DNA of 64,000 nt from Pseudomonadota bacterium (GTDB taxonomy: Bacteria; Desulfobacterota; Binatia; Binatales; Binataceae), in contig JAJPIL010000026.1 of NCBI GenBank assembly GCA_021324755.1, positions 1-64,000 on the forward strand, in the 5' to 3' direction. Numbering within the stretch: position 1 is the stretch's first letter; every line of letters starts with the position of its first letter. The translations under genes were made by a program, and so were the position numbers. The notes beneath the pieces were generated by a model. It made no database searches, was not told the DNA's origin, and saw nothing but the letters and a program-made list of their open reading frames with translations. This document shows, one piece after another, positions 1 to 64,000 of the stretch.

Positions 1-201
1 CCGATAAAACGGATGCTTCTTTCGACCTCGCCCGAGGGTTACGCGGGTTGTTGCATGGCGATCCGTGACATGGGCCAGCGCCAATCGATTCGTTCGATCA
101 AGCTTCCTACGCTAGTTATCGCTGGCAGCCGCGACCCGTCGACGCCTCCCGAACGCGCGCGCGAGATTGCGGATGCGACCGCTTTTAGGTTTTTGGATTA
201 A
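1..201 (+). CDS. 3-oxoadipate enol-lactonase-like fragment (5' end outside window, 3' end truncated)
   Basis: The reading frame is open from the window edge and resembles the C-terminal part of PcaD-type alpha/beta hydrolases, which open the enol-lactone ring in the beta-ketoadipate pathway. The recognisable stretch is SPEGYAGCC...AIRDM followed by the PTLVIAGSRDPSTPP segment that carries the acid residue of the catalytic triad. The frame then ends in IADAT-AFRFLD and a TAA stop. A normal PcaD would go on for roughly 40 more residues and include the catalytic histidine, which is absent. The stop overlaps the stop of the convergent hydrolase gene, so there is no room for the missing part. It is probably a broken gene or a recombination or assembly junction. 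Confidence 0.6.
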   Translation, partial: PIKRMLLSTSPEGYAGCCMAIRDMGQRQSIRSIKLPTLVIAGSRDPSTPPERAREIADATAFRFLD

Positions 202-992
202 GAAGTTATCGGCTTGAGCGAGACGACAAAGTCGGCGATCGCTTTAACCACCGTATCGGGCTTTTCTCGCTGGGGAAAATGCCCGCATCCATCGAGCACC
301 AAACTTCTAACTGGTACGCGGGCACCGCGTTGGATTGCATCGACTTGAGCGAGCGTTGCGTACTCGTCTTGATCGCCTTGAATAACGAGAATAGGAACGC
401 GAATCTTTGGAATGTATTCCTCGATGTTCCAATGCCGAAAGTCTGGGTGGAGCCAAGAATCGTTCCATCGAAAAAACGCGTATTCGGTATTTGTTCCGTG
501 CCAGACCCTCAGCTTTGCCGCAAGTTCCCCTTTTTCGAACGCTTCTCGCGCCTGAGCGATCGATCTTAGCGTTACTGGTTCGACGAATACGTGGGGCGCG
601 ATTAACGCTAAGCCCTCGAGATTGCTCGGCTGCGCATGACCAGCATAGATTATGGCTATCGAAGCGCCGTCCGAATGTCCCACAAGCGCGTGCCTTCCCA
701 CATGTAACTCCTTCAGCACGCTCGGCAAGACGTCCAACGCCTCGTCATGCATGTACCGCACAGAGGATCGCGGCTCAACCGGATCGGACGCGCCGTAACC
801 GGGCCGGCTATAAACTACCGCCGGTAGTCCGGACTCATTGGCCACGCGTTGCGGGAAATCGCGCCACAGGCTGCAGCACCCGAGCCCGTCGTGGAGGAAG
901 ACTAGCGCCAAAGTGTCGGGCGCAAGAGTGCCGTAAATTTCAAATTCAATTCGTCCGGTACGTAGCTTCAAGAAACGCCTATCGTTAGACAT
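198..992 (-). CDS. alpha/beta fold hydrolase
   Basis: This is a 264-residue alpha/beta hydrolase when started at the internal ATG (MSNDRRF). The ORF track begins 26 residues earlier, and that extension does not look like part of the fold. The oxyanion-hole region is FLHDGLG, the nucleophile elbow is GHSDGAS (Ser about residue 107), the acid is in QGDQDEYA and the histidine in GCGHFPQREKP, so the triad appears complete. The first part of the fold (SRPGYGASD) is typical of C-C bond hydrolases, lactonases and haloperoxidase-like esterases. The substrate cannot be told from sequence. It is divergent from boxC and could belong to the same aromatic-degradation region. Confidence 0.8.
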   Translation of the reverse strand: MSNDRRFLKLRTGRIEFEIYGTLAPDTLALVFLHDGLGCCSLWRDFPQRVANESGLPAVVYSRPGYGASDPVEPRSSVRYMHDEALDVLPSVLKELHVGRHALVGHSDGASIAIIYAGHAQPSNLEGLALIAPHVFVEPVTLRSIAQAREAFEKGELAAKLRVWHGTNTEYAFFRWNDSWLHPDFRHWNIEEYIPKIRVPILVIQGDQDEYATLAQVDAIQRGARVPVRSLVLDGCGHFPQREKPDTVVKAIADFVVSLKPITS

Positions 993-1352
993 CGATTTGA
1001 GCTCATCCGCGAGGTTCAAGCATAAATGATTCCTAAATTTAGCTGAAAAAAACGGAAACACGGGGAACATGCGGTCAAGGCCGGCTTACTTTTTTGATGC
1101 TTCGCTATCAAAAGGTTGCCTTGGGGCCCAGATTAAGCTGCCTTCTAAAAGGTTGACCGTAGAGTTAGACTAAAATAGCCATCACAAGGGTTCCAGCGTG
1201 CCGAGCGGGGACGAGGGGGCAAGTTAGAGCGCGCGCGAAAAGTGGTGCAAGTTTTTTGCGAAAGTCGAATGGAATTAAAAGTTAGCCCCAACATACGCGG
1301 CTTGTAATTCGGTTGGGGTTCTAGCCTGGCAGGGAAGTTTTGGGAAACCGCG
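993..1352. other. divergent intergenic region between hydrolase and boxC
   Basis: No gene is visible. It should carry the divergent promoters of the hydrolase and the boxCB operon. The only structure that stands out is the inverted repeat listed separately just upstream of boxC. Confidence 0.5.
1284..1320. promoter_or_regulatory. inverted repeat upstream of boxC
   Basis: The arms AGCCCCAAC and GTTGGGGTT can pair (seven Watson-Crick pairs plus a G-T and an A-T pair) across a 19-base spacer. It lies about 30 bases before the boxC start codon. It could be an operator or a leader hairpin for the boxCB operon. No known regulator motif was recognised. Confidence 0.3.
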
Positions 1353-3005
1353 ATGATCGATTTTCAGACCCAGCCTTCGCGCTACAAACATTGGAAGCTT
1401 GAATTCGACGGTCCGGTGGCGTGGCTTTTGATGGACGTGAACGAACATGGGGGGCTCCATCCGGGCTACGAACTTAAGTTGAACTCGTACGACTTGGGCG
1501 TGGATATCGAGTTGTACGATGCCGTGCAGCGGCTTCGTTTCGAGCATCCGGAGGTCCGTTCAGTCGTGCTGACGTCAGCCAAGGACCGCGTGTTTTGCGC
1601 GGGGGCCAATATACGGATGCTCGCACAGGCAGATTATGCCTTTAAGGTAAACTTTTGTAAGTTCACTAATGAAACAAGGTTGGCCATGGAAGACGCTTCC
1701 GCCTTCTCCGGCCAAACCTGGATTGCGGCGATAAACGGACCCTGCGCCGGCGGCGGTTATGAGCTCGCACTGGCCACCGAGTATATACTGATGGCGGATG
1801 ACGGCAACACCTCGGTGGCCTTGCCTGAGCTGCCCCTGCTGGCCGTCTTGCCGGGTACCGGAGGGCTCACGCGCTTGGTCGACAAGCGAAAAGTCAGGCG
1901 CGACTTGGCAGACGTTTTCTGCACCACCGAGGAAGGCGTCAAAGGAAGCCGGGCGGTAGAATGGCGCTTGGTTGACGAACTGGTTACCCGCAGTAGACTG
2001 CGGCAGACGGCCTTGGCGCGGGCGCGAGAGTTCGCAAGCCGCTCTGATCGTCCCGATGGGGCGCAGGGGATCGTTCTTACGCCGATCGTTCGCACGGTCG
2101 AGCAGGACCGGATCGCCTACCAGGACCTTACCCTAACTTTTGACCGGTACCGAAAAGTGGCGAGTTTCGAGGTGCAGGCACCCGCCGTGGCACCGCCTGC
2201 CAGTGTCGAGGCGATGGTCGCCCTGGGTGCCGACTTTTGGCCGCTGCGATTGGCACGCGAGCTCGAAGACGCGATCCTCCATTTGCGCTTCAACGAGGAC
2301 GCACTAACAACGTGGGTTTTCAAAACGCGCGGAGAGCTATCCACGGTCGCCGCCTATGACCAGTTCTTGTGGAAGAACCGAAGCCATTGGCTCGTGCGCG
2401 AGATCGTCCTTTACTGGAAGCGTGTGTTGAAACGTCTTGACGTTTCCTCGCGCTCGCTGTTTGCGGTGATCGAGCCCGGATCGTGCTTCGTGGGGATGCT
2501 GTTCGAGTTGGCTCTGGCCGCTGACCGCTCGTACATGCTTTCGGGAACCTTTGACGGCAGCCAAAGCGAACCGGCTCGTATTGCGCTCAGCGAGTTAAAT
2601 TTTGGGTCGTTACCGATGGCGAACGGGTTGAGCCGCTTAGAGACGCGGTTTTGGCATGACCGCGAAGCTTTGCGCCGGCTGCGTGAAACCGTGCTGGGCC
2701 ACGAGCTCGAAGCCGAGCAAGCATTTGAGTTGGGCTTAATTACGGCGGCTCCGGACGAAATCGACTGGGAAGACGAGCTTAGGTTGGCATTGGAGGAAAG
2801 GGCCGCTTTTTCCCCAGACGCGCTTACGGGGCTCGAGGCGTCGCTGCGGTTCGTCGGTCCTGAGACGCTCGAAACTAAGATTTTCGGGCGCCTTTCCACT
2901 TGGCAGAACTGGATCTTCCTGCGGCCCAATGCGACGGGGGAAAAGGGAGCACTTAGGCGCTACGGCACGGGACTGCGCGCTGATTTCGACGGGAGGCGAG
3001 TATGA
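1353..3005 (+). CDS. boxC: benzoyl-CoA-dihydrodiol lyase BoxC
   Basis: BoxC opens the ring of 2,3-epoxybenzoyl-CoA hydrolytically, releasing formate and giving 3,4-dehydroadipyl-CoA semialdehyde in the aerobic CoA-dependent benzoate (box) pathway. The 550-residue length matches the family. The N-terminal crotonase half shows FCAGANIRML and the oxyanion segment NGPCAGGGYELALATEYI; the long C-terminal half is specific to BoxC. The start ATG gives MIDFQTQPSRYKHW, typical for the family. The stop overlaps the boxB start (ATGA), so the two are translationally coupled. BoxA, the reductase partner, and BoxD are not in the window. Confidence 0.93.
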   Translation: MIDFQTQPSRYKHWKLEFDGPVAWLLMDVNEHGGLHPGYELKLNSYDLGVDIELYDAVQRLRFEHPEVRSVVLTSAKDRVFCAGANIRMLAQADYAFKVNFCKFTNETRLAMEDASAFSGQTWIAAINGPCAGGGYELALATEYILMADDGNTSVALPELPLLAVLPGTGGLTRLVDKRKVRRDLADVFCTTEEGVKGSRAVEWRLVDELVTRSRLRQTALARAREFASRSDRPDGAQGIVLTPIVRTVEQDRIAYQDLTLTFDRYRKVASFEVQAPAVAPPASVEAMVALGADFWPLRLARELEDAILHLRFNEDALTTWVFKTRGELSTVAAYDQFLWKNRSHWLVREIVLYWKRVLKRLDVSSRSLFAVIEPGSCFVGMLFELALAADRSYMLSGTFDGSQSEPARIALSELNFGSLPMANGLSRLETRFWHDREALRRLRETVLGHELEAEQAFELGLITAAPDEIDWEDELRLALEERAAFSPDALTGLEASLRFVGPETLETKIFGRLSTWQNWIFLRPNATGEKGALRRYGTGLRADFDGRRV

Positions 3006-4420
3006 GCAGTGTCAATTACTCCGAGCGTATTCCCAATAATGTAAACCTTGCTGAGGACAGACGGCTCAGGCGGGCTTTGGAGCAATGGCAGCCGCGTTTT
3101 TTGGATTGGTGGCGCGAGATGGGGCCTCAGGCGTTTAAGACCAATGAAGTGTACTTGCGGACGGCAGTATCGGTCGACGCGGCTGGATGGGCTCAATTTG
3201 GCTTCGTGCGGATGCCCGAGTACAGATGGGGGATTTTCTTGGCCGAGCCACAACCTGGCAGGACGATCGCCTTCGGCGAGCACAAGGGCGAACCTGTATG
3301 GCAGGAGGTCCCAGGAGAGTATCGCGGCGCTCTGCGGCGCTTAATCGTAGTGCAAGGCGACACCGAGCCCGCGTCGGTGGAACAACAACGAGCCCTCGGC
3401 CGGACGGCGCCATCGCTTTACGACTTGCGCAACCTATTCCAGGTCAACGTCGAAGAAGGACGCCATCTGTGGGCGATGGTCTACCTCCTACACAAGTTCT
3501 TTGGCCGTGACGGACGCGAAGAGGCGGACGAGCTTTTGAATCGGCATTCGGGCGATAAAGACAAACCCCGGATCCTGGGCGCCTTCAACGAAGACACGCC
3601 GGACTGGCTTTCGTTTTTTATGTTCACGTTTTTTACCGACCGCGACGGTCGCTTTCAGCTCGCCGCGCTCGCTGAGTCGGGTTTCGATCCGCTTGCTCGC
3701 ACCTGCCGCTTCATGTTGACCGAAGAGGCTCATCACATGTTCGTAGGCGACACCGGCGTGGCGCGGATCGTTCGGCGAACGTGCGAGCTTATGCGTGAGC
3801 ATGATACTGACCAGGTTGGGAAATATGGCGGGATCGATCTAGCGCTCATCCAGAAGTACCTCAACTTCCATTATTCGGTCTCGCTCGACCTTTTCGGTTC
3901 GGAGCTTTCCACGAATGCTGCAAACTATTACGCGATGGGGCTCAAGGGGCGGTATCAGGAAGAAAAGCTCGCCGACGACCATCGTTTGCAAGGCTCAACC
4001 TATCCAGTCGTAACTCCCGAGGGTTCAACGATTGACGTCAAAGAGGTGCCTGCCCTGGCCGCACTTAACGAGAGGCTTCGCGACGACTATATCGCTGATT
4101 GTCAAAAGGGCGTGGAGCGCTGGAATCGAATAATTCGAGCTGCAGGGATCGATTTCGAGCTCAAACTGCCGCATCGCGGTTTTAACCGCAAGGTGGGGCA
4201 TTTCGCCGGCCTATGGATAACGCCCGAAGGTCGAATTGTCTCGGAACAGGAATGGCGCAGCAACGAGGCAAAATGGCTTCCGACACAGGCCGACAAGGAA
4301 TTTGTCGCCTCACTCATGCGCCCCGTGATCGAGCCTGGTAAGTTTGCAGCCTGGATTGCACCGCCTGCCAGAGGTATAAATGGCAAACCTATCGACTTCG
4401 AGTACGTGCGTATAGATTGA
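3002..4420 (+). CDS. boxB: benzoyl-CoA 2,3-epoxidase oxygenase subunit BoxB
   Basis: BoxB is the di-iron oxygenase that epoxidises the aromatic ring of benzoyl-CoA with O2, using electrons from the BoxA reductase. The 472-residue length is normal. Two ExxH iron-ligand motifs are visible: E152-G-R-H155 and E242-A-H-H245 (in TEEAHHMF), offset by two from the positions known in Azoarcus BoxB. It overlaps boxC by four bases, and a boxC-boxB order is common. The gene ends the operon here; the following hydrolase is about 210 bases away. Presence of an O2-dependent benzoyl-CoA route argues for an aerobic lifestyle. Confidence 0.93.
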   Translation: MSSVNYSERIPNNVNLAEDRRLRRALEQWQPRFLDWWREMGPQAFKTNEVYLRTAVSVDAAGWAQFGFVRMPEYRWGIFLAEPQPGRTIAFGEHKGEPVWQEVPGEYRGALRRLIVVQGDTEPASVEQQRALGRTAPSLYDLRNLFQVNVEEGRHLWAMVYLLHKFFGRDGREEADELLNRHSGDKDKPRILGAFNEDTPDWLSFFMFTFFTDRDGRFQLAALAESGFDPLARTCRFMLTEEAHHMFVGDTGVARIVRRTCELMREHDTDQVGKYGGIDLALIQKYLNFHYSVSLDLFGSELSTNAANYYAMGLKGRYQEEKLADDHRLQGSTYPVVTPEGSTIDVKEVPALAALNERLRDDYIADCQKGVERWNRIIRAAGIDFELKLPHRGFNRKVGHFAGLWITPEGRIVSEQEWRSNEAKWLPTQADKEFVASLMRPVIEPGKFAAWIAPPARGINGKPIDFEYVRID

Positions 4421-4629
4421 CCCAGGCAGATGAAACCTTGCTCTGGAAGGGACTTTTAAAGGAAATTTTTCGAGATCATCTTCAGGCGCTCGGCTGAGCG
4501 AACAATAAGGCCGGACTCTTAAGTGTGCCCCAGACGTTTCCTAAATCGTGTCGAAGGTATGGGGGACCCGAAAGACGGGCTTTGAAGTCTGTCGGAGTGC
4601 TTTGGAAGGTTATCTACAGGTAGCGAGAA

Positions 4630-5607
4630 GTGTCTTGCGAAGTTAGTCATCGTTTTGTGCACACCAATGGAATCAGGATGCACCTCGCCGAGATGGGGGA
4701 CGGTCCGTTGGTGCTTTTGTGCCACGGGTTCCCAGAATGCTGGTACTCGTGGCGTCACCAATTAAAAGCGCTTGCGCAAGCGGGCTTTCATGTCGTCGCA
4801 CCAGACCAGCGAGGATACGGCCAGACGGACCGACCGGCGGAAATCAGAGCATACAGCATTTTTCAGTTAGTGGGCGACATGGTGGGCCTCGTTCAGGAGC
4901 TTGGTTATACCTCTGCCGTGATCGTCGGGCATGACTGGGGCGCGCCTGTGGCCTGGTATAGCGGTTTGCTCAGGCCAGACCTGTTTACGGCAGTTGGCCT
5001 GCTTAGTGTGCCATACATTCCGCGCCCGTCGGCACGACCGAGCGAGCTGATGCGCGCCTTGGCGGGTGACAAAGTGTTCTACCAAGAGTACTTTCAGGAG
5101 CCCGGCAGGGCTGAGAGCGAGCTCGAGGCCGATTTAGAAAAAAGTCTTTTGGCGATTTTCTACTCGGCTTCGGGTGAGGCTTCGCCAAAAGAGCGGTGGC
5201 GCTACCTCTTTGACCGTGACGAACCACTTTCGCGAACGCTCAGTGTGCCAGACAAACTTCCGCAGTGGCTTAGCGAGGAAGACCTAAAATTTTTTGCTGC
5301 GGAGTTCCGTCGGACGGGATTTAGCGGAGGGCTCAACTGGTATCGGAACATAGACTTTAACTGGGAGCTTACGCCCTTTCTCAACGGGGCGAAAATACTT
5401 CAGCCTGCGCTGTTTATCGCCGGTGACAAGGATCCCGTGGTCGAATTTTATCGCGACGCGTACCAAAAGCTTGAGCATTTCGTCCCCAAGCTGCAAGGCA
5501 AGTTTCTGCTGCCGGGCGCAGGCCATTGGATTCAGCAGGAGCGGCCCGATAAGGTGAATCAACTGCTGTTAGACTTTCTGAATCGTCTCGGACATCTTTC
5601 GTCTTGA
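4630..5607 (+). CDS. epoxide hydrolase-like alpha/beta hydrolase
   Basis: The 325-residue protein resembles soluble epoxide hydrolases of the alpha/beta fold. The HGFPE oxyanion motif is followed by WYSWRHQ, then the nucleophile elbow GHDWGA, in which an aspartate replaces serine as in epoxide hydrolases and haloalkane dehalogenases. The acid residue lies in AGDKDPV and the histidine in GAGHWIQQERP. A cap domain of about 100 residues lies between. The start is a GTG with only a weak upstream AGG; no better start is obvious. Its position after boxCB is suggestive, because the box pathway makes an epoxide, but BoxC already opens that epoxide, so a different substrate is likely. Confidence 0.85.
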   Translation: MSCEVSHRFVHTNGIRMHLAEMGDGPLVLLCHGFPECWYSWRHQLKALAQAGFHVVAPDQRGYGQTDRPAEIRAYSIFQLVGDMVGLVQELGYTSAVIVGHDWGAPVAWYSGLLRPDLFTAVGLLSVPYIPRPSARPSELMRALAGDKVFYQEYFQEPGRAESELEADLEKSLLAIFYSASGEASPKERWRYLFDRDEPLSRTLSVPDKLPQWLSEEDLKFFAAEFRRTGFSGGLNWYRNIDFNWELTPFLNGAKILQPALFIAGDKDPVVEFYRDAYQKLEHFVPKLQGKFLLPGAGHWIQQERPDKVNQLLLDFLNRLGHLSS

Positions 5608-5743
5608 CCCAGCGCAGCGGAGTAGAAAATGGCATCGGCTGCTTTTCTGCTTTAGAAGCTTTCTGGTCGTTTCTGAGAAACAGTCGCGAATCAGTTGCTC
5701 GCGCAAGATCAACGCTCCTGGCGGAGCTGGGCCAGAAGCTTTT

Positions 5744-6511
5744 ATGGCTGGGACAGATAGGGTTTTCGGTTCGTCCGATGTGCCATATTACGGCCGAATT
5801 GGCGGCCGAATTCGGGTGCGCAAGTTTTTGTGGAACCCTCGTGCTGCGGACAGGCATTCACTTACGTCCTTTGGTCGACTGGCCTGGCGAATTCTCAGCC
5901 TTGGCGTAACGCCGGGGCGGGCGCGCGGACCGCTGGCGGCTTGGCAGGCTTGGGAGCTATTGGCGAATCGTTTGTGGCCCAAAACGGAAATTCCCAAGGC
6001 CCCTTACGGCCTTTTAAGCCTTCGCCTCTCGCCGTACCGGGGAAGTCCGCTGCTTTTGCCGGACGGAACGTTAATACGAGACGGCTTTTTGGTCGGGGAG
6101 TTGCACTGTAACAACCAAGCTATTTTGAGCCTAGTCGCTTCCGGTCGCAAAAATCCGTTCGCAGCCTGCCGGGAAGATTTGCGGCGGCTTGCCAGTTGGT
6201 TGGAAGAAGTCGACAAGGAACGCGCAATTCGAGCGATTTGTGGATTTACGATCCTCGTCAAGGCAGCTCGGCGTTTGGGCTTCGTGCCGCGCAATCCAGA
6301 AATGGGGCTTCGTAGGCGGTTCGAGAAGTTTTACATGACAGGCCTGTTAATACTCTATAGCATTCAGGGCTCGAGGCGCGTGTTTCAGGGAAGCACGCCG
6401 ACGACCTTGCCGTGCGAGGTTTGGATGTCGCGCGACGAACTGTTGAGACGCTACGGGCCGAGGCAGCGAGATGAGGCGCGGCAGAACGCGAGTCTTGAAC
6501 TTTGCGATTAA
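5744..6511 (+). CDS. YkoP-like domain protein
   Basis: The 255-residue frame has no catalytic motif that I recognise. From about residue 85 on it resembles the YkoP-type domain found fused or next to polysaccharide deacetylases and glycosyltransferases: SLRLSPYRG, then LPDGTLIRDG, GELHCNN, and near the end PCEVWMSRDELLRRYG. The first 70-80 residues are arginine-rich and may not be translated, so the true start could be downstream of the ATG given. The protein has no signal peptide. The function of the domain family is not established; membrane lipid or cell-envelope metabolism is a guess from neighbours in other genomes. Confidence 0.6.
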   Translation: MAGTDRVFGSSDVPYYGRIGGRIRVRKFLWNPRAADRHSLTSFGRLAWRILSLGVTPGRARGPLAAWQAWELLANRLWPKTEIPKAPYGLLSLRLSPYRGSPLLLPDGTLIRDGFLVGELHCNNQAILSLVASGRKNPFAACREDLRRLASWLEEVDKERAIRAICGFTILVKAARRLGFVPRNPEMGLRRRFEKFYMTGLLILYSIQGSRRVFQGSTPTTLPCEVWMSRDELLRRYGPRQRDEARQNASLELCD

Positions 6512-6875
6512 GTAACGCTGCTTTGTTGCCGCGCTGAGCTGTATAAGTCGGTAATAAAACACTGACGCCTGCGGCGCAAAGCAGCGAAGGCAACGAATCA
6601 AGTTCTACGTGGCGGCAAAAGTTAGCGTGTAGCGACTAATGTCCAGTGCGTCTCTAGTTAAGTCTCTAGCAAGAGCTGGAAGAGGCAGCTTGACCAATCT
6701 GACGCGAATCGGCCCACGGTCTGTCGCCTCGCGTATGGGTCAGCTTTGAAAAAAATCCCGCGATTCTCACGCGACAAGCTCGCCACTATTTATGGCAGTG
6801 TTGTAGCGCCTATGGGTTCTGCCTTCAAAGGAATTCGTGCACCGAGTAGAAATTTTGAGGTGCGAAGGAACCGCT
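6512..6875. other. intergenic region without recognised features
   Basis: No gene, RNA or clear terminator was recognised between the YkoP-like gene and the Nudix gene. The short ORFs here overlap each other and show no family resemblance. Confidence 0.4.
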
Positions 6876-7364
6876 ATGGGGAAGACGAGTGCCGGTTTGC
6901 TGATGTTTCGCGTGCGCGACAAAGGACGACTCGAAGTTTTGCTGGTCCATCCAGGTGGACCCTTCTGGGCAGGCAAGGACAAGGGGGCTTGGTTCTTGCC
7001 CAAAGGAGAGCTCAAGGCTGGGGAAGAGCCACTAGCAGCGGCAAAACGAGAATTTACCGAGGAGACGGGTCTTTCGCCAAAGGAGCCGTTGATTCCCCTT
7101 GGTACTGTAAAACATCGCGGCGGCAAGACCGTTTACGCGTGGGCGTTCGAAAGCGATTGCGATCCCTCGTCGGTAAAAAGCAACACGTTCGTGCTGGAGT
7201 GGCCACCAAAATCGGGCCAAAAGAGAGAATTTCCAGAAATCGACCGCGCGCAGTTTTTTGACTTGGAAGAAGCCAAAGAAAAAATGCATCCGGCCGAACT
7301 AGACTTTCTCGCGCGACTTTATGAGTGGTGCGCCGAGCGCGGACTGATAAAGCCTTCGTCTTGA
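6876..7364 (+). CDS. Nudix hydrolase (COG4119-like NTP pyrophosphohydrolase)
   Basis: The Nudix box is complete: G-ELKAG-E-EPLAAAK-REFTEETGL fits G-x5-E-x7-REUxEExGU. The surrounding segments SAGLLMFR, HPGGPFWAGKDKGAW, FVLEWPPKSG and FPEIDRAQFF match a subgroup of small Nudix proteins annotated as predicted NTP pyrophosphohydrolases (COG4119). The start used here is the ATG giving MGKTSAGLL, preceded by GAAGGAA; the ORF track extends 13 residues further upstream. The 162-residue protein would act in the cytoplasm on nucleotide derivatives. The substrate is unknown. Confidence 0.87.
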   Translation: MGKTSAGLLMFRVRDKGRLEVLLVHPGGPFWAGKDKGAWFLPKGELKAGEEPLAAAKREFTEETGLSPKEPLIPLGTVKHRGGKTVYAWAFESDCDPSSVKSNTFVLEWPPKSGQKREFPEIDRAQFFDLEEAKEKMHPAELDFLARLYEWCAERGLIKPSS

Positions 7365-7382
7365 CGCTCGCATGCCCAAAGC

Positions 7383-8162
7383 TCAGCCCACCATCGTTAG
7401 ACCGCCACTTACGCTAAGCACTTGTCCGGTGACGTAGTCAGAATCGGGCGACGCGAAGAAAGCTACAGCGCCAGCGATCTCATGAGGTTGGGCGAAGCGT
7501 CGCATCGGGATCGAGCGCTTCATCGCCTCGAACAGTTTCTCCCGCCCAACCATCGCGTTCTGTAGCAAGGCGGTTTCTGTGGGCCCCGGGCATACGACAT
7601 TTACATTGATGTTGTCTCGAGCAAGCTCGCGCGCCAGAGTCTTGGAGAACGCGATAACCGCGCCCTTGCATCCGGCATACACCGCCTCGCCCGTCGAACC
7701 GACTCGACCGGCGTCGGACGAGATTGAAATTATCTTGCCGCGCGAGCGCTGCCGCATTCCGGGAATAACAGCTTTGCAGCAATTGAGGACGCCTCGATAG
7801 TTGATCGCAATTACTTTTTCCCACGTTTTGGGGTCACTTTCGACAAACGGCTCCACGATGTCCCATCCCGCGTTGTTGACCAGGATGTCGATCGGGCCGA
7901 GTTCACGCTCGGTTTTAGCAACGGCATCCAGAGCATCGTTCAACTGCGTTACGTCGAGACGGATTGAAACAGCCTTGCTTCGCGCTTGCTGGGAGATCTC
8001 CTGAGCCGTGCGAGCAGCGCCGTCCTCGTCAATGTCCGTAACGGCTACTTGTGCCCCTTCCGCGGCCAATCTCATCGCGATCGCTCGCCCGATACCTCGA
8101 GCCGCCCCAGTCACGAACGCAATTTTCCCTTCCAGTCGTCGCGCGTGAACGTCCATCGTCAT
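7383..8162 (-). CDS. SDR dehydrogenase, BadH-like (2-hydroxycyclohexanecarboxyl-CoA dehydrogenase family)
   Basis: A 259-residue short-chain dehydrogenase with the NAD-binding TGAARGIG motif, NNAG, and the catalytic YxxxK in VYAGCK. The sequence around NNAGWDI, the [20 protein letters not shown] segment, [11 protein letters not shown] and the C-terminal [13 protein letters not shown] closely recall BadH, which oxidises 2-hydroxycyclohexanecarboxyl-CoA in cyclohexane carboxylate degradation. Start: the ATG after GAGAGGAACC ([13 protein letters not shown]) is preferred to the upstream GTG, which lies inside this ribosome-binding site. Being in the same region as boxCB, it may act on an alicyclic or beta-hydroxyacyl-CoA. 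Exact substrate is inferred only. Confidence 0.85.
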
Positions 8163-8342
8163 TATGGTTCCTCTCACTTTTAGTCTAGTTAGTTAACAGG
8201 CATCGAGCGCTACAACAACAATTTCGGCCCGGACAACGCTGCTATCGGCGCTCTAAACGGTCTCATGAGTCTCAGAAGCTATGCCGATTTATAAATTGTT
8301 CACTCTCTACCAAGCCAAACGGTACTATCCAAGTCCCTTGCT

Positions 8343-9296
8343 TCATTGAGACAGTCTTGGATACACGTCTTGAATCAGTCGCTCCATTGTTTCAAGGACT
8401 TCGCTAAAGTTGCCCGTGCGGCAATCGAAGATAGCATCCGTGGGCCGAAGCTCCCAAATAGGTTTAAGCTGTTCGACGACTTGCGCTGCCGTGCCCACAA
8501 ATACGCGGCCCGGTTCTTCCCCAGGACGGCGCGAAGTGTCGGCTCCGTTGCCAACGATTCTCACGCCGTAACGCACGCTCAAGCCGCATTCGGAAATGTC
8601 GCGGCCCCGCTCGGTCAATTTCTTTCTCAAAAAAGCCAGCAAGCCCGTCAGCTCCTGTGCAGGCACTCTAAAGGCGTGCCAGCTTTGCCCGTATTTTGCG
8701 GCGCGTCTAATGGCTGGCTTGCTGTTGCCGCCGACGTAAATTGGCGGATGCGGCTTTTGTATCGGCTTGGGAAAGCATCCCACGTCCGAAAAGCGGTAAA
8801 ACTTCCCCGCAAAGCTTGCCCGCGGTTCAGTCCACAACTTGATAAATATCTCGAGCCATTCGTCCGTCACTTTGCCACGCTGCTCGAAGGGAGGAGAACC
8901 GACCGCGACAAACTCCTCAGCAAGCCATCCCGAACCGACGCCTACGAAAAATCGGCCGCCGGACAAAAAGTCCATCGTTGCTAGCATTTTGGCGGTCAAC
9001 ACCGGATTACGGTAAGGGACCACAAGCACGCTTGTCCCGAGCCTTATTCGCGAGGTTGCGCCTGCCACATACGACAGCAGCGAAAGCGGCTCGAGGTAGT
9101 TGTCGGTAGCGTCGATACTGAATCGACCAGTTGCGTTGTAAGGATAGCGGGACTGAATTTGGTAAGGGATAACGATATGGTCGGTCACGACGATGGAATC
9201 ATAACCTAACTCTTCTGCTTTGCGCGCAGCCTTTACGATGTTCTCCGTGGTAGCAAGCGGGCCGGAGTTAAGGAGTTGAAATCCGAGTTTTACCAT
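8343..9296 (-). CDS. LLM class F420-dependent oxidoreductase
   Basis: This 317-residue protein belongs to the luciferase-like monooxygenase fold (TIM barrel) in its F420-dependent branch. Typical segments are the N-terminal KLGFQLLNSG, DSIVVTDH, the LGTSVLVVPYRNPVLTAK strand, SGGRFFVGVGSGW and KPIQKPHPPIYVGG. Members use reduced F420 for hydride transfer to varied substrates, often in degradation pathways. A cofC gene for F420 synthesis lies in the same window, which supports F420 over FMN. Its substrate is unknown. Confidence 0.87.
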   Translation of the reverse strand: MVKLGFQLLNSGPLATTENIVKAARKAEELGYDSIVVTDHIVIPYQIQSRYPYNATGRFSIDATDNYLEPLSLLSYVAGATSRIRLGTSVLVVPYRNPVLTAKMLATMDFLSGGRFFVGVGSGWLAEEFVAVGSPPFEQRGKVTDEWLEIFIKLWTEPRASFAGKFYRFSDVGCFPKPIQKPHPPIYVGGNSKPAIRRAAKYGQSWHAFRVPAQELTGLLAFLRKKLTERGRDISECGLSVRYGVRIVGNGADTSRRPGEEPGRVFVGTAAQVVEQLKPIWELRPTDAIFDCRTGNFSEVLETMERLIQDVYPRLSQ

Positions 9297-9378
9297 TGCT
9301 TGTCCCCCAAAAATTGGAACGCAAAAACCGACTGCGAAACGAACGAAATATATATGGCCGTGGAGTTATGAGCAAAGC

Positions 9379-10017
9379 CTACATTATGTCTCGGCTCAAA
9401 ATTGTCTTGACGCCCGCGTTACGAAAGTCATCTCGAGTGGCATCTAGCCCTTTGCCGGGGTCGACAGCTCTGCACGCATCTTCGATTACGTAGGTTTCGA
9501 ATCCAGCGTTGACCGCGTCCAGCGCCGAGTAGCGGACGCATACGTCTAGGGCCAAACCCGTGACAAAGATTCGCGAAAAGCCGCGTTCCTTAAGGTAGCT
9601 TGCAAGCCCGGTGGGAGTTTTGCGATCGTTTTCGCGAAAGGCGGAATACGAGTCCACGTTTTTGCGAAAACCTTTGCGCAAGATAAGCTCAGCGCATGGA
9701 ACGGAAAGCTCCGGATGAAACTCGGCACCGCGACTGCCTTGTACGCAGTGGTCGGGCCACAAGGTTTGCGGGCCATAATCGACCGTGATGACCTCGAACG
9801 GCTGTTTGCCGGGATGGGACGAAGCGAAGGATAGATGGCCAGCTGGATGCCAATCCTGCGTCAGTACGGCATGAGTGAAGCGCCGCGCAAGCTCGTTTAT
9901 TACCGGTACCACGGCGTCACCCTCTGGAATAGCTAGTCTTCCGCCTGGGCAGAAGTCATTTTGTACGTCGACTACGAGTAGTAAATCTTGGTCGCCAATT
10001 TTCAACTTATTGTCCAT
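9379..10017 (-). CDS. pncA: nicotinamidase
   Basis: Cytoplasmic isochorismatase-fold amidase that converts nicotinamide to nicotinate for NAD salvage. The catalytic triad is visible: Asp in VVDVQNDFCPGG, Lys in ILRKGFRK, and Cys in TGLALDVCVRYSALDA. The metal site DWHPAGHLSF is also present. The 212-residue length matches bacterial PncA. It stands alone, with no NAD-salvage partner next to it; nadD is elsewhere in the window. Confidence 0.92.
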   Translation of the reverse strand: MDNKLKIGDQDLLLVVDVQNDFCPGGRLAIPEGDAVVPVINELARRFTHAVLTQDWHPAGHLSFASSHPGKQPFEVITVDYGPQTLWPDHCVQGSRGAEFHPELSVPCAELILRKGFRKNVDSYSAFRENDRKTPTGLASYLKERGFSRIFVTGLALDVCVRYSALDAVNAGFETYVIEDACRAVDPGKGLDATRDDFRNAGVKTILSRDIM

Positions 10018-10163
10018 TGCAGCCTCCTTTATTTTGCGCCGTTAGCGTTCGTTCAACATATGCCGACCGAGTAGTTGACTCTTCACGCTCATTTTGAGGT
10101 GCGTGAAGTTGGCGACATGAACGTTCCCAAGCGCTGATCGTCACAGCCAGTTCCTGACGCACC

Positions 10164-10784
10164 CTAGACACGCCGCAACCATTTGCTGGTCTCTACGTGT
10201 TCGAGGACCGCTCGGTAGTCCTCTGGTGTGTTCACGTTCCAAAACGCTTTAAGCTCAGGGTCGAGCTTTCGCAGTTTTTCCTCCCCGATCACTTTTATTT
10301 TGAGCTTGGCGATCAAAGCCTGAAGGCTTCGCTCGCCGTTTGTGACAAGCTCTTGCGCCACCAAACCCACACGTTGGCGGTAAGCTGCTACCAAAGGTTG
10401 AAAGCGTCCCTTGACCAAGGGAATCGCTGCGTCGTGTGTTTCAATCCAATCGCACAAGGCGGCTGCCAATTCGGCGCGCAAAAAAGGCAAGTCACATGAG
10501 CACGCGAAGACGACCTCGGCGCGCGAGGCTCCCAAGCCCTGCGCGAGCGCGGACAGGGGACCCTCAAACGGTCGAAAATCGAAGATCACGCGCGCTGCGA
10601 CGTTCGGCAAACGGTAAGTTACCGCGGACTCAGGTGCCGCCATCACTATCACGTCGTCGAACAGGCGGCGCAGCTCGGCAACTGTTCGCTCGAGGAAAGT
10701 CTGCGAGCCTAACTTGAGCAGCGCCTTCGGCTGTCCCATTCGCCGGCCACGTCCCCCAGCCAGAACAACGGCGCTTGACATCAT
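10164..10784 (-). CDS. mobA: molybdenum cofactor guanylyltransferase-like protein
   Basis: Nucleotidyltransferase of the MobA type, which attaches GMP to molybdopterin to give the guanine dinucleotide cofactor of enzymes such as formate dehydrogenases. The signature VVLAGGRGRRMGQPKALLKLG sits at the N terminus, and CSCDLPFLRAE follows at about residue 95. I start it at the paired ATGs directly before this motif; the ORF track's extra 51 residues are not family-like. The C-terminal FWNVNTPEDY is typical. Related MocA-type enzymes cannot be excluded. Its presence implies molybdoenzymes, which fits with possible Sec-containing formate dehydrogenases elsewhere. Confidence 0.85.
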   Translation of the reverse strand: MMSSAVVLAGGRGRRMGQPKALLKLGSQTFLERTVAELRRLFDDVIVMAAPESAVTYRLPNVAARVIFDFRPFEGPLSALAQGLGASRAEVVFACSCDLPFLRAELAAALCDWIETHDAAIPLVKGRFQPLVAAYRQRVGLVAQELVTNGERSLQALIAKLKIKVIGEEKLRKLDPELKAFWNVNTPEDYRAVLEHVETSKWLRRV

Positions 10785-11136
10785 CTTACCAATTCGCGCC
10801 TTTCGCTCCGCGTGACCTTTTGCTGAAAGTGATACCCGAGCTTTCGCGACCCTGAAGCTGTGTCGGCGCGGTGTAGTTAACGAGCACAACGGCGACACTG
10901 CTTTTATTCTAGCACGAGGGTAGTTGAGAGTGTGCACGTGCTAATCGGCAATGCAAATTTTCTAACGTTAAGAGCTTTACGCGTAAGCCAATTGGTAGCG
11001 CGGGTAGTTCGAATTTGATTTTGGTATCTTGGTAAAATTGGGCCGGGTAATTGTTAACTCGGCGAATGTCTGAAGGTGGTTGGGAAACGAAAAGTCGAAA
11101 TTCACTCCTAAAAGATGTAGATGGAGCGAGGCAGAG
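10785..11136. other. divergent intergenic region
   Basis: Region between mobA and the enoyl-CoA hydratase gene. It must hold both promoters. A long antisense ORF runs through it but has no family resemblance. No RNA or repeat was seen. Confidence 0.4.
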
Positions 11137-11943
11137 ATGTCGGTACTGTTGTTCGAGAAAAAAGGTCATATTGCTTATGTCACCCTCAATCGACCGGAGG
11201 CCAGAAACGCGATAAGCCCCGAGTTGGCAGTACGTCTTGCTCAGGCGTGGCGAGAGGTACAGTCGGACGAGCAGATTCGCGTTGCGATCGTGACCGGGGC
11301 CGGCGACAAAGCATTCTGTTCCGGAGCCGACTTGGCGCGCTTGATTCCGCTTTTTAGCGGCGCTCGCCCTGCCGAAGACGAATGGGATCGTCAGGTGCTC
11401 GAAGACCGAACAATAGTGGGTACCGCCCTTTTGCGCAACTTTAATCCGGACAAACCGATTATCGCTGCGATCCGGGGTTTCTGTATCGCCGGCGGACTCG
11501 AACTTGTCCAGGGCACTGACCTGCGCGTAGCTTCCGAAAGCGCGAGTTTCGCTTTGCAGGAGGTTAGATGGGCGATCTTGCCTGCGGCGGGCTCGATGGT
11601 GCGGATGCCGCTTCAGATGCCTTACTGCAAGGCGATGGAAATTCTGCTTACGGGCAACCGAATCGACGCGGCAGAGGCTTACAGGCTCGGTTTTGTCAAT
11701 TACGTTGTGCCTGACGATCAGGTGATGGCCAAGGCGCAAGAGCTCGCTGAGCGTATTGCCGAAAACGGCCCCCTTGCCGTACGGGCTATTAAACGCACCG
11801 TGCTCAAAGCTTTGGGTCGTCCGTTGGAGGAAGGCTACAAGCTCGAGGATGAGGCGAGTAAGGAGATTATGCGGACCGAGGACGCCAAAGAGGGTCCGCG
11901 CGCCTTTATGGAAAAGCGAAAACCACGATACGTCGGGCGTTAG
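11137..11943 (+). CDS. enoyl-CoA hydratase/isomerase family protein
   Basis: Crotonase-fold protein of 268 residues that would hydrate or isomerise an enoyl-CoA in fatty-acid or aromatic-acid beta-oxidation. The N-terminal VTLNRPEARNAISPEL, the oxyanion segment FCSGADLARL, and the IRGFCIAGGLELVQGTDLRVA helix are clear. The catalytic-glutamate region reads EVRWAILPAAGSMVRMP. The start at MSVLLFEKKG has an upstream GAGGCAGAG; the ORF track extends 19 residues further. It precedes an acyl-CoA dehydrogenase on the same strand by about 350 bases, so they may be functionally linked but are not tightly coupled. Confidence 0.9.
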   Translation: MSVLLFEKKGHIAYVTLNRPEARNAISPELAVRLAQAWREVQSDEQIRVAIVTGAGDKAFCSGADLARLIPLFSGARPAEDEWDRQVLEDRTIVGTALLRNFNPDKPIIAAIRGFCIAGGLELVQGTDLRVASESASFALQEVRWAILPAAGSMVRMPLQMPYCKAMEILLTGNRIDAAEAYRLGFVNYVVPDDQVMAKAQELAERIAENGPLAVRAIKRTVLKALGRPLEEGYKLEDEASKEIMRTEDAKEGPRAFMEKRKPRYVGR

Positions 11944-12297
11944 ACGAGTAGCGTGACGCTTAAGGCGCGTCGCTTTTCAAGCACGCTGAAGCGTCGTCGT
12001 GCGGGGTTGGCCGGTCGGCCGGTGGGATGGCAGCGCCTCGGTTTGATAATGACCCGGCGATCGCACCTAAGCCATCGGATGCCTTTTGCGACAAAAGCCG
12101 GGCGTCGAAGGTTCTCGCAGTTTTTCAAAGACGCGTCGACTTGACCTGACTGAAAGTTTGGTTGCTGACCGGGGACAAAAAATTGGCGAGCTAGGTCCCT
12201 CAGAGTGACGAGGCGTCTCGGCCCCGCCCATGCACCATTGGGGACTTTGAGGGGAAACACACTCGGCGAGGATATAGATACCGCCTGGAGGAATGCA
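11944..12297. other. intergenic region upstream of acyl-CoA dehydrogenase
   Basis: No gene recognised. A short GC-rich palindrome (CCGGTCGGCCGG) is present near its start, and a good ribosome-binding site (GGAGG) at its end serves the acyl-CoA dehydrogenase. Confidence 0.4.
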
Positions 12298-13455
12298 ATG
12301 TTCGGTGATTTGCAAGAGCGCGAGCTTATACGCGAGTTTGTTCGCCAGCTAACCGCGAAATACGGTCGTGCCTACTGGGTCGAGCGCGCCAAAAGCAAGG
12401 GCCATCTCGACGAGATTTGGCACGAACTAGGAAAGGCCGGCTATCTCGGGGTAACGGTTCCCGAAGAATACGGCGGAAGCGGAACCAGTATGACCCGGCT
12501 TGCAATTCTGATGGAGGAGCTATGTACGCAAGGAGTGCCGTTGCTTTTTCTCGTGATAACCACGGCGATGGCGGCGATTCCGATTGCGCGGCATGGAAAC
12601 GAGGAGCTTAAGCAACGTTATCTGCCAGCGATAGCCGATGGGAGTAAGAAATTCTGTTTTGCAGTTACCGAGCCCGATGCTGGAAGCAACAGCTTCAATA
12701 TCCGCACGTTTGCGAAGCAAGAGGGAGACTACTACGTGATCAAAGGCCAGAAGGTTTTTATCAGCGGATATGACCAAGCACAGCATGTTTTGCTCGTTGC
12801 GCGCACCACGCCAGCCGATCAAGTGAAGGAAAAGCGCCACGGAATTTCGCTTCTGGTGGTCGATACGAACGCCCCCGGCTTGAGCGCTCATCCTATGGAC
12901 ACTCAGATATTTGCGCCCGAGCGACAATTTGCACTTTATTTCGACGAGGTGCGCGTCCCACGAGCCAATTTGGTGGGCGAAGAAGGACGCGGCTTTCGGG
13001 CATTGTTCGACGCGCTTAACGCAGAACGGATCACCGTAGCGGCGATGGCGGTCGGCTTGGGGCGCTTCGCCCTGCAAAAGGCCGTTGAGTATGCTAAAGT
13101 GCGCAAAGTTTTCGATAAGCCGATTGGCGCCTACCAAGGCTTGGCCCATCCGATGGCTATCGCGAGGACACATCTGGAGCTGGCCTCGCTGATGACCCAT
13201 TACGCGGCCCACGTTTTCGATGCTGGTCAGGACGCCGGTATGTACGCCAATATGGCGAAATATGCGGGCGCCGAAGCCGGGATCGAAGCGGTGGACATCG
13301 CAATCGAGGTGCATGGAGGAAGCGGTTTTACAGGAGAAGTAGACGTGATCACCGTGTGGCCTATGGCGCGGCTTTTGCGCACAGTGCCCGTTGCCCGGGA
13401 AATGATTCTCAATTACGTGGCAGAACACGTGCTTGGGTTGCCTCGTTCTTATTAA
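12298..13455 (+). CDS. acyl-CoA dehydrogenase
   Basis: FAD-dependent acyl-CoA dehydrogenase (385 residues) that forms the alpha-beta double bond of acyl-CoAs. Family motifs are present in order: PEEYGGSG, FAVTEPDAGSN (FAD and substrate contact), GQKVFISGYDQA, VRVPRANLVGEEGRGF, and VEVHGGSGFTGEVDVITVWP. The ATG at 12298 follows GGAGGAATGCA, which decides the start over the track's upstream ATG. The usual catalytic glutamate position lies in the C-terminal helical domain and cannot be assigned with certainty here. Acyl chain specificity is unknown; the location with boxCB and crotonases suits carboxylic acid catabolism. Confidence 0.92.
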   Translation: MFGDLQERELIREFVRQLTAKYGRAYWVERAKSKGHLDEIWHELGKAGYLGVTVPEEYGGSGTSMTRLAILMEELCTQGVPLLFLVITTAMAAIPIARHGNEELKQRYLPAIADGSKKFCFAVTEPDAGSNSFNIRTFAKQEGDYYVIKGQKVFISGYDQAQHVLLVARTTPADQVKEKRHGISLLVVDTNAPGLSAHPMDTQIFAPERQFALYFDEVRVPRANLVGEEGRGFRALFDALNAERITVAAMAVGLGRFALQKAVEYAKVRKVFDKPIGAYQGLAHPMAIARTHLELASLMTHYAAHVFDAGQDAGMYANMAKYAGAEAGIEAVDIAIEVHGGSGFTGEVDVITVWPMARLLRTVPVAREMILNYVAEHVLGLPRSY

Positions 13456-13573
13456 TGAATGCCTGTGGCCTTAGTTTTTTTCTTCTCAACGTGTTCGCTC
13501 CTCTCTTTGCGACTGCCCAAGCTGCTTAAGTCCGAAAGTTTGTGGACTTTCCCAAGTCGCGATCTGGTGTACT

Positions 13574-13598
13574 ATCTGATTACATCAGGTGGTTTTTT
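13574..13598 (+). terminator. possible weak intrinsic terminator
   Basis: CTGAT-TAC-ATCAG, extended by an A-T and a T-G pair, is followed by GGTTTTTT. It lies about 120 bases after the acyl-CoA dehydrogenase stop and before the Kelch gene. The stem is short, so termination efficiency is uncertain. Confidence 0.4.
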
Positions 13599-13651
13599 CT
13601 GCCAGTGTGAGGATCAAAGGACCGGGCGCAGAGCTCGTAAGGTTGGCTGAA

Positions 13652-15142
13652 ATGCGTCGTTTAGAGCTTTTTGCCGCAGCGATATTTAGTTTCGCGCTAC
13701 TCGCGAATGCCCACGTGAGTTTCGGAGCAAGCGGCGATGACAATTTTGGGATTGCGAAAAAGCAGAAACTTGGATCGGGGCAGTCGTCGAGCGCTCAAGA
13801 GAAGACCTTTGGCGGCCTTAGCGATTTGATTTTAATCGCCGGCGGCGACTTAGGCGGAACGATTTATCATGTTTTGGAAAGCGCTCTTTTCGTCGCCTCG
13901 ACGTCGGAAGTCCATATTTATCTGCCGCACCTCGGTCAGTTCAAAAAGCTTGACGTCGCCTTGCGCGAAAGCCGCGAGGTCGCGACGGCAACCCGATTGC
14001 CCAACGGCAAGATACTCATCGCCGGAGGTTGCAGGTGCGAAAACGGCACCTTCGGACCGCGCTGTGAAGCGCTGGATACGGCCGAGCTGTACGATCCAGC
14101 CGCTAACACATTTTCGATCGCGGGATCGGGCAGTGGTTTCAAGATGACGTCGCGGCGGGCAGGTCACACCGCAACGCTAATCCGTGGGTGCAATTGCCCG
14201 TTGGACGGTAAAGTACTGCTGGCCGGAGGCATCAATGGGAGAGTCTCAACGGGCGTAAATGGAATCATTTCTCGTACTGCCACTGATACGGCTGAACTGT
14301 ATGATCCTGTGACGGATAGTTTTATTCCTTTGAAAGCGAGGATGGCCAACCGCCGAGTTCACCACGTGGCTGCTCCACTGGCTGATGGGCGGGTGCTTAT
14401 CGCCGGAGGCGACGATACGGGCTTCTTTGAGCATGCCCTTCGCACGGCGGAGCTTTTTGATCCTCGAAGCGGCTCGTTTCAGTCGGTCGGATCGATGGCG
14501 ACGCCTCGCGAGCTAGCGCAGGCGACGTTTCTTGATCCGAAAGTCGTGCAGGGTCCTTTGGCTGGCGAGGTGTTGATAAGCGGTGGACTTGTGGCTAAGG
14601 CCCATCTGAAAGGAGCTTCGGATGCGACGGCAGAGTTGTTCGATCCCAATAGCCTTACCTTTCACGAGGTTACGTCGCGCATGAGTTCACCGCGGGCTGG
14701 GCATTCAGCCGTGCTAGCTTTCGATGGTCCGCTCAAAGGCAGGGTGCTCATCGCGGGTGGCGTGGCGGCCACGGGAGAGGGGACGGTCCTGACCACTCGT
14801 CAGATCAGCCAGAAGACCGCAGACCTTTACGACCCCTCCGCTGGACCAGTGGGTGCTTTCAGGCCCACCGGCAGCCTGCACGAAGGCCGAGGCGGACATC
14901 TGGCTGCGTTTGTTTTTGACGGGCCACATGGAGGGAAAATTCTCGTAGCTGGGGGAGAGAACTGTAACGGCAGCGCGCCGTCGGCGTGCTACGTCGTCGG
15001 GTCCGAAGCAGACCGCAAAGCAGGTAATCCTGGAATTTCCGTCGAGATGTACAATCCTCTTACCGAGTCCTGGACCCCGCTTCTAGTTTCCTCGGTTGCG
15101 GCTGTCAATGCTCCGGCAGGACAAGGTTCGGGCTCGCCGTAG
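13652..15142 (+). CDS. secreted Kelch-repeat beta-propeller protein
   Basis: The 496-residue protein starts with a signal peptide (MRRLELFAAAIFSFALL...) and then carries about seven repeats of the pattern (I/V)L(I/V)AGG, roughly 50-70 residues apart, each followed by TAELYDP- or AELFDP-like turns with aromatic residues. This is the Kelch / galactose-oxidase-type propeller, probably seven-bladed. It would be exported to the periplasm or outside. No catalytic tyrosine-cysteine cofactor or other domain is recognisable. The ORF track's first 21 residues precede the signal peptide and are probably not translated. Function is unknown; such propellers mostly bind proteins or glycans. Confidence 0.82.
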   Translation: MRRLELFAAAIFSFALLANAHVSFGASGDDNFGIAKKQKLGSGQSSSAQEKTFGGLSDLILIAGGDLGGTIYHVLESALFVASTSEVHIYLPHLGQFKKLDVALRESREVATATRLPNGKILIAGGCRCENGTFGPRCEALDTAELYDPAANTFSIAGSGSGFKMTSRRAGHTATLIRGCNCPLDGKVLLAGGINGRVSTGVNGIISRTATDTAELYDPVTDSFIPLKARMANRRVHHVAAPLADGRVLIAGGDDTGFFEHALRTAELFDPRSGSFQSVGSMATPRELAQATFLDPKVVQGPLAGEVLISGGLVAKAHLKGASDATAELFDPNSLTFHEVTSRMSSPRAGHSAVLAFDGPLKGRVLIAGGVAATGEGTVLTTRQISQKTADLYDPSAGPVGAFRPTGSLHEGRGGHLAAFVFDGPHGGKILVAGGENCNGSAPSACYVVGSEADRKAGNPGISVEMYNPLTESWTPLLVSSVAAVNAPAGQGSGSP

Positions 15143-15426
15143 CGAGCTCTAGCTTCTGCCTGGCAAGCTTAGGTTCGGCACCGAGAAGCGCGCCCCCTGA
15201 GTTTCTCCAGCCCATTTTGCGACTCATTCATAGAGGCTTGGCCGAGCTATGGAGGAGGGCAAGCTGCGATGAGTCAAGTTGCCTTTTCTAGTGTATCCGC
15301 GTTAGGAACTCTGCAGTGATTCGAGCGGGGCATTAGCAGGGGATCAACACTAGATAGTTTCTGCTGTTCACGGCCGGACACACGTATCCAAGTGCTTTTG
15401 CGCTGACGTTTTAGAGGAGGTGTAGA

Positions 15427-16419
15427 ATGGCAAGAATTTTTCAGCCAAACGAGGTCGACAAAAGTGTACTCGCAGGCAAGACTATCGCGGTTATCGGCTA
15501 CGGCAACCAGGGCAGAGCGCAAGGGCTTAATTTGCGTGCGCGGGGCTACCGAGTGATCGTTGGAAACCGCCAGGACGAAAGCTATCGGAAAGCGCAGGAG
15601 GACGGTTTTGAGGTTTATTCGATGGACAGGGCGGCCGCTTTGGCCGACGTCGTTATGTTGCTCGTGCCGGATGAGGTGGCACCGGCGATTTTCAAAGATG
15701 CCATCCTTCCAAATCTTGCCAAAGGGAACGCGTTAGTGATGGCGAGCGGGTACAACGTCACGTATCGCCACATCGTAGCGCCAGAAGGAGTGGACGTAGT
15801 GATGGTGGCGCCTCGGATGATAGGCCAGGGCGTGCTCGAGCTGGCGCAACGAGGCGAAGGCTTCCCCGTCTTAATTGGAGTTCATCAGGATGCGACCGGC
15901 AAAGCGCTTGCTCTGGCTTTGGCGCTCGCCGACGGTATAGGCGGCTTTTTGCCTCACGGGGTAGTGGTCGAATCAAGTTTCGAGGAAGAAACGTTGGTTG
16001 ACTTGTTCACCGAACACACGTGGGCAGGTGCTTTTCTCTACATGCTGGAGAAAGCGTATCAGGTTTTGGTTTCCGAAGGTGTAAGCCCAGAAGTTGCGAT
16101 TTTGGAACTTTATGGCTCTGGCGAGATCGGCGAGATCGGTCGCGCGATGGCAACGCATGGGCTATGGCGCCAGCTCAAGTTACATTCGCATACTAGCCAA
16201 TTTGGCCAGCTGACCCACGGCGCCGCTTTCGTGGGTCCGGAAGTGGAAAAGCTTATGCGCAAAGCGATCGAGGAGATCCGCAACGGCGAGTTCGATAAGC
16301 GCTGGACTGCAGAACAAGCGGCGGGCCTCCCCACATTCCAGCAACTGCTCGACAGCGTGCTTTCGTCGCCGCTTTCGAAGGCTGAAGACCAGCTGTACGC
16401 GAGACTTGGTAGACGCTAA
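15427..16419 (+). CDS. ketol-acid reductoisomerase-like protein with altered active site
   Basis: The 330-residue protein has the class I KARI architecture: an N-terminal Rossmann domain (TIAVIGYGNQGRAQGLNL) and a knotted C-terminal domain (ESSFEEETLVDLF). Compared from memory with Pseudomonas IlvC, the Asp and Glu in ETxxDLFxE, one later metal-site Glu and the substrate-binding Ser are kept. However, the catalytic His of the AHG motif is Ser (MASGYNV), the Lys of APKGPGH is Arg (APRMIGQ), and the second Glu of ExxxE is Ser. It has a strong AGGAGG ribosome-binding site and no ilvB/N/D neighbours. Branched-chain synthesis is therefore doubtful; a paralogue with another reductase or isomerase role is plausible. 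Confidence 0.8.
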   Translation: MARIFQPNEVDKSVLAGKTIAVIGYGNQGRAQGLNLRARGYRVIVGNRQDESYRKAQEDGFEVYSMDRAAALADVVMLLVPDEVAPAIFKDAILPNLAKGNALVMASGYNVTYRHIVAPEGVDVVMVAPRMIGQGVLELAQRGEGFPVLIGVHQDATGKALALALALADGIGGFLPHGVVVESSFEEETLVDLFTEHTWAGAFLYMLEKAYQVLVSEGVSPEVAILELYGSGEIGEIGRAMATHGLWRQLKLHSHTSQFGQLTHGAAFVGPEVEKLMRKAIEEIRNGEFDKRWTAEQAAGLPTFQQLLDSVLSSPLSKAEDQLYARLGRR

Positions 16420-16496
16420 GCAAAGCCTCGCGGGCTAATAAGGCAACCTGGTTGACGCTTTTGTCAGGTGTGCCGGCGCGCTTCTGCAACTGGCGG

Positions 16497-17276
16497 CTAC
16501 AGGAAAACGATTCCTCCGTCGACTGCGATCGATTGTCCGGTAATTGCCGCCGAGTCGTCCGACGCAAGAAAGCTTACAAGCCCCACGATGTCTTCGGGCG
16601 TCTCCGCTCTCTTAATCAACGCCATTCTTGCGAACCTTCGCAGTGTCTCTCCGGGCTGAGCGCCGGTTATCTGCGAGTACTGCGCATCCATCGCCTCCCA
16701 CATCGGCGTCTGGACGATTCCCGGGCAGTAGGCGTTTACCCTTATCCCGTAGGAGGCCAACTCTTTGGCGCATGCTTGCACGATTGCGCGCACCGCGAAC
16801 TTCGACGCGCAGTAGTGCGACAGCATCGCATAGCCTTGATGCCCGGCGATCGAGCATGCAGCGATTAGTTTGCCAGGCCGCTGGCTCGCGATCATATGCT
16901 TGGCTGCAGCCTGAAAAGAAAAGACCACGCCTTTTACGTTGACCGCCAGCATGCGGTCCCAGTCGGACTCGTCGAGGTCTAAGAACGAGCGCACCTGGCA
17001 AATGCCGGCGTTGGCCACCATTATGTCGAGGCCACCACAAGCTTCAACAATTTTGTCGACCGCGTTAAAGACGCTTGCGCGATTGCTCACATCACACCGG
17101 ACAACGATTGCTTCGCGTCCTGCCTCGGAACACTCGCGCGCCACCGCTTCGGCCTTCGCCTGGTCGAGATCGATGAGCGCAAGTCGTGCCCCGTCCTGAT
17201 ACAAGCGGCGCGCAATGGCGGCGCCGATTCCCTGTGCGGCGCCTGTGACGGCAGCCACTTTCCCGTTAAGCTTCAT
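16497..17276 (-). CDS. SDR oxidoreductase, diacetyl/acetoin reductase-like
   Basis: A 259-residue short-chain dehydrogenase with TGAAQGIG, NAG and the active-site YCASK. The segment GIRVNAYCPGIVQTPMWEAMD is characteristic of meso-2,3-butanediol dehydrogenases / diacetyl reductases (BudC-like), which interconvert diacetyl, acetoin and butanediol with NADH. Start is the ATG after GGGGAGGGGCG; the ORF track's additional 49 N-terminal residues are unlikely. It converges with the KARI-like gene (78 bases between stops). Because SDR specificity is hard to read from sequence, the substrate is tentative. Confidence 0.82.
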   Translation of the reverse strand: MKLNGKVAAVTGAAQGIGAAIARRLYQDGARLALIDLDQAKAEAVARECSEAGREAIVVRCDVSNRASVFNAVDKIVEACGGLDIMVANAGICQVRSFLDLDESDWDRMLAVNVKGVVFSFQAAAKHMIASQRPGKLIAACSIAGHQGYAMLSHYCASKFAVRAIVQACAKELASYGIRVNAYCPGIVQTPMWEAMDAQYSQITGAQPGETLRRFARMALIKRAETPEDIVGLVSFLASDDSAAITGQSIAVDGGIVFL

Positions 17277-17648
17277 CGCCCCTCCCCTCGATTGGCTTGC
17301 TTTATCTGCATTTTCTATTTGCAAGTGCGAAACTTGCACTAAACAAAAAGCAGAGGCAAGGTTTGCGCAGGATCTATCCGTTGCGGTTCGCGGTTGCAAA
17401 CCGAAAGGGCTCCTCTCGCACACCCGTACGCATCAAAAAATCGAGCCAGCATCGAAAAGCACGAGTACATTATGATACCTGCAAAGGCTAGCGCGAATAG
17501 ATCGGTCGTTGAACGTCAAAGTTACTACACCTCTACTTTTCCTGCTTTTACTCTTAAGTGGGGGAACAGCTTGTCGGTAGAGGAGCAGCTTGTGAGCTTG
17601 CAAAATTAGGGCGGAATTTCTGGGCTCAGAGCCTGTGCGGCGGCTTTG
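17277..17648. other. intergenic region upstream of SDR gene
   Basis: Non-coding stretch between the SDR start and the end of the sigma operon, both on the minus strand. Short ORFs overlap but none is convincing. No hairpin terminator with a T-run was identified. Confidence 0.4.
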
Positions 17649-18161
17649 TCACTTGACGGGAGAAACCGCTTTGGAGCTTTCGCCTTGGCCGTGTTGCGCC
17701 GCGCCGGATGTCTCGACTTGTTCGAACAGCGCGCGCTCTTGCTCGCGCAGGCTTCGCCACCGGGCCCAAAGCTCGGAGGCTCTGGCGAGCTGTTGGGTCG
17801 ACATAATCTTTCGTGCTTCGAGCGCGAATCTCACGCGCGCGTCAACTAAAGCTGCCTGTGCTTCCTTTAGCTTTGTTACCTCAGGAGTGGGGTCGATCGT
17901 TTTTTCAGGGGAAAGGAGTTTCGTGATAAGTGCCCATCTGGCTTGGCGTAACTGTTCGTGTAGCAAGTCGAGGTGTGCTCGGTCGCTCATGAAAAGGGCG
18001 TGAAGTTGCCTGCGTTGCTCGGGCTCGAGCACGGACATAAGCGGCGCAAGCTCAATCGCGTGTGCACCGTGCTTTTCCAGGTGAAACGCTGACGCTGCTA
18101 GCGCGCCGAACGCTGAAGTCCCGACAAGTGCCAGAAGCGAAAGTTGCACCAAACGTTTCAT
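17649..18161 (-). CDS. periplasmic Spy/CnrX-like protein
   Basis: The 170-residue protein has a signal peptide (MKRLVQLSLLALVGTSAFGALAASA) and a mature part that is almost entirely charged alpha-helix. It shows a histidine-rich start (FHLEKHGAH) and LEPEQRRQLHALF, like the LTxxQ-type helices of Spy/CpxP or of the heavy-metal sensor family that includes CnrX. It is the third gene of an operon with an ECF sigma factor and a zinc-finger anti-sigma factor. By analogy with CnrX-CnrY-CnrH it may sense metal or envelope stress and control the anti-sigma factor. That role is inferred from context. Confidence 0.7.
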   Translation of the reverse strand: MKRLVQLSLLALVGTSAFGALAASAFHLEKHGAHAIELAPLMSVLEPEQRRQLHALFMSDRAHLDLLHEQLRQARWALITKLLSPEKTIDPTPEVTKLKEAQAALVDARVRFALEARKIMSTQQLARASELWARWRSLREQERALFEQVETSGAAQHGQGESSKAVSPVK

Positions 18162-18267
18162 TTGCGGCTTCCTCCCAGACCCAGGAAAACGTTACGACGA
18201 GAGCGCGCGCTCCATCCGGTAATCCTCGTGCCCGGCTCAGCCAAGTCTTTCGTACCACTCCGACTCA

Positions 18268-18798
18268 TCACGGTGTTTCCCCAGAAAACCAACTAGACGA
18301 ACAGGCGGGATCGAACGAATTGTCCCGGCTTGCGCAGCTGTCATCCTGCGAGAACGTATCCTCAAGGAAATTTACATAAGACAAAGCAACGGGAGTTATT
18401 GGATCGGATGCGCTGAGAGATTCAGAAGAACTGGCGAGCATTGTTTCACCAGGCATCACCCGGGCGACCGGCTGGGCCGTTGCTTGTGGAAGATGGCGTG
18501 CTAGCTTCTCTCCGCCGCGCATTTGCAAACTTTCGCCTATCCACATCCCGGCCATAAAAAGAAAAAGCGCACTCGCGCAAACCGGCGCGACAACCGCAAG
18601 TCTTGACCAAGACCTAGAACGTTCCGCCGCCTTCGGTGGCCGGCCGCGCAAGACGGCGCTGATCACCTTCATGTCCCCCGCTAATTTGCGATAGCGGCGG
18701 CTACACGGCAAGCATGCCTTGACGTGGTTTTGGACCGGCGCCGAGGCTTCGTTTAGGAGAAGCTCGATCAAGTCCTGCTCTTTTAAGCATCCGCCCAC
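18268..18798 (-). CDS. zinc-finger anti-sigma factor
   Basis: The 176-residue protein begins with a putative anti-sigma zinc-finger domain in which HVKACLPC supplies the HxxxCxxC ligands. One membrane helix follows at about residues 66-87 (VVAPVCASALFLFMAGMWI), and an extracytoplasmic tail contains two cysteines (DDSCAS, DPACSS). This topology fits an anti-sigma factor that holds its ECF sigma factor at the membrane and reads a periplasmic signal. It starts 7 bases after the sigma gene stop, so the two are co-transcribed. Confidence 0.83.
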   Translation of the reverse strand: MGGCLKEQDLIELLLNEASAPVQNHVKACLPCSRRYRKLAGDMKVISAVLRGRPPKAAERSRSWSRLAVVAPVCASALFLFMAGMWIGESLQMRGGEKLARHLPQATAQPVARVMPGETMLASSSESLSASDPITPVALSYVNFLEDTFSQDDSCASRDNSFDPACSSSWFSGETP

Positions 18799-18805
18799 GG
18801 TAAAT

Positions 18806-19333
18806 CTAAGCCAAACCCTTTCTAAGATTATCTATGGCCCGAGTGAGATGGCGTTTAACGCTTCCTGGGGTCAAGCCTAATGCCTCGCTTACTTCCTGAG
18901 TGGACCAGCCTTCTATGTAACGCAATGCAAAAACCTCTTGCTGGCGTCGAGAAAGCTTGCGCAGTCGCTGCCAGATTCTCTCGTACTGCTCGCGCCTTAT
19001 GACTTGGTGCTCGACCGCTGCGTGCTCGTCCGGATATTCGCGCTCGTCGAAGTCATCGGTCGACTTAAGCCAACGTTTCCACCAACTTGACCGCCTTCGG
19101 TCGCGGCATGTGTTGATAGCGACCGTCGTAAGCCATCGCGGCCACGACTCCGGCATGCTGTTGTTGCCCCAATAGTCCAGCGCTTTAACGAAAACCTCCT
19201 GAGCTACATCTTCGGCCTCCTCGGGATTAGAGAGAAGAATGCGACATAACCGCAAGATGCGGCCATGATGCTCCTGGTAAAGCTTTTGATAATCGGGGCC
19301 GAAGCTGGGCGGCTTGCTCAAACTTGTCCTCAC
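18806..19333 (-). CDS. ECF RNA polymerase sigma factor
   Basis: A 175-residue extracytoplasmic-function sigma-70 factor. Region 2 shows EEAEDVAQEVFVKAL followed by WLTTVAINTCRDRRR, and region 4 shows LSRRQQEVFALRYIEGWSTQEVSEALGLTPGSVKRHLTRA, a clear helix-turn-helix. It is the first gene of a three-gene operon with its anti-sigma factor and a Spy/CnrX-like protein, and is likely autoregulated. A TATACT sequence lies about 15 bases upstream of the start codon on its strand, but the -35 element is unclear. Confidence 0.92.
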   Translation of the reverse strand: MRTSLSKPPSFGPDYQKLYQEHHGRILRLCRILLSNPEEAEDVAQEVFVKALDYWGNNSMPESWPRWLTTVAINTCRDRRRSSWWKRWLKSTDDFDEREYPDEHAAVEHQVIRREQYERIWQRLRKLSRRQQEVFALRYIEGWSTQEVSEALGLTPGSVKRHLTRAIDNLRKGLA

Positions 19334-19565
19334 TACCTCGGTAGACGATAGTATAGTCGGCTAGGATGACTCTGGTTTACCCAAACGGCTCGATTCTTTG
19401 GTCTACTGCACGTTTGCACCAGCGGCTTAGGGAAAGAATTCGACGTTTTTAGTCGGAGCTCAAGGCCAACGCGCATAAAATTTTCATCGAAGGCGAAGAA
19501 GCGCAACTGGTGGGCTTGGTTGCAAGATGATAATTTAAGACTAGCTAAAACGACGGGGTTGAACG

Positions 19566-20405
19566 ATGAAATACGGAGTTGCCATTTTCCCCACACATTA
19601 TACGATTCGTCCGGCTGAAGTCGCTAAGGCTGCTGAAGAGCGCGGCTTTGAATCGCTTTTCTTCCCGGAGCACACCCATATACCCACCTCGCGGCGCTCC
19701 CCCTATCCGGGAGGTGGCGAACTACCCAAGGAGTACATCCATACTTTCGACCCCTTCGTGGCTTTTGCTACGGCGGCGATGGCCACGAAGAAAATTAAAC
19801 TTGCCACTGGAATATGTCTTTTAGTCGAGCGCGATCCTATCGTTACAGCCAAGGCGGTTGCCAGTCTTGACGTGCTTTCTGAAGGGCGGGTGATTTTCGG
19901 AATCGGCGGCGGATGGAACGCCGAAGAAATGGAAAATCACGGTACTCCCTTTAAGGCGCGTTGGAAAATCTTGCGCGAACGAGTGGAGGCGATGAAGGAG
20001 ATCTGGACCAAGGACGAAGCTCAGTACCATGGCGAGTTCGTCCGGTTCGATCCGATTTGGTCATATCCTAAACCCCTTCAAAAACCCCATCCCCCGATTA
20101 TCCTCGGCAACAACGGACCCGGCGCAGTCAAACGCGTTGTTCGTTACTGCGACGGCTGGCTGCCTCACGCCGCTCGGGTTGGAAATCTCGCGCAACGTAT
20201 GGAAGACCTAAAGCGCGAGGCCGAGAAAGCAGGTCGCGATCCGCGCTCGATTTCGGTCAGTGTATTCGCAGCACCTCCGGACAAGGCGAAAGTAGAAGAA
20301 TACGCCAAACTCGGCGCTGAAAGAGTTGTGTTCTACCTGCCCTCGGAGAACCGTGACGTCGTGCTGCAAACGCTCGATAAGTACGCGAAGCTTATCGAAG
20401 CTTGA
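19566..20405 (+). CDS. LLM class F420-dependent oxidoreductase
   Basis: A second luciferase-like TIM-barrel oxidoreductase (279 residues), of the branch with the N-terminal KYGVAIFPTHYTIRP and FPEHTHIP. LATGICLLVERDPIVTAKAVASLD, GIGGGWNAEEMENHG and KPLQKPHPPIILGNNG are hallmark segments of the F420-dependent group. It is shorter than the 8.3 kb copy and is clearly a different subfamily. It is encoded alone. The reaction is not known. Confidence 0.88.
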   Translation: MKYGVAIFPTHYTIRPAEVAKAAEERGFESLFFPEHTHIPTSRRSPYPGGGELPKEYIHTFDPFVAFATAAMATKKIKLATGICLLVERDPIVTAKAVASLDVLSEGRVIFGIGGGWNAEEMENHGTPFKARWKILRERVEAMKEIWTKDEAQYHGEFVRFDPIWSYPKPLQKPHPPIILGNNGPGAVKRVVRYCDGWLPHAARVGNLAQRMEDLKREAEKAGRDPRSISVSVFAAPPDKAKVEEYAKLGAERVVFYLPSENRDVVLQTLDKYAKLIEA

Positions 20406-20757
20406 GCAGGCGCGAATACCTGGAGCAATTAGGCGCAGGCTAGTGCAACTGTTCGTCGCGGCGCTCGGCACGCAAAGCTTTGCCAGCTACCTTGGCTGTC
20501 GAGCTTCTTCTAGAGAGTCTAACGAGTGCGCGGCGGTCTCGACCGAGCGCTGGCGGTTTGAAAGTCTTTGGCGCGGGATGATGAGCCTGTAATCTTCGAC
20601 CTATGGTAGGCGTCAAGCTAGCTTGGGTGTGGGCTACTTTTGTTCCTGCAGTGCCGCGTTAAGAAGCTCCTTAGGCATTAGTCGAGCCGGTTGAGATTGC
20701 GGGCGGATAGCCTGCCAGCTGAAGGCAGATCCCAGAGAGCGTCTAAGCCGTGGTCTT
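20406..20757. other. intergenic region
   Basis: Nothing recognisable lies between the oxidoreductase and the aminotransferase gene. A short in-frame ORF overlaps but is unconvincing. Confidence 0.4.
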
Positions 20758-21918
20758 TTGACCTCCGGTTCGAAAGGCCCCGTTAGGTACTCGAGCGGCA
20801 TCGTGAGCAGTAACGTCGAAGGTTACTTCAATTATGCCGGACTTTCTCCGATGTCTCCGTCGGTGCGCGCGGCAGTCTTCCAAGCGCTGGAAGAATTCGG
20901 CGGACTTTTGTTCAGTGAGCCTGGTCTTTGCGTTTACTCACGCTGGCTCGAACAGTGTCGCGCAGCAGTGTCGAGGCTTCTGGGGGTCGACAAGTTTTTC
21001 CCGCAGGGCGTGGCGATTATTCCCAATGCGTCTTTTGGGCTGGGTATCGTACTTAATGCGCTAGGTCTTAGGCCCGGAGCATTGGTCATTACCTCAACCC
21101 ACGAGCATTTCGCCTTGTCATCCCCGTTGCGCTTGCTCTCGCAGAAAGGTGTTGAGGTGGTCGCACTGGATCAACCCACGCCGCAGGCTTTTCTAGATTC
21201 AATTAGACGGGAACTGGAGCGCCCAAGCGTATCGCTTATCGCCGTATCGCACGTCTCCTATAAGGATGGTCGAATTTTTCCAATCGAGGACATCTGTCGC
21301 CTTGCGGCGCAGTTTGAAGTGCCTGTTTTGGTCGACGGAACGCAGGCTGTGGGGCAAGTTCAGCCGATATTGACCAGATTTACGCCTCTAGCTTACGTCT
21401 TTTCGGCTCACAAATGGTTGTTCGGTCCGATGGGCACGGGCGCGATGTGGGTCAGCCGAGAGTTTGTTGAAAGCTTTGCTGGTGCGTGGGCCTCTCCGAC
21501 CCCAGAGGACGTCATCGACGCACGGCGGTTTGAAGGAGGAACCGTTAATGTCGCGCTTGTATGCGGCCTTTGCAAGGCTGCTGAAGACGCTACGAACAAG
21601 CTCGAGGAAAGAATTGCGTCGCTGAGGGCGCTTAGACGACGCATTTCCGAAGTGATTAGCGAGTCGTTGCCGATGCTCAAGCCTTTGGGATGGGCCGGCC
21701 CTCACGCTCCAGGGATTTTGTCCTACGAACTGCCAGCGGAAATTTCCGCGGCGGAGTTAGTCATGCGTCTGGGGGCAAAACACGGAGTGTGGGTTAAAGC
21801 GTTCAAGCCGCCGGAGACGCCTAACGCGATCCGAATCTCCTATGCGCCGACAACCTCAGACGCTTCGTTGGAGAGACTCATCGCTGCGCTTAAAGCCGAG
21901 CTTGATAGCTGGCAATGA
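20758..21918 (+). CDS. class V aminotransferase (cysteine desulfurase-like fold)
   Basis: PLP-dependent enzyme of fold type I. The PLP-binding lysine is in YVFSAHKWLFGP, the aspartate contact in LVDGTQAVGQV, and TSTHEHFALSSPL and VSHVSYKDGRIFPI are family-typical. The 386-residue length suits class V aminotransferases such as isopenicillin-N-epimerase-like and SufS-like proteins, but the catalytic cysteine loop of desulfurases is not apparent. The start is uncertain: the track uses TTG at 20758, while a GTG at 20803 would place the start just before NYAGLSPMS. Substrate unknown. Confidence 0.82.
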   Translation: MTSGSKGPVRYSSGIVSSNVEGYFNYAGLSPMSPSVRAAVFQALEEFGGLLFSEPGLCVYSRWLEQCRAAVSRLLGVDKFFPQGVAIIPNASFGLGIVLNALGLRPGALVITSTHEHFALSSPLRLLSQKGVEVVALDQPTPQAFLDSIRRELERPSVSLIAVSHVSYKDGRIFPIEDICRLAAQFEVPVLVDGTQAVGQVQPILTRFTPLAYVFSAHKWLFGPMGTGAMWVSREFVESFAGAWASPTPEDVIDARRFEGGTVNVALVCGLCKAAEDATNKLEERIASLRALRRRISEVISESLPMLKPLGWAGPHAPGILSYELPAEISAAELVMRLGAKHGVWVKAFKPPETPNAIRISYAPTTSDASLERLIAALKAELDSWQ

Positions 21919-21987
21919 ACTAGGCTTTAAGTGCGATCCTTAAGAAGGCTTATTTCGAACTTTGGCGAGCGAGGAGTGCGATTAGAG

Positions 21988-22881
21988 ATGTACGGTTTTA
22001 TCGGTCTGGGTAGCATGGGATTGCCGATCGCGATGAACTTGCTCAAAACGGGTCATCGGCCGCTTCGTGTATACAATCGCACGGCGCAGAAGGCCGCCCC
22101 GTTGTTGGAAGGCGGGGCCGAGAAGGCTTCCACACCTAGAGACGCGGTCGTTCCCGGAGGGATCGTTTTCACGATGCTTTCCGACGACCGAGCGGTAGAG
22201 GAAGTGGTTCTGGGCGATGATGGCATCGCCGGTCGCCTGGGGCAAGACGGGATTCATGTATCGATGAGCACGATCTCGCCTGAGACGGCAAGGCGCCTGT
22301 CGGAAAAGCATCGCGAGTATGGTAGTGCCTTCGTAAGCGCTCCAGTCTTTGGTCGACCGGAAGCTGCGGCCGCCGCCAAACTCTGGATCTGTCTTTCCGG
22401 TCCCAGGGCTGCGAAAACGCGTGTCGAACCGATTCTGCGGCATCTCGGGCAAGCGGTCTACGACTTTGGCGACGATCCGGGGGCCGCTTGCGTGGTGAAG
22501 CTTAGTGGCAATTTTCTTATCAGTGCCGCGATGGAAGCGATGGCGGAAGCGCTGGTGTTCGCTGAGAAAAATAACGTCGACCGAGTCAGTCTCATCGACA
22601 TGTTGTCGGAAACGATTTTCGCCTGCCCAATTTACCGGAACTATGGCAAAGCGATTGCCGAACGTCGCTTCGAGCCCGTCGGCTTCAGGCTTGCGCTGGG
22701 CTTTAAAGATGTTGACCTTGTGCTGAAAACCGCGATCGCCTCTCGCACCCCTATGCCAACGGTTAGCGTCGTGCACAATCGGTTAATGAGCGCGATGGCC
22801 AAGGGCCGCGGTGAAATGGACTGGATGGCGCTTGCGCTGGGGGTGGCTGAGGACGCTGGAATTGAAAACGATAAACGATAA
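21988..22881 (+). CDS. NAD(P)-dependent beta-hydroxyacid dehydrogenase
   Basis: The protein (297 residues from the ATG at 21988) belongs to the 3-hydroxyisobutyrate dehydrogenase / tartronate semialdehyde reductase family. It has the Rossmann motif GFIGLGSMGLPIAMNL, the family pattern VSAPVFGRPEAAAAA and the catalytic-lysine region VVKLSGNFLISAAMEAMAEAL, and ends with GFKDVDLVLKTA and MDWMALA. The ORF track starts 19 residues earlier; a GTG at 21976 is another option. It may be co-transcribed with the aminotransferase (about 70 bases apart), which suggests metabolism of an amino or hydroxy acid. Confidence 0.88.
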   Translation: MYGFIGLGSMGLPIAMNLLKTGHRPLRVYNRTAQKAAPLLEGGAEKASTPRDAVVPGGIVFTMLSDDRAVEEVVLGDDGIAGRLGQDGIHVSMSTISPETARRLSEKHREYGSAFVSAPVFGRPEAAAAAKLWICLSGPRAAKTRVEPILRHLGQAVYDFGDDPGAACVVKLSGNFLISAAMEAMAEALVFAEKNNVDRVSLIDMLSETIFACPIYRNYGKAIAERRFEPVGFRLALGFKDVDLVLKTAIASRTPMPTVSVVHNRLMSAMAKGRGEMDWMALALGVAEDAGIENDKR

Positions 22882-23265
22882 CCGAGGTAGGAACTAGGAC
22901 GGATATTAGCGGCATATTAGATGGCTTGAGTTGTGGAAGATGGCGGAGACGAGCAAGGCTTTTGCTTAAGCGAAAAGTCTGCTTGCGAAAAAGTGGAGCA
23001 CAGCCACCCTAGCAATAGCAGGCCAGCTTTGCTGTCAACTCCAGGGGTTTTGCGCGTCGCTAAGCTGGACGGCTAATAACACGGTTATTAGCCGAACGTC
23101 GGCCATCCTACGGTTGCCGATACGAGGCGAGCCATTATAGCCTTAAGCCTAGACACACTACCCGAGCTTTCGATGGCTTCGCTTTTTGAAACTTACAGAC
23201 TTTCGTGGACCGAATTGCTGGTTCCGGAGATAGTGGCGAGTGACGCTAGCAAATTGAGGTGACGA
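22882..23265. other. intergenic region rich in inverted repeats
   Basis: This leader precedes the UGA-containing peroxiredoxin. It contains a near-palindrome (CTTTTGCTTAAGCGAAAAG) at 22959-22977 and the perfect inverted repeat listed below. No protein gene is evident; the minus-strand ORF here runs into the peroxiredoxin gene and is a shadow. Confidence 0.5.
23070..23103 (+). promoter_or_regulatory. overlapping alternative hairpins upstream of selenoperoxiredoxin
   Basis: CGGCTAATAAC and GTTATTAGCCG pair perfectly over 11 bases around an ACG loop. The last GCCG is shared with a second hairpin, GCCGA-ACG-TCGGC (23091-23103), so the two cannot form together. There is no T-run, so a classical terminator is unlikely. 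It may be an operator palindrome or a leader RNA switch for the downstream gene, 160-200 bases away. Confidence 0.4.
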
Positions 23266-23712
23266 ATGCTTGAAGTGGGACAAGAGGCTCCCGATTTCGC
23301 GCTCAAAACACATCGGGGCGATACTTTGAGGCTTTCGAGCCTTCGCGGACAAAAGGTGCTACTGTGGTTCTATGTAAAAGCCGATACGCCGGGATGAACG
23401 TTGGAGGCTCGCGGGTTCCGCGACCAAATGGAGTACTTTAGGCAGCTCGGTATCGCGGTTGTCGGAATAAGTTTCGACTCTCAGGAGGAGAATGCTGCGT
23501 TTGCCGACAAATACGCCCTCCCTTTCCCCCTGCTGTGCGATACGGAGCGCACTGTTGGCCTGGCCTACGGGGCATGTGATGACTTGAAGGCGCGCTATCC
23601 CAGACGCATTAGCTATTTGATAGATGAGCAGGGACGGATCGAGCGCGTATATGCTCAAGTGGATCCCCGGGATCACCCTGCGCAGGTTCTCGCCGATTTG
23701 TGGAAGGAATGA
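23266..23712 (+). CDS. selenocysteine-containing peroxiredoxin (BCP type), in-frame UGA at codon 44
   Basis: A thiol peroxidase of the AhpC/TSA (BCP/PrxQ-like) family that reduces peroxides in the cytoplasm. The ATG at 23266 has an AGGTGA ribosome-binding site. The frame reads MLEVGQEAPDFAL, then LWFYVKADTPG, then TGA at 23395-23397, then TLEARGFRD, and continues without further stops to TGA at 23712 (148 residues). In cysteine homologues the motif is TPGCT, so the UGA replaces exactly the peroxidatic cysteine. A SECIS-like hairpin follows at once. Two ordinary cysteines remain (about residues 91 and 104), either of which might serve as resolving residue. A nonsense mutation is the alternative but would have to hit this one codon by chance. 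The ORF track shows only 23401 onward. Confidence 0.88.
23395..23427 (+). promoter_or_regulatory. bacterial SECIS-like element (UGA plus hairpin)
   Basis: Three bases after the UGA begins TTGG, which can pair with CCAA across a bulge (AGGC). The upper stem is TCGCGG / CCGCGA with loop GTT. Exactly 17 bases separate the UGA from the loop, within the 16-37 range described for bacterial SECIS elements and equal to E. coli fdhF, and the loop starts with G followed by U. It would bind SelB to deliver Sec-tRNA. Inference from base pairing by eye. Confidence 0.72.
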
Positions 23713-23809
23713 GAGTATAGTATGCGCAGCTTGTGGCGCAGCTCGCGTCTCGGCTTTGGGGCGGGCTCTCAAGGCGGCAGAGTCGCGCGTATGAGGCTTT
23801 GAAGGAAAA

Positions 23810-24595
23810 GTGGCGTCAATTGCACTAACCATCGCGGGATCTGATTCGTCGGGTGGCGCCGGAATTCAGGCCGACCTGAAAACGTTCTGTGCGATAGGGG
23901 TTTACGGAGCAAGCGTGCTCACGGCAATAACCGCTCAGAATACCCGCGGCGTGAGCGCAATCGTGGAGCTAGAGCCGAGCTTTGTTGTAGCTCAGTATAA
24001 TGCGGTAGTCGAAGACCTCGCCGTTCAAGCTGCGAAAACGGGTATGCTCGCTAATGGCGACATAATCCGGGCGCTCGCAGGTTGTATACAAGCGCGGCCG
24101 ATTCCGTACCTTGTGGTTGACCCGGTGATGGTTGCTACGAGCGGGGACGTGCTGCTTAAGCCCTCAGCTGTCGAGCTGATGAGGTCGGCTCTTTTGCCGC
24201 TTGCAACTGTTGTGACCCCTAACATGCGCGAGGCAGAGGTTCTGACAGGAATGGTGGTTCGGACGGTAGATCAGATGCGCGACGCCGCCATGGCTTTGGT
24301 GCGCATGGGCGCACGTGCCGCGCTGGTTAAAGGGGGGCATCTCGAGGGTGGCGAGGCACTCGACGTTTTCTTCGACGGAACGGAAATACGAGAACTTCGT
24401 TCGCCTCGCCGCGAGTGTAGTCCTATCCACGGGGCCGGATGTACGCTTTCAGCCGCGATCGCCGCATACCTCGCCAAGGGACAGCCGTTGTTCGAGGCGA
24501 TCACGAGCGCCAAGCAGTTTGTGACGCGCGCGATCCAAACCGCTTCTCCCGTGGGTCACGGCGCGATGCCGCTGAACCATTTGTTTGCTTTCTAG
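23810..24595 (+). CDS. thiD: bifunctional hydroxymethylpyrimidine kinase/phosphomethylpyrimidine kinase
   Basis: ThiD phosphorylates HMP and then HMP-phosphate to the pyrophosphate used in thiamine synthesis. The 261-residue protein has the start IALTIAGSDSSGGAGIQADLKTF, the middle VVDPVMVATSGDVLL and VTPNMREAEVLTG, and the C-terminal anion-hole motif HGAGCTLSAAIAAYLAKG with the catalytic cysteine. Start is a GTG after GAAGGAAAA. No TPP riboswitch or other thi gene was seen nearby; it stands about 100 bases after the peroxiredoxin gene. Confidence 0.93.
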   Translation: MASIALTIAGSDSSGGAGIQADLKTFCAIGVYGASVLTAITAQNTRGVSAIVELEPSFVVAQYNAVVEDLAVQAAKTGMLANGDIIRALAGCIQARPIPYLVVDPVMVATSGDVLLKPSAVELMRSALLPLATVVTPNMREAEVLTGMVVRTVDQMRDAAMALVRMGARAALVKGGHLEGGEALDVFFDGTEIRELRSPRRECSPIHGAGCTLSAAIAAYLAKGQPLFEAITSAKQFVTRAIQTASPVGHGAMPLNHLFAF

Positions 24596-24949
24596 GGCGT
24601 CGGTTGCGCTCAAACCGCCTGCGCGCGGGATTATCCCTCATGCCTTTTCAGGCCTTTTCTCCCGACAATCAACGATCCACCAACGCTCTTTAAGACGACC
24701 GAGCCGCAGACAAGTTCCGCTTCGCGGCGCCGTAAAGGTCGCATAATTGGCTATTTAGACGAGTTTGAAAGCTGTCGGACTAACCGATAATTCTTACGCA
24801 CGAAATCAAAGGCTTGCGCCTGGTAACCGTAAGCTCCTCTTGTCGGGTAGAAATGACCTGTTTGCGTTGTTATGGGGACCTCTAACTCGGTATGCTAAGA
24901 TAGTAAGCAGATTAGGTCTTTACTTACATCACGCCGTTGGGAGCGATTT
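24596..24949. other. intergenic region upstream of sufT
   Basis: No gene recognised. A plausible promoter for sufT is TTGTTA, 18 bases, TATGCT at about 24867-24896, judged by eye only. Confidence 0.35.
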
Positions 24950-25486
24950 ATGGAGCGCGTTGAACTGACTCGCGACTGTGAGGCGACGCAAATTCCCGCT
25001 GGCCATCCGGTTGTTCTTCCGAAGGGGATCGAGGTTTTCGTAATACAGGCTCTCGGTGGGTCTTTTACGATCGAGGTGCCAGCCTATGGGGGCCTGTTTC
25101 GAATAGCCGGCAAGGATGCGGACGCACTGGGTAAGGAGCCGCCAGCCGAAGTTGCCGCGGTAGCCGAAGGCGCAGACCTGCAGGAGATGGTGTGGCAGAC
25201 ACTGAAGACCTGCTACGATCCAGAAATCCCGGTTAATATCGTGGACCTAGGGCTGATTTATGACATGCAGATCACACCCCAACCAGACGGAACCAACAAA
25301 GTCAACGTCAAGATGACACTTACGGCTCAGGGGTGTGGAATGGGGTTTGCGATTGCTTCCGAGGCTAGGCAAAAGCTACTCGAACTGCCTGGCGTTAGCG
25401 ACGCGGAAGTCGAACTCGTGTGGGATCCTCCGTGGAATCCCCAGATGATATCGCCCGAGGGACGCCAGCGGCTCGGTCTTGACTAA
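24950..25486 (+). CDS. sufT: putative Fe-S cluster assembly protein SufT
   Basis: SufT is an auxiliary factor for maturation of iron-sulfur proteins. The 178-residue protein fits the long SufT form: an N-terminal beta-rich region (PAGHPVVLPKG...GGSFTIEVP...LFRIAGKDADALG) and a C-terminal MIP18/DUF59 domain (LKTCYDPEIPVNIVDLGLIYD) with the conserved cysteine in LTAQGCGMG, then WDPPWNPQMIS. It starts at ATG after GGGAG. Other suf genes are not in the window. It would act in the cytoplasm and could serve enzymes such as LipA encoded here. Confidence 0.92.
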   Translation: MERVELTRDCEATQIPAGHPVVLPKGIEVFVIQALGGSFTIEVPAYGGLFRIAGKDADALGKEPPAEVAAVAEGADLQEMVWQTLKTCYDPEIPVNIVDLGLIYDMQITPQPDGTNKVNVKMTLTAQGCGMGFAIASEARQKLLELPGVSDAEVELVWDPPWNPQMISPEGRQRLGLD

Positions 25487-26082
25487 GCCCTGTGTGCGTT
25501 AATCTCTACTTCGTGAGTTCTGGCCTTTGGTCTTGTGCGAGTTGGCAGTCGACAATAGCAAGGATTGTTTTTAACTCAGGAGACGTTACCCAGAACCTTC
25601 GTGTTGAAAATGGTTTCGCGCGAGTCACAGAAATCCTCTTCTCGCGTCGCTGTTGAGTCTCGCTCTGTCTCGGGCTGCCGTCGTCGCAACAGAGACTGGC
25701 TTTGATCGGTTTGGTCAGTCAAGGCCCAAAACTTCTTGCGCAAGCCCACTAGGATGCTCAAAACGCGGCAGCGCTACCCTTAAACAACCTTTGCGATCGG
25801 CGAGGAAGCTCGTCTCGACAGCTAGATGCAAACGTCAGTCTTAAGCGGGTCGCGGCTTGTCAAAGCAGAACTAGCCCTGTGAAATAGTCTGTGCGGCGGT
25901 CTCTTAGCATCGCGGTTCGCAATCATCCGGCGAGCGAAGCGGGGCTGAGATATAAATCGGGCACGTGTTGGGCTTCGAGGCACAGACACATGCTTTCTCC
26001 CTTCCTGAGGTGAGGCAGCAAACCGTGCAGACCCGTTGCGTGCTTTAACTGGTATTCGGGTAGCTAAAAGTTTTCGGCCAAA
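25487..26082. other. 600-base gap without recognised gene
   Basis: Two overlapping short ORFs on opposite strands show no family features. No tRNA cloverleaf was found. It lies between the convergent sufT and macro-domain genes, where no promoter is needed, so its length is unexplained. Confidence 0.35.
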
Positions 26083-26643
26083 TCAGTCCGCCATACTTTC
26101 TAAGGCACGCTGAAACTCTTTTAATGCGCTGTCGTCGTAGAGCACCAATTGAATTTGTTCGGGATAGGGGTGAGTACGCAAGTGATCTCGGATTTCGGCT
26201 AACATCACTTCGGCGCATCGTGCCATCGGAAAACCTGCGATTCCGGTCCCGATCGCCGGGAAAGCGACGGTCTTTAGTTGGCGCTCGCTTGCTATCTTTA
26301 GCGAGTTTCTGGTTGCGCTACGGAGGCTCTCCTCTGTGGTCCGCCCTCCAAGCTGCATGCTTGCGGCGTGGATAACGAAACGGGCTTTCAAATTACCGCC
26401 GCTCGTAATTGCGGCTTCACCCACCTTGATTGGCCCTATTCGGGAACACTCTTCCTGTATCTTCGGGCCTCCTTTTTTTCGTATGGCTCCCGCGACCCCG
26501 CCGCCCAAAATAAGGTCGTTATTGGCGGCATTGACGATTGCATCGGTTTCCGCCTCAGTGATATCCCCTTTTTTTAGAACTATGCGAGATCGCCACTCCA
26601 CGGAGATGAGACCCCTCCCGTCGTGTAAACCTCGATTCCCCAT
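26083..26643 (-). CDS. macro domain protein (ADP-ribose binding/hydrolase type)
   Basis: A 186-residue stand-alone macro domain. Key motifs are IVLKKGDITEAETDAIVNAANNDLILGGGVAGAI, which binds ADP-ribose, and FPAIGTGIAGFPMARCAEVML. Such proteins (YmdB/TTHA0132-like) hydrolyse O-acetyl-ADP-ribose or ADP-ribosyl groups. The first 14-18 residues precede the domain and the start may be a downstream GTG. No partner ADP-ribosyltransferase is adjacent. The upstream region is shared with the divergent ABC transporter gene. Confidence 0.9.
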   Translation of the reverse strand: MGNRGLHDGRGLISVEWRSRIVLKKGDITEAETDAIVNAANNDLILGGGVAGAIRKKGGPKIQEECSRIGPIKVGEAAITSGGNLKARFVIHAASMQLGGRTTEESLRSATRNSLKIASERQLKTVAFPAIGTGIAGFPMARCAEVMLAEIRDHLRTHPYPEQIQLVLYDDSALKEFQRALESMAD

Positions 26644-26703
26644 TCATGCTTATTACCACACGAACGAGACCGATGCCATTATACTCGCGCCGGGGAGCTA
26701 TTT

Positions 26704-28281
26704 TTGAGCCTTAACACGGGTAGCCGCAGCAAAATAGGGTCAAAGCTAGTAGCGTTGTTCTTGGCGTGCCTGTTCGGATGCACGTCTGGAATCCAGCGCT
26801 CCAAGCAAAGCGGTCGCACCCTGACCGTTGCGATCGAGTCGACGCCTCTAGCCATCGACCCTCGCTACGCGACCGACGTCATCTCTAGTCGCGTCAACGA
26901 GCTTATCTACGACTCCTTGGTTCGGCCTGACTCGCGTGGCGGTTTCGATTGTGATCTGGCGCAAAGCGTAGAGCTTGCGACGCCTACGCGCTGGATTTTC
27001 CATCTTCGACGAGGGGTTCGCTTCAGTAACGGAGCGCCGCTGAGCGCGCGCGACGTCAAGTACACTTTTGATTCGGTCCTTGACCCACGTTTCGCCTCGA
27101 TTAAACGCGGCGGGTTTGAAGTGCTCGAGCAAGTCGAAGCTTTGGACGACTTCACTGTTTGCTTGACTACAAAGAAACCGTTTCCTGCAACTTTGGAGCT
27201 AGCTGCGCTTGGGATCGTTCCTCGTAACTGGCCAGCGGCTGAAGCTCAAGCTGCTCCGCCAGGAACTGGGCCATTCAAACTCGAGAGCTTCAAGCGCGAC
27301 GACAGGATCGTTCTTGGCCGAAATCCTTATTGGGACGGTGCCAAAAGTAATATCGAGCGTCTTGTGTTCAAGGTGATTCCTGACCCTATCGTGCGCGCGC
27401 TCGAGCTGCTAAAAGGCGAAGTCGATCTGGCTGAAAACAACATTCCGCCCGAGATGGTAAAGTACTTGAGCCTTCGGCGCTCACTACAAGTCATAACAGC
27501 TCCAGGAGTTAGTTATCAGTACATCGTGTTTAACTTCCGCGACCCGCGACTTCGCGACCTGCGCGTTCGTCGAGCGATTGCCATGTCGATTGACCGGGCA
27601 ACGATCGTCAAGACGATTCTCGGCGGTACGGCTCGCCTTGCTACAGGGATGTTGAGTCCAGAGAACTGGGCTTACGAACCTGAGGTCATGACCTATCCCT
27701 ACGATCCGGTCACCGCTGAACGGTTGCTGGACGAAGCCGGCTACAAAGCGGCGCCGAACGACAAATCGAAAGTACGTTTGACGCTCGTGTATAAGACCAC
27801 CGGCGACGAGGAACGCCGTCGTCTGGCGCAGGTGTTCCAGGCGATGCTGGCAAAAGTGGGGATTCGTTTGGATATTAGAACCAACGAGTGGGCAACTTTC
27901 TACAGCGATATCCAACACGGCAACTTCGAGCTGGCCTCGCTGGCCTGGGTGGGGATCAACGATCCCCATCATTACTACACGGTATTCGACTCGAAGATGA
28001 CTCCTCCGCGTGGTTCTAACCGCGGTTCTTACGCGAACCCGGAGATGGACAGATTGCTCGAACGCGCCGAAAGCGAATTAAACCCAGAAAACCGCAGGCG
28101 CCTTTACAGCGCGGTACAAAAACTGGCAGCTGCCGACTTGCCCTACGTCTCGTTATGGTGGCAGGACAACGTGGCGGTTTTGAATCGGCGGGTCAAAGGC
28201 TTTAAACCATGTCTCAACGGAAGTTTAAGGTCGCTTGTCTTAGTAAGCTTCGCCGGCAATGACCAAGCGGACGGCAAGTAA
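26704..28281 (+). CDS. ABC transporter substrate-binding lipoprotein (peptide/nickel family 5)
   Basis: A 525-residue DppA/OppA-type solute-binding protein. The N terminus is a lipoprotein signal (LVALFLACLFGC, lipobox before Cys). Family 5 features follow: IDPRYATDVISSRVNELIYDSL, WIFHLRRGVRFSNGAPLSARDVKYTF, GTGPFKLESFK and RRAIAMSIDRATIVKTILGG. It would bind a peptide, nickel chelate or oligosaccharide outside the inner membrane. The start is a TTG at 26704. It is directly followed by two permease genes, the second permease start overlapping the first permease stop. Confidence 0.9.
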   Translation: MSLNTGSRSKIGSKLVALFLACLFGCTSGIQRSKQSGRTLTVAIESTPLAIDPRYATDVISSRVNELIYDSLVRPDSRGGFDCDLAQSVELATPTRWIFHLRRGVRFSNGAPLSARDVKYTFDSVLDPRFASIKRGGFEVLEQVEALDDFTVCLTTKKPFPATLELAALGIVPRNWPAAEAQAAPPGTGPFKLESFKRDDRIVLGRNPYWDGAKSNIERLVFKVIPDPIVRALELLKGEVDLAENNIPPEMVKYLSLRRSLQVITAPGVSYQYIVFNFRDPRLRDLRVRRAIAMSIDRATIVKTILGGTARLATGMLSPENWAYEPEVMTYPYDPVTAERLLDEAGYKAAPNDKSKVRLTLVYKTTGDEERRRLAQVFQAMLAKVGIRLDIRTNEWATFYSDIQHGNFELASLAWVGINDPHHYYTVFDSKMTPPRGSNRGSYANPEMDRLLERAESELNPENRRRLYSAVQKLAAADLPYVSLWWQDNVAVLNRRVKGFKPCLNGSLRSLVLVSFAGNDQADGK

Positions 28282-29202
28282 ATGATTCGCCATGTAGCGC
28301 AACGCCTGATCGCGCTCGTGCCGGTTGCCCTGGGCGTGGTAACGTTGACGTTCGCGCTGATCCATCTGACCCCGGGAGATCCGGTGCTTGCGATGCTTGG
28401 TGAGAACGCCACCCCCGCCGACGTCGAGGCTCTGCGCCACAGTTTGGGTTTGGATAAACCTTTGCTCGAGCAGTACGTCACATTTTTACGCCGATTGGCT
28501 CACGGAGAGCTTGGACGGTCGATCGTCACTGGTGCTCCGGTTGCACGGCTGATTGTCGAACGCTTCCCAGCCACGTTGGAGCTTGCGGCCGCGGCGATGA
28601 TGACAGCGGTTCCGCTCGCCTTTGCGCTGGGCTTCGTTGCGGGATTGCGTCCTGGCAGCGCGTTAGATACGGCGACGATGGCTTTCGCGGTAATGGGCGT
28701 ATCGATTCCCCATCTTTGCCTCGGGCCTATGCTGATGATCGTTTTTTCGGTTTGGCTTAAATGGTTACCGCTGAGCGGTCGCGACGGTATCGCACATCTC
28801 GTGATGCCCGCAATGACGCTCGGCTTTGGAATGGCGGCTATTCTCGCGCGCTTATTGCGACAGAGTCTGATTGTGGTCGCCAAGCAGGATTACATACGCA
28901 CGGCCGTGAGCAAGGGCTTGAGCGAGCAGCAGGCGATGCTTCGGCATGGGGTGCGCAACGCCGCGTCACCTGTCGTCACCGTACTCGGCCTGGAGCTCGG
29001 CTCGCTTTTGACTGGGGCGATAATCGTCGAGCAGATTTTTTCCTGGCCGGGCGTGGGTCGGCTTCTGATCCAGGCGATAGGAACCCGTGATTATCCAGTG
29101 GTTGAAGGCTGTGTTTTGGTTTTTGCCGTAACTTACGTAATTGTCAATCTCGTCACCGACTTGGCGTACGCAATTCTGGATCCACGGATAAGGGTGAGAT
29201 GA
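28282..29202 (+). CDS. ABC transporter permease (DppB-type)
   Basis: The 306-residue inner-membrane permease starts right after the stop of the binding-protein gene (TAA-ATG). It has about six membrane segments, the first at residues 10-30, and the N-terminal LTPGDPVLAMLGENATP and LGLDKPLLEQY typical of DppB. The cytoplasmic EAA loop lies near VSKGLSEQQAMLRHGVRNAASPVVTVLG. It works as a pair with the next gene. Confidence 0.93.
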   Translation: MIRHVAQRLIALVPVALGVVTLTFALIHLTPGDPVLAMLGENATPADVEALRHSLGLDKPLLEQYVTFLRRLAHGELGRSIVTGAPVARLIVERFPATLELAAAAMMTAVPLAFALGFVAGLRPGSALDTATMAFAVMGVSIPHLCLGPMLMIVFSVWLKWLPLSGRDGIAHLVMPAMTLGFGMAAILARLLRQSLIVVAKQDYIRTAVSKGLSEQQAMLRHGVRNAASPVVTVLGLELGSLLTGAIIVEQIFSWPGVGRLLIQAIGTRDYPVVEGCVLVFAVTYVIVNLVTDLAYAILDPRIRVR

Positions 29203-30011
29203 GTCGCACGTCGCATAATCTATCCTTGCCAGTCGGAGGTGCGATCGTGGCGAGCTTGGTCGCCATTGCCTTGTTTGCTCCCCTGTTTGTGACTAGGGAC
29301 CCTTTGGCGATAGACCTTAATAACGTGTTAGCGCCTCCCGGTTGGTCCCATCCATTTGGCTGCGATGAGCTCGGACGGGACGTACTTGTTAGAATTGTGT
29401 GGGGAGTGCGGCTTTCGCTGTTGGTGTCGACGATCGTAGTCGCGGTCTCCGTCGCGATCGGCACGTTGGCCGGTGGTTTTGCCGCCCTTGCCAGCGGGCC
29501 CGTAGACGAGCTTGTCATGAGAACGATCGATGTGCTTCTGGCATTTCCGGGAATTCTATTAGCGCTCGCGCTGGCGGCGATTCTGGGACCTGGGCTGTTC
29601 GACCTGGTGATCGCTCTTTGCGCTATTGGTTGGACGGGTTACGCACGACTGGTGCGTGGCGAGATTCTTTCGCTCAAGGAGCGCGATTATGTGGTTGCGG
29701 CGCGCGCGCTCGGAAGCAGCACGGGGCGCATTTTGTGGCGCCATCTGATGCCCGCGCTTATGGGGCCACTGATTGTTCGCGCAAGTTTCGGAATAGCTGG
29801 GATAATCGTAGCTGAGGCTGCTCTCTCTTTTCTCGGCTTGGGCGCTAAACCACCTACTCCCACTTTGGGCAACATGCTTGAGGAGGGACGTGCCTTTTTG
29901 TTGGTTGCTCCGAACCTGACGCTGGCGCCAGGTGCGATTATCGGGCTGTCGGTGCTCGGGTTCAACTTGCTGGGTGACGGCCTAGCCAAAGCGTTTGGTG
30001 AAGTCCGATAA
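29199..30011 (+). CDS. ABC transporter permease (DppC-type)
   Basis: The 270-residue permease overlaps the previous gene by four bases (ATGA). The first membrane helix is followed by the DppC-type HPFGCDELGRDVLVRIVWGVRLSL, and the EAA loop is AARALGSSTGRILWRHLMPALMGPLIVRAS. It forms the channel with the DppB-type partner. No DppD/DppF ATPase gene follows; the next gene is mtnA on the opposite strand. The ATPases must be encoded elsewhere. Confidence 0.93.
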   Translation: MSRTSHNLSLPVGGAIVASLVAIALFAPLFVTRDPLAIDLNNVLAPPGWSHPFGCDELGRDVLVRIVWGVRLSLLVSTIVVAVSVAIGTLAGGFAALASGPVDELVMRTIDVLLAFPGILLALALAAILGPGLFDLVIALCAIGWTGYARLVRGEILSLKERDYVVAARALGSSTGRILWRHLMPALMGPLIVRASFGIAGIIVAEAALSFLGLGAKPPTPTLGNMLEEGRAFLLVAPNLTLAPGAIIGLSVLGFNLLGDGLAKAFGEVR

Positions 30012-30087
30012 CGAAGCCGGATCGCGTCAAGCCAAGTCGCACCACTTTACCTCGAGGAAGCGTGTACTGGCAGGTACAGCGTGCCTG

Positions 30088-31173
30088 CTAGCTCGTAGCC
30101 GCCACAGCGCGAGCCGTGCCCAGGGACTTTCGGCTAGGAAATAGTTGGCGGCGAAGGACTTGAAGATTACGAGATAGAGGCTGGCGAATAATCCCCTTTT
30201 CGGTGATTATGGCAGTGACGAGCTGTGCAGGCGTCACGTCAAAGGCCGGGTTGAATGCTTTGACACCCTCGGGCGCGATCCGTGATCGATGGAACGTTAA
30301 AATCTCATCTTCTGAGCGTTCCTCGATTGGAATTTCACGACCGCTTGCGCACGTGAAATCGATCGTGGAGGTCGGGGCGGCCACGTAAAATGGTACTCCG
30401 TGACGCTCGGCGAGGACGGCCAATGTATAGGTGCCGATTTTATTTGCAACGTCGCCGTTTGTCGCGATTCGGTCGGCGCCGACGATCACGCAGTCAGCGC
30501 GCTTGGAAGCCAGGACGGTTCCGGCTGCACTGTCTACGATTACTGTCACGGGGATTCCCTCCTTGTGCAATTCCCATGCAGTAAGGCGCGAACCCTGCAA
30601 AAAGGGCCGAGTTTCGCTAGCTATAACACTTATCCTTTTTCCAGCTTCTTTTGCGGCGCGCACGACGCCTAACGCAGTGCCGTAGCCAGCCGTGGCAAGC
30701 GCGCCGGCGTTGCAATGGGTCAGCACGGTACAAGGGTCAGGTAAAAGTTCGGCTCCGAGCCGGCCCAAAGTTCGGTTGGTATCGATGTCCTCTTGGCAGA
30801 TACTCAACGCTTCTTCCCGTAGTCGACCAAACAGCGCTTGACTTTCCAGGTGCAGATTTGCACGAAGAACCCGTTCCATGCGCTCCAGCGCCCAACGAAG
30901 GTTCACCGCAGTTGGCCGTGTTTTTCTAAGGGCGGCTGCAACCTTAGCGAATTTTCGCAGTGCATTTTCACCCTCGGTTCCCTTAAGGCCGAGTGCAACC
31001 GCCATCGCCGCTGCCACACCAATTGCCGGCGCTCCTCTCACCACCATCGCCGAGATCGCGCGTGCCACAGCTCGAAAATCGCGGCACGTTCGCATCACCT
31101 CTCGGTTCGGTAAAAGACGTTGATCGAGCAAATAAACCTGGTCGTGACGCCACTGGACAGGTTGAATGGTCAT
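30088..31173 (-). CDS. mtnA: S-methyl-5-thioribose-1-phosphate isomerase
   Basis: MtnA converts methylthioribose-1-phosphate to methylthioribulose-1-phosphate in methionine salvage. The catalytic cysteine is in VLTHCNAGALATAGYGTALG and the catalytic aspartate in VIVGADRIATNGDVANKIGTY. RGAPAIGVAAAMAVAL near the N terminus and FDVTPAQLVTAIITEKGI near the C terminus also match. I start it at the ATG preceded by GGAGCAATCGG (MTIQPVQW), six residues inside the track's TTG start. No other mtn gene is in the window. Confidence 0.94.
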   Translation of the reverse strand: MTIQPVQWRHDQVYLLDQRLLPNREVMRTCRDFRAVARAISAMVVRGAPAIGVAAAMAVALGLKGTEGENALRKFAKVAAALRKTRPTAVNLRWALERMERVLRANLHLESQALFGRLREEALSICQEDIDTNRTLGRLGAELLPDPCTVLTHCNAGALATAGYGTALGVVRAAKEAGKRISVIASETRPFLQGSRLTAWELHKEGIPVTVIVDSAAGTVLASKRADCVIVGADRIATNGDVANKIGTYTLAVLAERHGVPFYVAAPTSTIDFTCASGREIPIEERSEDEILTFHRSRIAPEGVKAFNPAFDVTPAQLVTAIITEKGIIRQPLSRNLQVLRRQLFPSRKSLGTARAVAATS

Positions 31174-31261
31174 CCGATTGCTCCAATTCAAAACGACACG
31201 GATTCGGCAACAAACGCCTTCGCCAATTGCTATTTCTCTGTTTGCTTAGTAGGTGAAGGGT

Positions 31262-31639
31262 CTACGCGATACGCTCGTACAACCCACGTGCTTTGCGTTT
31301 TACCATCCCCGCCTCGATCCAGCGCGTAACGGCCGCGAAAATCTCCGAAGGCCTCTTGTTTTGCATCCCAGGGATAGCGCGAATGTGCGAGGCTTTGAAT
31401 TCTTTCGGCAGTCGCGTAAGCACGGCGCGCCAGTCCGTCCTAGCGCTGTTAGAACCCATGCTTCTCGCGACAGTAATATCGCCCGTGAGAATTCCGAGTC
31501 GCCGCTCCTCCTCGCGCAATTTCTCGAGTTCCTGCTCCTTTATCTTTATTTCCTTGCGCACTTCGGCTAGAAGCGACCGCGCCTGTTGCTGGATTTGGCG
31601 AATCGCGGAGGACACGCCGGGCCTTTCCCGACTAGGCAT
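31262..31639 (-). CDS. conserved hypothetical protein, coiled coil plus winged-helix-like domain
   Basis: This 125-residue protein has a charged coiled coil at about residues 15-50 (AEVRKEIKIKEQELEKLREEE) and a compact C-terminal part (DWRAVLTRLPKEFKASHIR...RWIEAGMVKRKARGLYERI) that looks like a small winged helix in which a basic wing could bind DNA. I do not recognise a named family. Codon use and base composition match neighbours, so it is likely real. It lies 90 bases upstream of mtnA on the same strand. Confidence 0.65.
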   Translation of the reverse strand: MPSRERPGVSSAIRQIQQQARSLLAEVRKEIKIKEQELEKLREEERRLGILTGDITVARSMGSNSARTDWRAVLTRLPKEFKASHIRAIPGMQNKRPSEIFAAVTRWIEAGMVKRKARGLYERIA

Positions 31640-32547
31640 TTGACTTTCTCCCAGGTGATTAATGTGATCGCTAGCTAATATTACTATTTTCGCTTACTGG
31701 TAATAGCTTTAGCTGATTGCACAAGCTTAATTCAACTACTTTTAACGACTGCTTATTAGTGGTTTTTACCTTTTGAAATCGCCGAATCGTGTTACGGCTC
31801 CGCCCGTTTAAGGCACCTCTCTTTAGCTTGTCGGCTCAAACGGCTTATTTGGGCGCCATATAATCTTCTCCATTGCAAAATCTCTGCTAACTTATACTTT
31901 TTCGGATGACTTTCCCCCTGTCTGAGTTGCAAACGGTCGGAAGGATTGGTTTTTTACCATGGATGCATCGAGTGTAGTTATGATCTGCCTTAGCAGAGCA
32001 TCGGCGAGCTATTGAGTAAGAAGGCAACTTTTACCAAACACGTTATATCGCCAACGAAGTACGTTTGCTGGCGAAAGCGAGTTTGGGTTCAGTCCGCTGC
32101 ATAGGTGAATTGGATTTATTTGAGTTCGAGCGTTGGTTTTTAATCGTAAACGTTCGGTTTGCGTGTACTGTGACCGCGATAGGGCGCGAGGATTTTTGCG
32201 CTTAGATCCCGCGCAAGAAGAAAACGGCCTTTGGCGCTGCTCGGCCAGTAGCGATTTAACCAGCCTCGTGGTGAATTGCTCGCTTTGTGAATAGAACTAA
32301 GGTGCAGACGAGCCCATACGACAAGCTGGTAGCGCCATTTTTAGCGCACCGCTTTTCAAAACAGACATGGCTTTTTGATCGGATTTGCATGACGCCTGCT
32401 TTTTTGTGCTAATATAGGGCATCACGGACGCCGTAGGCGTGGCTTTGTGTGACGAAGCCCGAACCCAAGTTGATTGAACGTGTTTGGATTCGCGCAGAGG
32501 CTTGATGACGCCTTCGAGCGTTGCGTGAAAGACTGAAGGAGTGTTGC
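31640..32547. other. 900-base AT-richer gap upstream of RRM protein
   Basis: The longest non-coding stretch of the window, visibly richer in A and T than its surroundings. No ORF of 60 codons, tRNA or known RNA motif was recognised. Near its end a TAATAT at about 32410 preceded by TTGCAT could be the RRM gene promoter, giving a leader of roughly 130 bases. Eroded gene remnants or an unrecognised small RNA are possible. Confidence 0.4.
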
Positions 32548-32853
32548 ATGTCTCGTAGATTGTATGTTGGTAACCTTGCTTGGGCGGTGACCGATCAGGA
32601 CCTCAAGGACCTGTTTTCGGAAGCTGGCAGAGTCAAAAGTTCGCAGGTGATTGTGGACAGGGATACGAAGAGATCGCGAGGGTTCGGCTTCGTTGAGATG
32701 GAGACCGACGAGGCGGCCGATGCGGCCATTAAAAAGTTCAACGGTCGCGAGCTGAAGGGCCGCCCGATTCGGGTCAATGAGGCACAGACGCGGGCCTCCG
32801 GCGAGAACTCTGGGGGATCGCGACGAGGAGGCTCAGGTCGCGAGCGTAGTTAG
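32548..32853 (+). CDS. RRM-domain RNA-binding protein
   Basis: A 101-residue glycine-tailed RNA-binding protein with a single RRM. RNP2 is LYVGNL and RNP1 is RGFGFVEM, so both RNA-stacking aromatic positions are present. A short Gly/Arg/Ser-rich tail (GGSRRGGSGRERS) follows, as in cyanobacterial and proteobacterial Rbp proteins that are often cold-induced. The start at MSRRLYVG has GGAG seven bases upstream; the ORF track begins nine residues earlier. The long leader would allow post-transcriptional control. Confidence 0.92.
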   Translation: MSRRLYVGNLAWAVTDQDLKDLFSEAGRVKSSQVIVDRDTKRSRGFGFVEMETDEAADAAIKKFNGRELKGRPIRVNEAQTRASGENSGGSRRGGSGRERS

Positions 32854-32887
32854 TCGTTTTTCCGTAGCCCGAACCGCGTTGCGCAAG

Positions 32888-32937
32888 CCGCCCGCGCCAC
32901 ACCGACAGGCTCTCGAGTAAGAAGTGTGGCGGGCGGG
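32888..32937. repeat. inverted repeat downstream of RRM gene
   Basis: The arms GCCACAC and GTGTGGC pair, extended by six more pairs (CCGCCC with GGGCGG) after a two-base bulge, around a 21-base loop. There is no T-run on the plus strand; on the minus strand GTTTTCCC precedes the hairpin instead of following it. It may stabilise the mRNA 3' end. Confidence 0.45.
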
Positions 32938-32967
32938 AAAACTAGCGAAGAGGCGGCAAAGGTCGAA

Positions 32968-33004
32968 GCTCTCCGGGGGGTGGGCGAAAGTACTCCCGGA
33001 GAGC
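32968..33004. repeat. perfect 10-bp inverted repeat downstream of RRM gene
   Basis: GCTCTCCGGG and CCCGGAGAGC are exact reverse complements around a 17-base loop. It lies 115 bases after the RRM stop and has no T-run. It could be a rho-independent terminator lacking the tail, an mRNA-end stabiliser or part of a small RNA. Confidence 0.45.
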
Positions 33005-33436
33005 AAAGCTAGGCTTCTCCGAGCGCTTTGTTCGTCTTGGGTAGTCGAGAGTTGCCCCGCCTAGCCCCGCTTGCGCCAACCTGACGGGTAATTTTCCCCA
33101 CAACGTTGAGCGCGCGATACTGGCCGAAGTGCTGGCGAGTCGGCCCGTGCGCTTTGAGGCCTTGGCGACGGACAGGAAGGTCCGATTCGCTTGTTCGACT
33201 GCCTTGTGCCGTGCCTTGAAACATGGCGAGTCTATTTGCCAAGTAGGACCGCTTCGGTATAGGACTGCCCCTTGCTTACGTTAGTGGCTTGCCTTGGACG
33301 CACACCGTGGTAGCGCGCTAAAATTTCTTCTTGGAAGCTTTGTTCCTTCGACATCGCCCCTAATTCGCTAGGAGGTTAGCGGGGGCGCTTGTCATAACCG
33401 TTAGTCGCGCTGCTGTAAGCATGCAGGTCTATCAGG

Positions 33437-35383
33437 ATGAGTACCGGTACTGAGCATCCTCTGACCGGGACGCTGGTGGAGTTTCTCCACGCGGGCAAAT
33501 TACACTTTGGGCTCGCGCTTAAAGAGCAAGGCGAGCTAGTGACCGTTCTCGAGCCGAGCGGTCAGCGGGCCACGGTTAAGCGCAGCTTAATTTTTGTTTC
33601 CCACCCAGAGCACAGGGCAGACGAGCGCACGTTCGAAGCTGCCTTCGAAGAGTTGGCTAAGGCGCGAGCGGAACTGGCCACTGATTTGGACTTGAGGTTG
33701 CTGTGGGAGATTACCCGCGAGCAGAGCCGCGCTTACACAGTGGCCGAACTGGCCGAGCTATACTTCGGGCGCAGCTCTACAGTGGCTGAAGCTGTCATGT
33801 GGGAGGCTCTGTTGAGCGACAACGTTTATTTCAAACGGCGTCATCTCGAGTTTTACCCCCAGCCGGAAAGCCATGTAGAGCGGGTCATCTTGCAGCAGGA
33901 GCGCGCCCGGTTGCGCAGTGAGGCGGTCCGACGCCTCGAGACTCTGCTCAAAGAAGTTCTTGCAGGGCAGGCAGAAGTAGACGCTCAAACGCGTGAGGGA
34001 CTGGTCGCAGACCTTTGGTCTTTTCTGAAAAACCCTCATGGTCGAAGTCGCGAACTGAGTGCTTTGCTTGAGCAATTGATGCCCGACGTTAACCCGTTGG
34101 AGACCGCCTATGAATTGTTGGAAAAGCTGGATGCAGCGCCACTCGAGGGGCGGTTCGTCACAGTCGGGGGTCTACCTCTGACGTTCAGTTCGGAAGCACT
34201 TAAAGAGGCGTCTTGTTCACGGCCATCATCACGACCCGAGATCGCCGAGCCCGCAGCGGTGGCTATCGACGACGAGGAGACGCAGGAAGTCGATGACGCG
34301 ATAGCAGTTGAACAGCTTGACGACGACACGTTCCGAGTAAGGGTGTTTATCGCTTTGGTCGCCGACTTCGTCGAAAAAGACAGCGCCCTTGATCGTGAGG
34401 CGGCTTCCCGCGGTGCGACTGTGTACTTGCCAGAAGCGACGATTCGGATGCTGCCGGATGCGATATCTTGCGACGCCGCAAGTTTGCTTGCCGGGCGCAA
34501 GCGGTCAGTCTTGGTTACTGAGGCAATCCTGAGTAGAAGTTGCGAGCTGTTAAAAGCCTCTATCTATCCCGCGCAAATCTCGGTTCGAAAGCGGCTGACA
34601 TACGAGCAGGCTGATGCCCTACTTTTGCAAGACAAAGGCGAGGGGTCGGAAGAACTGGCTTCCCAGCTACGTGTTCTTTATGAGCTTGCGATGAGGCTGC
34701 GCGAGCGTCGGTTGCGAGCCGGGGCGCTTTTGGTCCAGCGGCGAGAGCTCAAGGTGAGGGTAAGAGACGGCGAGATCGAGTTGCGGACGATAGACACGGG
34801 TTCGCCGTCGCGCCAGATGGTGGCGGAGTACATGGTGCTCAGCAATTTTGTCGCCGCTCGTTATGCCGCCGACAACCAGATTCCGATTATTTACCGAGTA
34901 CAGCCGCTGGCTGGTTCGGATCTAACGATTCAGCGCCCCAGACTGTCGCTTTATCCGGAATTTCATGCTGGAATCGGGCTTAGCGTTTACGCCCAGTTGA
35001 GCTCACCCATCCGACGCTACGCTGACCTCGTGTTGCAACGCCAACTTGTTGCAGTGCTCAGCGGCGATCGTCCCGTATACGGGAGCGAGGAGCTCATGCG
35101 GGTTCTAGCTGGGGCCGAGAACTGCGAAACCGTGGGCAAGGAACTCGAGCGACGCGCCAAGCGGTATTGGGCTCTCAGATACTTAGAGCGCCACTGCACC
35201 GACAGACCACTCTTAGCTCATAGCCTGCGAGGAGGTATGAGCGCAGAACTGGCCGAACTGCCGATCCGCGGGGCTCTCAAGGGCGCGCCCTCCCAAATTG
35301 GCGAAGGCCTAATTCGCGTCGCAGTTGCCAAAGTCGACCCGCTTCGTGGTCAACTTACGTTCGAGTACCTGGGCCCTGCCTAA
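33437..35383 (+). CDS. RNB-domain ribonuclease (RNase II/R-like)
   Basis: The 648-residue protein contains the RNB exoribonuclease domain from about residue 275 on. AIDDEETQEVDDAIAVE supplies the clustered aspartates that bind magnesium in RNase II. FIALVADFVEKDSALDREAASRGATVYLP and the late SPIRRYADLVLQRQL with the conserved arginine are also typical. The N-terminal 270 residues do not resemble the cold-shock domains of E. coli RNase R; they look like the variant found in cyanobacteria and deltaproteobacteria. It degrades RNA from the 3' end in the cytoplasm. Nearby RRM and RNase HII genes give an RNA-handling context. Confidence 0.9.
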   Translation: MSTGTEHPLTGTLVEFLHAGKLHFGLALKEQGELVTVLEPSGQRATVKRSLIFVSHPEHRADERTFEAAFEELAKARAELATDLDLRLLWEITREQSRAYTVAELAELYFGRSSTVAEAVMWEALLSDNVYFKRRHLEFYPQPESHVERVILQQERARLRSEAVRRLETLLKEVLAGQAEVDAQTREGLVADLWSFLKNPHGRSRELSALLEQLMPDVNPLETAYELLEKLDAAPLEGRFVTVGGLPLTFSSEALKEASCSRPSSRPEIAEPAAVAIDDEETQEVDDAIAVEQLDDDTFRVRVFIALVADFVEKDSALDREAASRGATVYLPEATIRMLPDAISCDAASLLAGRKRSVLVTEAILSRSCELLKASIYPAQISVRKRLTYEQADALLLQDKGEGSEELASQLRVLYELAMRLRERRLRAGALLVQRRELKVRVRDGEIELRTIDTGSPSRQMVAEYMVLSNFVAARYAADNQIPIIYRVQPLAGSDLTIQRPRLSLYPEFHAGIGLSVYAQLSSPIRRYADLVLQRQLVAVLSGDRPVYGSEELMRVLAGAENCETVGKELERRAKRYWALRYLERHCTDRPLLAHSLRGGMSAELAELPIRGALKGAPSQIGEGLIRVAVAKVDPLRGQLTFEYLGPA

Positions 35384-35462
35384 AATTGAGAGGGCGCCCA
35401 AGCTTAGCCAGAGTTTGGCCGAACACGACTGGCGTTTTACGCCGAAATGCTGCGTCAGCTGG

Positions 35463-35660
35463 CTATTGGCTGCTCTGTACCTTGCTGTCCTGTTCTAGGC
35501 GCCAGCGGTCGATCGATTCCACGTTGAAGCGCCAGTCGCTTCCTACCTTGAAAGCTGGTAGCTTGCCTCGCTTAAGCTGCCGGTAAATCGTCGAAGGATG
35601 AACTTTAAGATACTGAGACAGCTCCTTCACAGTTAAAACCTTGCTTGTTTCGGCCTCCAT
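35463..35660 (-). CDS. excisionase-type helix-turn-helix protein
   Basis: A 65-residue DNA-binding protein of the HTH_17 / excisionase (MerR-like) family. The pattern LTVKELSQYLKVHPSTIYRQLKRGKLPAFKVGSDWRFNVESIDRW is complete for the winged helix. It has a strong AAGGAGG ribosome-binding site. There is no integrase, phage gene or attachment site nearby, so it is more likely a small regulator than a true excisionase. Confidence 0.87.
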   Translation of the reverse strand: MEAETSKVLTVKELSQYLKVHPSTIYRQLKRGKLPAFKVGSDWRFNVESIDRWRLEQDSKVQSSQ

Positions 35661-36292
35661 CGCTTTACGAACCTCCTTCTTGGTAGCGCTCGGCTATAGC
35701 TCGCTATCCTTTCAGCATCAACTCGCCTAAACAAATGGCGCGCCAAACGCCTAGCCACCAGAAATTACCAACGTTTGTCCATATTTTGCGTAGACCACGT
35801 CTAACCCTTCGGCACCCGGAATATGGCAACTTGGGACACTAGCGTGGCTATATGGGACTTCGTAATGCCTTGTTTTGCAACATTGGTCGCTACATTCCCC
35901 GTATTTTCAATAGTTAGACATATTCGCTTAAGCTAGCTTTTAGCTGCCCTAAAAATCCCGCGGTCAGTTCGTGCTCAAGCCAAATTCTTGCCGCTGAAGG
36001 CCGCATTTTTGGCACGCTCGGGTAAAACGTCAACAACTACGATCGCACCAGCATCAGCTGTGGCTTAAGACCGGATTCTTAGCGGGCTAAGCTAAAACCG
36101 GGTGTCGCGCCGACTCGGTATATTTGAAGCTGCCGTCGGTGGAAACGCATGCTGTCAGGCGCTGAGCCGAAAAGAGACCTTTTTAGGCTTGCGAGGTGGG
36201 TCTAACCAGCGGTGTTCTTCAAACGTTAAGGGCTTTCCGGGCAAAGTGGGCTCCGTGGCTCTGTCGTCGCGCAGACGATAGCATGTGGGCTC
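35661..36292. other. 630-base gap between HTH gene and rnhB
   Basis: Divergent region holding promoters for the HTH gene and rnhB. It is AT-richer than the genes. A minus-strand ORF of 61 codons overlaps the rnhB start and is not convincing. No RNA gene recognised. Confidence 0.4.
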
Positions 36293-36922
36293 ATGGGTAG
36301 GATGCCAAGTTTTCGGCACGAAAAGAGGGCTTGGCGGCAAAAATTTGCCGCCGTCGCTGGCGTGGATGAGGTAGGCGTGGGCTCGTGGGCAGGTCCGGTC
36401 GTGGCGGCGGCGGTGATTTTTCCCCCCGAAGCGAATGAAAGCGAGCTTGCTGGTATCAACGATTCAAAGCGCTTGACCCCGGCCTCGCGCGAGCGTTTGT
36501 GCGCAATGATTGTGGAGCGGGCGCTCGCGAGCGCCGTAGGTATCGTCGAGGTCGAGGAAATCGACCTACTCAACGTCTTGGCCGCCGCTCTTTTGGCTAT
36601 GCGTCGAGCGGTTGAGGCTTTGCCTGTTCGTCCTCAGTTTCTACTAATTGATGGTCGGGGGCCGTCGCCGGTGCCCGGCCTGCCGTATTTGCGACTCGTC
36701 GGGGGAGACAGCGACTCGGTTTCGATCGCAGCGGCATCGATCGTCGCCAAGGTTACCCGAGATAAGTTCATGTGCCATTACGACCAGCGCTACCCGGGCT
36801 ACGGCTTTGCCGAACACAAAGGTTACGGCACTCGCAAGCACCTCGAGGCGCTAAGGCAACTGGGCGTCTCGCCAATTCACCGCAAATCGTTTTCCCCAGT
36901 CGCTGCGCTGTGCGAGAAGTGA
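36293..36922 (+). CDS. rnhB: ribonuclease HII
   Basis: RNase HII removes ribonucleotides embedded in DNA and RNA primers. The catalytic Asp-Glu pair is in AGVDEVGVGSWAGP, a further acid in LLIDGRG, and the DSVSIAAASIVAKVTRDKFM helix supplies the rest. The usual GRGxxAGP motif reads GVGSWAGP here, a small change. YPGYGFAEHKGYGTRKHLEAL and SPIHRKSFSPV complete the family pattern. The exact start among two ATGs (36293, 36302) is not certain. Confidence 0.94.
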   Translation: MGRMPSFRHEKRAWRQKFAAVAGVDEVGVGSWAGPVVAAAVIFPPEANESELAGINDSKRLTPASRERLCAMIVERALASAVGIVEVEEIDLLNVLAAALLAMRRAVEALPVRPQFLLIDGRGPSPVPGLPYLRLVGGDSDSVSIAAASIVAKVTRDKFMCHYDQRYPGYGFAEHKGYGTRKHLEALRQLGVSPIHRKSFSPVAALCEK

Positions 36923-37088
36923 TCTTGCGTAAGCTTTGGGGCGATTTCCTCTTGGCCTGATATCTTCGAAATGTAAACATAAGCGGGTTTCGAGGAAGTT
37001 TTACGCCTGAAGGGTAGATGCGCTCGTAACTATCTTGCGCGCTGCCTGACCAGTGTCGTGAAATTGAAATTGAGTGGACCACTAAAAG

Positions 37089-37120
37089 TGAGTTTTACAA
37101 ATACAAAAATTGAGTTTTAC
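37089..37120 (+). promoter_or_regulatory. tandem direct repeat upstream of pdhA
   Basis: TGAGTTTTAC occurs twice with start-to-start spacing of 22 bases, two helical turns, about 80-110 bases before pdhA. Same-face spacing suggests a protein binding site controlling the pdh operon. No PdhR-type palindrome was recognised. Confidence 0.45.
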
Positions 37121-37150
37121 TTGTAGTCGCGCCTAAGATCAGGCTATGGC

Positions 37151-37181
37151 CGGCTGAAACGAGACGATATACGTTCAGCCG
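37151..37181 (+). promoter_or_regulatory. leader hairpin next to the pdhA ribosome-binding site
   Basis: CGGCTGAAACG pairs with CGTTCAGCCG (ten pairs, one bulged A) around a loop of about ten bases. It ends three bases before the GGAGG of pdhA, so it could affect translation initiation. Confidence 0.45.
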
Positions 37182-37198
37182 ATGGAGGAAAACCGACA

Positions 37199-38203
37199 AT
37201 GGCCTTGGAACGAGAAAAACACTTGGCCGAGCGGAGTTTGCTCACACTGACCGAAACCGAGCTTCAGGACATGTACCGCATGATGGTTCTGATTCGGCGA
37301 TTTGAAGACAAAGTCGCCGAAATGTACATGCGAGGCAAGATCACGGGCTTCTGCCATCTGTATGCCGGCGAAGAGGCGGTCGCAGTGGGAGCGATCCGCG
37401 CGCTCTACGACAAAGACTATGTCGTATCAACCTATCGTGAACACGGCCACTGCTTGGCCAAAGGTGCGTCGCCTAAACGGGTGATGGCCGAGCTGTTCGG
37501 TAAGGCGACCGGCGTGTCGCGCGGTCGAGGCGGTTCGATGCATCTGTTCGACGCCGAGTTGCGATTCATGGGTGGGTACGCGATCGTTGGCGGTGGATTG
37601 CCGCTGGCTGCGGGGCTTGGCCTCTCGATCCAGTACAAGGAAGAACCGGAGATTGTCTGTTGCTTTTTTGGCGACGGCGCGATACCCCAGGGTGCCTTCC
37701 ATGAAACGCTGAACTTGGCGTCGCTGTGGAAGCTTCCCGTGGTTTTTATTTGCGAGAATAACTTTTATGGAATGGGCACGCTGACGCAGAGGGCGATTTG
37801 TCAGCAGGAGCTCTACCGCTTTGCGCAGCCGTACAACATCCCAGGCGTGCGGGTCGACGGTATGGACGTTCTCGAAGTGTACGCAGCTACGGTCGAGGCT
37901 GCGGCACATGCGCGCGAAGGTCACGGTCCCTATTTAATCGAGGCGGTGACGTATCGTTTCCGAGGACATTCGATGTCCGACCCAGCCGAGTATCGCTCGA
38001 AGCGTGAAGAGCGAATCTGGCAGGAGCGTGACCCGATAAAGCGTTTCCGACGAAGGCTAATTGAACGCCGGATAAGTGCCGCTACGCTCGATCAGATCGA
38101 CCGGGAGGTAGACGCCGAGATCGAAGAGGCGGTGCGGTTTGCCGACGAAAGCCCGGATCCGGACGTAAGTGAGGTAACAAAATACGTATACGTCGACGCT
38201 TAA
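37199..38203 (+). CDS. pdhA: pyruvate dehydrogenase E1 component subunit alpha
   Basis: The thiamine-pyrophosphate-binding alpha subunit of the heterotetrameric E1, which decarboxylates pyruvate. The TPP motif is present as GDGAIPQGAFHETLNLASLWKLPVVFICENN, and MYMRGKITGFCHLYAGEEAV, RGRGGSMHLFD and the phosphorylation-loop-like RFRGHSMSDP match the family. The 334-residue length is normal. A GGAGG lies just upstream. It begins a six-gene run with pdhB, pdhC, lpdA, lipB and lipA. Confidence 0.95.
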   Translation: MALEREKHLAERSLLTLTETELQDMYRMMVLIRRFEDKVAEMYMRGKITGFCHLYAGEEAVAVGAIRALYDKDYVVSTYREHGHCLAKGASPKRVMAELFGKATGVSRGRGGSMHLFDAELRFMGGYAIVGGGLPLAAGLGLSIQYKEEPEIVCCFFGDGAIPQGAFHETLNLASLWKLPVVFICENNFYGMGTLTQRAICQQELYRFAQPYNIPGVRVDGMDVLEVYAATVEAAAHAREGHGPYLIEAVTYRFRGHSMSDPAEYRSKREERIWQERDPIKRFRRRLIERRISAATLDQIDREVDAEIEEAVRFADESPDPDVSEVTKYVYVDA

Positions 38204-38220
38204 CTGGAGCATAGTTTTGT

Positions 38221-39195
38221 ATGGCACAGATGTCTTATCGCGAGGCTTTGAACTTGGCGCTCAGAGAGGAGATGGACCGCGACGAGCGCGTGTTCATCAT
38301 GGGCGAAGAGGTCGGTTACTTTGGCGGAGCTTTTAAAGTAACGGACGGGCTTTTAGCCATCTTTGGCGAAAAGCGCGTCCGCGATACGCCTATCTCGGAG
38401 CTTACGCTGGTCGGAGCGGGAGTAGGAGCGGCGATGGGTGGCTTGCGCCCGATTGTCGAGCTGATGACGGTTAACTTCGGCCTGCTCGCCATGGACCAGA
38501 TCGTCAATCATGCGGCCAAGATTCATTACATGTTCGGGGGCCAAGCTAAAGTGCCGCTCGTTATCCGCGCCCCCCAAGGCGGCGGCCATCAGCTCGGCGC
38601 CCAGCACAGCCAAAGCTTGGAGGCATATTTTCTGCACTGCCCGGGCCTGCGGGTCGCTATCCCAGCAATGCCGGCTGACGCAAAAGGACTGCTCAAGACA
38701 GCGATCAGGGACGAGAACCCGGTCGTATTTCTTGAGCACGAGTCCTTATACAGCGTCAAGGGCGAAGTGCCAGAGGATGAAGACTATTTGGTGCCGTTCG
38801 GCAAAGCGAACATTTTGCGGCCGGGCTCCGACGCTACAATCGTCTCCTACTCTAAGTGCGTTCACGACGCGCTTAAGGCGGCCGAGGAGCTGGAGGAGCG
38901 AGGGATCGATGTCGAGGTTATAGACCTGCGCACTCTAAATCCACTGGATATCGACACGGTGGTCGAGTCGGTCAAGAAAACTGGTGCGGTCGTGGTGGTT
39001 TACGAGGGTTGGCGCACGGGCGGCGCAGGAGCCGAAATCGCTTCGCGGATCTACGAGGCAGCCTTCGACAGCCTCGACGCTCCGATCGAACGGGTGGCGA
39101 GTCTTGACGTTCCGATGCCGTACAATCGATACCTTGAAGCCGCTGCACTACCCAAAGTGGAGGATATCGTTCGGGCCGTTGAACGCGTTGTTTAA
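38221..39195 (+). CDS. pdhB: pyruvate dehydrogenase E1 component subunit beta
   Basis: Beta subunit of E1 (324 residues), which completes the active site with the alpha subunit. MSYREALNLALREEMDRDERVFIMGEEVGYFGGAFKVT, RDTPISE, RAPQGGGHQLGAQHSQSLEAYF and EGWRTGGAGAEIA are characteristic. It starts 17 bases after pdhA. A branched-chain 2-oxoacid complex is possible, but the sequence looks more like pyruvate dehydrogenase. Confidence 0.95.
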   Translation: MAQMSYREALNLALREEMDRDERVFIMGEEVGYFGGAFKVTDGLLAIFGEKRVRDTPISELTLVGAGVGAAMGGLRPIVELMTVNFGLLAMDQIVNHAAKIHYMFGGQAKVPLVIRAPQGGGHQLGAQHSQSLEAYFLHCPGLRVAIPAMPADAKGLLKTAIRDENPVVFLEHESLYSVKGEVPEDEDYLVPFGKANILRPGSDATIVSYSKCVHDALKAAEELEERGIDVEVIDLRTLNPLDIDTVVESVKKTGAVVVVYEGWRTGGAGAEIASRIYEAAFDSLDAPIERVASLDVPMPYNRYLEAAALPKVEDIVRAVERVV

Positions 39196-39363
39196 GCCTT
39201 GGATTGGAATCGTCAACCTGAAAGCTTAACGCGCGAGGAAATCCGCAATCGCCTTTAATCTCAGCGGCTAAATCGCGTTTTGAGAAAATCCGGTAAGCGG
39301 GGTAACAGTCGAAACGCGAATTTTTCCGCGCGCAGTTATCTCTGGAGAAAGGCAGTTACTACT

Positions 39364-40875
39364 ATGACCAGCGAGATTACGATGCCAAAGCTCTCCGACA
39401 CCATGGAGGAGGGAAAAATTCTCCACTGGCTCAAGCGGCCTGGCGACCGCGTAAGGCGGGGCGAAGCGCTCGCTGAAGTGGAAACCGATAAAGCGGACAT
39501 GGTGTTGGAAGCCTTCGAAGATGGGATATTAAAGGAAATTCGGCTTAAGGAAGGGGAGACCGCTCCCGTGGGTGCGGTGATCGCTATTCTGGCTGCCGAA
39601 GGAGAAGAGCTGCAAGCCAGCGGCGGAGACGCTCAGCCGCAAGCTTCGGGAGTCGAGGCTGCCGGTCAGGTGGGTCAACCCGAAATCGAGCACACCGATC
39701 GTGCTGAGGGTTTTGGCGAGCAAGCCCCTGTCGCGCCGTCCGCATCCGAGACGGTTGCGCATCGCCAGGGCGAAGGCGACCTAGCTGAGCGGCGCCCTGC
39801 AGAATTTGACGCTACTCGAGCAGACGCCGAATTTGCGGCGGACATGGCGCGCGCGCACGAGGCAGCGCAAAAACAGCCCATCCGCGTTCACGCCGCGCTC
39901 GGAGGCCATCGGTCGTCGGCTCCCAGCGCCATCATAGCTCCACCTGCGGCATCGGAGGCTTCCCCGAATGAGAGCGCACGCCGCGAAAGCCAGCCCCAGG
40001 TCCACGCTCCTCAGCGCATCAAGGCTTCGCCACTTGCGCGCCGAGCGGCGGAGGAAGCTGGCGTAGATCTAGCGCATGTGCGTGGAACGGGACCTGACGG
40101 GCGAATCACCAAACGAGACGTCGATCGGTACCTGCGCGAGCAGCAAATGTTTCGTCATCGAAGGCTCGTCAGTCCCCATGAGGGCACGCTCGGCAGCTTC
40201 GAGGAAATGTCCAAGATGCGCCAGACGATTGCGCAGCGCATGGCGGCGTCCAAACGCGAGATTCCCCATTTCTACGTCACAGCCGAAATCGACATGGATG
40301 AGGCCGTGCGCCTCAAGGAGTCGATCGAAGCTGCCGAGCTGTTTGACGAGGATATCACTTACAACGATATCATAATCAAAGCCTGCGCATTGGCCCTGAT
40401 GAGGCATCCGCGCCTCAACTCGAGCTACGAGAACGGCGGCATCAGGATCCATCCTGACATCAACATAGGAATCGCAGTGGCGGTCGAAGACGGGCTGGTC
40501 GTGCCGGTGATCAGGGAGTGTCAACGGCTGTCGCTAGCAGAGATCGCGCAGGCGGCCCATCGTTTGGTGGCGAAAGCGGCTCAAGGCGGATTCACCAGCG
40601 CCGAGCTGTCGGGCGGGACCTTCACGATCTCGAACATGGGGATGCTCGGGGTCGAGCATTTCGCCGCGGTGATCAATCCGCCCCAGGCGGCAATTCTCGC
40701 GGTCAGCGCGATTAAAGAGCGCCCGGTTGTACGCAAAGGCCAGATCGTGGTGGGTAAAACCATGATGGTTACCATCTCGTGCGACCATCGCGTGGTGGAT
40801 GGCGTGGTGGCAGGCCGCTTCCTGCAGGAACTGCGCCGGTTTCTCGAGAACCCGGCAAGTCTGCTTTTGGAATAA
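39364..40875 (+). CDS. pdhC: dihydrolipoamide acetyltransferase (E2)
   Basis: The E2 core of the complex, 503 residues from the ATG that gives MTSEITMPKLSDTMEEGKI (the ORF track adds 28 upstream residues). One lipoyl domain occupies about residues 1-80 with the lipoylated lysine in ETDKADMV. A long Ala/Glu-rich linker follows, then a peripheral-subunit-binding domain (KASPLARRAAEEAGVDLAHVRG...GRITKRDVDRYL), and the catalytic domain ending in the HxxxDG motif (DHRVVDGVV). It uses lipoate provided by the lipB-lipA genes downstream. Confidence 0.94.
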   Translation: MTSEITMPKLSDTMEEGKILHWLKRPGDRVRRGEALAEVETDKADMVLEAFEDGILKEIRLKEGETAPVGAVIAILAAEGEELQASGGDAQPQASGVEAAGQVGQPEIEHTDRAEGFGEQAPVAPSASETVAHRQGEGDLAERRPAEFDATRADAEFAADMARAHEAAQKQPIRVHAALGGHRSSAPSAIIAPPAASEASPNESARRESQPQVHAPQRIKASPLARRAAEEAGVDLAHVRGTGPDGRITKRDVDRYLREQQMFRHRRLVSPHEGTLGSFEEMSKMRQTIAQRMAASKREIPHFYVTAEIDMDEAVRLKESIEAAELFDEDITYNDIIIKACALALMRHPRLNSSYENGGIRIHPDINIGIAVAVEDGLVVPVIRECQRLSLAEIAQAAHRLVAKAAQGGFTSAELSGGTFTISNMGMLGVEHFAAVINPPQAAILAVSAIKERPVVRKGQIVVGKTMMVTISCDHRVVDGVVAGRFLQELRRFLENPASLLLE

Positions 40876-40964
40876 CGTGCACAAGCGTGTCGCGTTGCCG
40901 GGCGCGAGCGCGATTGCTCGTCCGGTGGGAAGGCCCATGCCTTTTGAAAAGGGAGGATCTAGTT

Positions 40965-42374
40965 TTGCCAGCTGCTCGTTATGACCTGGTGGTAATCGGT
41001 TCCGGTCCTGGTGGTTACGTCGCTGCGATCCGCGCGGCACAGCTCAAGATGAAGGTCGTGGTGGTCGAGCGCGATCGTCCGGGAGGCGTTTGTCTTAACT
41101 GGGGATGTATTCCATCCAAGGCGCTGCTCGATTCGGCTAACACGCTCGAAACTATCCGCGCAGCTGCGCAGGAGCACGGAATCGAGGTTGGCTCCGTCCG
41201 CGCGAACTTCGACCGCGTAATAGCGCGCAGCCGCGAGGCGGCAGAGAAACTTTCGCGCGGTGTCCGCTATCTGTTCCGCAAAAATAATATCGAACTGATC
41301 GAAGCGACGGCTCGTTTGACCGGGCCGCATACCGTCGAATTGAGCCGTGCCGACGGCGCGAAGCCTCCGGTCGACACGCTCGAAGCGGAATACATCCTTA
41401 TCGCTACGGGTTCGAGCGAGAAGCTTTTTCCAGGAATGAAGGTGGGAGATGGTTTGCTTACCAGTCGCGAAGCTCTAACGCTGACACATCTGCCCGCAAG
41501 CATGATTATTATTGGCGCTGGCGCCGTTGGACTCGAATTCGGCTATTTCTATCAAGCCTTTGGAGTGCGGGTAACGATCGTCGAACTAATGAAGCAGCTC
41601 CTTCCCGGGTTTGACGCGGAGGTAGCCGAAGAGCTTCGTCGCGCTTTCGCCAAGCGCAACGTGGAGCTTCTGCTTGGCCATGGATATCGCTCGATTGCGC
41701 GCACAGCCGACGGCTGGGAGGTCACGGTTTCGAACAGCGAAGGCGTCAAGAGTTTGAGAGCCGAGATGGTTTTAGTTGCCGTCGGGCGCCGCCCGCTCAG
41801 CGCAAATCTCGGTCTTGAAAAGGCCGGAGTCGAAATCGGCGAAGGCGGCTTTATCAAGGTCGACGAGTGTTTTCGAACCACGCGCCCCAACATTTTCGCG
41901 ATCGGCGACGTGGCCCGGCCGCCGCTTTTGGCGCACAAGGCGTCGGCCGAGGGCGTGGCAGCAGTAGAGGTGATGGCGGGTATAAGGAATACGGGCGTGG
42001 ATCTCGCCAATATTCCAGCGTGCGTGTACTGCGAACCAGAAGTTGCCACGGTCGGCCTGACAGAGGCTGAAGCGCGAGCGCAAGGGATCGACACGATCGT
42101 AGGAAAATTTCCGTTTCGCGCTAATGGCAAATCGGTTGCCACCAATCACGTCGAAGGCTTCGTGAAGTTGGTCGCGAGCAGGCCCTACGGCGAAATAATC
42201 GGATGCCAGATCATCGGCCGGGGAGCAACCGAGATGATCTCCGAAGTGACGCTTGGCAAGACCCTAGAGGCAACCACAGCAGAGCTGGGCAAAACCGTCC
42301 ATCCCCATCCGACCGTATCGGAATCCTTGATGGAGGCAGCATTGGCGGCCGAAGGCGAGGCGATAAACTTCTAG
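40965..42374 (+). CDS. lpdA: dihydrolipoamide dehydrogenase (E3)
   Basis: FAD flavoprotein that reoxidises dihydrolipoamide with NAD. It shows the FAD motif VVIGSGPGGYVAAIRAA, the redox disulfide GGVCLNWGCIPSK, the NAD motif IIIGAGAVGLEFGYFYQAFG, the second FAD motif IFAIGDVARPPLLAHKASAEG and the C-terminal HPHPTVSESLMEA. The start is a TTG eight bases after GGAGG, giving a 469-residue protein; the ORF track's longer start would overlap pdhC and is not family-like. 90 bases separate it from pdhC. Confidence 0.93.
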   Translation: MPAARYDLVVIGSGPGGYVAAIRAAQLKMKVVVVERDRPGGVCLNWGCIPSKALLDSANTLETIRAAAQEHGIEVGSVRANFDRVIARSREAAEKLSRGVRYLFRKNNIELIEATARLTGPHTVELSRADGAKPPVDTLEAEYILIATGSSEKLFPGMKVGDGLLTSREALTLTHLPASMIIIGAGAVGLEFGYFYQAFGVRVTIVELMKQLLPGFDAEVAEELRRAFAKRNVELLLGHGYRSIARTADGWEVTVSNSEGVKSLRAEMVLVAVGRRPLSANLGLEKAGVEIGEGGFIKVDECFRTTRPNIFAIGDVARPPLLAHKASAEGVAAVEVMAGIRNTGVDLANIPACVYCEPEVATVGLTEAEARAQGIDTIVGKFPFRANGKSVATNHVEGFVKLVASRPYGEIIGCQIIGRGATEMISEVTLGKTLEATTAELGKTVHPHPTVSESLMEAALAAEGEAINF

Positions 42375-42401
42375 GCGAAGGAGACTTCGCCGTGCATTCT
42401 T

Positions 42402-43115
42402 ATGCTGCTTAGTGCCGGGTATCTTGGAATTGTCAGTTACGAAGTCGCGCTAGCCTTACAGGAGCGCTTGGTCGAGCTGAGATGGCGCGACGTCATTGGC
42501 GATACCCTGCTCTTGCTGGAACATCCTCACGTATTCACCCTCGGACGGGGCGCCCAAGAAAGCGATTTACTCAGCGTGCCGTCAAGCGTACCGGTGTACC
42601 GTGTGTCTCGCGGCGGCCAGGCCACTTACCATGGGCCAGGACAATTGGTTGGCTATCCTATAATCAAGCTTGAGGAGCGCTCTCGGGATGTTCATGCCTA
42701 TTTGAGGAGCTTAGAGGAGGCGATTATTTGCTCGCTGCAACGCTATGGCATCGCCGGTGTCCGCCGCAAGGGGTTTACTGGCGTATGGGTGGGGGAACGC
42801 AAGATCGCGTTCATCGGAGTAGGCATAAGACGCTGGGTGACGATGCACGGGTTTGCGGTCAACGTTTGCCCCGATTTGAGCTATTTTCGCGCGATCGTTC
42901 CATGCGGTATAAGAGAATGTGAGATTACGTCCATGGCGTGCGAAACCGAACACGCGAGCATCAGCACCGCTGAGCTTGCCGAAGTGGTTTGTGGCGAGTT
43001 CGCGCGAGTTTTCCACTACGATGCCTACGCGCCACTTTGCACAGAGGCCCTGGCCGTATTGAGCGAGCTTAATTCGTCGAGCCCAACCGAGAGTTTCGAG
43101 CAATGGACCAAGTAA
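42402..43115 (+). CDS. lipB: octanoyltransferase
   Basis: LipB transfers octanoate from acyl carrier protein to lipoyl domains. The catalytic sections are present: LEHPHVFTLGRGA, RGGQATYHGPGQLVGYPI, RRKGFTGVWVGERKIAFIGVGIRRWVTMHGFAVNV with the conserved lysine and, further on, IVPCGIRECEITSM with the catalytic cysteine. The ATG at 42402 lacks a clear ribosome-binding site. The stop overlaps lipA by 13 bases, so both proteins are made together to lipoylate PdhC. Confidence 0.94.
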   Translation: MLLSAGYLGIVSYEVALALQERLVELRWRDVIGDTLLLLEHPHVFTLGRGAQESDLLSVPSSVPVYRVSRGGQATYHGPGQLVGYPIIKLEERSRDVHAYLRSLEEAIICSLQRYGIAGVRRKGFTGVWVGERKIAFIGVGIRRWVTMHGFAVNVCPDLSYFRAIVPCGIRECEITSMACETEHASISTAELAEVVCGEFARVFHYDAYAPLCTEALAVLSELNSSSPTESFEQWTK

Positions 43116-43987
43116 GCACGAACTCCGTTAACCGACGGCATCCTGACTGGATCAAGGTACGCGCGCCTGGGTCGCCTGAGTTTTTCGCCACCAAAGCGTT
43201 GTTGCGCGAGCTCAATCTCCATACCGTGTGCGAAGAGGCTCGATGCCCGAACATCGGCGAGTGCTTCTCCCATCGAACGGCGACCTTCATGCTGATGGGC
43301 GACGTGTGCACGCGTAACTGTCCGTACTGTGCTGTGGCGCACGGCAAGCCCAAACCGCTCGATCCTACCGAGCCTTTGCGCGTGGCATTGGCCGCAAAAC
43401 GGTTGGGACTCGTACACGTCGTGGTCACGTCCGTCGACCGCGACGATCTTGAAGACGGTGGAGCCTCTCATTTCGCCGCGACGGCGCAAGTTATCAAAAA
43501 GCTGATGCCGAGCACGCGAGTCGAGGTCTTGACGCCTGACTTCAAGGGTCTGCGCTCCAGTATCGAAACTGTTATCGCGTCGCCAATCGACGTCTTTAAC
43601 CACAACGTCGAAACGGTGCCTTCGCTTTATAAAAAGGCTAGACCAGGCGGCCGGTACGAGCGGTCGATCGAGGTCCTGCGTTATGCCAAAGAACGAGCGC
43701 GGGCGTTAGGCCGCGAGGTTTTGACCAAGACGGGATTGATGCTCGGACTAGGGGAAGAGATTGAGGAAGTCTTGCGAGTGTTGGACGACCTGCGCGCGGT
43801 CGAGTGCGATATTTTAACGCTCGGCCAATACTTGCGCCCAAGTCCAGACCATCTGCCGGTTGTTCGCTATGTCCCGCCTGCGGAGTTTGCCGAGTTGCGG
43901 GAAAAGGCACTGGCGATGGGTTTTAGATACGTCGAGTCGGGGCCGCTCGTCAGAAGTTCGTACCACGCATGGCAGCACGTTGGCTAG
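43103..43987 (+). CDS. lipA: lipoyl synthase
   Basis: Radical-SAM enzyme that inserts two sulfurs into octanoyl groups on E2. Both cluster motifs are visible: CEEARCPNIGEC (auxiliary cluster) and CTRNCPYC, which gives the CxxxCxxC of the radical-SAM cluster. The C-terminal RSSYHA motif coordinates the auxiliary cluster serine. The length is 294 residues. It overlaps mlaA on the other strand by 38 bases, so the two operons converge here. Confidence 0.95.
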   Translation: MDQVSTNSVNRRHPDWIKVRAPGSPEFFATKALLRELNLHTVCEEARCPNIGECFSHRTATFMLMGDVCTRNCPYCAVAHGKPKPLDPTEPLRVALAAKRLGLVHVVVTSVDRDDLEDGGASHFAATAQVIKKLMPSTRVEVLTPDFKGLRSSIETVIASPIDVFNHNVETVPSLYKKARPGGRYERSIEVLRYAKERARALGREVLTKTGLMLGLGEEIEEVLRVLDDLRAVECDILTLGQYLRPSPDHLPVVRYVPPAEFAELREKALAMGFRYVESGPLVRSSYHAWQHVG

Positions 43988-44867
43988 TTTGTTTGTCCTT
44001 TTGCGTGCTGCTGCTACCGTTAGGCTGAACGTCCAGCGTCTTCTTTTGATTGTATTCCAGCGCTTGACGCAAAAGCTGCTGGCGGCGTTGGATGTACGCG
44101 TCTTGAACTGCGCCGTAGAGGTCTACTGAGTAGCGGTCGGCGTCCTCGAACAAGTCGAGGTGTTGCGATTCGTAGTTCACGCTCGAGGCGGCGATTACTC
44201 CGGTGTAGATATAAACCACCTGTACGAGCGAAAGGAGATAGTCGATCGGGTTCATCGCCCCGTCGACCAAGTAGCCGACTCCATCGCGCAAGTCAAAAGG
44301 CCCGAAGAACGGAATCATCAGGTACGGACCCATCCCCACGCCATAATAGCCAAGGGTGATGCCAAAGTCCTGGGGATGTTCCTTGAGACCGAACCAGCTG
44401 TCAGCTGGGTCGAAGAAGCCGGCCAAACCGACGGTCGTATTGATCAGAAAACGCGCAACTTCTTCGCCGGCGTATTTAAACTTGAGCTGGAACAAGTTGT
44501 TAGCAAAGCGCGGAATGACGTTGATATTGTCGAAAAATCGACCGATGGCTTTCCGGACCGGTAGCGGTGCTACCTTCGCCCAACCCTTCGATACTGGTCG
44601 TGTAACGTAGTTGTCTAGCTCTAAGTTAAACTTGAAAAATTTCTCGTTTAGTGGCGCCAACGGGTCGCTGTAGGCATATGACGATGCGGACGAGTCAGCG
44701 GGTTTATTTGCTGCCGCAACCTGCGCTACAGCGCGTCCTGGAAGGGCTAGTAAAGTCAGGCTATACCAGACCAAACATAAAATGGCGAAACTCGCGCCGG
44801 ATGGGACAAACAAAAGACGTCTACAAGACGCTAATCTGAGAAAAATTCGAAGTTTTCGCTGTACCAA
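43950..44867 (-). CDS. mlaA: MlaA/VacJ family phospholipid transport protein
   Basis: Outer-membrane component that extracts mislocalised phospholipids. The 305-residue protein has a hydrophobic N-terminal segment (SGASFAILCLVWYSLTLLALPGRAVA), then the MlaA signature YSDPLAPLNEKFFKFNLELDNY, RFFDNINVIPRFANNLFQLKF, TTVGLAGFFDPADSWFGL and DFGITLGYYGVGMGPYLMIPFFGPFDLRDGVG. No clear lipobox is seen, so it may have a cleavable type I signal. It is the last gene of the mlaEFDCA run. Confidence 0.93.
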   Translation of the reverse strand: MVQRKLRIFLRLASCRRLLFVPSGASFAILCLVWYSLTLLALPGRAVAQVAAANKPADSSASSYAYSDPLAPLNEKFFKFNLELDNYVTRPVSKGWAKVAPLPVRKAIGRFFDNINVIPRFANNLFQLKFKYAGEEVARFLINTTVGLAGFFDPADSWFGLKEHPQDFGITLGYYGVGMGPYLMIPFFGPFDLRDGVGYLVDGAMNPIDYLLSLVQVVYIYTGVIAASSVNYESQHLDLFEDADRYSVDLYGAVQDAYIQRRQQLLRQALEYNQKKTLDVQPNGSSSTQKDKQTSQRAAMRGTNF

Positions 44868-44950
44868 AGATCTATCCCTCGAACAGCTGATCGAAGCCTT
44901 TAGCAGAGCTTGACCTTCAATTTCGCTTCTTTTCGCTCTCTTGAGGGAAA

Positions 44951-45649
44951 CTATTTACTGTCGAACGAAGCGTCAAGCTGTTGAATTTTGTTCTTCACAA
45001 GCTCGACGAGCTTCGGGTAACCGTCGCGGTTGATCACGCGATTAAACTGGGTCCGGTAGTTGGAGATTAAGCTTATCTCGTCAACTAAAACGTCGTAAAC
45101 CTTCCAGTCATTATCCTTAAGCTCAAGGCGGTAAGTAACCTTAATCGGGTCACGGCCAGGTTGAATTATGTTCGTGTTCACTTGAGCGTAGTTAGGGCCC
45201 TCGTTGTAAACGTTGAGGAATTCGACTTTCTCGCCTGAGTAGTTAGCCGCTTTGCCAATATAGGTGTCTTCCATAAGCCGTCTGAACAGGTTGACGAATT
45301 CTTCCTGATCGCTCTTAGAAAGCTCGCGCCAATGGGGTCCGAGAGCCGAGCGCGCCATTGCAGTAAAATCAAGGTGGCCCTCCACTATTTCGCGCAAACG
45401 GTCGCGCAGCTTACGAGGAGAGTTTTTATAGGCCGGGTCATTGAGCACCGCAAGCACTTGATTGACGGTGTTTTTTACTTCTGTCATCGGATCTGGGGCA
45501 GCTAGAGCGACCCGCCCGTTTGCCCCTGCGAAATAAAGGATAACGACCGTTGCCACGCTCAGCACGGTCCATCCAAAACAGCCAAGGTTAACTTTTTGCG
45601 AACCGCCTAACTTCGGTGGTTCGATCCCTTCTAAACCGACTCTAACCAT
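44951..45649 (-). CDS. mlaC: MlaC family periplasmic phospholipid carrier
   Basis: Periplasmic carrier between MlaA and the MlaFEDB complex. The 232-residue protein has a hydrophobic segment at about residues 27-48, then family features: LREIVEGHLDFTAMARSALGPHWRELSKSDQEEFVNLF, an internal VNTNII beta strand, YRLELKDNDWKVYDVLVDEISLISNYRTQF and the terminal helix. An AGGAG precedes the ATG. A 270-base gap separates it from mlaD. Confidence 0.9.
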   Translation of the reverse strand: MVRVGLEGIEPPKLGGSQKVNLGCFGWTVLSVATVVILYFAGANGRVALAAPDPMTEVKNTVNQVLAVLNDPAYKNSPRKLRDRLREIVEGHLDFTAMARSALGPHWRELSKSDQEEFVNLFRRLMEDTYIGKAANYSGEKVEFLNVYNEGPNYAQVNTNIIQPGRDPIKVTYRLELKDNDWKVYDVLVDEISLISNYRTQFNRVINRDGYPKLVELVKNKIQQLDASFDSK

Positions 45650-45925
45650 CGCCAGTATCGCTCCTAGAGAGTGAAAGTAGCTGCAAGGTCGGCAAGCGTG
45701 ACTAGAGAAAACGGCCGTGCAAATTGTCTGCTTTTCTCGCTGCCCGAGCTAGTAGCTTTAGGTAACATCCAGAAAACAGAGCACCAAAGGGCTTTGCCCG
45801 AAACGCTGCCGCTTTGAGAAACCGGAGTCAATGAGTATGTGCTTTTAGTTTCGCGGTCACTGAGCCTCGCTAGCCGTGCGAGCAACTCTTTCTTCAAGAC
45901 TCGCGATGTCGCCTTTGCCGCTTGC

Positions 45926-46405
45926 CTACTTTGATTTTGTGCCGCCGGAACCCGTACTGCTGGAACCAAGATTGCTGATAAACTGTCCAATGGCATTCTC
46001 TAGAACGAAGGCCGACTCTGTCTGTCGTAGAGTATCGCCATTGGCCAAGTAGTGATCGCTTGCCCCGGGTGATATGGCCAAATATTTATCCCCGATTATA
46101 CCACGCGTTCGCACAGCTGCCACGGCATCATCATCGACTTTAACGCCGTCTCTTAGCCATATCGCCACACGTGCCCGTCCGTCTACTAGCTGAATTCCAG
46201 CGACTTTGCCAACCTGCACGCCAGCGATTTCGACCGCGTCGCCATTTTTCAGACCGCTTATATTGTCGAAATTCGCGTATATTACGTAACCTTTGGGCGA
46301 GAATAACTCGACATTACCCAAGCGCAAAGAAAGGTAGGCCAGAGCCGCGATTCCTACGAGGACAAAGATTCCAACAATCAGCTGCGTGGTCCGAGTAACG
46401 TACAT
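45926..46405 (-). CDS. mlaD: MlaD family (MCE domain) phospholipid transport protein
   Basis: Inner-membrane-anchored MCE protein (159 residues), the hexameric periplasmic ring of the Mla complex. One N-terminal membrane helix (LIVGIFVLVGIAALAYLSLRLG) is followed by the MCE domain with VIYANFDNISGLKNGDAVEIAGVQVGKV and GIIGDKYLAISPG. It starts one base after the mlaF stop. The C-terminal tail is short and serine/glycine-rich. Confidence 0.93.
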   Translation of the reverse strand: MYVTRTTQLIVGIFVLVGIAALAYLSLRLGNVELFSPKGYVIYANFDNISGLKNGDAVEIAGVQVGKVAGIQLVDGRARVAIWLRDGVKVDDDAVAAVRTRGIIGDKYLAISPGASDHYLANGDTLRQTESAFVLENAIGQFISNLGSSSTGSGGTKSK

Positions 46406-47233
46406 CTAGCGAGCTTCCACCCGTAGCGTAGGTTTAGTTTGGAGTGACTCTTCGTCTTCAGCGATCTCCTCGCCGGCGAGAAATGCCTTAAAAATCGGAT
46501 CGTCGGCGTGCGTCACGTCGCCGACGTCACCATAAAGCCTAATTTTTCCCTTGTACATAAAAGCAACTTTATCGGAAATGTGAAACACTTGTGGCACGTC
46601 ATGGCTTACTAGTACGGCGCTCAAGCCAAGCCGCTGCTGAGTTTGTCTAATCAGGTTGTGAATTGCTCCCGAGCGGGTAGGGTCGAGTCCGGTCGTGGGT
46701 TCGTCGAGAAGCAAGATCTGAGGATCTTGAATTAGCGCGCGCGCCAGAGCCACTCGCTTTTGCATCCCACCGCTTATTTCCGACGGGTACTTGTGTTCTG
46801 CTCCTTCCAATCCCACAGCAGCGAGTTTCTCGCGCACCCGCCGCTCGATTTCGCTTCTCGGCAGCCTAGTTCGTTCGACCAGGGGAAACGCGACGTTTTC
46901 GAAAACCGTTAGCGAGTCAAACAGCGCTCCAGCTTGAAAAAGCATCCCGAACTTCTGCCGAACGCGGTCGAGCTCGCGCCACGAAAGACTCGTTACATCT
47001 TCGCCGTCGATAAAAATTTTTCCGCTATTCGGGCGCAGCAGAAAGTTAAGATGCTTGAGCAGCACCGTTTTTCCGCACCCGCTAGGCCCCACGATCGTCG
47101 TGATTAGCCCACGTGGGCACCTAAGCGTAACCCGATCGAGGACAACCTGCGAACCGAAGCGTCTAGTTAGCTCCCAAACCTCTATCGCGTAGTCAGTCGA
47201 ACGATTGGCGTTGTCAGCAGACGGCGACGTCAT
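46406..47233 (-). CDS. mlaF: MlaF family phospholipid ABC transporter ATP-binding protein
   Basis: ATPase subunit (275 residues) of the Mla complex. Walker A is VGPSGCGKTVLLKHL, the ABC signature is SGGMQKRVALARAL, and Walker B is ILLLDEPTTGLDP. The C-terminal DVTHADDPIFKAFLAGE resembles MlaF-type ATPases. The gene lies between mlaE and mlaD in the typical order. Confidence 0.94.
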   Translation of the reverse strand: MTSPSADNANRSTDYAIEVWELTRRFGSQVVLDRVTLRCPRGLITTIVGPSGCGKTVLLKHLNFLLRPNSGKIFIDGEDVTSLSWRELDRVRQKFGMLFQAGALFDSLTVFENVAFPLVERTRLPRSEIERRVREKLAAVGLEGAEHKYPSEISGGMQKRVALARALIQDPQILLLDEPTTGLDPTRSGAIHNLIRQTQQRLGLSAVLVSHDVPQVFHISDKVAFMYKGKIRLYGDVGDVTHADDPIFKAFLAGEEIAEDEESLQTKPTLRVEAR

Positions 47234-47266
47234 CTACAGAAAGACCCTAAACAGTAAACCTTTGCC

Positions 47267-48046
47267 CTACAAAAGAACAGATGTCAAAAAGTAGTCCCAC
47301 AGAAGGATTAACACGCTGGAGAGCACCACAGCCTCGGTCGTAGCCTGGCTGACGCCGGTTGCCATACGGGCAGCGTGATAGCCCTTGTAGCAGCATACCC
47401 AGGCGACGGTTAGGCCAAAGACCAGCGACTTCCACAGGCCCGTTGCCACATCGTGCGGGGTGAGATTGTCGACGATGCCGTTGAAATAGCTCGCCGCCGG
47501 CGCTCCCATCAGTCCCACACCTACCGCATATCCTCCGAAGATGCCAACTACGTCGAAAATCGCAGTTAGAAGTGGAAAGCTTATCAAAGCGGCAACGATA
47601 CGAGGCGAGACGAGATACTGGATCGGGTTTATCGCCATTACGGTCAGCGCGTCTACTTGCTCGGTTACTTGCATCGAGCCGAGCTCGGCCGCCATCGCCG
47701 ACCCCGCTCGCGCTGTTACCATCAAGGCTGCCAGTACTGGGCCAAGTTCTCTCACCAGCACCAGGGCAACTACGGTCCCCAACGCCGCCTCAGAACCGAA
47801 GCGTCGCAACGTGTTGTAACCTTGAAGCCCTAACACCATGCCGGTAGCCCAAGCGATTAGCGTAATCAAAAAAACCGAATCAGCTCCAATCAGTCGAATC
47901 TGCCGAATCGCGAGCCGCGGCTTGTACGGTGGCAAAATCGCATACGCGGCAGCCATGGCGAGAAAAATTCCAAAGCGTCCCAGGGCCGCTACGGATTCAA
48001 TAGTCTGTGCGCCAAGTAGCCTAATCGGTTCAGTTAAGAAATTCAT
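47267..48046 (-). CDS. mlaE: MlaE family phospholipid ABC transporter permease
   Basis: Inner-membrane permease (259 residues) with about five to six membrane segments. Characteristic are GMVLGLQGYNTLRRFG, VLVRELGPVLAALMVTARAGSAMAAELGSMQVTEQVDAL and VSPRIVAALISFPLLTAIFD, which form the conserved coupling region. It is the first gene of the mla operon. MlaB (STAS) is missing, as in many non-enteric genomes. Confidence 0.94.
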   Translation of the reverse strand: MNFLTEPIRLLGAQTIESVAALGRFGIFLAMAAAYAILPPYKPRLAIRQIRLIGADSVFLITLIAWATGMVLGLQGYNTLRRFGSEAALGTVVALVLVRELGPVLAALMVTARAGSAMAAELGSMQVTEQVDALTVMAINPIQYLVSPRIVAALISFPLLTAIFDVVGIFGGYAVGVGLMGAPAASYFNGIVDNLTPHDVATGLWKSLVFGLTVAWVCCYKGYHAARMATGVSQATTEAVVLSSVLILLWDYFLTSVLL

Positions 48047-48345
48047 TGGCGAAAAGAGAGAAGCTGGCCTACGTAATTGAGTGCAGCAGGGTCGTCGCTT
48101 TCGAAGAGCTCGGACTGATTTCCCGGGGCAAATAAAGCGCCCTTAAATGTCGAGTCCTCGCCTTGTAGTGGCCCTTTAGAAAGTCGCTCAATTAATACTA
48201 GCGTCATTGCTCCCGTTTTCACCTTCGACCCACTGGCCCCTATTTAACCGATACGCGTCGACTCGCTTACGAGGCTTGCAAAGTTGCGCGGAACCGGAAA
48301 AGCCTCGGTCTTCTGCCTTACGGTAACCGGAAACACCGATGCTGC

Positions 48346-48993
48346 TCAATCGCCAAGAAGACCGAGCCTCGTAAGCTCGCGAAACGTGTGACCTGCGCTT
48401 GCGGCTTGAATAAACTGAGCGATATCCTCGGGCCGGTCGAGATCGAGTGCGGCACGCCAGCAAGGAAAAATCACTTGCTCCACTCCTGCAAGGCGGCACT
48501 CACCGATGTGGCGAGCGAGGCTACGCGGCCCGAATCGCGTCTTGATTACGTCAGGCGGGCGCCTAAGGACCATGTTGGTCCCCGTGCCTTCACGCGACGG
48601 GGTCAGAACCACGCAGCGCGCTTTAGCTTGGGCCGCTTCGAACATCGCGTCAATATCGTCGGGTGTCACCAAGGGAATATCCGACAGCACGACGGCAAGC
48701 TCGCGCGCACCGGCTGCTGCCAGATGTGCGGTTGCAAACTTGACGGCAGCATTCAAGCCGCGTGGAAAACGTTCGTCAAGTGCAATCGCACCCATTTCTC
48801 GGGCCGTAGATAACATTTCTGCTTCAGAGCTTACAACCGCTACCCTGTCAGGTGAACGCGCGGCGAGTGCCGCTTCAAGTACGTCGAGGTACATCGCTCG
48901 CGCCAGAGCTCGACGTTGAGCATCCGAAAAACGTTTGCCTAATCGCGTCTTTGCGACGCTTAATGCTTTTGCAGGAATTAGCACAACGCGCAC
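48346..48993 (-). CDS. cofC: 2-phospho-L-lactate guanylyltransferase
   Basis: CofC/FbiD activates phospholactate or phosphoenolpyruvate with GTP, the first dedicated step in coenzyme F420 side-chain synthesis. The N-terminal LIPAKALSVAKTRLG is the family signature; VVLSDIPLVTPDDID and LTPSREGTGTNMVLRRPPDVI are also typical. The length is 215 residues. It connects to the two F420-dependent oxidoreductases at 8.3 and 19.6 kb, showing that the cofactor is probably made by this organism. Confidence 0.9.
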   Translation of the reverse strand: MRVVLIPAKALSVAKTRLGKRFSDAQRRALARAMYLDVLEAALAARSPDRVAVVSSEAEMLSTAREMGAIALDERFPRGLNAAVKFATAHLAAAGARELAVVLSDIPLVTPDDIDAMFEAAQAKARCVVLTPSREGTGTNMVLRRPPDVIKTRFGPRSLARHIGECRLAGVEQVIFPCWRAALDLDRPEDIAQFIQAASAGHTFRELTRLGLLGD

Positions 48994-49201
48994 AAGCTCC
49001 TCATTATAGTCAAACTGCTATGCGTGTCATAACGCCCGAGCGCTGCCCGTGAGCCTCTCGCCAAAAAGTTTGCGCCTTTCTACCGTGTGAACATTAAGCC
49101 TGGCCGATCACCATTTCGACGCCGACTCGCCTACCTTCGCCATAATTGTGGCTAGCGTTAACTTGTGGTGTGAGGTAAGGTTTACGAGCTCGAGAAGGTC
49201 G

Positions 49202-49492
49202 ATGCGTGCCGCTTGGATCATGCTTATTACCGCTGGGTTATTGTTCTTTTCGTCGTGGCTCGCCAAAACTTCTAGCCGTATCCTTGCTCAAGTTGCAGCG
49301 CCTGCACCTCCAGCTCCGCTCGCGCCCTCGCAAGGAGGTGCACTTCGGTTGGCGCCGGGGCAGTATCAAGGTCTTGGGGCCGAGAACACGGACCAAAGCT
49401 TGGAAAATCCGTATCGCTGGAATGCCGCGCCGCCAGTAACTCCTTTCGTTTTTCCGGTGACTCCGATCCCTATGTTAACTCCCCATCCATAG
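49202..49492 (+). CDS. small secreted proline-rich protein
   Basis: From the ATG at 49202 (AGAAGG upstream) the 96-residue product has a clear signal peptide (MRAAWIMLITAGLLFFSSWLA) and a proline/alanine-rich mature part (PAPPAPLAPSQGG) without known motifs. The track's extra 18 N-terminal residues are probably not translated. No function can be assigned. It may sit at the cell surface or in the periplasm. Confidence 0.55.
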   Translation: MRAAWIMLITAGLLFFSSWLAKTSSRILAQVAAPAPPAPLAPSQGGALRLAPGQYQGLGAENTDQSLENPYRWNAAPPVTPFVFPVTPIPMLTPHP

Positions 49493-49940
49493 CGAGGATG
49501 CATCTGCCGCCTGTGCCGGAATACGGGCGTCGTGCAAATGGCTCGGTTTGGCTTCGAAGTTGCGACATCTCTGGGAGATTGTAGAAACGCGGAGGTTAGG
49601 TCGTAGCGCACTGGCGGAAAACACGTCAAGTTTTAGTGGTTTCTTCGCAGCACTCGAAATCCTTTTCCGTTGCTCGATTCAGCCACTGGGCTCCGGTTAC
49701 GTTTCGTTTTTTAAGGCCTTGTCACTGTTAAGGATGGTGTGCAGAGTGGGAAATTTATAGGCGCCCAGTTGCGAGCGCTTGACTAAAATTCGCTTGGCGT
49801 CCAAAGTTTCAGTTGGTTGCAGAAGCACTGTCGAGAGATCAACCGCGCAAGTTTATCCCTTTGTTCGCTATGCTACGAGGGGGTTAATTTGCACCCTAAC
49901 AATGTTGGGCGAATTTCGTAACGCTTCTGCGAGTTCGACT
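49493..49940. other. intergenic region upstream of TPR lipoprotein
   Basis: No gene recognised; a 70-codon ORF at 49548 lacks family features. Short TA-rich tracts may be promoter elements. Confidence 0.35.
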
Positions 49941-50870
49941 ATGATGCGAGAAGTACCAGTGAAAAAGTACGCAAGATGGGTGTCGTGGTGCGGCCGCGTT
50001 TTGGCGGCGGCGTTGTTGGCGGGTGTGGCGGTCGGATGTCATCGCGACTCAGTGGGGAGATACCTGGAGGCTGGACGGGAGGCGATGCAGCACAATCGCC
50101 TTGGGCAAGCAGAGCAAAACCTGAACGCTGCGGAAAAACTCGCCCCATCCGATCCGAAGGTTCATCGCGCGCTCGGGGAGTTTTATGTATTGAAACACAA
50201 TACAGACGCGGCTCGCCAAGAGTTTACGCGTGCGATCGAGCTAGATCCCAAAGATATAGCTTCGCGCCTGGAACTTGCTCGCTTGCTTGTCCAATTGTCG
50301 CGGATCGGGTCCGCGCAGGAGCAGTACCTGGCCGTAGTAGCCTACGATCCGGCTAACGTCGACGCTCATTTCGGCCTTGGCGAGATCTACCGCTCCCAGG
50401 GCAAGGCCGACGAGGCCGAGCGCGAATTGCGAACCGTCCTGGGTCTGGCTCCCAAGGACGCAGAAGCCCATTACGCACTGGCGATGCTCTTAAGTTCTCA
50501 GAGCGGGCGCCAGCAGGAAGCCCAGGCGGAGCTGATGACCGTACGCGCGCTAAATCCGAGCCTGTTGCCGCCTACGACGGTTGTCAATGAGGCCAATCCG
50601 GCTCCATCCAACCCAGCCCAAGCTCAGTCGTCTAAACCGCAGCCTAATGCTGCGGAGGCCGCGGCTGAAAAGATAAAGTCAGTCAAGCAAAAACGGTTTT
50701 TGCTGTCGCACGACTCGCCCGTCTATAACGACCCCGACGAGAAAAGCAAAGTGGTCGCGCGAGTTCACCGCGGAAAGTACGTTATGGTGACTGGCGTCGG
50801 CGACAAGTGGTTGAGGGTAAGATTACGTACCGGTATCGTGGGCTTTATCCCCATTACCGCAGTCGAATAA
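49941..50870 (+). CDS. TPR-repeat lipoprotein with C-terminal SH3 domain
   Basis: Started at the ATG-ATG before the signal, this protein of about 309 residues has a lipoprotein signal (RVLAAALLAGVAVGC). Four or five TPR repeats follow (GQAEQNLNAAEKLAPSDP, DAARQEFTRAIELDPKDI, AQEQYLAVVAYDPANVD, EAERELRTVLGLAPKDA). A proline/glutamine linker leads to a bacterial SH3 domain (SPVYNDPDEKSKVVARVHRGKYVMV...WLRVRL) at the end. A GTG at 49959 with GAGAAG upstream is an alternative start. It is likely anchored in the outer membrane and involved in protein assembly or cell-wall contact. Confidence 0.82.
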   Translation: MMREVPVKKYARWVSWCGRVLAAALLAGVAVGCHRDSVGRYLEAGREAMQHNRLGQAEQNLNAAEKLAPSDPKVHRALGEFYVLKHNTDAARQEFTRAIELDPKDIASRLELARLLVQLSRIGSAQEQYLAVVAYDPANVDAHFGLGEIYRSQGKADEAERELRTVLGLAPKDAEAHYALAMLLSSQSGRQQEAQAELMTVRALNPSLLPPTTVVNEANPAPSNPAQAQSSKPQPNAAEAAAEKIKSVKQKRFLLSHDSPVYNDPDEKSKVVARVHRGKYVMVTGVGDKWLRVRLRTGIVGFIPITAVE

Positions 50871-50911
50871 TTAAGCGGAGCGGTCGGAACGATACCTAGA
50901 AAACAAAAGGG

Positions 50912-51628
50912 ATGAAGGATATGGTCGAGGTTGAGATCGCACAGGAAATGTTGAGTTTTCCCGGACCTGCCTGCGAGCTCGAGGCCTGGATTGCGAAGCC
51001 TGTTCAAGGCGGGCCGTTTCCAGCGGTCGTGGTGATCCAGGAATGGTGGGGACTGAATGACCATATCAAGGATGTTGCGTCGCGGTTTGCTAGAGAGGGC
51101 TACTTCGCCGTGGCGCCCGACCTGTACTCGCGGCTTGGGCACAAGGTTACGGCCGATCCTAATGAAGCAGCGCAACTTATGATGTCGCTTCAAAAGCGCG
51201 ACGGCGTGGCTGATTTGAAGAGCACCGTGGAGTGGGTGGGCCAGCGCAAGGAGGTTAACGGCCAGAAGGTTGGAGTGATCGGGTTTTGCATGGGCGGCAG
51301 CTATGCGCTGCTTCTGGCCTGCGCGAGCGATAAAGTAAATGCGGTAGCGGCGTTTTATGGAGAGGTCCCCGACGACGCGGAACTCGCAAAGCTTTCCTGC
51401 CCCGTCCTTTATTTCTGGGGCGACCAAGATCCCTGGATCAAGCGCCAAGACGTAGAGCGTTTAGCCGCAGTCCTCAAGAAGCGCTCGGTGCCCGGTGAGG
51501 TGAAAATCTATGAGGGGCGCCAACACGCGTTCTTTAATGATACGCGTAAGGACGTCTACGATGAGGCAGCGGCTAAGGATGCATGGGCCCGCGTGCTTGA
51601 CCTGTTCGCGCGCCACTTGCGGAGCTGA
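50912..51628 (+). CDS. dienelactone hydrolase family protein
   Basis: The 238-residue alpha/beta hydrolase belongs to the dienelactone hydrolase family, with the nucleophile cysteine in GVIGFCMGGSYALLLA, the acid in FWGDQDPWI and the histidine in EGRQHAFFND. GPFPAVVVIQEWWGLNDHIKDVASRFAREGYFAVAPDLY is a hallmark segment. True DLH acts in chlorocatechol degradation, but many homologues have other carboxylester substrates. Either of two close ATGs may be the start. It follows the TPR gene by about 40 bases. Confidence 0.9.
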   Translation: MKDMVEVEIAQEMLSFPGPACELEAWIAKPVQGGPFPAVVVIQEWWGLNDHIKDVASRFAREGYFAVAPDLYSRLGHKVTADPNEAAQLMMSLQKRDGVADLKSTVEWVGQRKEVNGQKVGVIGFCMGGSYALLLACASDKVNAVAAFYGEVPDDAELAKLSCPVLYFWGDQDPWIKRQDVERLAAVLKKRSVPGEVKIYEGRQHAFFNDTRKDVYDEAAAKDAWARVLDLFARHLRS

Positions 51629-51643
51629 CAGCATCAGAGCCGC

Positions 51644-52495
51644 TTAAGGTTTTCGACAGTCGGCCAAATCAAGCAGCTCGCGTGCGGTCTTCAGACCGAG
51701 CGCGCGGGCGCGATCGAGCATAAGCAAAAGAAGCTGCGCGGCGAGATGTGCGTCGCCATAGGCTCGATGGCGTCGGCCCTGCTTTAAGTTGAAAGCGCGG
51801 GCGAGGGAGTCGAGGCTATACGAGCCTAACCTGGGGAACAAAGTGCGCGAAAGTTTTAACGTACAAAGGACGGGGTTTTTGATGCCCAGGTGAAACAGGC
51901 GACGAAACTCGAGATCTATGAACTTTACGTCGAACGCCGCATTGTGAGCGGTTAACACGTCAAGGCCGAGAAATTGTCTAAAAGATGGTAGAACTTCCTC
52001 TATGGGTGGGGCACTTCTTAGGGTTGACTCGCGAATGCCGGTCAGACGGCTTACGAACGAACTTAGTTTACCTTCGGGTTTCACAAGGCTCTGGAAGCTG
52101 GCGGTAATTTTGTAGCCAATTACTCGAAAGGCTCCTATCTCAATAATTTGTCCTGCTTGCGTCGCTAGACCATTCGTTTCGAGATCGACGACAACAAAAC
52201 CAGCCTCGTCGATCGGTGCCTGGGCGCTATCGAAGGATTGCACGCGCCATTTGCCTGATGTCGAATCGAAAGCAAAATTCGGATCGGCACCGAGCAGCTC
52301 GTGAAATATAGCCCGTGCGATTGGCTTCGATCGGGGCGGGTTCGAAAAAAGCAACTGCAGAAGTTCGTCTTCGCTTTGTCCCGAAGGATGGCGGCGAAGA
52401 TGAGCGTACAAACGTTCTCTGAGCGAGAATGGGCTATCACCGAGTGACGCTGGATCGCTAGTTGGGGCCGCGGGGATGCTTTTTTGGAAGAGCAT
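51644..52495 (-). CDS. DEDDh 3'-5' exonuclease (DNA polymerase III epsilon-like)
   Basis: The protein has 283 residues. Residues 1-85 form an extra winged-helix-like region (LRERLYAHLRRHPSGQSEDELLQLLF). The exonuclease domain then begins with FVVVDLETNGLATQAGQIIEIGAFRV, where the Asp and Glu bind metal, continues through LTAHNAAFDVKFIDLEFRR, and ends with HRAYGDAHLAAQLLL carrying the catalytic His and Asp. Such proteins act in DNA repair or proofreading. It converges with the DLH gene. Confidence 0.9.
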   Translation of the reverse strand: MLFQKSIPAAPTSDPASLGDSPFSLRERLYAHLRRHPSGQSEDELLQLLFSNPPRSKPIARAIFHELLGADPNFAFDSTSGKWRVQSFDSAQAPIDEAGFVVVDLETNGLATQAGQIIEIGAFRVIGYKITASFQSLVKPEGKLSSFVSRLTGIRESTLRSAPPIEEVLPSFRQFLGLDVLTAHNAAFDVKFIDLEFRRLFHLGIKNPVLCTLKLSRTLFPRLGSYSLDSLARAFNLKQGRRHRAYGDAHLAAQLLLLMLDRARALGLKTARELLDLADCRKP

Positions 52496-52622
52496 ACCTA
52501 GGTCTGTTCAGCAACCTTATGGCGGCACGCAAGGGTTGCGGAAACGGAAGAGTCCAGTTCCGATGCGCTAATTGACAGCCTGCGTTGCCTGCTATAGCCT
52601 CAAGGTAAGCAGAATCTGGTCT

Positions 52623-52940
52623 ATGTTTGCAATTGTAAAGACGGGCGGCAAACAATACCGTGTAAGCGTTGGTGGTCAGCTCATCGTCGAGCGGATCGAG
52701 GGTGAAGTGGGGCAGGAAGTCACCCTTGACCAAGTGTTGGCTATTGACGGTGATGGTCAGCGGCGAATTGGAACACCCGTAGTGCCCGGCGCTCAGGTGC
52801 GTGCGAAAATACTTGCGCAGCCGCGCGGCACGAAGGTCATTGTATTTAAGAAGAAGCGGCGCAAAAATTACCGCCGCAAGCGAGGCCACCGACAAGAGCT
52901 TACCGTTTTGAAGGTTACGGAGATCTGCTGTGGCTCATAA
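52623..52940 (+). CDS. rplU: 50S ribosomal protein L21
   Basis: The 105-residue protein begins with [25 protein letters not shown] and has a basic core ([24 protein letters not shown]). The track starts 17 residues too early. It opens the conserved rplU-rpmA-obgE block; the rpmA start lies inside its last codons, indicating coupling. Confidence 0.94.
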
Positions 52941-53232
52941 GAAAGGTCAAGGTTCAACTAGGAACGGCCGAGACAGTCCAGGGCAGCGTCGCGGCATAAA
53001 GCGTTTTGCGGGCGAATTTGTGCGAGCCGGGAATATTCTCGTACGCCAGCTCGGGACGAAGATTCATCCGGGCCGGAACGTCGGCATGGGCCGAGATTTC
53101 ACCCTGTACGCGCGCGTGGATGGGATCGTGAAGTATCGAACCCGAGGCGATGGGCGTAAGGAGGTTGAAGTGTTGGCGTTGAGGCCCGGCGAGATTCAAA
53201 CCTCAACCCAGGAGGCTGCGGGGCTAGCCTAG
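52930..53232 (+). CDS. rpmA: 50S ribosomal protein L27
   Basis: The 100-residue protein starts with a GTG giving [26 protein letters not shown], and continues [28 protein letters not shown]. The N terminus reaches the peptidyl transferase centre in the ribosome. It overlaps rplU by 11 bases. The C-terminal tail is slightly longer than the usual 85 residues. Confidence 0.94.
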
Positions 53233-53394
53233 CCCTGGCAAGTTTACATTGCTCTCTCGTCAAGGTGCGCACGTCCCTGCCGCGCCTTGAAGGTCTTGTT
53301 ACGGCGCGCTACAACGCTTTGTCGCGTCTTCCGGCGTTCTTTGCTCCCTTAGGCTGTGGCGCTTTGTCATAGCCTGTATAATCCCATTCTAGAG

Positions 53395-54417
53395 ATGGCT
53401 CGTTTCGTTGATGAAGCGCGAGTGTTCGTACGCGCCGGCAAAGGCGGGGACGGAGCGATCGCGTTTTTGCGGGAGAAGTTTCGCCCTTTCGGCGGACCCG
53501 CCGGAGGCGACGGGGGCAAGGGGGGCGACGTAGTGTTTGAGGCCGACGAAGGCAGCCTCACCCTGCTCGATTTCAAGTATCGTCCAGTGTTAATTGCCAA
53601 AAACGGCGAAAACGGGCGGGGTAAGGGACAGCACGGTCGCTCGGGAGACGACCTCGTAGTCAAAGTGCCCGTCGGAACGGTCGTTCTGGATGAGGCTACC
53701 GGAGAGGTAATTGCGGAGCTTCTGGCAGACGGTCAGCGGGCTGTCGTCGCCAAAGGCGGCCGTGGAGGCTTGGGTAACAAACATTTCGCTACCCCAACTT
53801 GCCGTGCACCGCGAATAGCTACGCCCGGACGTCCGGGAGAGGAACGCTACCTGCGTCTAGAGCTCAAGTTGATAGCCGACGTTGGGCTGGTAGGGTTGCC
53901 AAATGCTGGCAAGTCGACCTTGCTCGCTGCGCTAACCGGCGCGAAGCCCAAAATTGCACCTTATCCGTTTACAACTCTGGTGCCGAATCTTGGGCGCGTA
54001 ATTACGGATTTAGGTCAAGGATACACCGTTGCTGATATACCTGGATTGATCAAGGGAGCTCACCTTGGACAGGGTCTGGGTATTCGATTCTTGCGCCATT
54101 TGGCGCGCACTCGAGCTCTCGTCTTTGTCGTGGATATTGCTTCAGATGTCGAGACGGCCCTATCAACGCTCAAGCAGGAACTTGAAGCTTTCGACCACTC
54201 TCTGCTCGAGCGCCCATCGATTGTCGCACTGAACAAGGTTGACCTGGTAACTAGCGACGTTGTGGCCGACAAGATTGCGCAGGCAAAACTTATGGGGTTG
54301 GGCGATGTATACCCGATTTCGGCGCGCTATCAAAAAGGGCTAGCCGCATTGGTCGAGGCCGTAAAGGCGAAAGTAGCAGGGTTGCTCGCAAGTTCGAATG
54401 TCGCAACTGGCGTATAA
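53395..54417 (+). CDS. obgE: Obg family GTPase ObgE/CgtA
   Basis: The 340-residue GTPase takes part in large-subunit ribosome assembly and stress response. The Obg fold with glycine-rich loops (GKGGDGAIAFLREKFRPFGGPAGGDGG) covers about residues 1-158. The G domain follows with VGLPNAGKSTLLAAL, DIPGLIKGAHLGQGLG and NKVDL. There is no OCT domain. The start is the ATG giving MARFVDEARVFVRAG. It overlaps proB by 20 bases. Confidence 0.95.
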   Translation: MARFVDEARVFVRAGKGGDGAIAFLREKFRPFGGPAGGDGGKGGDVVFEADEGSLTLLDFKYRPVLIAKNGENGRGKGQHGRSGDDLVVKVPVGTVVLDEATGEVIAELLADGQRAVVAKGGRGGLGNKHFATPTCRAPRIATPGRPGEERYLRLELKLIADVGLVGLPNAGKSTLLAALTGAKPKIAPYPFTTLVPNLGRVITDLGQGYTVADIPGLIKGAHLGQGLGIRFLRHLARTRALVFVVDIASDVETALSTLKQELEAFDHSLLERPSIVALNKVDLVTSDVVADKIAQAKLMGLGDVYPISARYQKGLAALVEAVKAKVAGLLASSNVATGV

Positions 54418-55543
54418 GGCGCAAATCTTTCGAGGCGTTCGGCGCCTGGTGCTCAAGGTCGGTAGCGGCGTACTTGCTGACGATTATGGGCCGCGGCGCG
54501 AGGTGGTTGGACGAATTGCCGCCGAAGTGGCCTTGCAAATGCGCCAAGGCAGAAACGTGATAGTCGTGACTTCAGGAGCGGTGGCGGCCGGAAAGATTCG
54601 GCTTGGGACCGCTCGCAACAGCGGTGCCGTAGTTTTCCGACAGGCCGCCGCCGCGGTGGGTCAGATTGAGCTGATGCGGATTTATTCCGAAGAATTATCG
54701 GCCCGGGGACTGCTTGCGGCTCAGCTTTTGCTCACCCATGAAGATCTTGCAGACCGCCGCCGGCGCGAGAACGCACTGCGCACGATCGAGACTCTGCTCA
54801 AACATGGGGCCGTACCGATCGTGAACGAAAACGACACCGTGGCGGTAGAAGAGATTCGCTTCGGCGACAATGATCGGCTCTCCGCCTTGGTCGCGGTACT
54901 TGTTCAGGCAGACTTGCTTGTAATTTTGAGCGACGTTGATGGAGTCTTGACCGGAGATCCTCGACGACGAAGCGACGCGCGTCGGATACCTCTGATTCCT
55001 GACGCTCAGGCTGAAATAAAGGGCGTGGTTACCGATGGAGTTGGGCCCAAGGGTACTGGCGGTATGGCGTCCAAGCTTAAGGCTGCGCAAGAGGCGACGC
55101 GAGCGGGAACGCCAGTTATTATCGCCTCCGGACTTGACCCTCGGGGGCTTTCGGATGCCCTTGACCCACTGAAGGAGACCGGGACGCTCATCCTGCCCGC
55201 GCGCCGGCAGCTTAATCGTCGCAAGCACTGGATCGCGTATGCGCTTAAGCCTGCCGGTGTGCTCACACTGGACCGCGGCGCCACCGAGGCACTCAAGCGT
55301 AACGGCAAAAGCCTTCTGCCCTCGGGCATAAAAGAGGTAAGCGGTGACTTTCAAAGTGGGGACTGTGTTGCGCTAGTCGACGAGCAGGGTGATGAATTCG
55401 GCCGTGGTTTGGTTAATTATCCCGCAGCGGACATAATTAAGCTAAAGGGCAGGCGGACGGCCGATATCGCGCGCGTGCTCGGTTATAAAATCGCCGACGA
55501 AATTATCCATCGCGACAATTTGGTACTGCTCAAAGACGTATGA
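54398..55543 (+). CDS. proB: glutamate 5-kinase
   Basis: ProB phosphorylates glutamate at the gamma-carboxyl group, the first step of proline synthesis. The kinase domain shows RLVLKVGSGVL, IVVTSGAVAAG, NENDTVAVEEIRFGDNDRLSALVA and GTGGMASKLKAA. A C-terminal PUA domain (residues about 290-370) follows, so the enzyme is the long, proline-inhibited form. Length 381. It shares an ATGA overlap with proA. Confidence 0.94.
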   Translation: MSQLAYKAQIFRGVRRLVLKVGSGVLADDYGPRREVVGRIAAEVALQMRQGRNVIVVTSGAVAAGKIRLGTARNSGAVVFRQAAAAVGQIELMRIYSEELSARGLLAAQLLLTHEDLADRRRRENALRTIETLLKHGAVPIVNENDTVAVEEIRFGDNDRLSALVAVLVQADLLVILSDVDGVLTGDPRRRSDARRIPLIPDAQAEIKGVVTDGVGPKGTGGMASKLKAAQEATRAGTPVIIASGLDPRGLSDALDPLKETGTLILPARRQLNRRKHWIAYALKPAGVLTLDRGATEALKRNGKSLLPSGIKEVSGDFQSGDCVALVDEQGDEFGRGLVNYPAADIIKLKGRRTADIARVLGYKIADEIIHRDNLVLLKDV

Positions 55544-56796
55544 CGGAACTTGAAAACGCCTTGGAAGAAGCGCTGCGCCAAGCCCGGGAGGCCGCCCGCA
55601 CGCTGGCGCTTGCAACCGGGAGCGCTAAAGACAAGGCGCTTTTGCTGTTGCGCGACGGCTTGCTGCAAAATAAGGAACGTATCCTGGCCGCCAACGCTTT
55701 CGATTGTGAGCAGGCCAAAGCCTCAGGGCGCACAAGTGCCTTCGTTGACCGCTTGAAGCTCGATTCTGCGCGGCTCGAGGCGATGGCGCGGGGTGTCGAG
55801 CAGGTGGCGATGCTGCCCGACCCGGTGGGCGAAGTAATCGCCGGATGGCGCAGGCCGAACGGGCTCGAAATCATTCAAGTTCGGGTTCCGTTGGGGGTGG
55901 TCGCCGTGATTTACGAATCCAGACCAAACGTCACGGTCGACGCGGCTTGTCTTGGGATGAAAGCTGGTAACGCGGTGGTGTTGCGCGGCGGCAGCGACGC
56001 GATCCGAACCAATCGCGAGCTTGCAAGCATAATCTCGAGCTCTCTCGCCGGGGCGGGATTGCCGTCATGTGGGGTAACCTTTATCGATCAGACTTCGCGC
56101 GAGGTTATCCAGGTCCTCAAACGCCGCAGCGACCTAGTTGACCTGATTATCCCGCGTGGTGGCAGCGAGCTTAAGCAGGCGCTGGCCGGCTCGGCCGTGC
56201 CCGTACTGCCCCATTTCGACGGCATTTGCCACACCTACGTGGATCGGTCGGCTGATTTAAAGATGGCCGAAGAGATCTGCGTCAACGCCAAGTGCAGCCG
56301 CCCGAGCGTATGTAACGCGATGGAGAATCTTCTGGTCCACCGCGACATTGCGCGGCCGTTTCTCCGCGCCCTCGACCTAAGGCTCGAAGCCTTTGGCGTT
56401 GAAGTTCGAGGCTGCGAGCGCACGTGCGAGATTTTACCCAGGGCAGTTCCGGCCACCGACGAGGACTGGCGTACCGAGTACCTCGATCTGGTGCTTGCGG
56501 TCAAGGTGGTGGACAGTCTGGACGAAGCGCTGAGCTTCATAAACCGACATAGCTCCGGCTTGGCGGACGCTATTGTCACCAATGACTTAGCTGCGGCGGA
56601 GCGCTTTTCGCGCGAAATCGATTCGGCTGCGGTATTCATCAACGCGTCGACGCGCTTTACGGACGGTTTCGAATTTGGTTTCGGCGCGGAAACGGGAATC
56701 TCGACCCATCGCCTGCATGCCCGGGGGCCGATGGGGCTGCGCGAGCTGACGACCTATAAGTACGTGGTTCGCGGAAGTGGACAGGTCCGCCTCTAG
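55540..56796 (+). CDS. proA: glutamate-5-semialdehyde dehydrogenase
   Basis: ProA reduces glutamyl-5-phosphate to the semialdehyde. The 418-residue protein shows the ProA series VPLGVVAVIYESRPNVTVDAA, LRGGSDAIRTNRELASII and HFDGICHTYVD. The catalytic cysteine is in NAKCSRPSVCNAMENLLVH, and the end has FGFGAETGISTHRLHARGPMGLRELTTYK. It overlaps proB by four bases, so the two proline genes form one unit. Confidence 0.95.
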   Translation: MTELENALEEALRQAREAARTLALATGSAKDKALLLLRDGLLQNKERILAANAFDCEQAKASGRTSAFVDRLKLDSARLEAMARGVEQVAMLPDPVGEVIAGWRRPNGLEIIQVRVPLGVVAVIYESRPNVTVDAACLGMKAGNAVVLRGGSDAIRTNRELASIISSSLAGAGLPSCGVTFIDQTSREVIQVLKRRSDLVDLIIPRGGSELKQALAGSAVPVLPHFDGICHTYVDRSADLKMAEEICVNAKCSRPSVCNAMENLLVHRDIARPFLRALDLRLEAFGVEVRGCERTCEILPRAVPATDEDWRTEYLDLVLAVKVVDSLDEALSFINRHSSGLADAIVTNDLAAAERFSREIDSAAVFINASTRFTDGFEFGFGAETGISTHRLHARGPMGLRELTTYKYVVRGSGQVRL

Positions 56797-56831
56797 CTGA
56801 CGTCGCAATCCACCTAACGGCGGGGAAGACG

Positions 56832-57470
56832 ATGCGCATCGGGCTGTTTGGAGGCACGTTCAATCCGATCCATATCGGTCATTTGCGAGCAGCTGAGGAG
56901 GTTCGCGAGGCGATGGGCCTCGATCTCGTTTATTTCATTCCATGCGGCAACCCGCCTCATAAGTCCGATGACGATCTGGCACCGGCAGATCGTCGGCTCG
57001 AGATGGTGCGGCTGGCGACCAAAAACAATTGGCACTTCATGGTCTCCGACGTCGAGATCAGGCGTGGCGGGCCTAGTTACACGATCGACACTGTACGCTT
57101 TTTTCTGAGCAGCTTTCGACACCGCTCAGAGTGGTTTCTGATGATGGGTCTCGATGCCTTCCGGGAGCTCAGAACTTGGAAGGATGCCAAAACCCTGACG
57201 ACGCTATGCAACATCGTAGTTCATACGCGGGATTTTGGCGAAGAAGGGCAGTTACCCGAAGGCGCACTTGCCGAATTGAATTACTTTGGCTACACAAAAG
57301 TTGATGGGCATTACGTTAATTCGAGCCGACGCGAGCTTCACTTCGTCAAAACGACTTATCTGCCCATCTCCGCTACTCGGATTCGGGAAACGATCCGACA
57401 GGGTCGCTCGATTCGCTACCTCGTTTCCTCTGAAGTTGCCGAATACATTTTGCACCATCGTCTGTATTAG
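56832..57470 (+). CDS. nadD: nicotinate-nucleotide adenylyltransferase
   Basis: NadD makes deamido-NAD from NaMN and ATP. The nucleotidyltransferase motif (H/T)xGH is seen in GGTFNPIHIGHLRAAEEV. The C-terminal TYLPISATRIRETIRQGRSIRYLV contains the ISxTxxR motif. Length 212. It may complement the nicotinamidase elsewhere in the window in NAD salvage. Confidence 0.94.
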   Translation: MRIGLFGGTFNPIHIGHLRAAEEVREAMGLDLVYFIPCGNPPHKSDDDLAPADRRLEMVRLATKNNWHFMVSDVEIRRGGPSYTIDTVRFFLSSFRHRSEWFLMMGLDAFRELRTWKDAKTLTTLCNIVVHTRDFGEEGQLPEGALAELNYFGYTKVDGHYVNSSRRELHFVKTTYLPISATRIRETIRQGRSIRYLVSSEVAEYILHHRLY

Positions 57471-57488
57471 TTGCATTCGGCGTTTTAT

Positions 57489-57887
57489 ATGAACGCGTTT
57501 GAAAAGGCGCTGCTTATCGTTGAGGCTGCGTTAAACAAGAAGTCACACGATGTAGTCGTCCTTCAGATAGAGCACCTGGCATCGATCGCAGATTACTTTG
57601 TCATCGCAAGTGGGCTTTCAACCGTGCAAGTGGCGGCAATTGTCCAAGGCATCGAAGAGCGCTTGCAGCAAGAGGGCATCGTGCCTCTGTCCGTAGAGGG
57701 GCTGCCGCACGCCCACTGGGTTGCGCTCGACTACGACGACGTCGTAATACATGTCTTCTACGAGCCGGTTCGTGAGGTTTACCGCCTGGAGAGCATCTGG
57801 GGCGATGCTTCGTTTGTCGCCTTGCCCGAGCCCCTGCGTACTCAAGCGCAGAGTTTGAGTTCGCGCCTGGTTGCGCCTCGCGCGTAG
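57489..57887 (+). CDS. rsfS: ribosome silencing factor
   Basis: RsfS binds L14 and blocks subunit joining under starvation. The core motif VVVLQIEHLASIADYFVIASGLSTVQVAAI and the DYDDVVIHVFYEPVREVYRLESIWGDA tail match the family. The ATG at 57489 is a better start than the TTG in the track that abuts the nadD stop. The nadD-rsfS order is widely conserved. About 132 residues. Confidence 0.93.
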   Translation: MNAFEKALLIVEAALNKKSHDVVVLQIEHLASIADYFVIASGLSTVQVAAIVQGIEERLQQEGIVPLSVEGLPHAHWVALDYDDVVIHVFYEPVREVYRLESIWGDASFVALPEPLRTQAQSLSSRLVAPRA

Positions 57888-57971
57888 GAAAAGCTCTCGG
57901 CCCGCAGCGTGGAGCATTTTCGCTGTCGCTTGGAACGTCCAGGCAAACGAAAGGGGATAGCGACAATCGCC

Positions 57972-59195
57972 TCAGGAAGGTTGGCTCATTCGCTTGCTGA
58001 GCACAAAGACCGACGCTCGAGTCCCCAGAATCTCTACACCTAGTTTGGCAAGGACGCGCAGCCCGTGCTTTTTGACGAGTTGTTCTGTCATGTAGTTTGG
58101 GTTAGCCAGTATGGCTAGCAACCCCGTGGGCCTGATTACTCTGGCGAATTCCGCCATAAGGCAAGGGTATAGGCGAGGAAGCTCAGAGGGCTCGCCGAGT
58201 TTTTTGCCCCATGGCAAATTGGTGACAATTTTGTCGACGCTTTCGTCGCGCAAAGGCAGTGAGGTCGCATCCCACAACGCAAGTGCTCTGGGTTTGTGAC
58301 GCGGGCCAAAGTTAGTTTTTGCAGCGACGACAGCGTCGAACGCTTTGTCGCCGCCGAGTAGCAACCGATAGCGGCCTAAAAAAGCACGCTCGATCAGTAT
58401 CGTCCCGGCACCGCACAGGGGGTCTAAAAAGATATCGTCCGGTTGCGGCTTTGAAAGCCACGCAAGCGCTGCTGCGACCGACGGTCGCAAGGTGGCTGGT
58501 CGGTGGCTGACAAGATAGCTTCGATGGCGCATCGTGGCGTCGCTCAAGCGCAGGGCCAGTAAAAACTCGTCGCCCAAAAGTGTTGCCCAGAACTCAAGCG
58601 CATTGTCGTCCTCGCTTGGCCGCCATCGATAGTCATTGCGGGCCACGATACCGCGCTCTACCGCCTCTGAAAAGACGCGTCTTTTAAAAGAATGGGCGCC
58701 CGCCATCCTTGTGATTACCCGAAAATCCAAGCGCCGTTTCGGGCTTGCTCCGCCGAATATGCGAGAACGCAGTAGCAAAGCCTCCTGCACGCCTTTGGCC
58801 GCCTGAGCGATCCGGCGAACGTCATCAAGGGCTTTAAAACCGCGGTGCACTTTTTCAAACGCCAACACCGCAAACAGGTCTTCGATTGTGCGCAGCTTCG
58901 CTGTCTCCGCAGGCGATTCGGTACGAAAGACGACGATGCCGGCGCGCCCTTCGAACCGCCGGATGGCGAGGATCTCGGGTGCGCCCAGCCTAGCTACTAT
59001 CTCTTCTTGAGCCACACGCTCGAACCCAGGCTGAGTGTGAGCTGAAAAAACGGCGCCGGAAGCTTGCGCTTTAAGCCTAAGATGAACGCGCCTATCGTGC
59101 TCTTTCTGCTCGCTTCGAAATCCGCGACGATCCAAAAAGGGCCAATCGGCAGGCTGGCTACTGCGGTATGCTGAAGGCGCCGCGACCTGTCGCAA
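57972..59195 (-). CDS. THUMP-domain RNA methyltransferase
   Basis: The 407-residue protein has an N-terminal THUMP-type RNA-binding part (SAHTQPGFERVAQEEIVARLGAPEI...) and a C-terminal Rossmann methyltransferase. The SAM site is DPLCGAGTILIERAF and the catalytic N-[P/L]-P-[W/Y] motif is NLPWGKK. This arrangement is that of Trm14/TrmN, which make N2-methylguanosine at position 6 in tRNA, or of the RlmL-related 23S rRNA enzymes. The tRNA target is an inference. The start may lie somewhat downstream of the ATG shown. It converges with rsfS. Confidence 0.88.
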   Translation of the reverse strand: MRQVAAPSAYRSSQPADWPFLDRRGFRSEQKEHDRRVHLRLKAQASGAVFSAHTQPGFERVAQEEIVARLGAPEILAIRRFEGRAGIVVFRTESPAETAKLRTIEDLFAVLAFEKVHRGFKALDDVRRIAQAAKGVQEALLLRSRIFGGASPKRRLDFRVITRMAGAHSFKRRVFSEAVERGIVARNDYRWRPSEDDNALEFWATLLGDEFLLALRLSDATMRHRSYLVSHRPATLRPSVAAALAWLSKPQPDDIFLDPLCGAGTILIERAFLGRYRLLLGGDKAFDAVVAAKTNFGPRHKPRALALWDATSLPLRDESVDKIVTNLPWGKKLGEPSELPRLYPCLMAEFARVIRPTGLLAILANPNYMTEQLVKKHGLRVLAKLGVEILGTRASVFVLSKRMSQPS

Positions 59196-59265
59196 ATGAG
59201 AAAAGTTCAGCTAGAAAGCCCACATTCTAGCGCGCGAAAAAATTTCCGAAGGCTTAGGCCTTACC

Positions 59266-59829
59266 TTATTTCGCGCGCGCCACGTATTCGCGTGTTTCCG
59301 TGTTTACGGTGATCACATCACCCTCGGCGATAAACTGAGGGACTTGTACGGTAAGGCCAGTTTCCGTGACAGCTGGCTTCAAAGTGTTGGTGGCGGACGC
59401 TGATTTTATTCCCGGTTCGGTTTGTACGACCTTCAAGTTGACGGTCTTGGGCGGGGTTATATTTATCGGGTTATTCTCGTACATCTCTACCTGTACCCGC
59501 AAATTGGGGACCAAAAAGGGTATGACGTCTTCGACCAGCTCGCGGGCGATCGCGATCTGGTCGTAGGTTTCAGTGTTCATGAAGTAGAAGTTGTCCCCGT
59601 CCTCGTAAAGAAATTCCATCTCGACTTGGTCGAGGATGACGCGCTCGACGCGATCCTCGGAGCGGAAACGTACCTCAGTTTGCGACCCGGTGCGCAAGTT
59701 GCGCAACTTGGTCTGCACCATTCCACGCCAGTTGCCCGGCGTGATGTGCAGGACGGACATCACGCGCCACAGCTCGTTGTTGTTCTCGATTACTACTCCA
59801 GGGCGAAGTTGAGTTGCTTGAATCAACAT
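59266..59829 (-). CDS. efp: elongation factor P
   Basis: EF-P helps ribosomes through proline stretches. The 187-residue protein has the complete three-domain fold, with MLIQATQLRPGVVIENNNELWRV at the N terminus and EGDVITVNTETREYVARAK at the C terminus. The domain I tip loop reads TPGNWRGMVQ. By alignment with E. coli (PGKGQAF), the usually modified Lys34 is Asn here, with Arg two residues on. No epmA/epmB or earP genes are in the window. Confidence 0.94.
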   Translation of the reverse strand: MLIQATQLRPGVVIENNNELWRVMSVLHITPGNWRGMVQTKLRNLRTGSQTEVRFRSEDRVERVILDQVEMEFLYEDGDNFYFMNTETYDQIAIARELVEDVIPFLVPNLRVQVEMYENNPINITPPKTVNLKVVQTEPGIKSASATNTLKPAVTETGLTVQVPQFIAEGDVITVNTETREYVARAK

Positions 59830-60223
59830 AGCCTTTCGCTCAGTGCAACCTCGTGTATAAAGTGGGAAAGTTTTAAGTTAGCTCTCAAATAAGCTCAAGG
59901 TTTCCGCCCAAATTGCGGTGACTGTCCAACACGTGCATGCTTAAACCGGTAGCCTCAATTCCTATTATTACTCTCACGGCTGGTGCCCAGAACCAAAAGC
60001 ATTAAACCCAATTAATGCTCCGGGCTAGAGGCTGCGCTTAGCGCCGAGGCTCGAGTGAAGCACATAATTCAAGCGCTCCTCTAGACCAACCACACCAATT
60101 GGAACAAGCCGGTGCAACAAAATTAAGCGGTCCTGACCCCGGGAGTTACGAAAGAGTACGAAGCGTTTCGGACGTTCAAAAATCTGGGAAGCACTAAAAA
60201 GGACTTGCCGACTTGCGAGCAAA
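59830..60223. other. intergenic region upstream of efp
   Basis: A minus-strand ORF of 65 codons (60025-60222) begins with a TTG just past the stop of the next gene, but has no family resemblance. The rest appears non-coding and should hold the efp promoter. Confidence 0.4.
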
Positions 60224-60487
60224 TCAGCCCGCCCTCTGCTGCTTGTACCGTTCTGATACGGCCTTTATTTGGCGTCCCAGCTTAAGAAAAATTTCACCTT
60301 CGTCATAAATAAAAAGTATTAAGGCTCCGGCGGCTCCTATGATCAGTCCCAGAAGAAATGCACCCATCGGAATTCGGCCTCCGAATTTGGTATTTTCTAA
60401 ATATAGCTCAAAGCTTGAACTTGCTAAAGTTTTCAGCTTTGGGCTGGCATCGTCCTCAGCCTTGCGATTGTTAGCCCTCATTGGCAC
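60224..60487 (-). CDS. small single-pass membrane protein
   Basis: The 87-residue frame has one strong membrane segment (GAFLLGLIIGAAGALILFIY) at about residues 42-61, with a short cytoplasmic tail containing basic residues (KAVSERYKQQRAG). I do not recognise the family. The start at 60487 is the first ATG; a later one is possible. It is divergent to ygfZ. Confidence 0.55.
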   Translation of the reverse strand: MPMRANNRKAEDDASPKLKTLASSSFELYLENTKFGGRIPMGAFLLGLIIGAAGALILFIYDEGEIFLKLGRQIKAVSERYKQQRAG

Positions 60488-60543
60488 AGCTAAAATAAGA
60501 TTCTAGGTTCGGCAAGGTTGCTTACGATCCTTGGTCGTCTCCA

Positions 60544-61581
60544 ATGTTGGAAGCTGAGATCCGCGAGTCTGATCGTTTGTCGGACGAACCGGCGCAACCG
60601 GCTCGAGCAGAATATGAGGCCGCTTTATCCGGTGTAGCCTATCGTTTGGCACCCGAGCGCCTTTTGGTACACGTGACGGGCGCCGACCGTGTCGCTTTTC
60701 TTCACGGTACTTGCACTCAAAATATTAAAGCTTTATCGCCTGATGCGGTAGCGTACGGACTTATCCTTACCGAGCGTGCTCACGTTTTGGCCGACGCCTA
60801 TGTTTACGGGCGCAATGAGGAGTTGTTGCTCGAGACCGAGCGAGCGAATTGGGGCCCGGCACGGGCGCAGCTCGAAAAACTTATTGTGGCCGATGACGTA
60901 GAGCTCAATGAAGATACGGTCTTGGGTGTGATGGAACTCGAAGGCCCGAGAGCTTTTGAGGCTCTTACGGCAGTCCTTGGGCACTCGCAAATAAACTTAG
61001 ATGATTGGCGTTGTTGCGAAGTTGACGGCGTTTTAATTGCGTCTTTTCCTCGCCGAGGGTCACGGGCTGGCACTGTCGTCGGTCCCGTTGACCGGGTGAG
61101 AGAGCTTGCGAATAGTTTGCCCCAAACGCTCAAAGATTGCGTCGTCGCGCGCGCAAGTCTGCAAACATTTGAGACCTTGCGTATCGAGAACGGGCTGGCT
61201 CGAGTAGGTTGGGACACCGATTCCAAGACCATAGCTTTGGAAGCTAGGCTTGAGCGCGGCATCTCGTTCAACAAAGGATGTTACCTCGGTCAGGAAACGA
61301 TCGAGCGCGTAAGCTCGCACGGTCGGCTTAAGAAGCGGCTGTACGGTCTGAAGTTCGCGAAAGATGAGGCGCCCAAGCGAGGAGCAACGGTGTACCTGGA
61401 GGGCAAGGAAGTAGGTCGGATAACAAGCAGCGCAGTATCGCCGCGGCTAGGCGGAATCGCGCTTGCGATCTTGCATCACAGTGCTTGGCAGCCTGGCTTA
61501 GAAGTCTCCGTAATCGATCACGCCGGTCATTACAAAGGCTTAGTCAGTGATTTGCCGTTTACAGCGTCAGCGGCAAACTGA
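60544..61581 (+). CDS. ygfZ: folate-binding protein YgfZ
   Basis: YgfZ is a GcvT-fold, tetrahydrofolate-binding protein that supports iron-sulfur enzymes such as MiaB and LipA-like radical-SAM proteins. The diagnostic KGCYLGQETIERV motif with the conserved cysteine is at about residues 240-252. The N-terminal FLHGTCTQNIKAL is also family-typical. Length 345. The ATG lacks a clear ribosome-binding site. It lies upstream of a desulforedoxin-like miniprotein on the same strand. Confidence 0.92.
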   Translation: MLEAEIRESDRLSDEPAQPARAEYEAALSGVAYRLAPERLLVHVTGADRVAFLHGTCTQNIKALSPDAVAYGLILTERAHVLADAYVYGRNEELLLETERANWGPARAQLEKLIVADDVELNEDTVLGVMELEGPRAFEALTAVLGHSQINLDDWRCCEVDGVLIASFPRRGSRAGTVVGPVDRVRELANSLPQTLKDCVVARASLQTFETLRIENGLARVGWDTDSKTIALEARLERGISFNKGCYLGQETIERVSSHGRLKKRLYGLKFAKDEAPKRGATVYLEGKEVGRITSSAVSPRLGGIALAILHHSAWQPGLEVSVIDHAGHYKGLVSDLPFTASAAN

Positions 61582-61645
61582 AGCTTTTTAGGGCGGCGTA
61601 AGTCGCAAACCTAACAAACGCGAAAAAGGGGGTAATTGCAGGGAA

Positions 61646-61789
61646 ATGGCTAACGTACTTGGCAAACGATACATGTGTGAAAAGTGCGGCACCGAGGTGC
61701 TCTGCAACAAAGCGGGCGACGGCACCTTCATGTGCTGCGACGTCGAGATGAAAATCAAGGAGGTCAAGCCCTTACCCTCCTCGGACTAG
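61646..61789 (+). CDS. desulforedoxin-like miniprotein (47 aa)
   Basis: This 47-codon gene is below the ORF-track limit. The sequence begins MANVLGKRYMCEKCG and continues FMCCDVEMKIK, giving the CxxC...CC pattern of desulforedoxin and of the N-terminal domain of desulfoferrodoxin, where four cysteines bind one iron. A GCAGGGA lies just before the ATG. It might serve as a small redox or metal protein. The adjacent ygfZ is a plausible functional link but unproven. Confidence 0.8.
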   Translation: MANVLGKRYMCEKCGTEVLCNKAGDGTFMCCDVEMKIKEVKPLPSSD

Positions 61790-61987
61790 TTGTCTTAAAG
61801 TTGAGGGCGCAAAGGGGGTAGTAGTTAGGTCGGTTATAAACCACTCCTCAAAGTTGGCGCACAGCTAACGCGTACTCAGCGCTTTTCGCTGAGACCCGCC
61901 CGTTCCCCGGGGATGTAGTGTGTTGGGTAAAGGAGCTGTAGAACGTAGCTGGGGGAGGATGCCAGGGCAATTGCTGCTTCGACTGGT

Positions 61988-63568
61988 TTGAGCTCAAAAG
62001 CCTTATTGCTTTATGGCGGAGTAATCTTTGGGCATAGGGGATGCGATGCTGTTCTTGTAGTGGGCGGCCGGATCGCCGCGCTCGGGCGCTCGCACGAGCT
62101 GATTGCGGCAATCGGGGGGAACGGGCGCGCTGTCGAGCTTAGAGGTGCAACGGTACTGCCGGGGTTCGTCGACCCGCATCTGCACTTGCTCGAAGCCGCT
62201 TCGCTCGAAGCAAAACTCGACCTTCGGGGGCTTAAGCGACTTCGGCAGGTGCTTTCTGCCCTTGAAGCGTACGCCTCGCAGCTTCCTCGCGGAACATGGG
62301 TCAGGGCGTTTGGGTTAGACGAAGCGCTTTTGGAGGAGCGTCGCGGACCGACCCGGGCGGAACTTGATGCTGCGGTTCCCGACAAGCCCCTGCGATTACG
62401 CCATCAGACGCTGCACGCTTCGTGGCTCAACAGCTGCGCAATAGAGCGGCTCGGTCTTGACGATCCTTCGATTCCTTTGCCTACGGGCGCTTGCGTTTTT
62501 CGAGATCACCACGGTCGAGCGACGGGTCTGGTGGTGGGGCTGGAAAAGTGGATATCACAGCGGATTCCGAAGGTGTCTGCCGATGAGCTCGAATGGCGCG
62601 CAAAAGCTTTCAGCAAGCGCCTTGCGGAAGTCGGTGTCACGGCGATCGCCGACGCTGGCGCGCATAACGGGCTTGACGAGGTTAGGTTGTTTGCGCGGCT
62701 TGTCAAACAAGGAATTATCCGGCAGCGAGTTTCGTTGATGCTGGGCGCCGATTACGTCGAGCAGGCTCCAGAGGCTGCAAAAGTTGCCGCTGAGTCGGGG
62801 CTCAGGCTCGACTGGGTCAAGTTCATGCCGACGTCTGACACCCAGCCCCAGCGGTGGGCGTCGGTTTTGAGGCGTGTTCGCGCGCTCGGTCTGGGTGCCG
62901 CCTTTCACGTCACCGAGCTCGAGGAGATGGAGGCGGTCCTTACGACGATTGAACTGGCTCGAACGGAGGCGAGCATACGTCAAAACGGTCTTGCGAGCTT
63001 GCGGCTCGAGCACGCGTCGCTGGTCGCGCCTAACTACTTGAGGCGAATTGCACGAAGCGGCGCGTGGATAGTTGCTAATCCGGGGTTTCTTTACTATCGC
63101 GGCGCAAAATATCGGCAGGAGCCCGGCTTGCTGCCATATCTTTTTCCGCTAAAGACGTTGTCGAACGAGGGAATTCCCATAGCGGCTGCAAGCGACTGTC
63201 CTGTGATTCCCTCTAATCCGCTGGTCGGAATCGCCTCTGCGTGTCTGCGCGAGACCCAAGACGGAGAACCGGTTTCATATGACCAGCGGCTTTCCGTGCG
63301 CGAAGCGTATTCGCTCTTCACCGAGCAGGCGGCAAAAGTACTTGGCATCGAGGCCGGGATAATCGCTTCTGGCAAGCTTGCTGACCTTGTCGTTTTTTCC
63401 AAAGATCCAACCTTGTTGAGCCCAAAGGAACTTCTCAAGCTTAAGCCTGAAATGACGATAATCGGCGGCGACCTCGTCTACCAACGCGAAAGCCGCGGGA
63501 AACCTAGCTCGGTTAAGGAAGTTAATGAGCCAGGAAAAACGTGGTGCGTCGGCCACCGGGATAATTGA
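61988..63568 (+). CDS. YtcJ-like metal-dependent amidohydrolase
   Basis: Amidohydrolase-3 type metal hydrolase of 526 residues. The metal motif HxH is in LPGFVDPHLHLLEAASLEA, further features are LRLRHQTLHASWLNSCAIERLGL and GLEKWISQR, then the barrel continues to IPIAAASDCPVIPSNPLVGIASA with the catalytic Asp and ends with GIIASGKLADLVVFSKDP. Its substrate cannot be told. The start is a TTG, with a weak ribosome-binding site. Confidence 0.88.
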   Translation: MSSKALLLYGGVIFGHRGCDAVLVVGGRIAALGRSHELIAAIGGNGRAVELRGATVLPGFVDPHLHLLEAASLEAKLDLRGLKRLRQVLSALEAYASQLPRGTWVRAFGLDEALLEERRGPTRAELDAAVPDKPLRLRHQTLHASWLNSCAIERLGLDDPSIPLPTGACVFRDHHGRATGLVVGLEKWISQRIPKVSADELEWRAKAFSKRLAEVGVTAIADAGAHNGLDEVRLFARLVKQGIIRQRVSLMLGADYVEQAPEAAKVAAESGLRLDWVKFMPTSDTQPQRWASVLRRVRALGLGAAFHVTELEEMEAVLTTIELARTEASIRQNGLASLRLEHASLVAPNYLRRIARSGAWIVANPGFLYYRGAKYRQEPGLLPYLFPLKTLSNEGIPIAAASDCPVIPSNPLVGIASACLRETQDGEPVSYDQRLSVREAYSLFTEQAAKVLGIEAGIIASGKLADLVVFSKDPTLLSPKELLKLKPEMTIIGGDLVYQRESRGKPSSVKEVNEPGKTWCVGHRDN

Positions 63569-63664
63569 GCCTCGTGCGAGAAATTTCTCGCTGGATGTGG
63601 GTTGTGCAGGCTTGACGGTCGCGGAAGTTCGAGTGCTTTGCAATGAGACTTGGTCTCTTTTATC

Positions 63665-64000
63665 GTGGCGCGTAAACGAGCGAAAAACGACGGGTTTTCG
63701 ACCGTATTGTACGAAAAGCGAGGTCCGGTGGCGTGGATCACGCTCAATCGTCCTGAACGCCTCAACGCGTATAACATGGCGATGAGGGATGAGCTGTTCC
63801 AGATTCTGCTCGCGCTACACGAAGACTACGAGGTGCGGGCGATGGTCCTGACCGGCGCCGGGCGCGCCTTTTCAACCGGCGGGGACGTTACCGAGTTTGG
63901 CACGGCTCCGTCGCCGATCGTGGCGCGCTGGGTGCGATTTCGTCGCGATGTGTGGGGGCTTTTGCGCTCACTAACTATACCTACGCTGGCTGCGGTTCAT
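63665..64000 (+). CDS. enoyl-CoA hydratase/isomerase family protein (3' end outside window)
   Basis: A partial frame runs to the window edge and encodes VAWITLNRPERLNAYNMAMRDEL, then a MVLTGAGRAFSTGGDVTEFG segment that matches the crotonase oxyanion region. It is not in the ORF track because it lacks a stop. The start may be GTG 63665 or TTG 63650; neither has a good ribosome-binding site. The protein resembles the enoyl-CoA hydratase at 11.1 kb but is a different gene. Confidence 0.85.
   Translation, partial: MARKRAKNDGFSTVLYEKRGPVAWITLNRPERLNAYNMAMRDELFQILLALHEDYEVRAMVLTGAGRAFSTGGDVTEFGTAPSPIVARWVRFRRDVWGLLRSLTIPTLAAVH

Follow-up and report, generated by a model that had tools for sequence, protein, structure and literature searches.

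Locus and gene product

The window, which is the whole 64,000-nt stretch of DNA that was analyzed, carries a gene for a protein resembling ketol-acid reductoisomerase (KARI) at 15427-16419 (Table 1). The first-pass annotation had called it with the right coordinates and strand, and it is a real gene. A kelch-repeat gene lies upstream and a convergent SDR gene downstream, so the KARI-like gene is probably transcribed alone. Elsewhere in the window, two adjacent genes (1353-4420) resemble by sequence boxC and boxB, the pair of the benzoyl-CoA epoxidase pathway. The reverse strand at 17649-19333 carries an ECF sigma factor (Pfam-confirmed), then two small proteins; these had no Pfam match and resemble an anti-sigma factor and a periplasmic sensor of the metal-resistance type.

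The product matched the Pfam domains KARI_N (E 1e-56) and KARI_C (E 2e-29). It passed the broad model TIGR00465 (249.6 vs. a cut-off of 226.15) and failed PRK05479, the equivalog model for canonical IlvC (270 vs. a cut-off of 336). An AF2 model, built from 43 subfamily sequences, predicted a class I KARI fold with high confidence (mean pLDDT 96.7, pTM 0.91). The top PDB matches of this model were KARIs only, and Sso-KARI from Saccharolobus solfataricus ranked first. Domains, model, and PDB matches agreed in placing the protein in the KARI fold family, with a Rossmann domain and a knotted helical domain.

Table 1 Positions of the KARI-like gene and of its diagnostic residues in the window
Feature	Position	Strand	Evidence or conservation
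AGGAGG (Shine-Dalgarno-like, strong RBS)	15415..15420	+	6 bases upstream of ATG, direct sequence reading
KARI-like gene, 330 aa	15427..16419	+	ORF; PF07991 and PF01450 matches
Asn47, cofactor loop (VGN)	15565..15567	+	N in 93% of 54 subfamily sequences; L in 82% of 130 canonical
Ser107, replacing His of AHG	15745..15747	+	H in 130/130 canonical; S in 44/54 subfamily
Arg130, replacing Lys of APKGPG	15814..15816	+	K in 130/130 canonical; R in 53/54 subfamily (98%)
Glu188, retained active-site acid	15988..15990	+	Invariant, canonical and subfamily
Asp192, retained	16000..16002	+	Invariant, canonical and subfamily
Glu196, retained metal ligand	16012..16014	+	Invariant, canonical and subfamily
Glu227, first Glu of E-x5-E metal motif	16105..16107	+	Invariant, canonical and subfamily
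Insertion Gly230-Ser231, displacing second metal Glu	16114..16119	+	0/130 canonical, 54/54 subfamily; helix break in model
Glu233, second Glu of E-x5-E (previously read as lost)	16123..16125	+	Invariant in both groups, gapped alignment
Ser254, retained active-site Ser	16186..16188	+	Invariant, canonical and subfamily

Active site

Residues were compared in 184 aligned sequences, of which 130 were canonical and 54 carried an insertion (the protein studied here and 53 relatives). Two substitutions reported in the first-pass annotation were borne out: AHG reads ASG (Ser107) and APKGPG reads APRMIG (Arg130), and neither the canonical His nor the canonical Lys is present. A third, the replacement of a Glu of the metal-binding ExxxE by Ser, was an artefact of ungapped alignment. 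When gaps were allowed against canonical KARIs and the 53 relatives, Glu227 and Glu233 paired with the metal-binding Glu pair, and the Ser in question, Ser231, was an inserted residue. Both Glu are present because a two-residue insertion converts E-x3-E to E-x5-E (ELYGSGE vs. ECLH--E). Thus, the four metal acids of canonical IlvC (D, E, E, E) were all found, as Asp192, Glu196, Glu227, and Glu233, with the wider spacing in the last pair. According to the metal-site description in PMC5940873, the Asp equivalent to Asp192 bridges both Mg2+ in KARI. The AF2 model shows the KARI fold, and Glu188, Asp192, Glu196, and Ser254 are retained as well. In the model, the helix is interrupted exactly at the insertion (221-230, then 233-244), a break that may allow Glu227 and Glu233 both to reach the metals.

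All canonical sequences (130/130) had the His and the Lys and lacked the insertion. Among the 54 insertion-bearing sequences, Arg was found in 53 and Ser in 44; 43 combined Ser with Arg, 10 His with Arg, and 1 Ser with Lys. The Ser-Lys combination (L153, from genome G231) was the sole case among the 184 sequences and lay on a very long branch. Ser231 and Asn27 were invariant in the insertion group only. Because the two canonical residues were universal in one group and mostly replaced in the other, the residue pattern is not a product of chance.

A second subfamily

In an unrooted tree of 78-79 sequences without a class II outgroup, a branch with full support set all canonical class I sequences apart. 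On this tree, the insertion changed once, Lys/Arg once or twice, and His/Ser three times. A single clade for all Ser-bearing members was rejected (p-AU 0.008), so Ser was gained or lost more than once. The sequence features co-varied across the subfamily in both alignment and tree. The protein shares with the Sso-KARI type the APRMxG motif, the E-x5-E insertion, the cofactor-loop Asn, and the position in the tree. By these sequence characters, the gene belongs to a second, ancient subfamily within the class I KARI fold, the Sso-KARI type. Two archaeal genomes also had a divergent KARI relative close to an AOR-like gene (L305, genome G231; L312, genome G194).

Two altered catalytic residues might be expected of a decaying or catalytically dead copy of ilvC. 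Against this, NG86 dN/dS among orthologs in the family of the host was 0.04-0.27, which shows purifying selection; saturated dS underlies the lowest values, and the closest pair, L084/L085, gave 0.05-0.09. The reading frames were open in the copies among the matches listed, and the metal ligands were invariant. The subfamily is old, is present in archaea and bacteria, and has invariant residues of its own. Purifying selection and conservation ruled out a pseudogene, and a dead enzyme is extremely improbable.

Gene neighborhood

In the loci examined, no neighbors were conserved across lineages, and shared neighbors were limited to genera or small clades. An assignment of function from gene neighborhood was dropped for this reason. 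No ilv genes adjoined members with Ser and Arg in any of the Ser/Arg loci examined.

Three neighborhoods of relatives are described here. In genome G500 (L298, 5093-10393), a His-retaining member lies upstream of an ilvB-ilvN-ilvC operon and is separated from it by a single gene, of the Asp/Glu racemase family; no other locus examined connected the subfamily with ilv genes. In genome G084 (L295, 4288-7778), a His-containing member is followed after approximately 0.6 kb, in the same orientation, by a ThDP-dependent enzyme whose domains are divided between two overlapping ORFs (TPP_N+M, then TPP_C); a frameshift may be the cause. In one archaeal subclade (L309, 6103-10978, and L200), the gene begins 1-2 bases past a gene for a D-2-hydroxyacid dehydrogenase and faces one for an HpcH/HpaI aldolase, which hints at hydroxy- or keto-acid metabolism.

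Occurrence with and without the branched-chain pathway

The earlier remark that the gene stands without ilv genes was right for the neighborhood. The check that it had proposed, for a second, canonical ilvC, gave a positive result: the host genome has one elsewhere, adjoining ilvH, and also has ilvD and ALS (ilvB). Orthologs were found in eight other genomes of the host family (63-79% identity), and all eight also had a canonical KARI (seven by protein query, the eighth by PF07991). The subfamily gene is patchy in this family (nine genomes including the host), in which canonical ilvC is nearly universal. Remoter members occurred elsewhere in the class and phylum of the host and in Actinomycetospora, whose genomes with the gene carry a second KARI too; they were also widespread in the archaeal phylum to which L011 belongs. 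A scan of a viral sequence collection with the Sso protein gave no match. A third, weaker KARI_N match was observed within a 921-residue open frame of one genome (G092:C72:13172-13675).

The archaeal members were 45-50% identical to the protein studied here. At this distance their role need not match its role.

Counts of KARI_N genes showed the subfamily gene to be the sole KARI in several archaeal genomes, among them G393, G414, G424, G434, and G472. In these five genomes, ilvD had no match and no ALS scored above the curated cut-off; ALS-like proteins under the cut-off were found in G434 and G472 (379 and 400 bits). Archaeal genomes with canonical ilvC had both ilvD and ALS in the same comparison. 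Thus, presence of the gene was not tied to ALS and ilvD in the five archaea, whereas the host has both. G424, the one pathway-less genome of the five examined as a full sequence, is a single near-complete contig of 1,496,453 bases. A tblastn search of this whole contig found the subfamily gene and panB. Queries for ALS (bacterial and archaeal), for ilvD, and for canonical ilvC, and a fragment of 2-isopropylmalate synthase type, revealed no gene of these kinds. G414, G424, and G434 share synteny and therefore may represent one loss.

Three further genomes had only this KARI together with part or all of the pathway. G426, a fragmented assembly, had ilvD and ALS; G422 and the bacterium G769 (95% complete) had ilvD and no ALS over the cut-off.

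Mainly because archaea keep the gene without ALS, ilvD, and canonical ilvC, a role outside branched-chain synthesis is favored. The same observation weighs against an auxiliary isoenzyme of branched-chain synthesis, set apart chiefly by the cofactors it uses (NADH and NADPH) or by the conditions. Such an isoenzyme would fit the retention of every metal-site acid, the full pathway that the host offers it to serve, the His-containing relative beside the ilvB-ilvN-ilvC operon, and the treatment of the closest solved relative, Sso-KARI, as a KARI with Mg2+, NADPH, and ligand. It fits less well with the patchy distribution in the host family and with the replacement, throughout the branch of this protein, of two residues from which no canonical KARI departs (100% conservation). 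On balance, an isoenzyme is possible but not probable.

The panB gene of G424 also bears on ketopantoate reduction for coenzyme A synthesis, an activity known in KARIs. These enzymes are promiscuous 2-keto-acid reductases, and in Corynebacterium glutamicum ketopantoate reductase activity is encoded by ilvC only (work cited in PMC4353338). The tblastn search of G424 gave no PanE, but a later profile search detected a PanE-type ORF adjoining panB. A strong PanE is present in the host genome (259.5 bits vs. a cut-off of 141) and PanE is also present in relatives that have the gene. No genome among the host, the relatives, and G424 needed the step and lacked PanE. The presence of PanE makes a ketopantoate reductase very unlikely.

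Proposed function

The first-pass annotation had argued from the residue changes to a non-canonical function. The genomic evidence does speak for a role apart from routine branched-chain synthesis; the residue argument is weak because one of the three changes was an alignment slip and Sso-KARI carries the same Ser and Arg. If Sso-KARI turns over acetolactate, Ser and Arg at these sites are no obstacle to KARI chemistry, and the residue changes by themselves neither rule out that chemistry nor establish a new function. The better evidence for another role is the coexistence of the gene with a full canonical pathway, the lack of adjoining ilv genes in the Ser/Arg loci examined, and its persistence in pathway-less archaea.

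We lean toward an Sso-KARI-type enzyme that acts as a 2-keto-acid reductase or reductoisomerase with Mg2+ and NAD(P)H, and whose physiological substrate is neither acetolactate nor acetohydroxybutyrate. The enzyme would bind two Mg2+ and NAD(P)H, probably accepting both cofactors through the Asn47 loop, as suggested by the solved relative. A 2-keto acid, probably hydroxylated, would be held on the metals and reduced there, with or without a prior alkyl shift. Turnover of acetolactate would then be a side activity. Several observations run against this explanation: Sso-KARI is described as a KARI and has been cited among NADH-dependent or bispecific ones, and is reported to act on acetolactate; the His-retaining relative in G500 lies beside an ilvB-ilvN-ilvC operon; no neighbor is conserved across lineages; and the losses in G414, G424, and G434 are perhaps one.

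In a narrower form of the same explanation, with which its probability overlaps, the enzyme would be a reductase without the isomerase step, and its substrate would be a 2-keto acid, either simple or hydroxylated. Several active-site mutants of E. coli KARI lose isomerase activity and keep reductase activity. The genes for D-2-hydroxyacid dehydrogenase and HpcH/HpaI aldolase near the archaeal members would suit such a reductase, a link limited to one subclade. The isomerase and reductase activities of KARI are separately measurable, and the reductase takes several 2-keto acids (work cited in PMC4353338 and PMC5940873). On the other side stands Sso-KARI itself, with the same Ser and Arg. It reportedly turns over acetolactate, and we consider loss of the isomerase step rather unlikely.

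For the subfamily as a whole, chances are about even that it is a widespread, unrecognized second KARI subfamily of archaea and bacteria, which performs a dedicated step, dependent on Mg2+ and NAD(P)H, in a pathway other than branched-chain synthesis and is routinely misannotated as IlvC. Passing TIGR00465 leads to an automatic IlvC label, which would in turn predict a false branched-chain step in archaea that have only this gene. If the function is separate, Sso-KARI, the KARI most studied by cryo-EM, may have been assayed with a non-native substrate. The subfamily also serves as a natural experiment for telling the KARI residues that the alkyl shift requires from those that reduction requires.

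Relation to characterized enzymes

Sso-KARI ("Putative ketol-acid reductoisomerase 2"; PDB 6jcv, 6jcz, and 6jd2) is the only solved and the only characterized member type of the subfamily. It is 46-47% identical to the protein studied here and shares ASGYN, APRMxG, E-x5-E, the VGN loop, and the fold; it differs in being archaeal and in being handled as a branched-chain KARI. The PDB titles name complexes with Mg2+ and NADPH, and with NADPH plus ligand. Sso-KARI reportedly converts acetolactate in vitro and owes its bispecificity to an Asn in the cofactor loop. In PMC8615647, Sso-KARI appears as ref. 13 among NADH-dependent or bispecific KARIs. In the literature examined, it is not treated as a subfamily apart.

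Canonical class I KARIs (IlvC; e.g., Sac-KARI, 5yeq, and the ilvC of the host) have in common with this protein the fold, the domains, the four metal acids, the conserved Ser, and the cofactor site. At 33-39% identity, they differ in the His, the Lys, and the E-x3-E spacing, all replaced here, and the canonical ilvC of the host adjoins ilvH, whereas the gene studied here does not. Sac-KARI, from the same group as the Sso-KARI work, has the canonical metal site D191, E195, E227, and E231, as given in PMC5940873.

PanE belongs to the same superfamily and catalyzes a reaction that KARIs can perform; it is of a different family, and the host has a separate PanE. BurG (PDB 7pcc and others), compared here by identity and title only, is approximately 34% identical to this protein, far below Sso-KARI, and is encoded by a specialized biosynthesis gene. 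As a KARI homolog recruited to another reaction, according to the title of PMC9359912, it provides a precedent for a KARI with another function.
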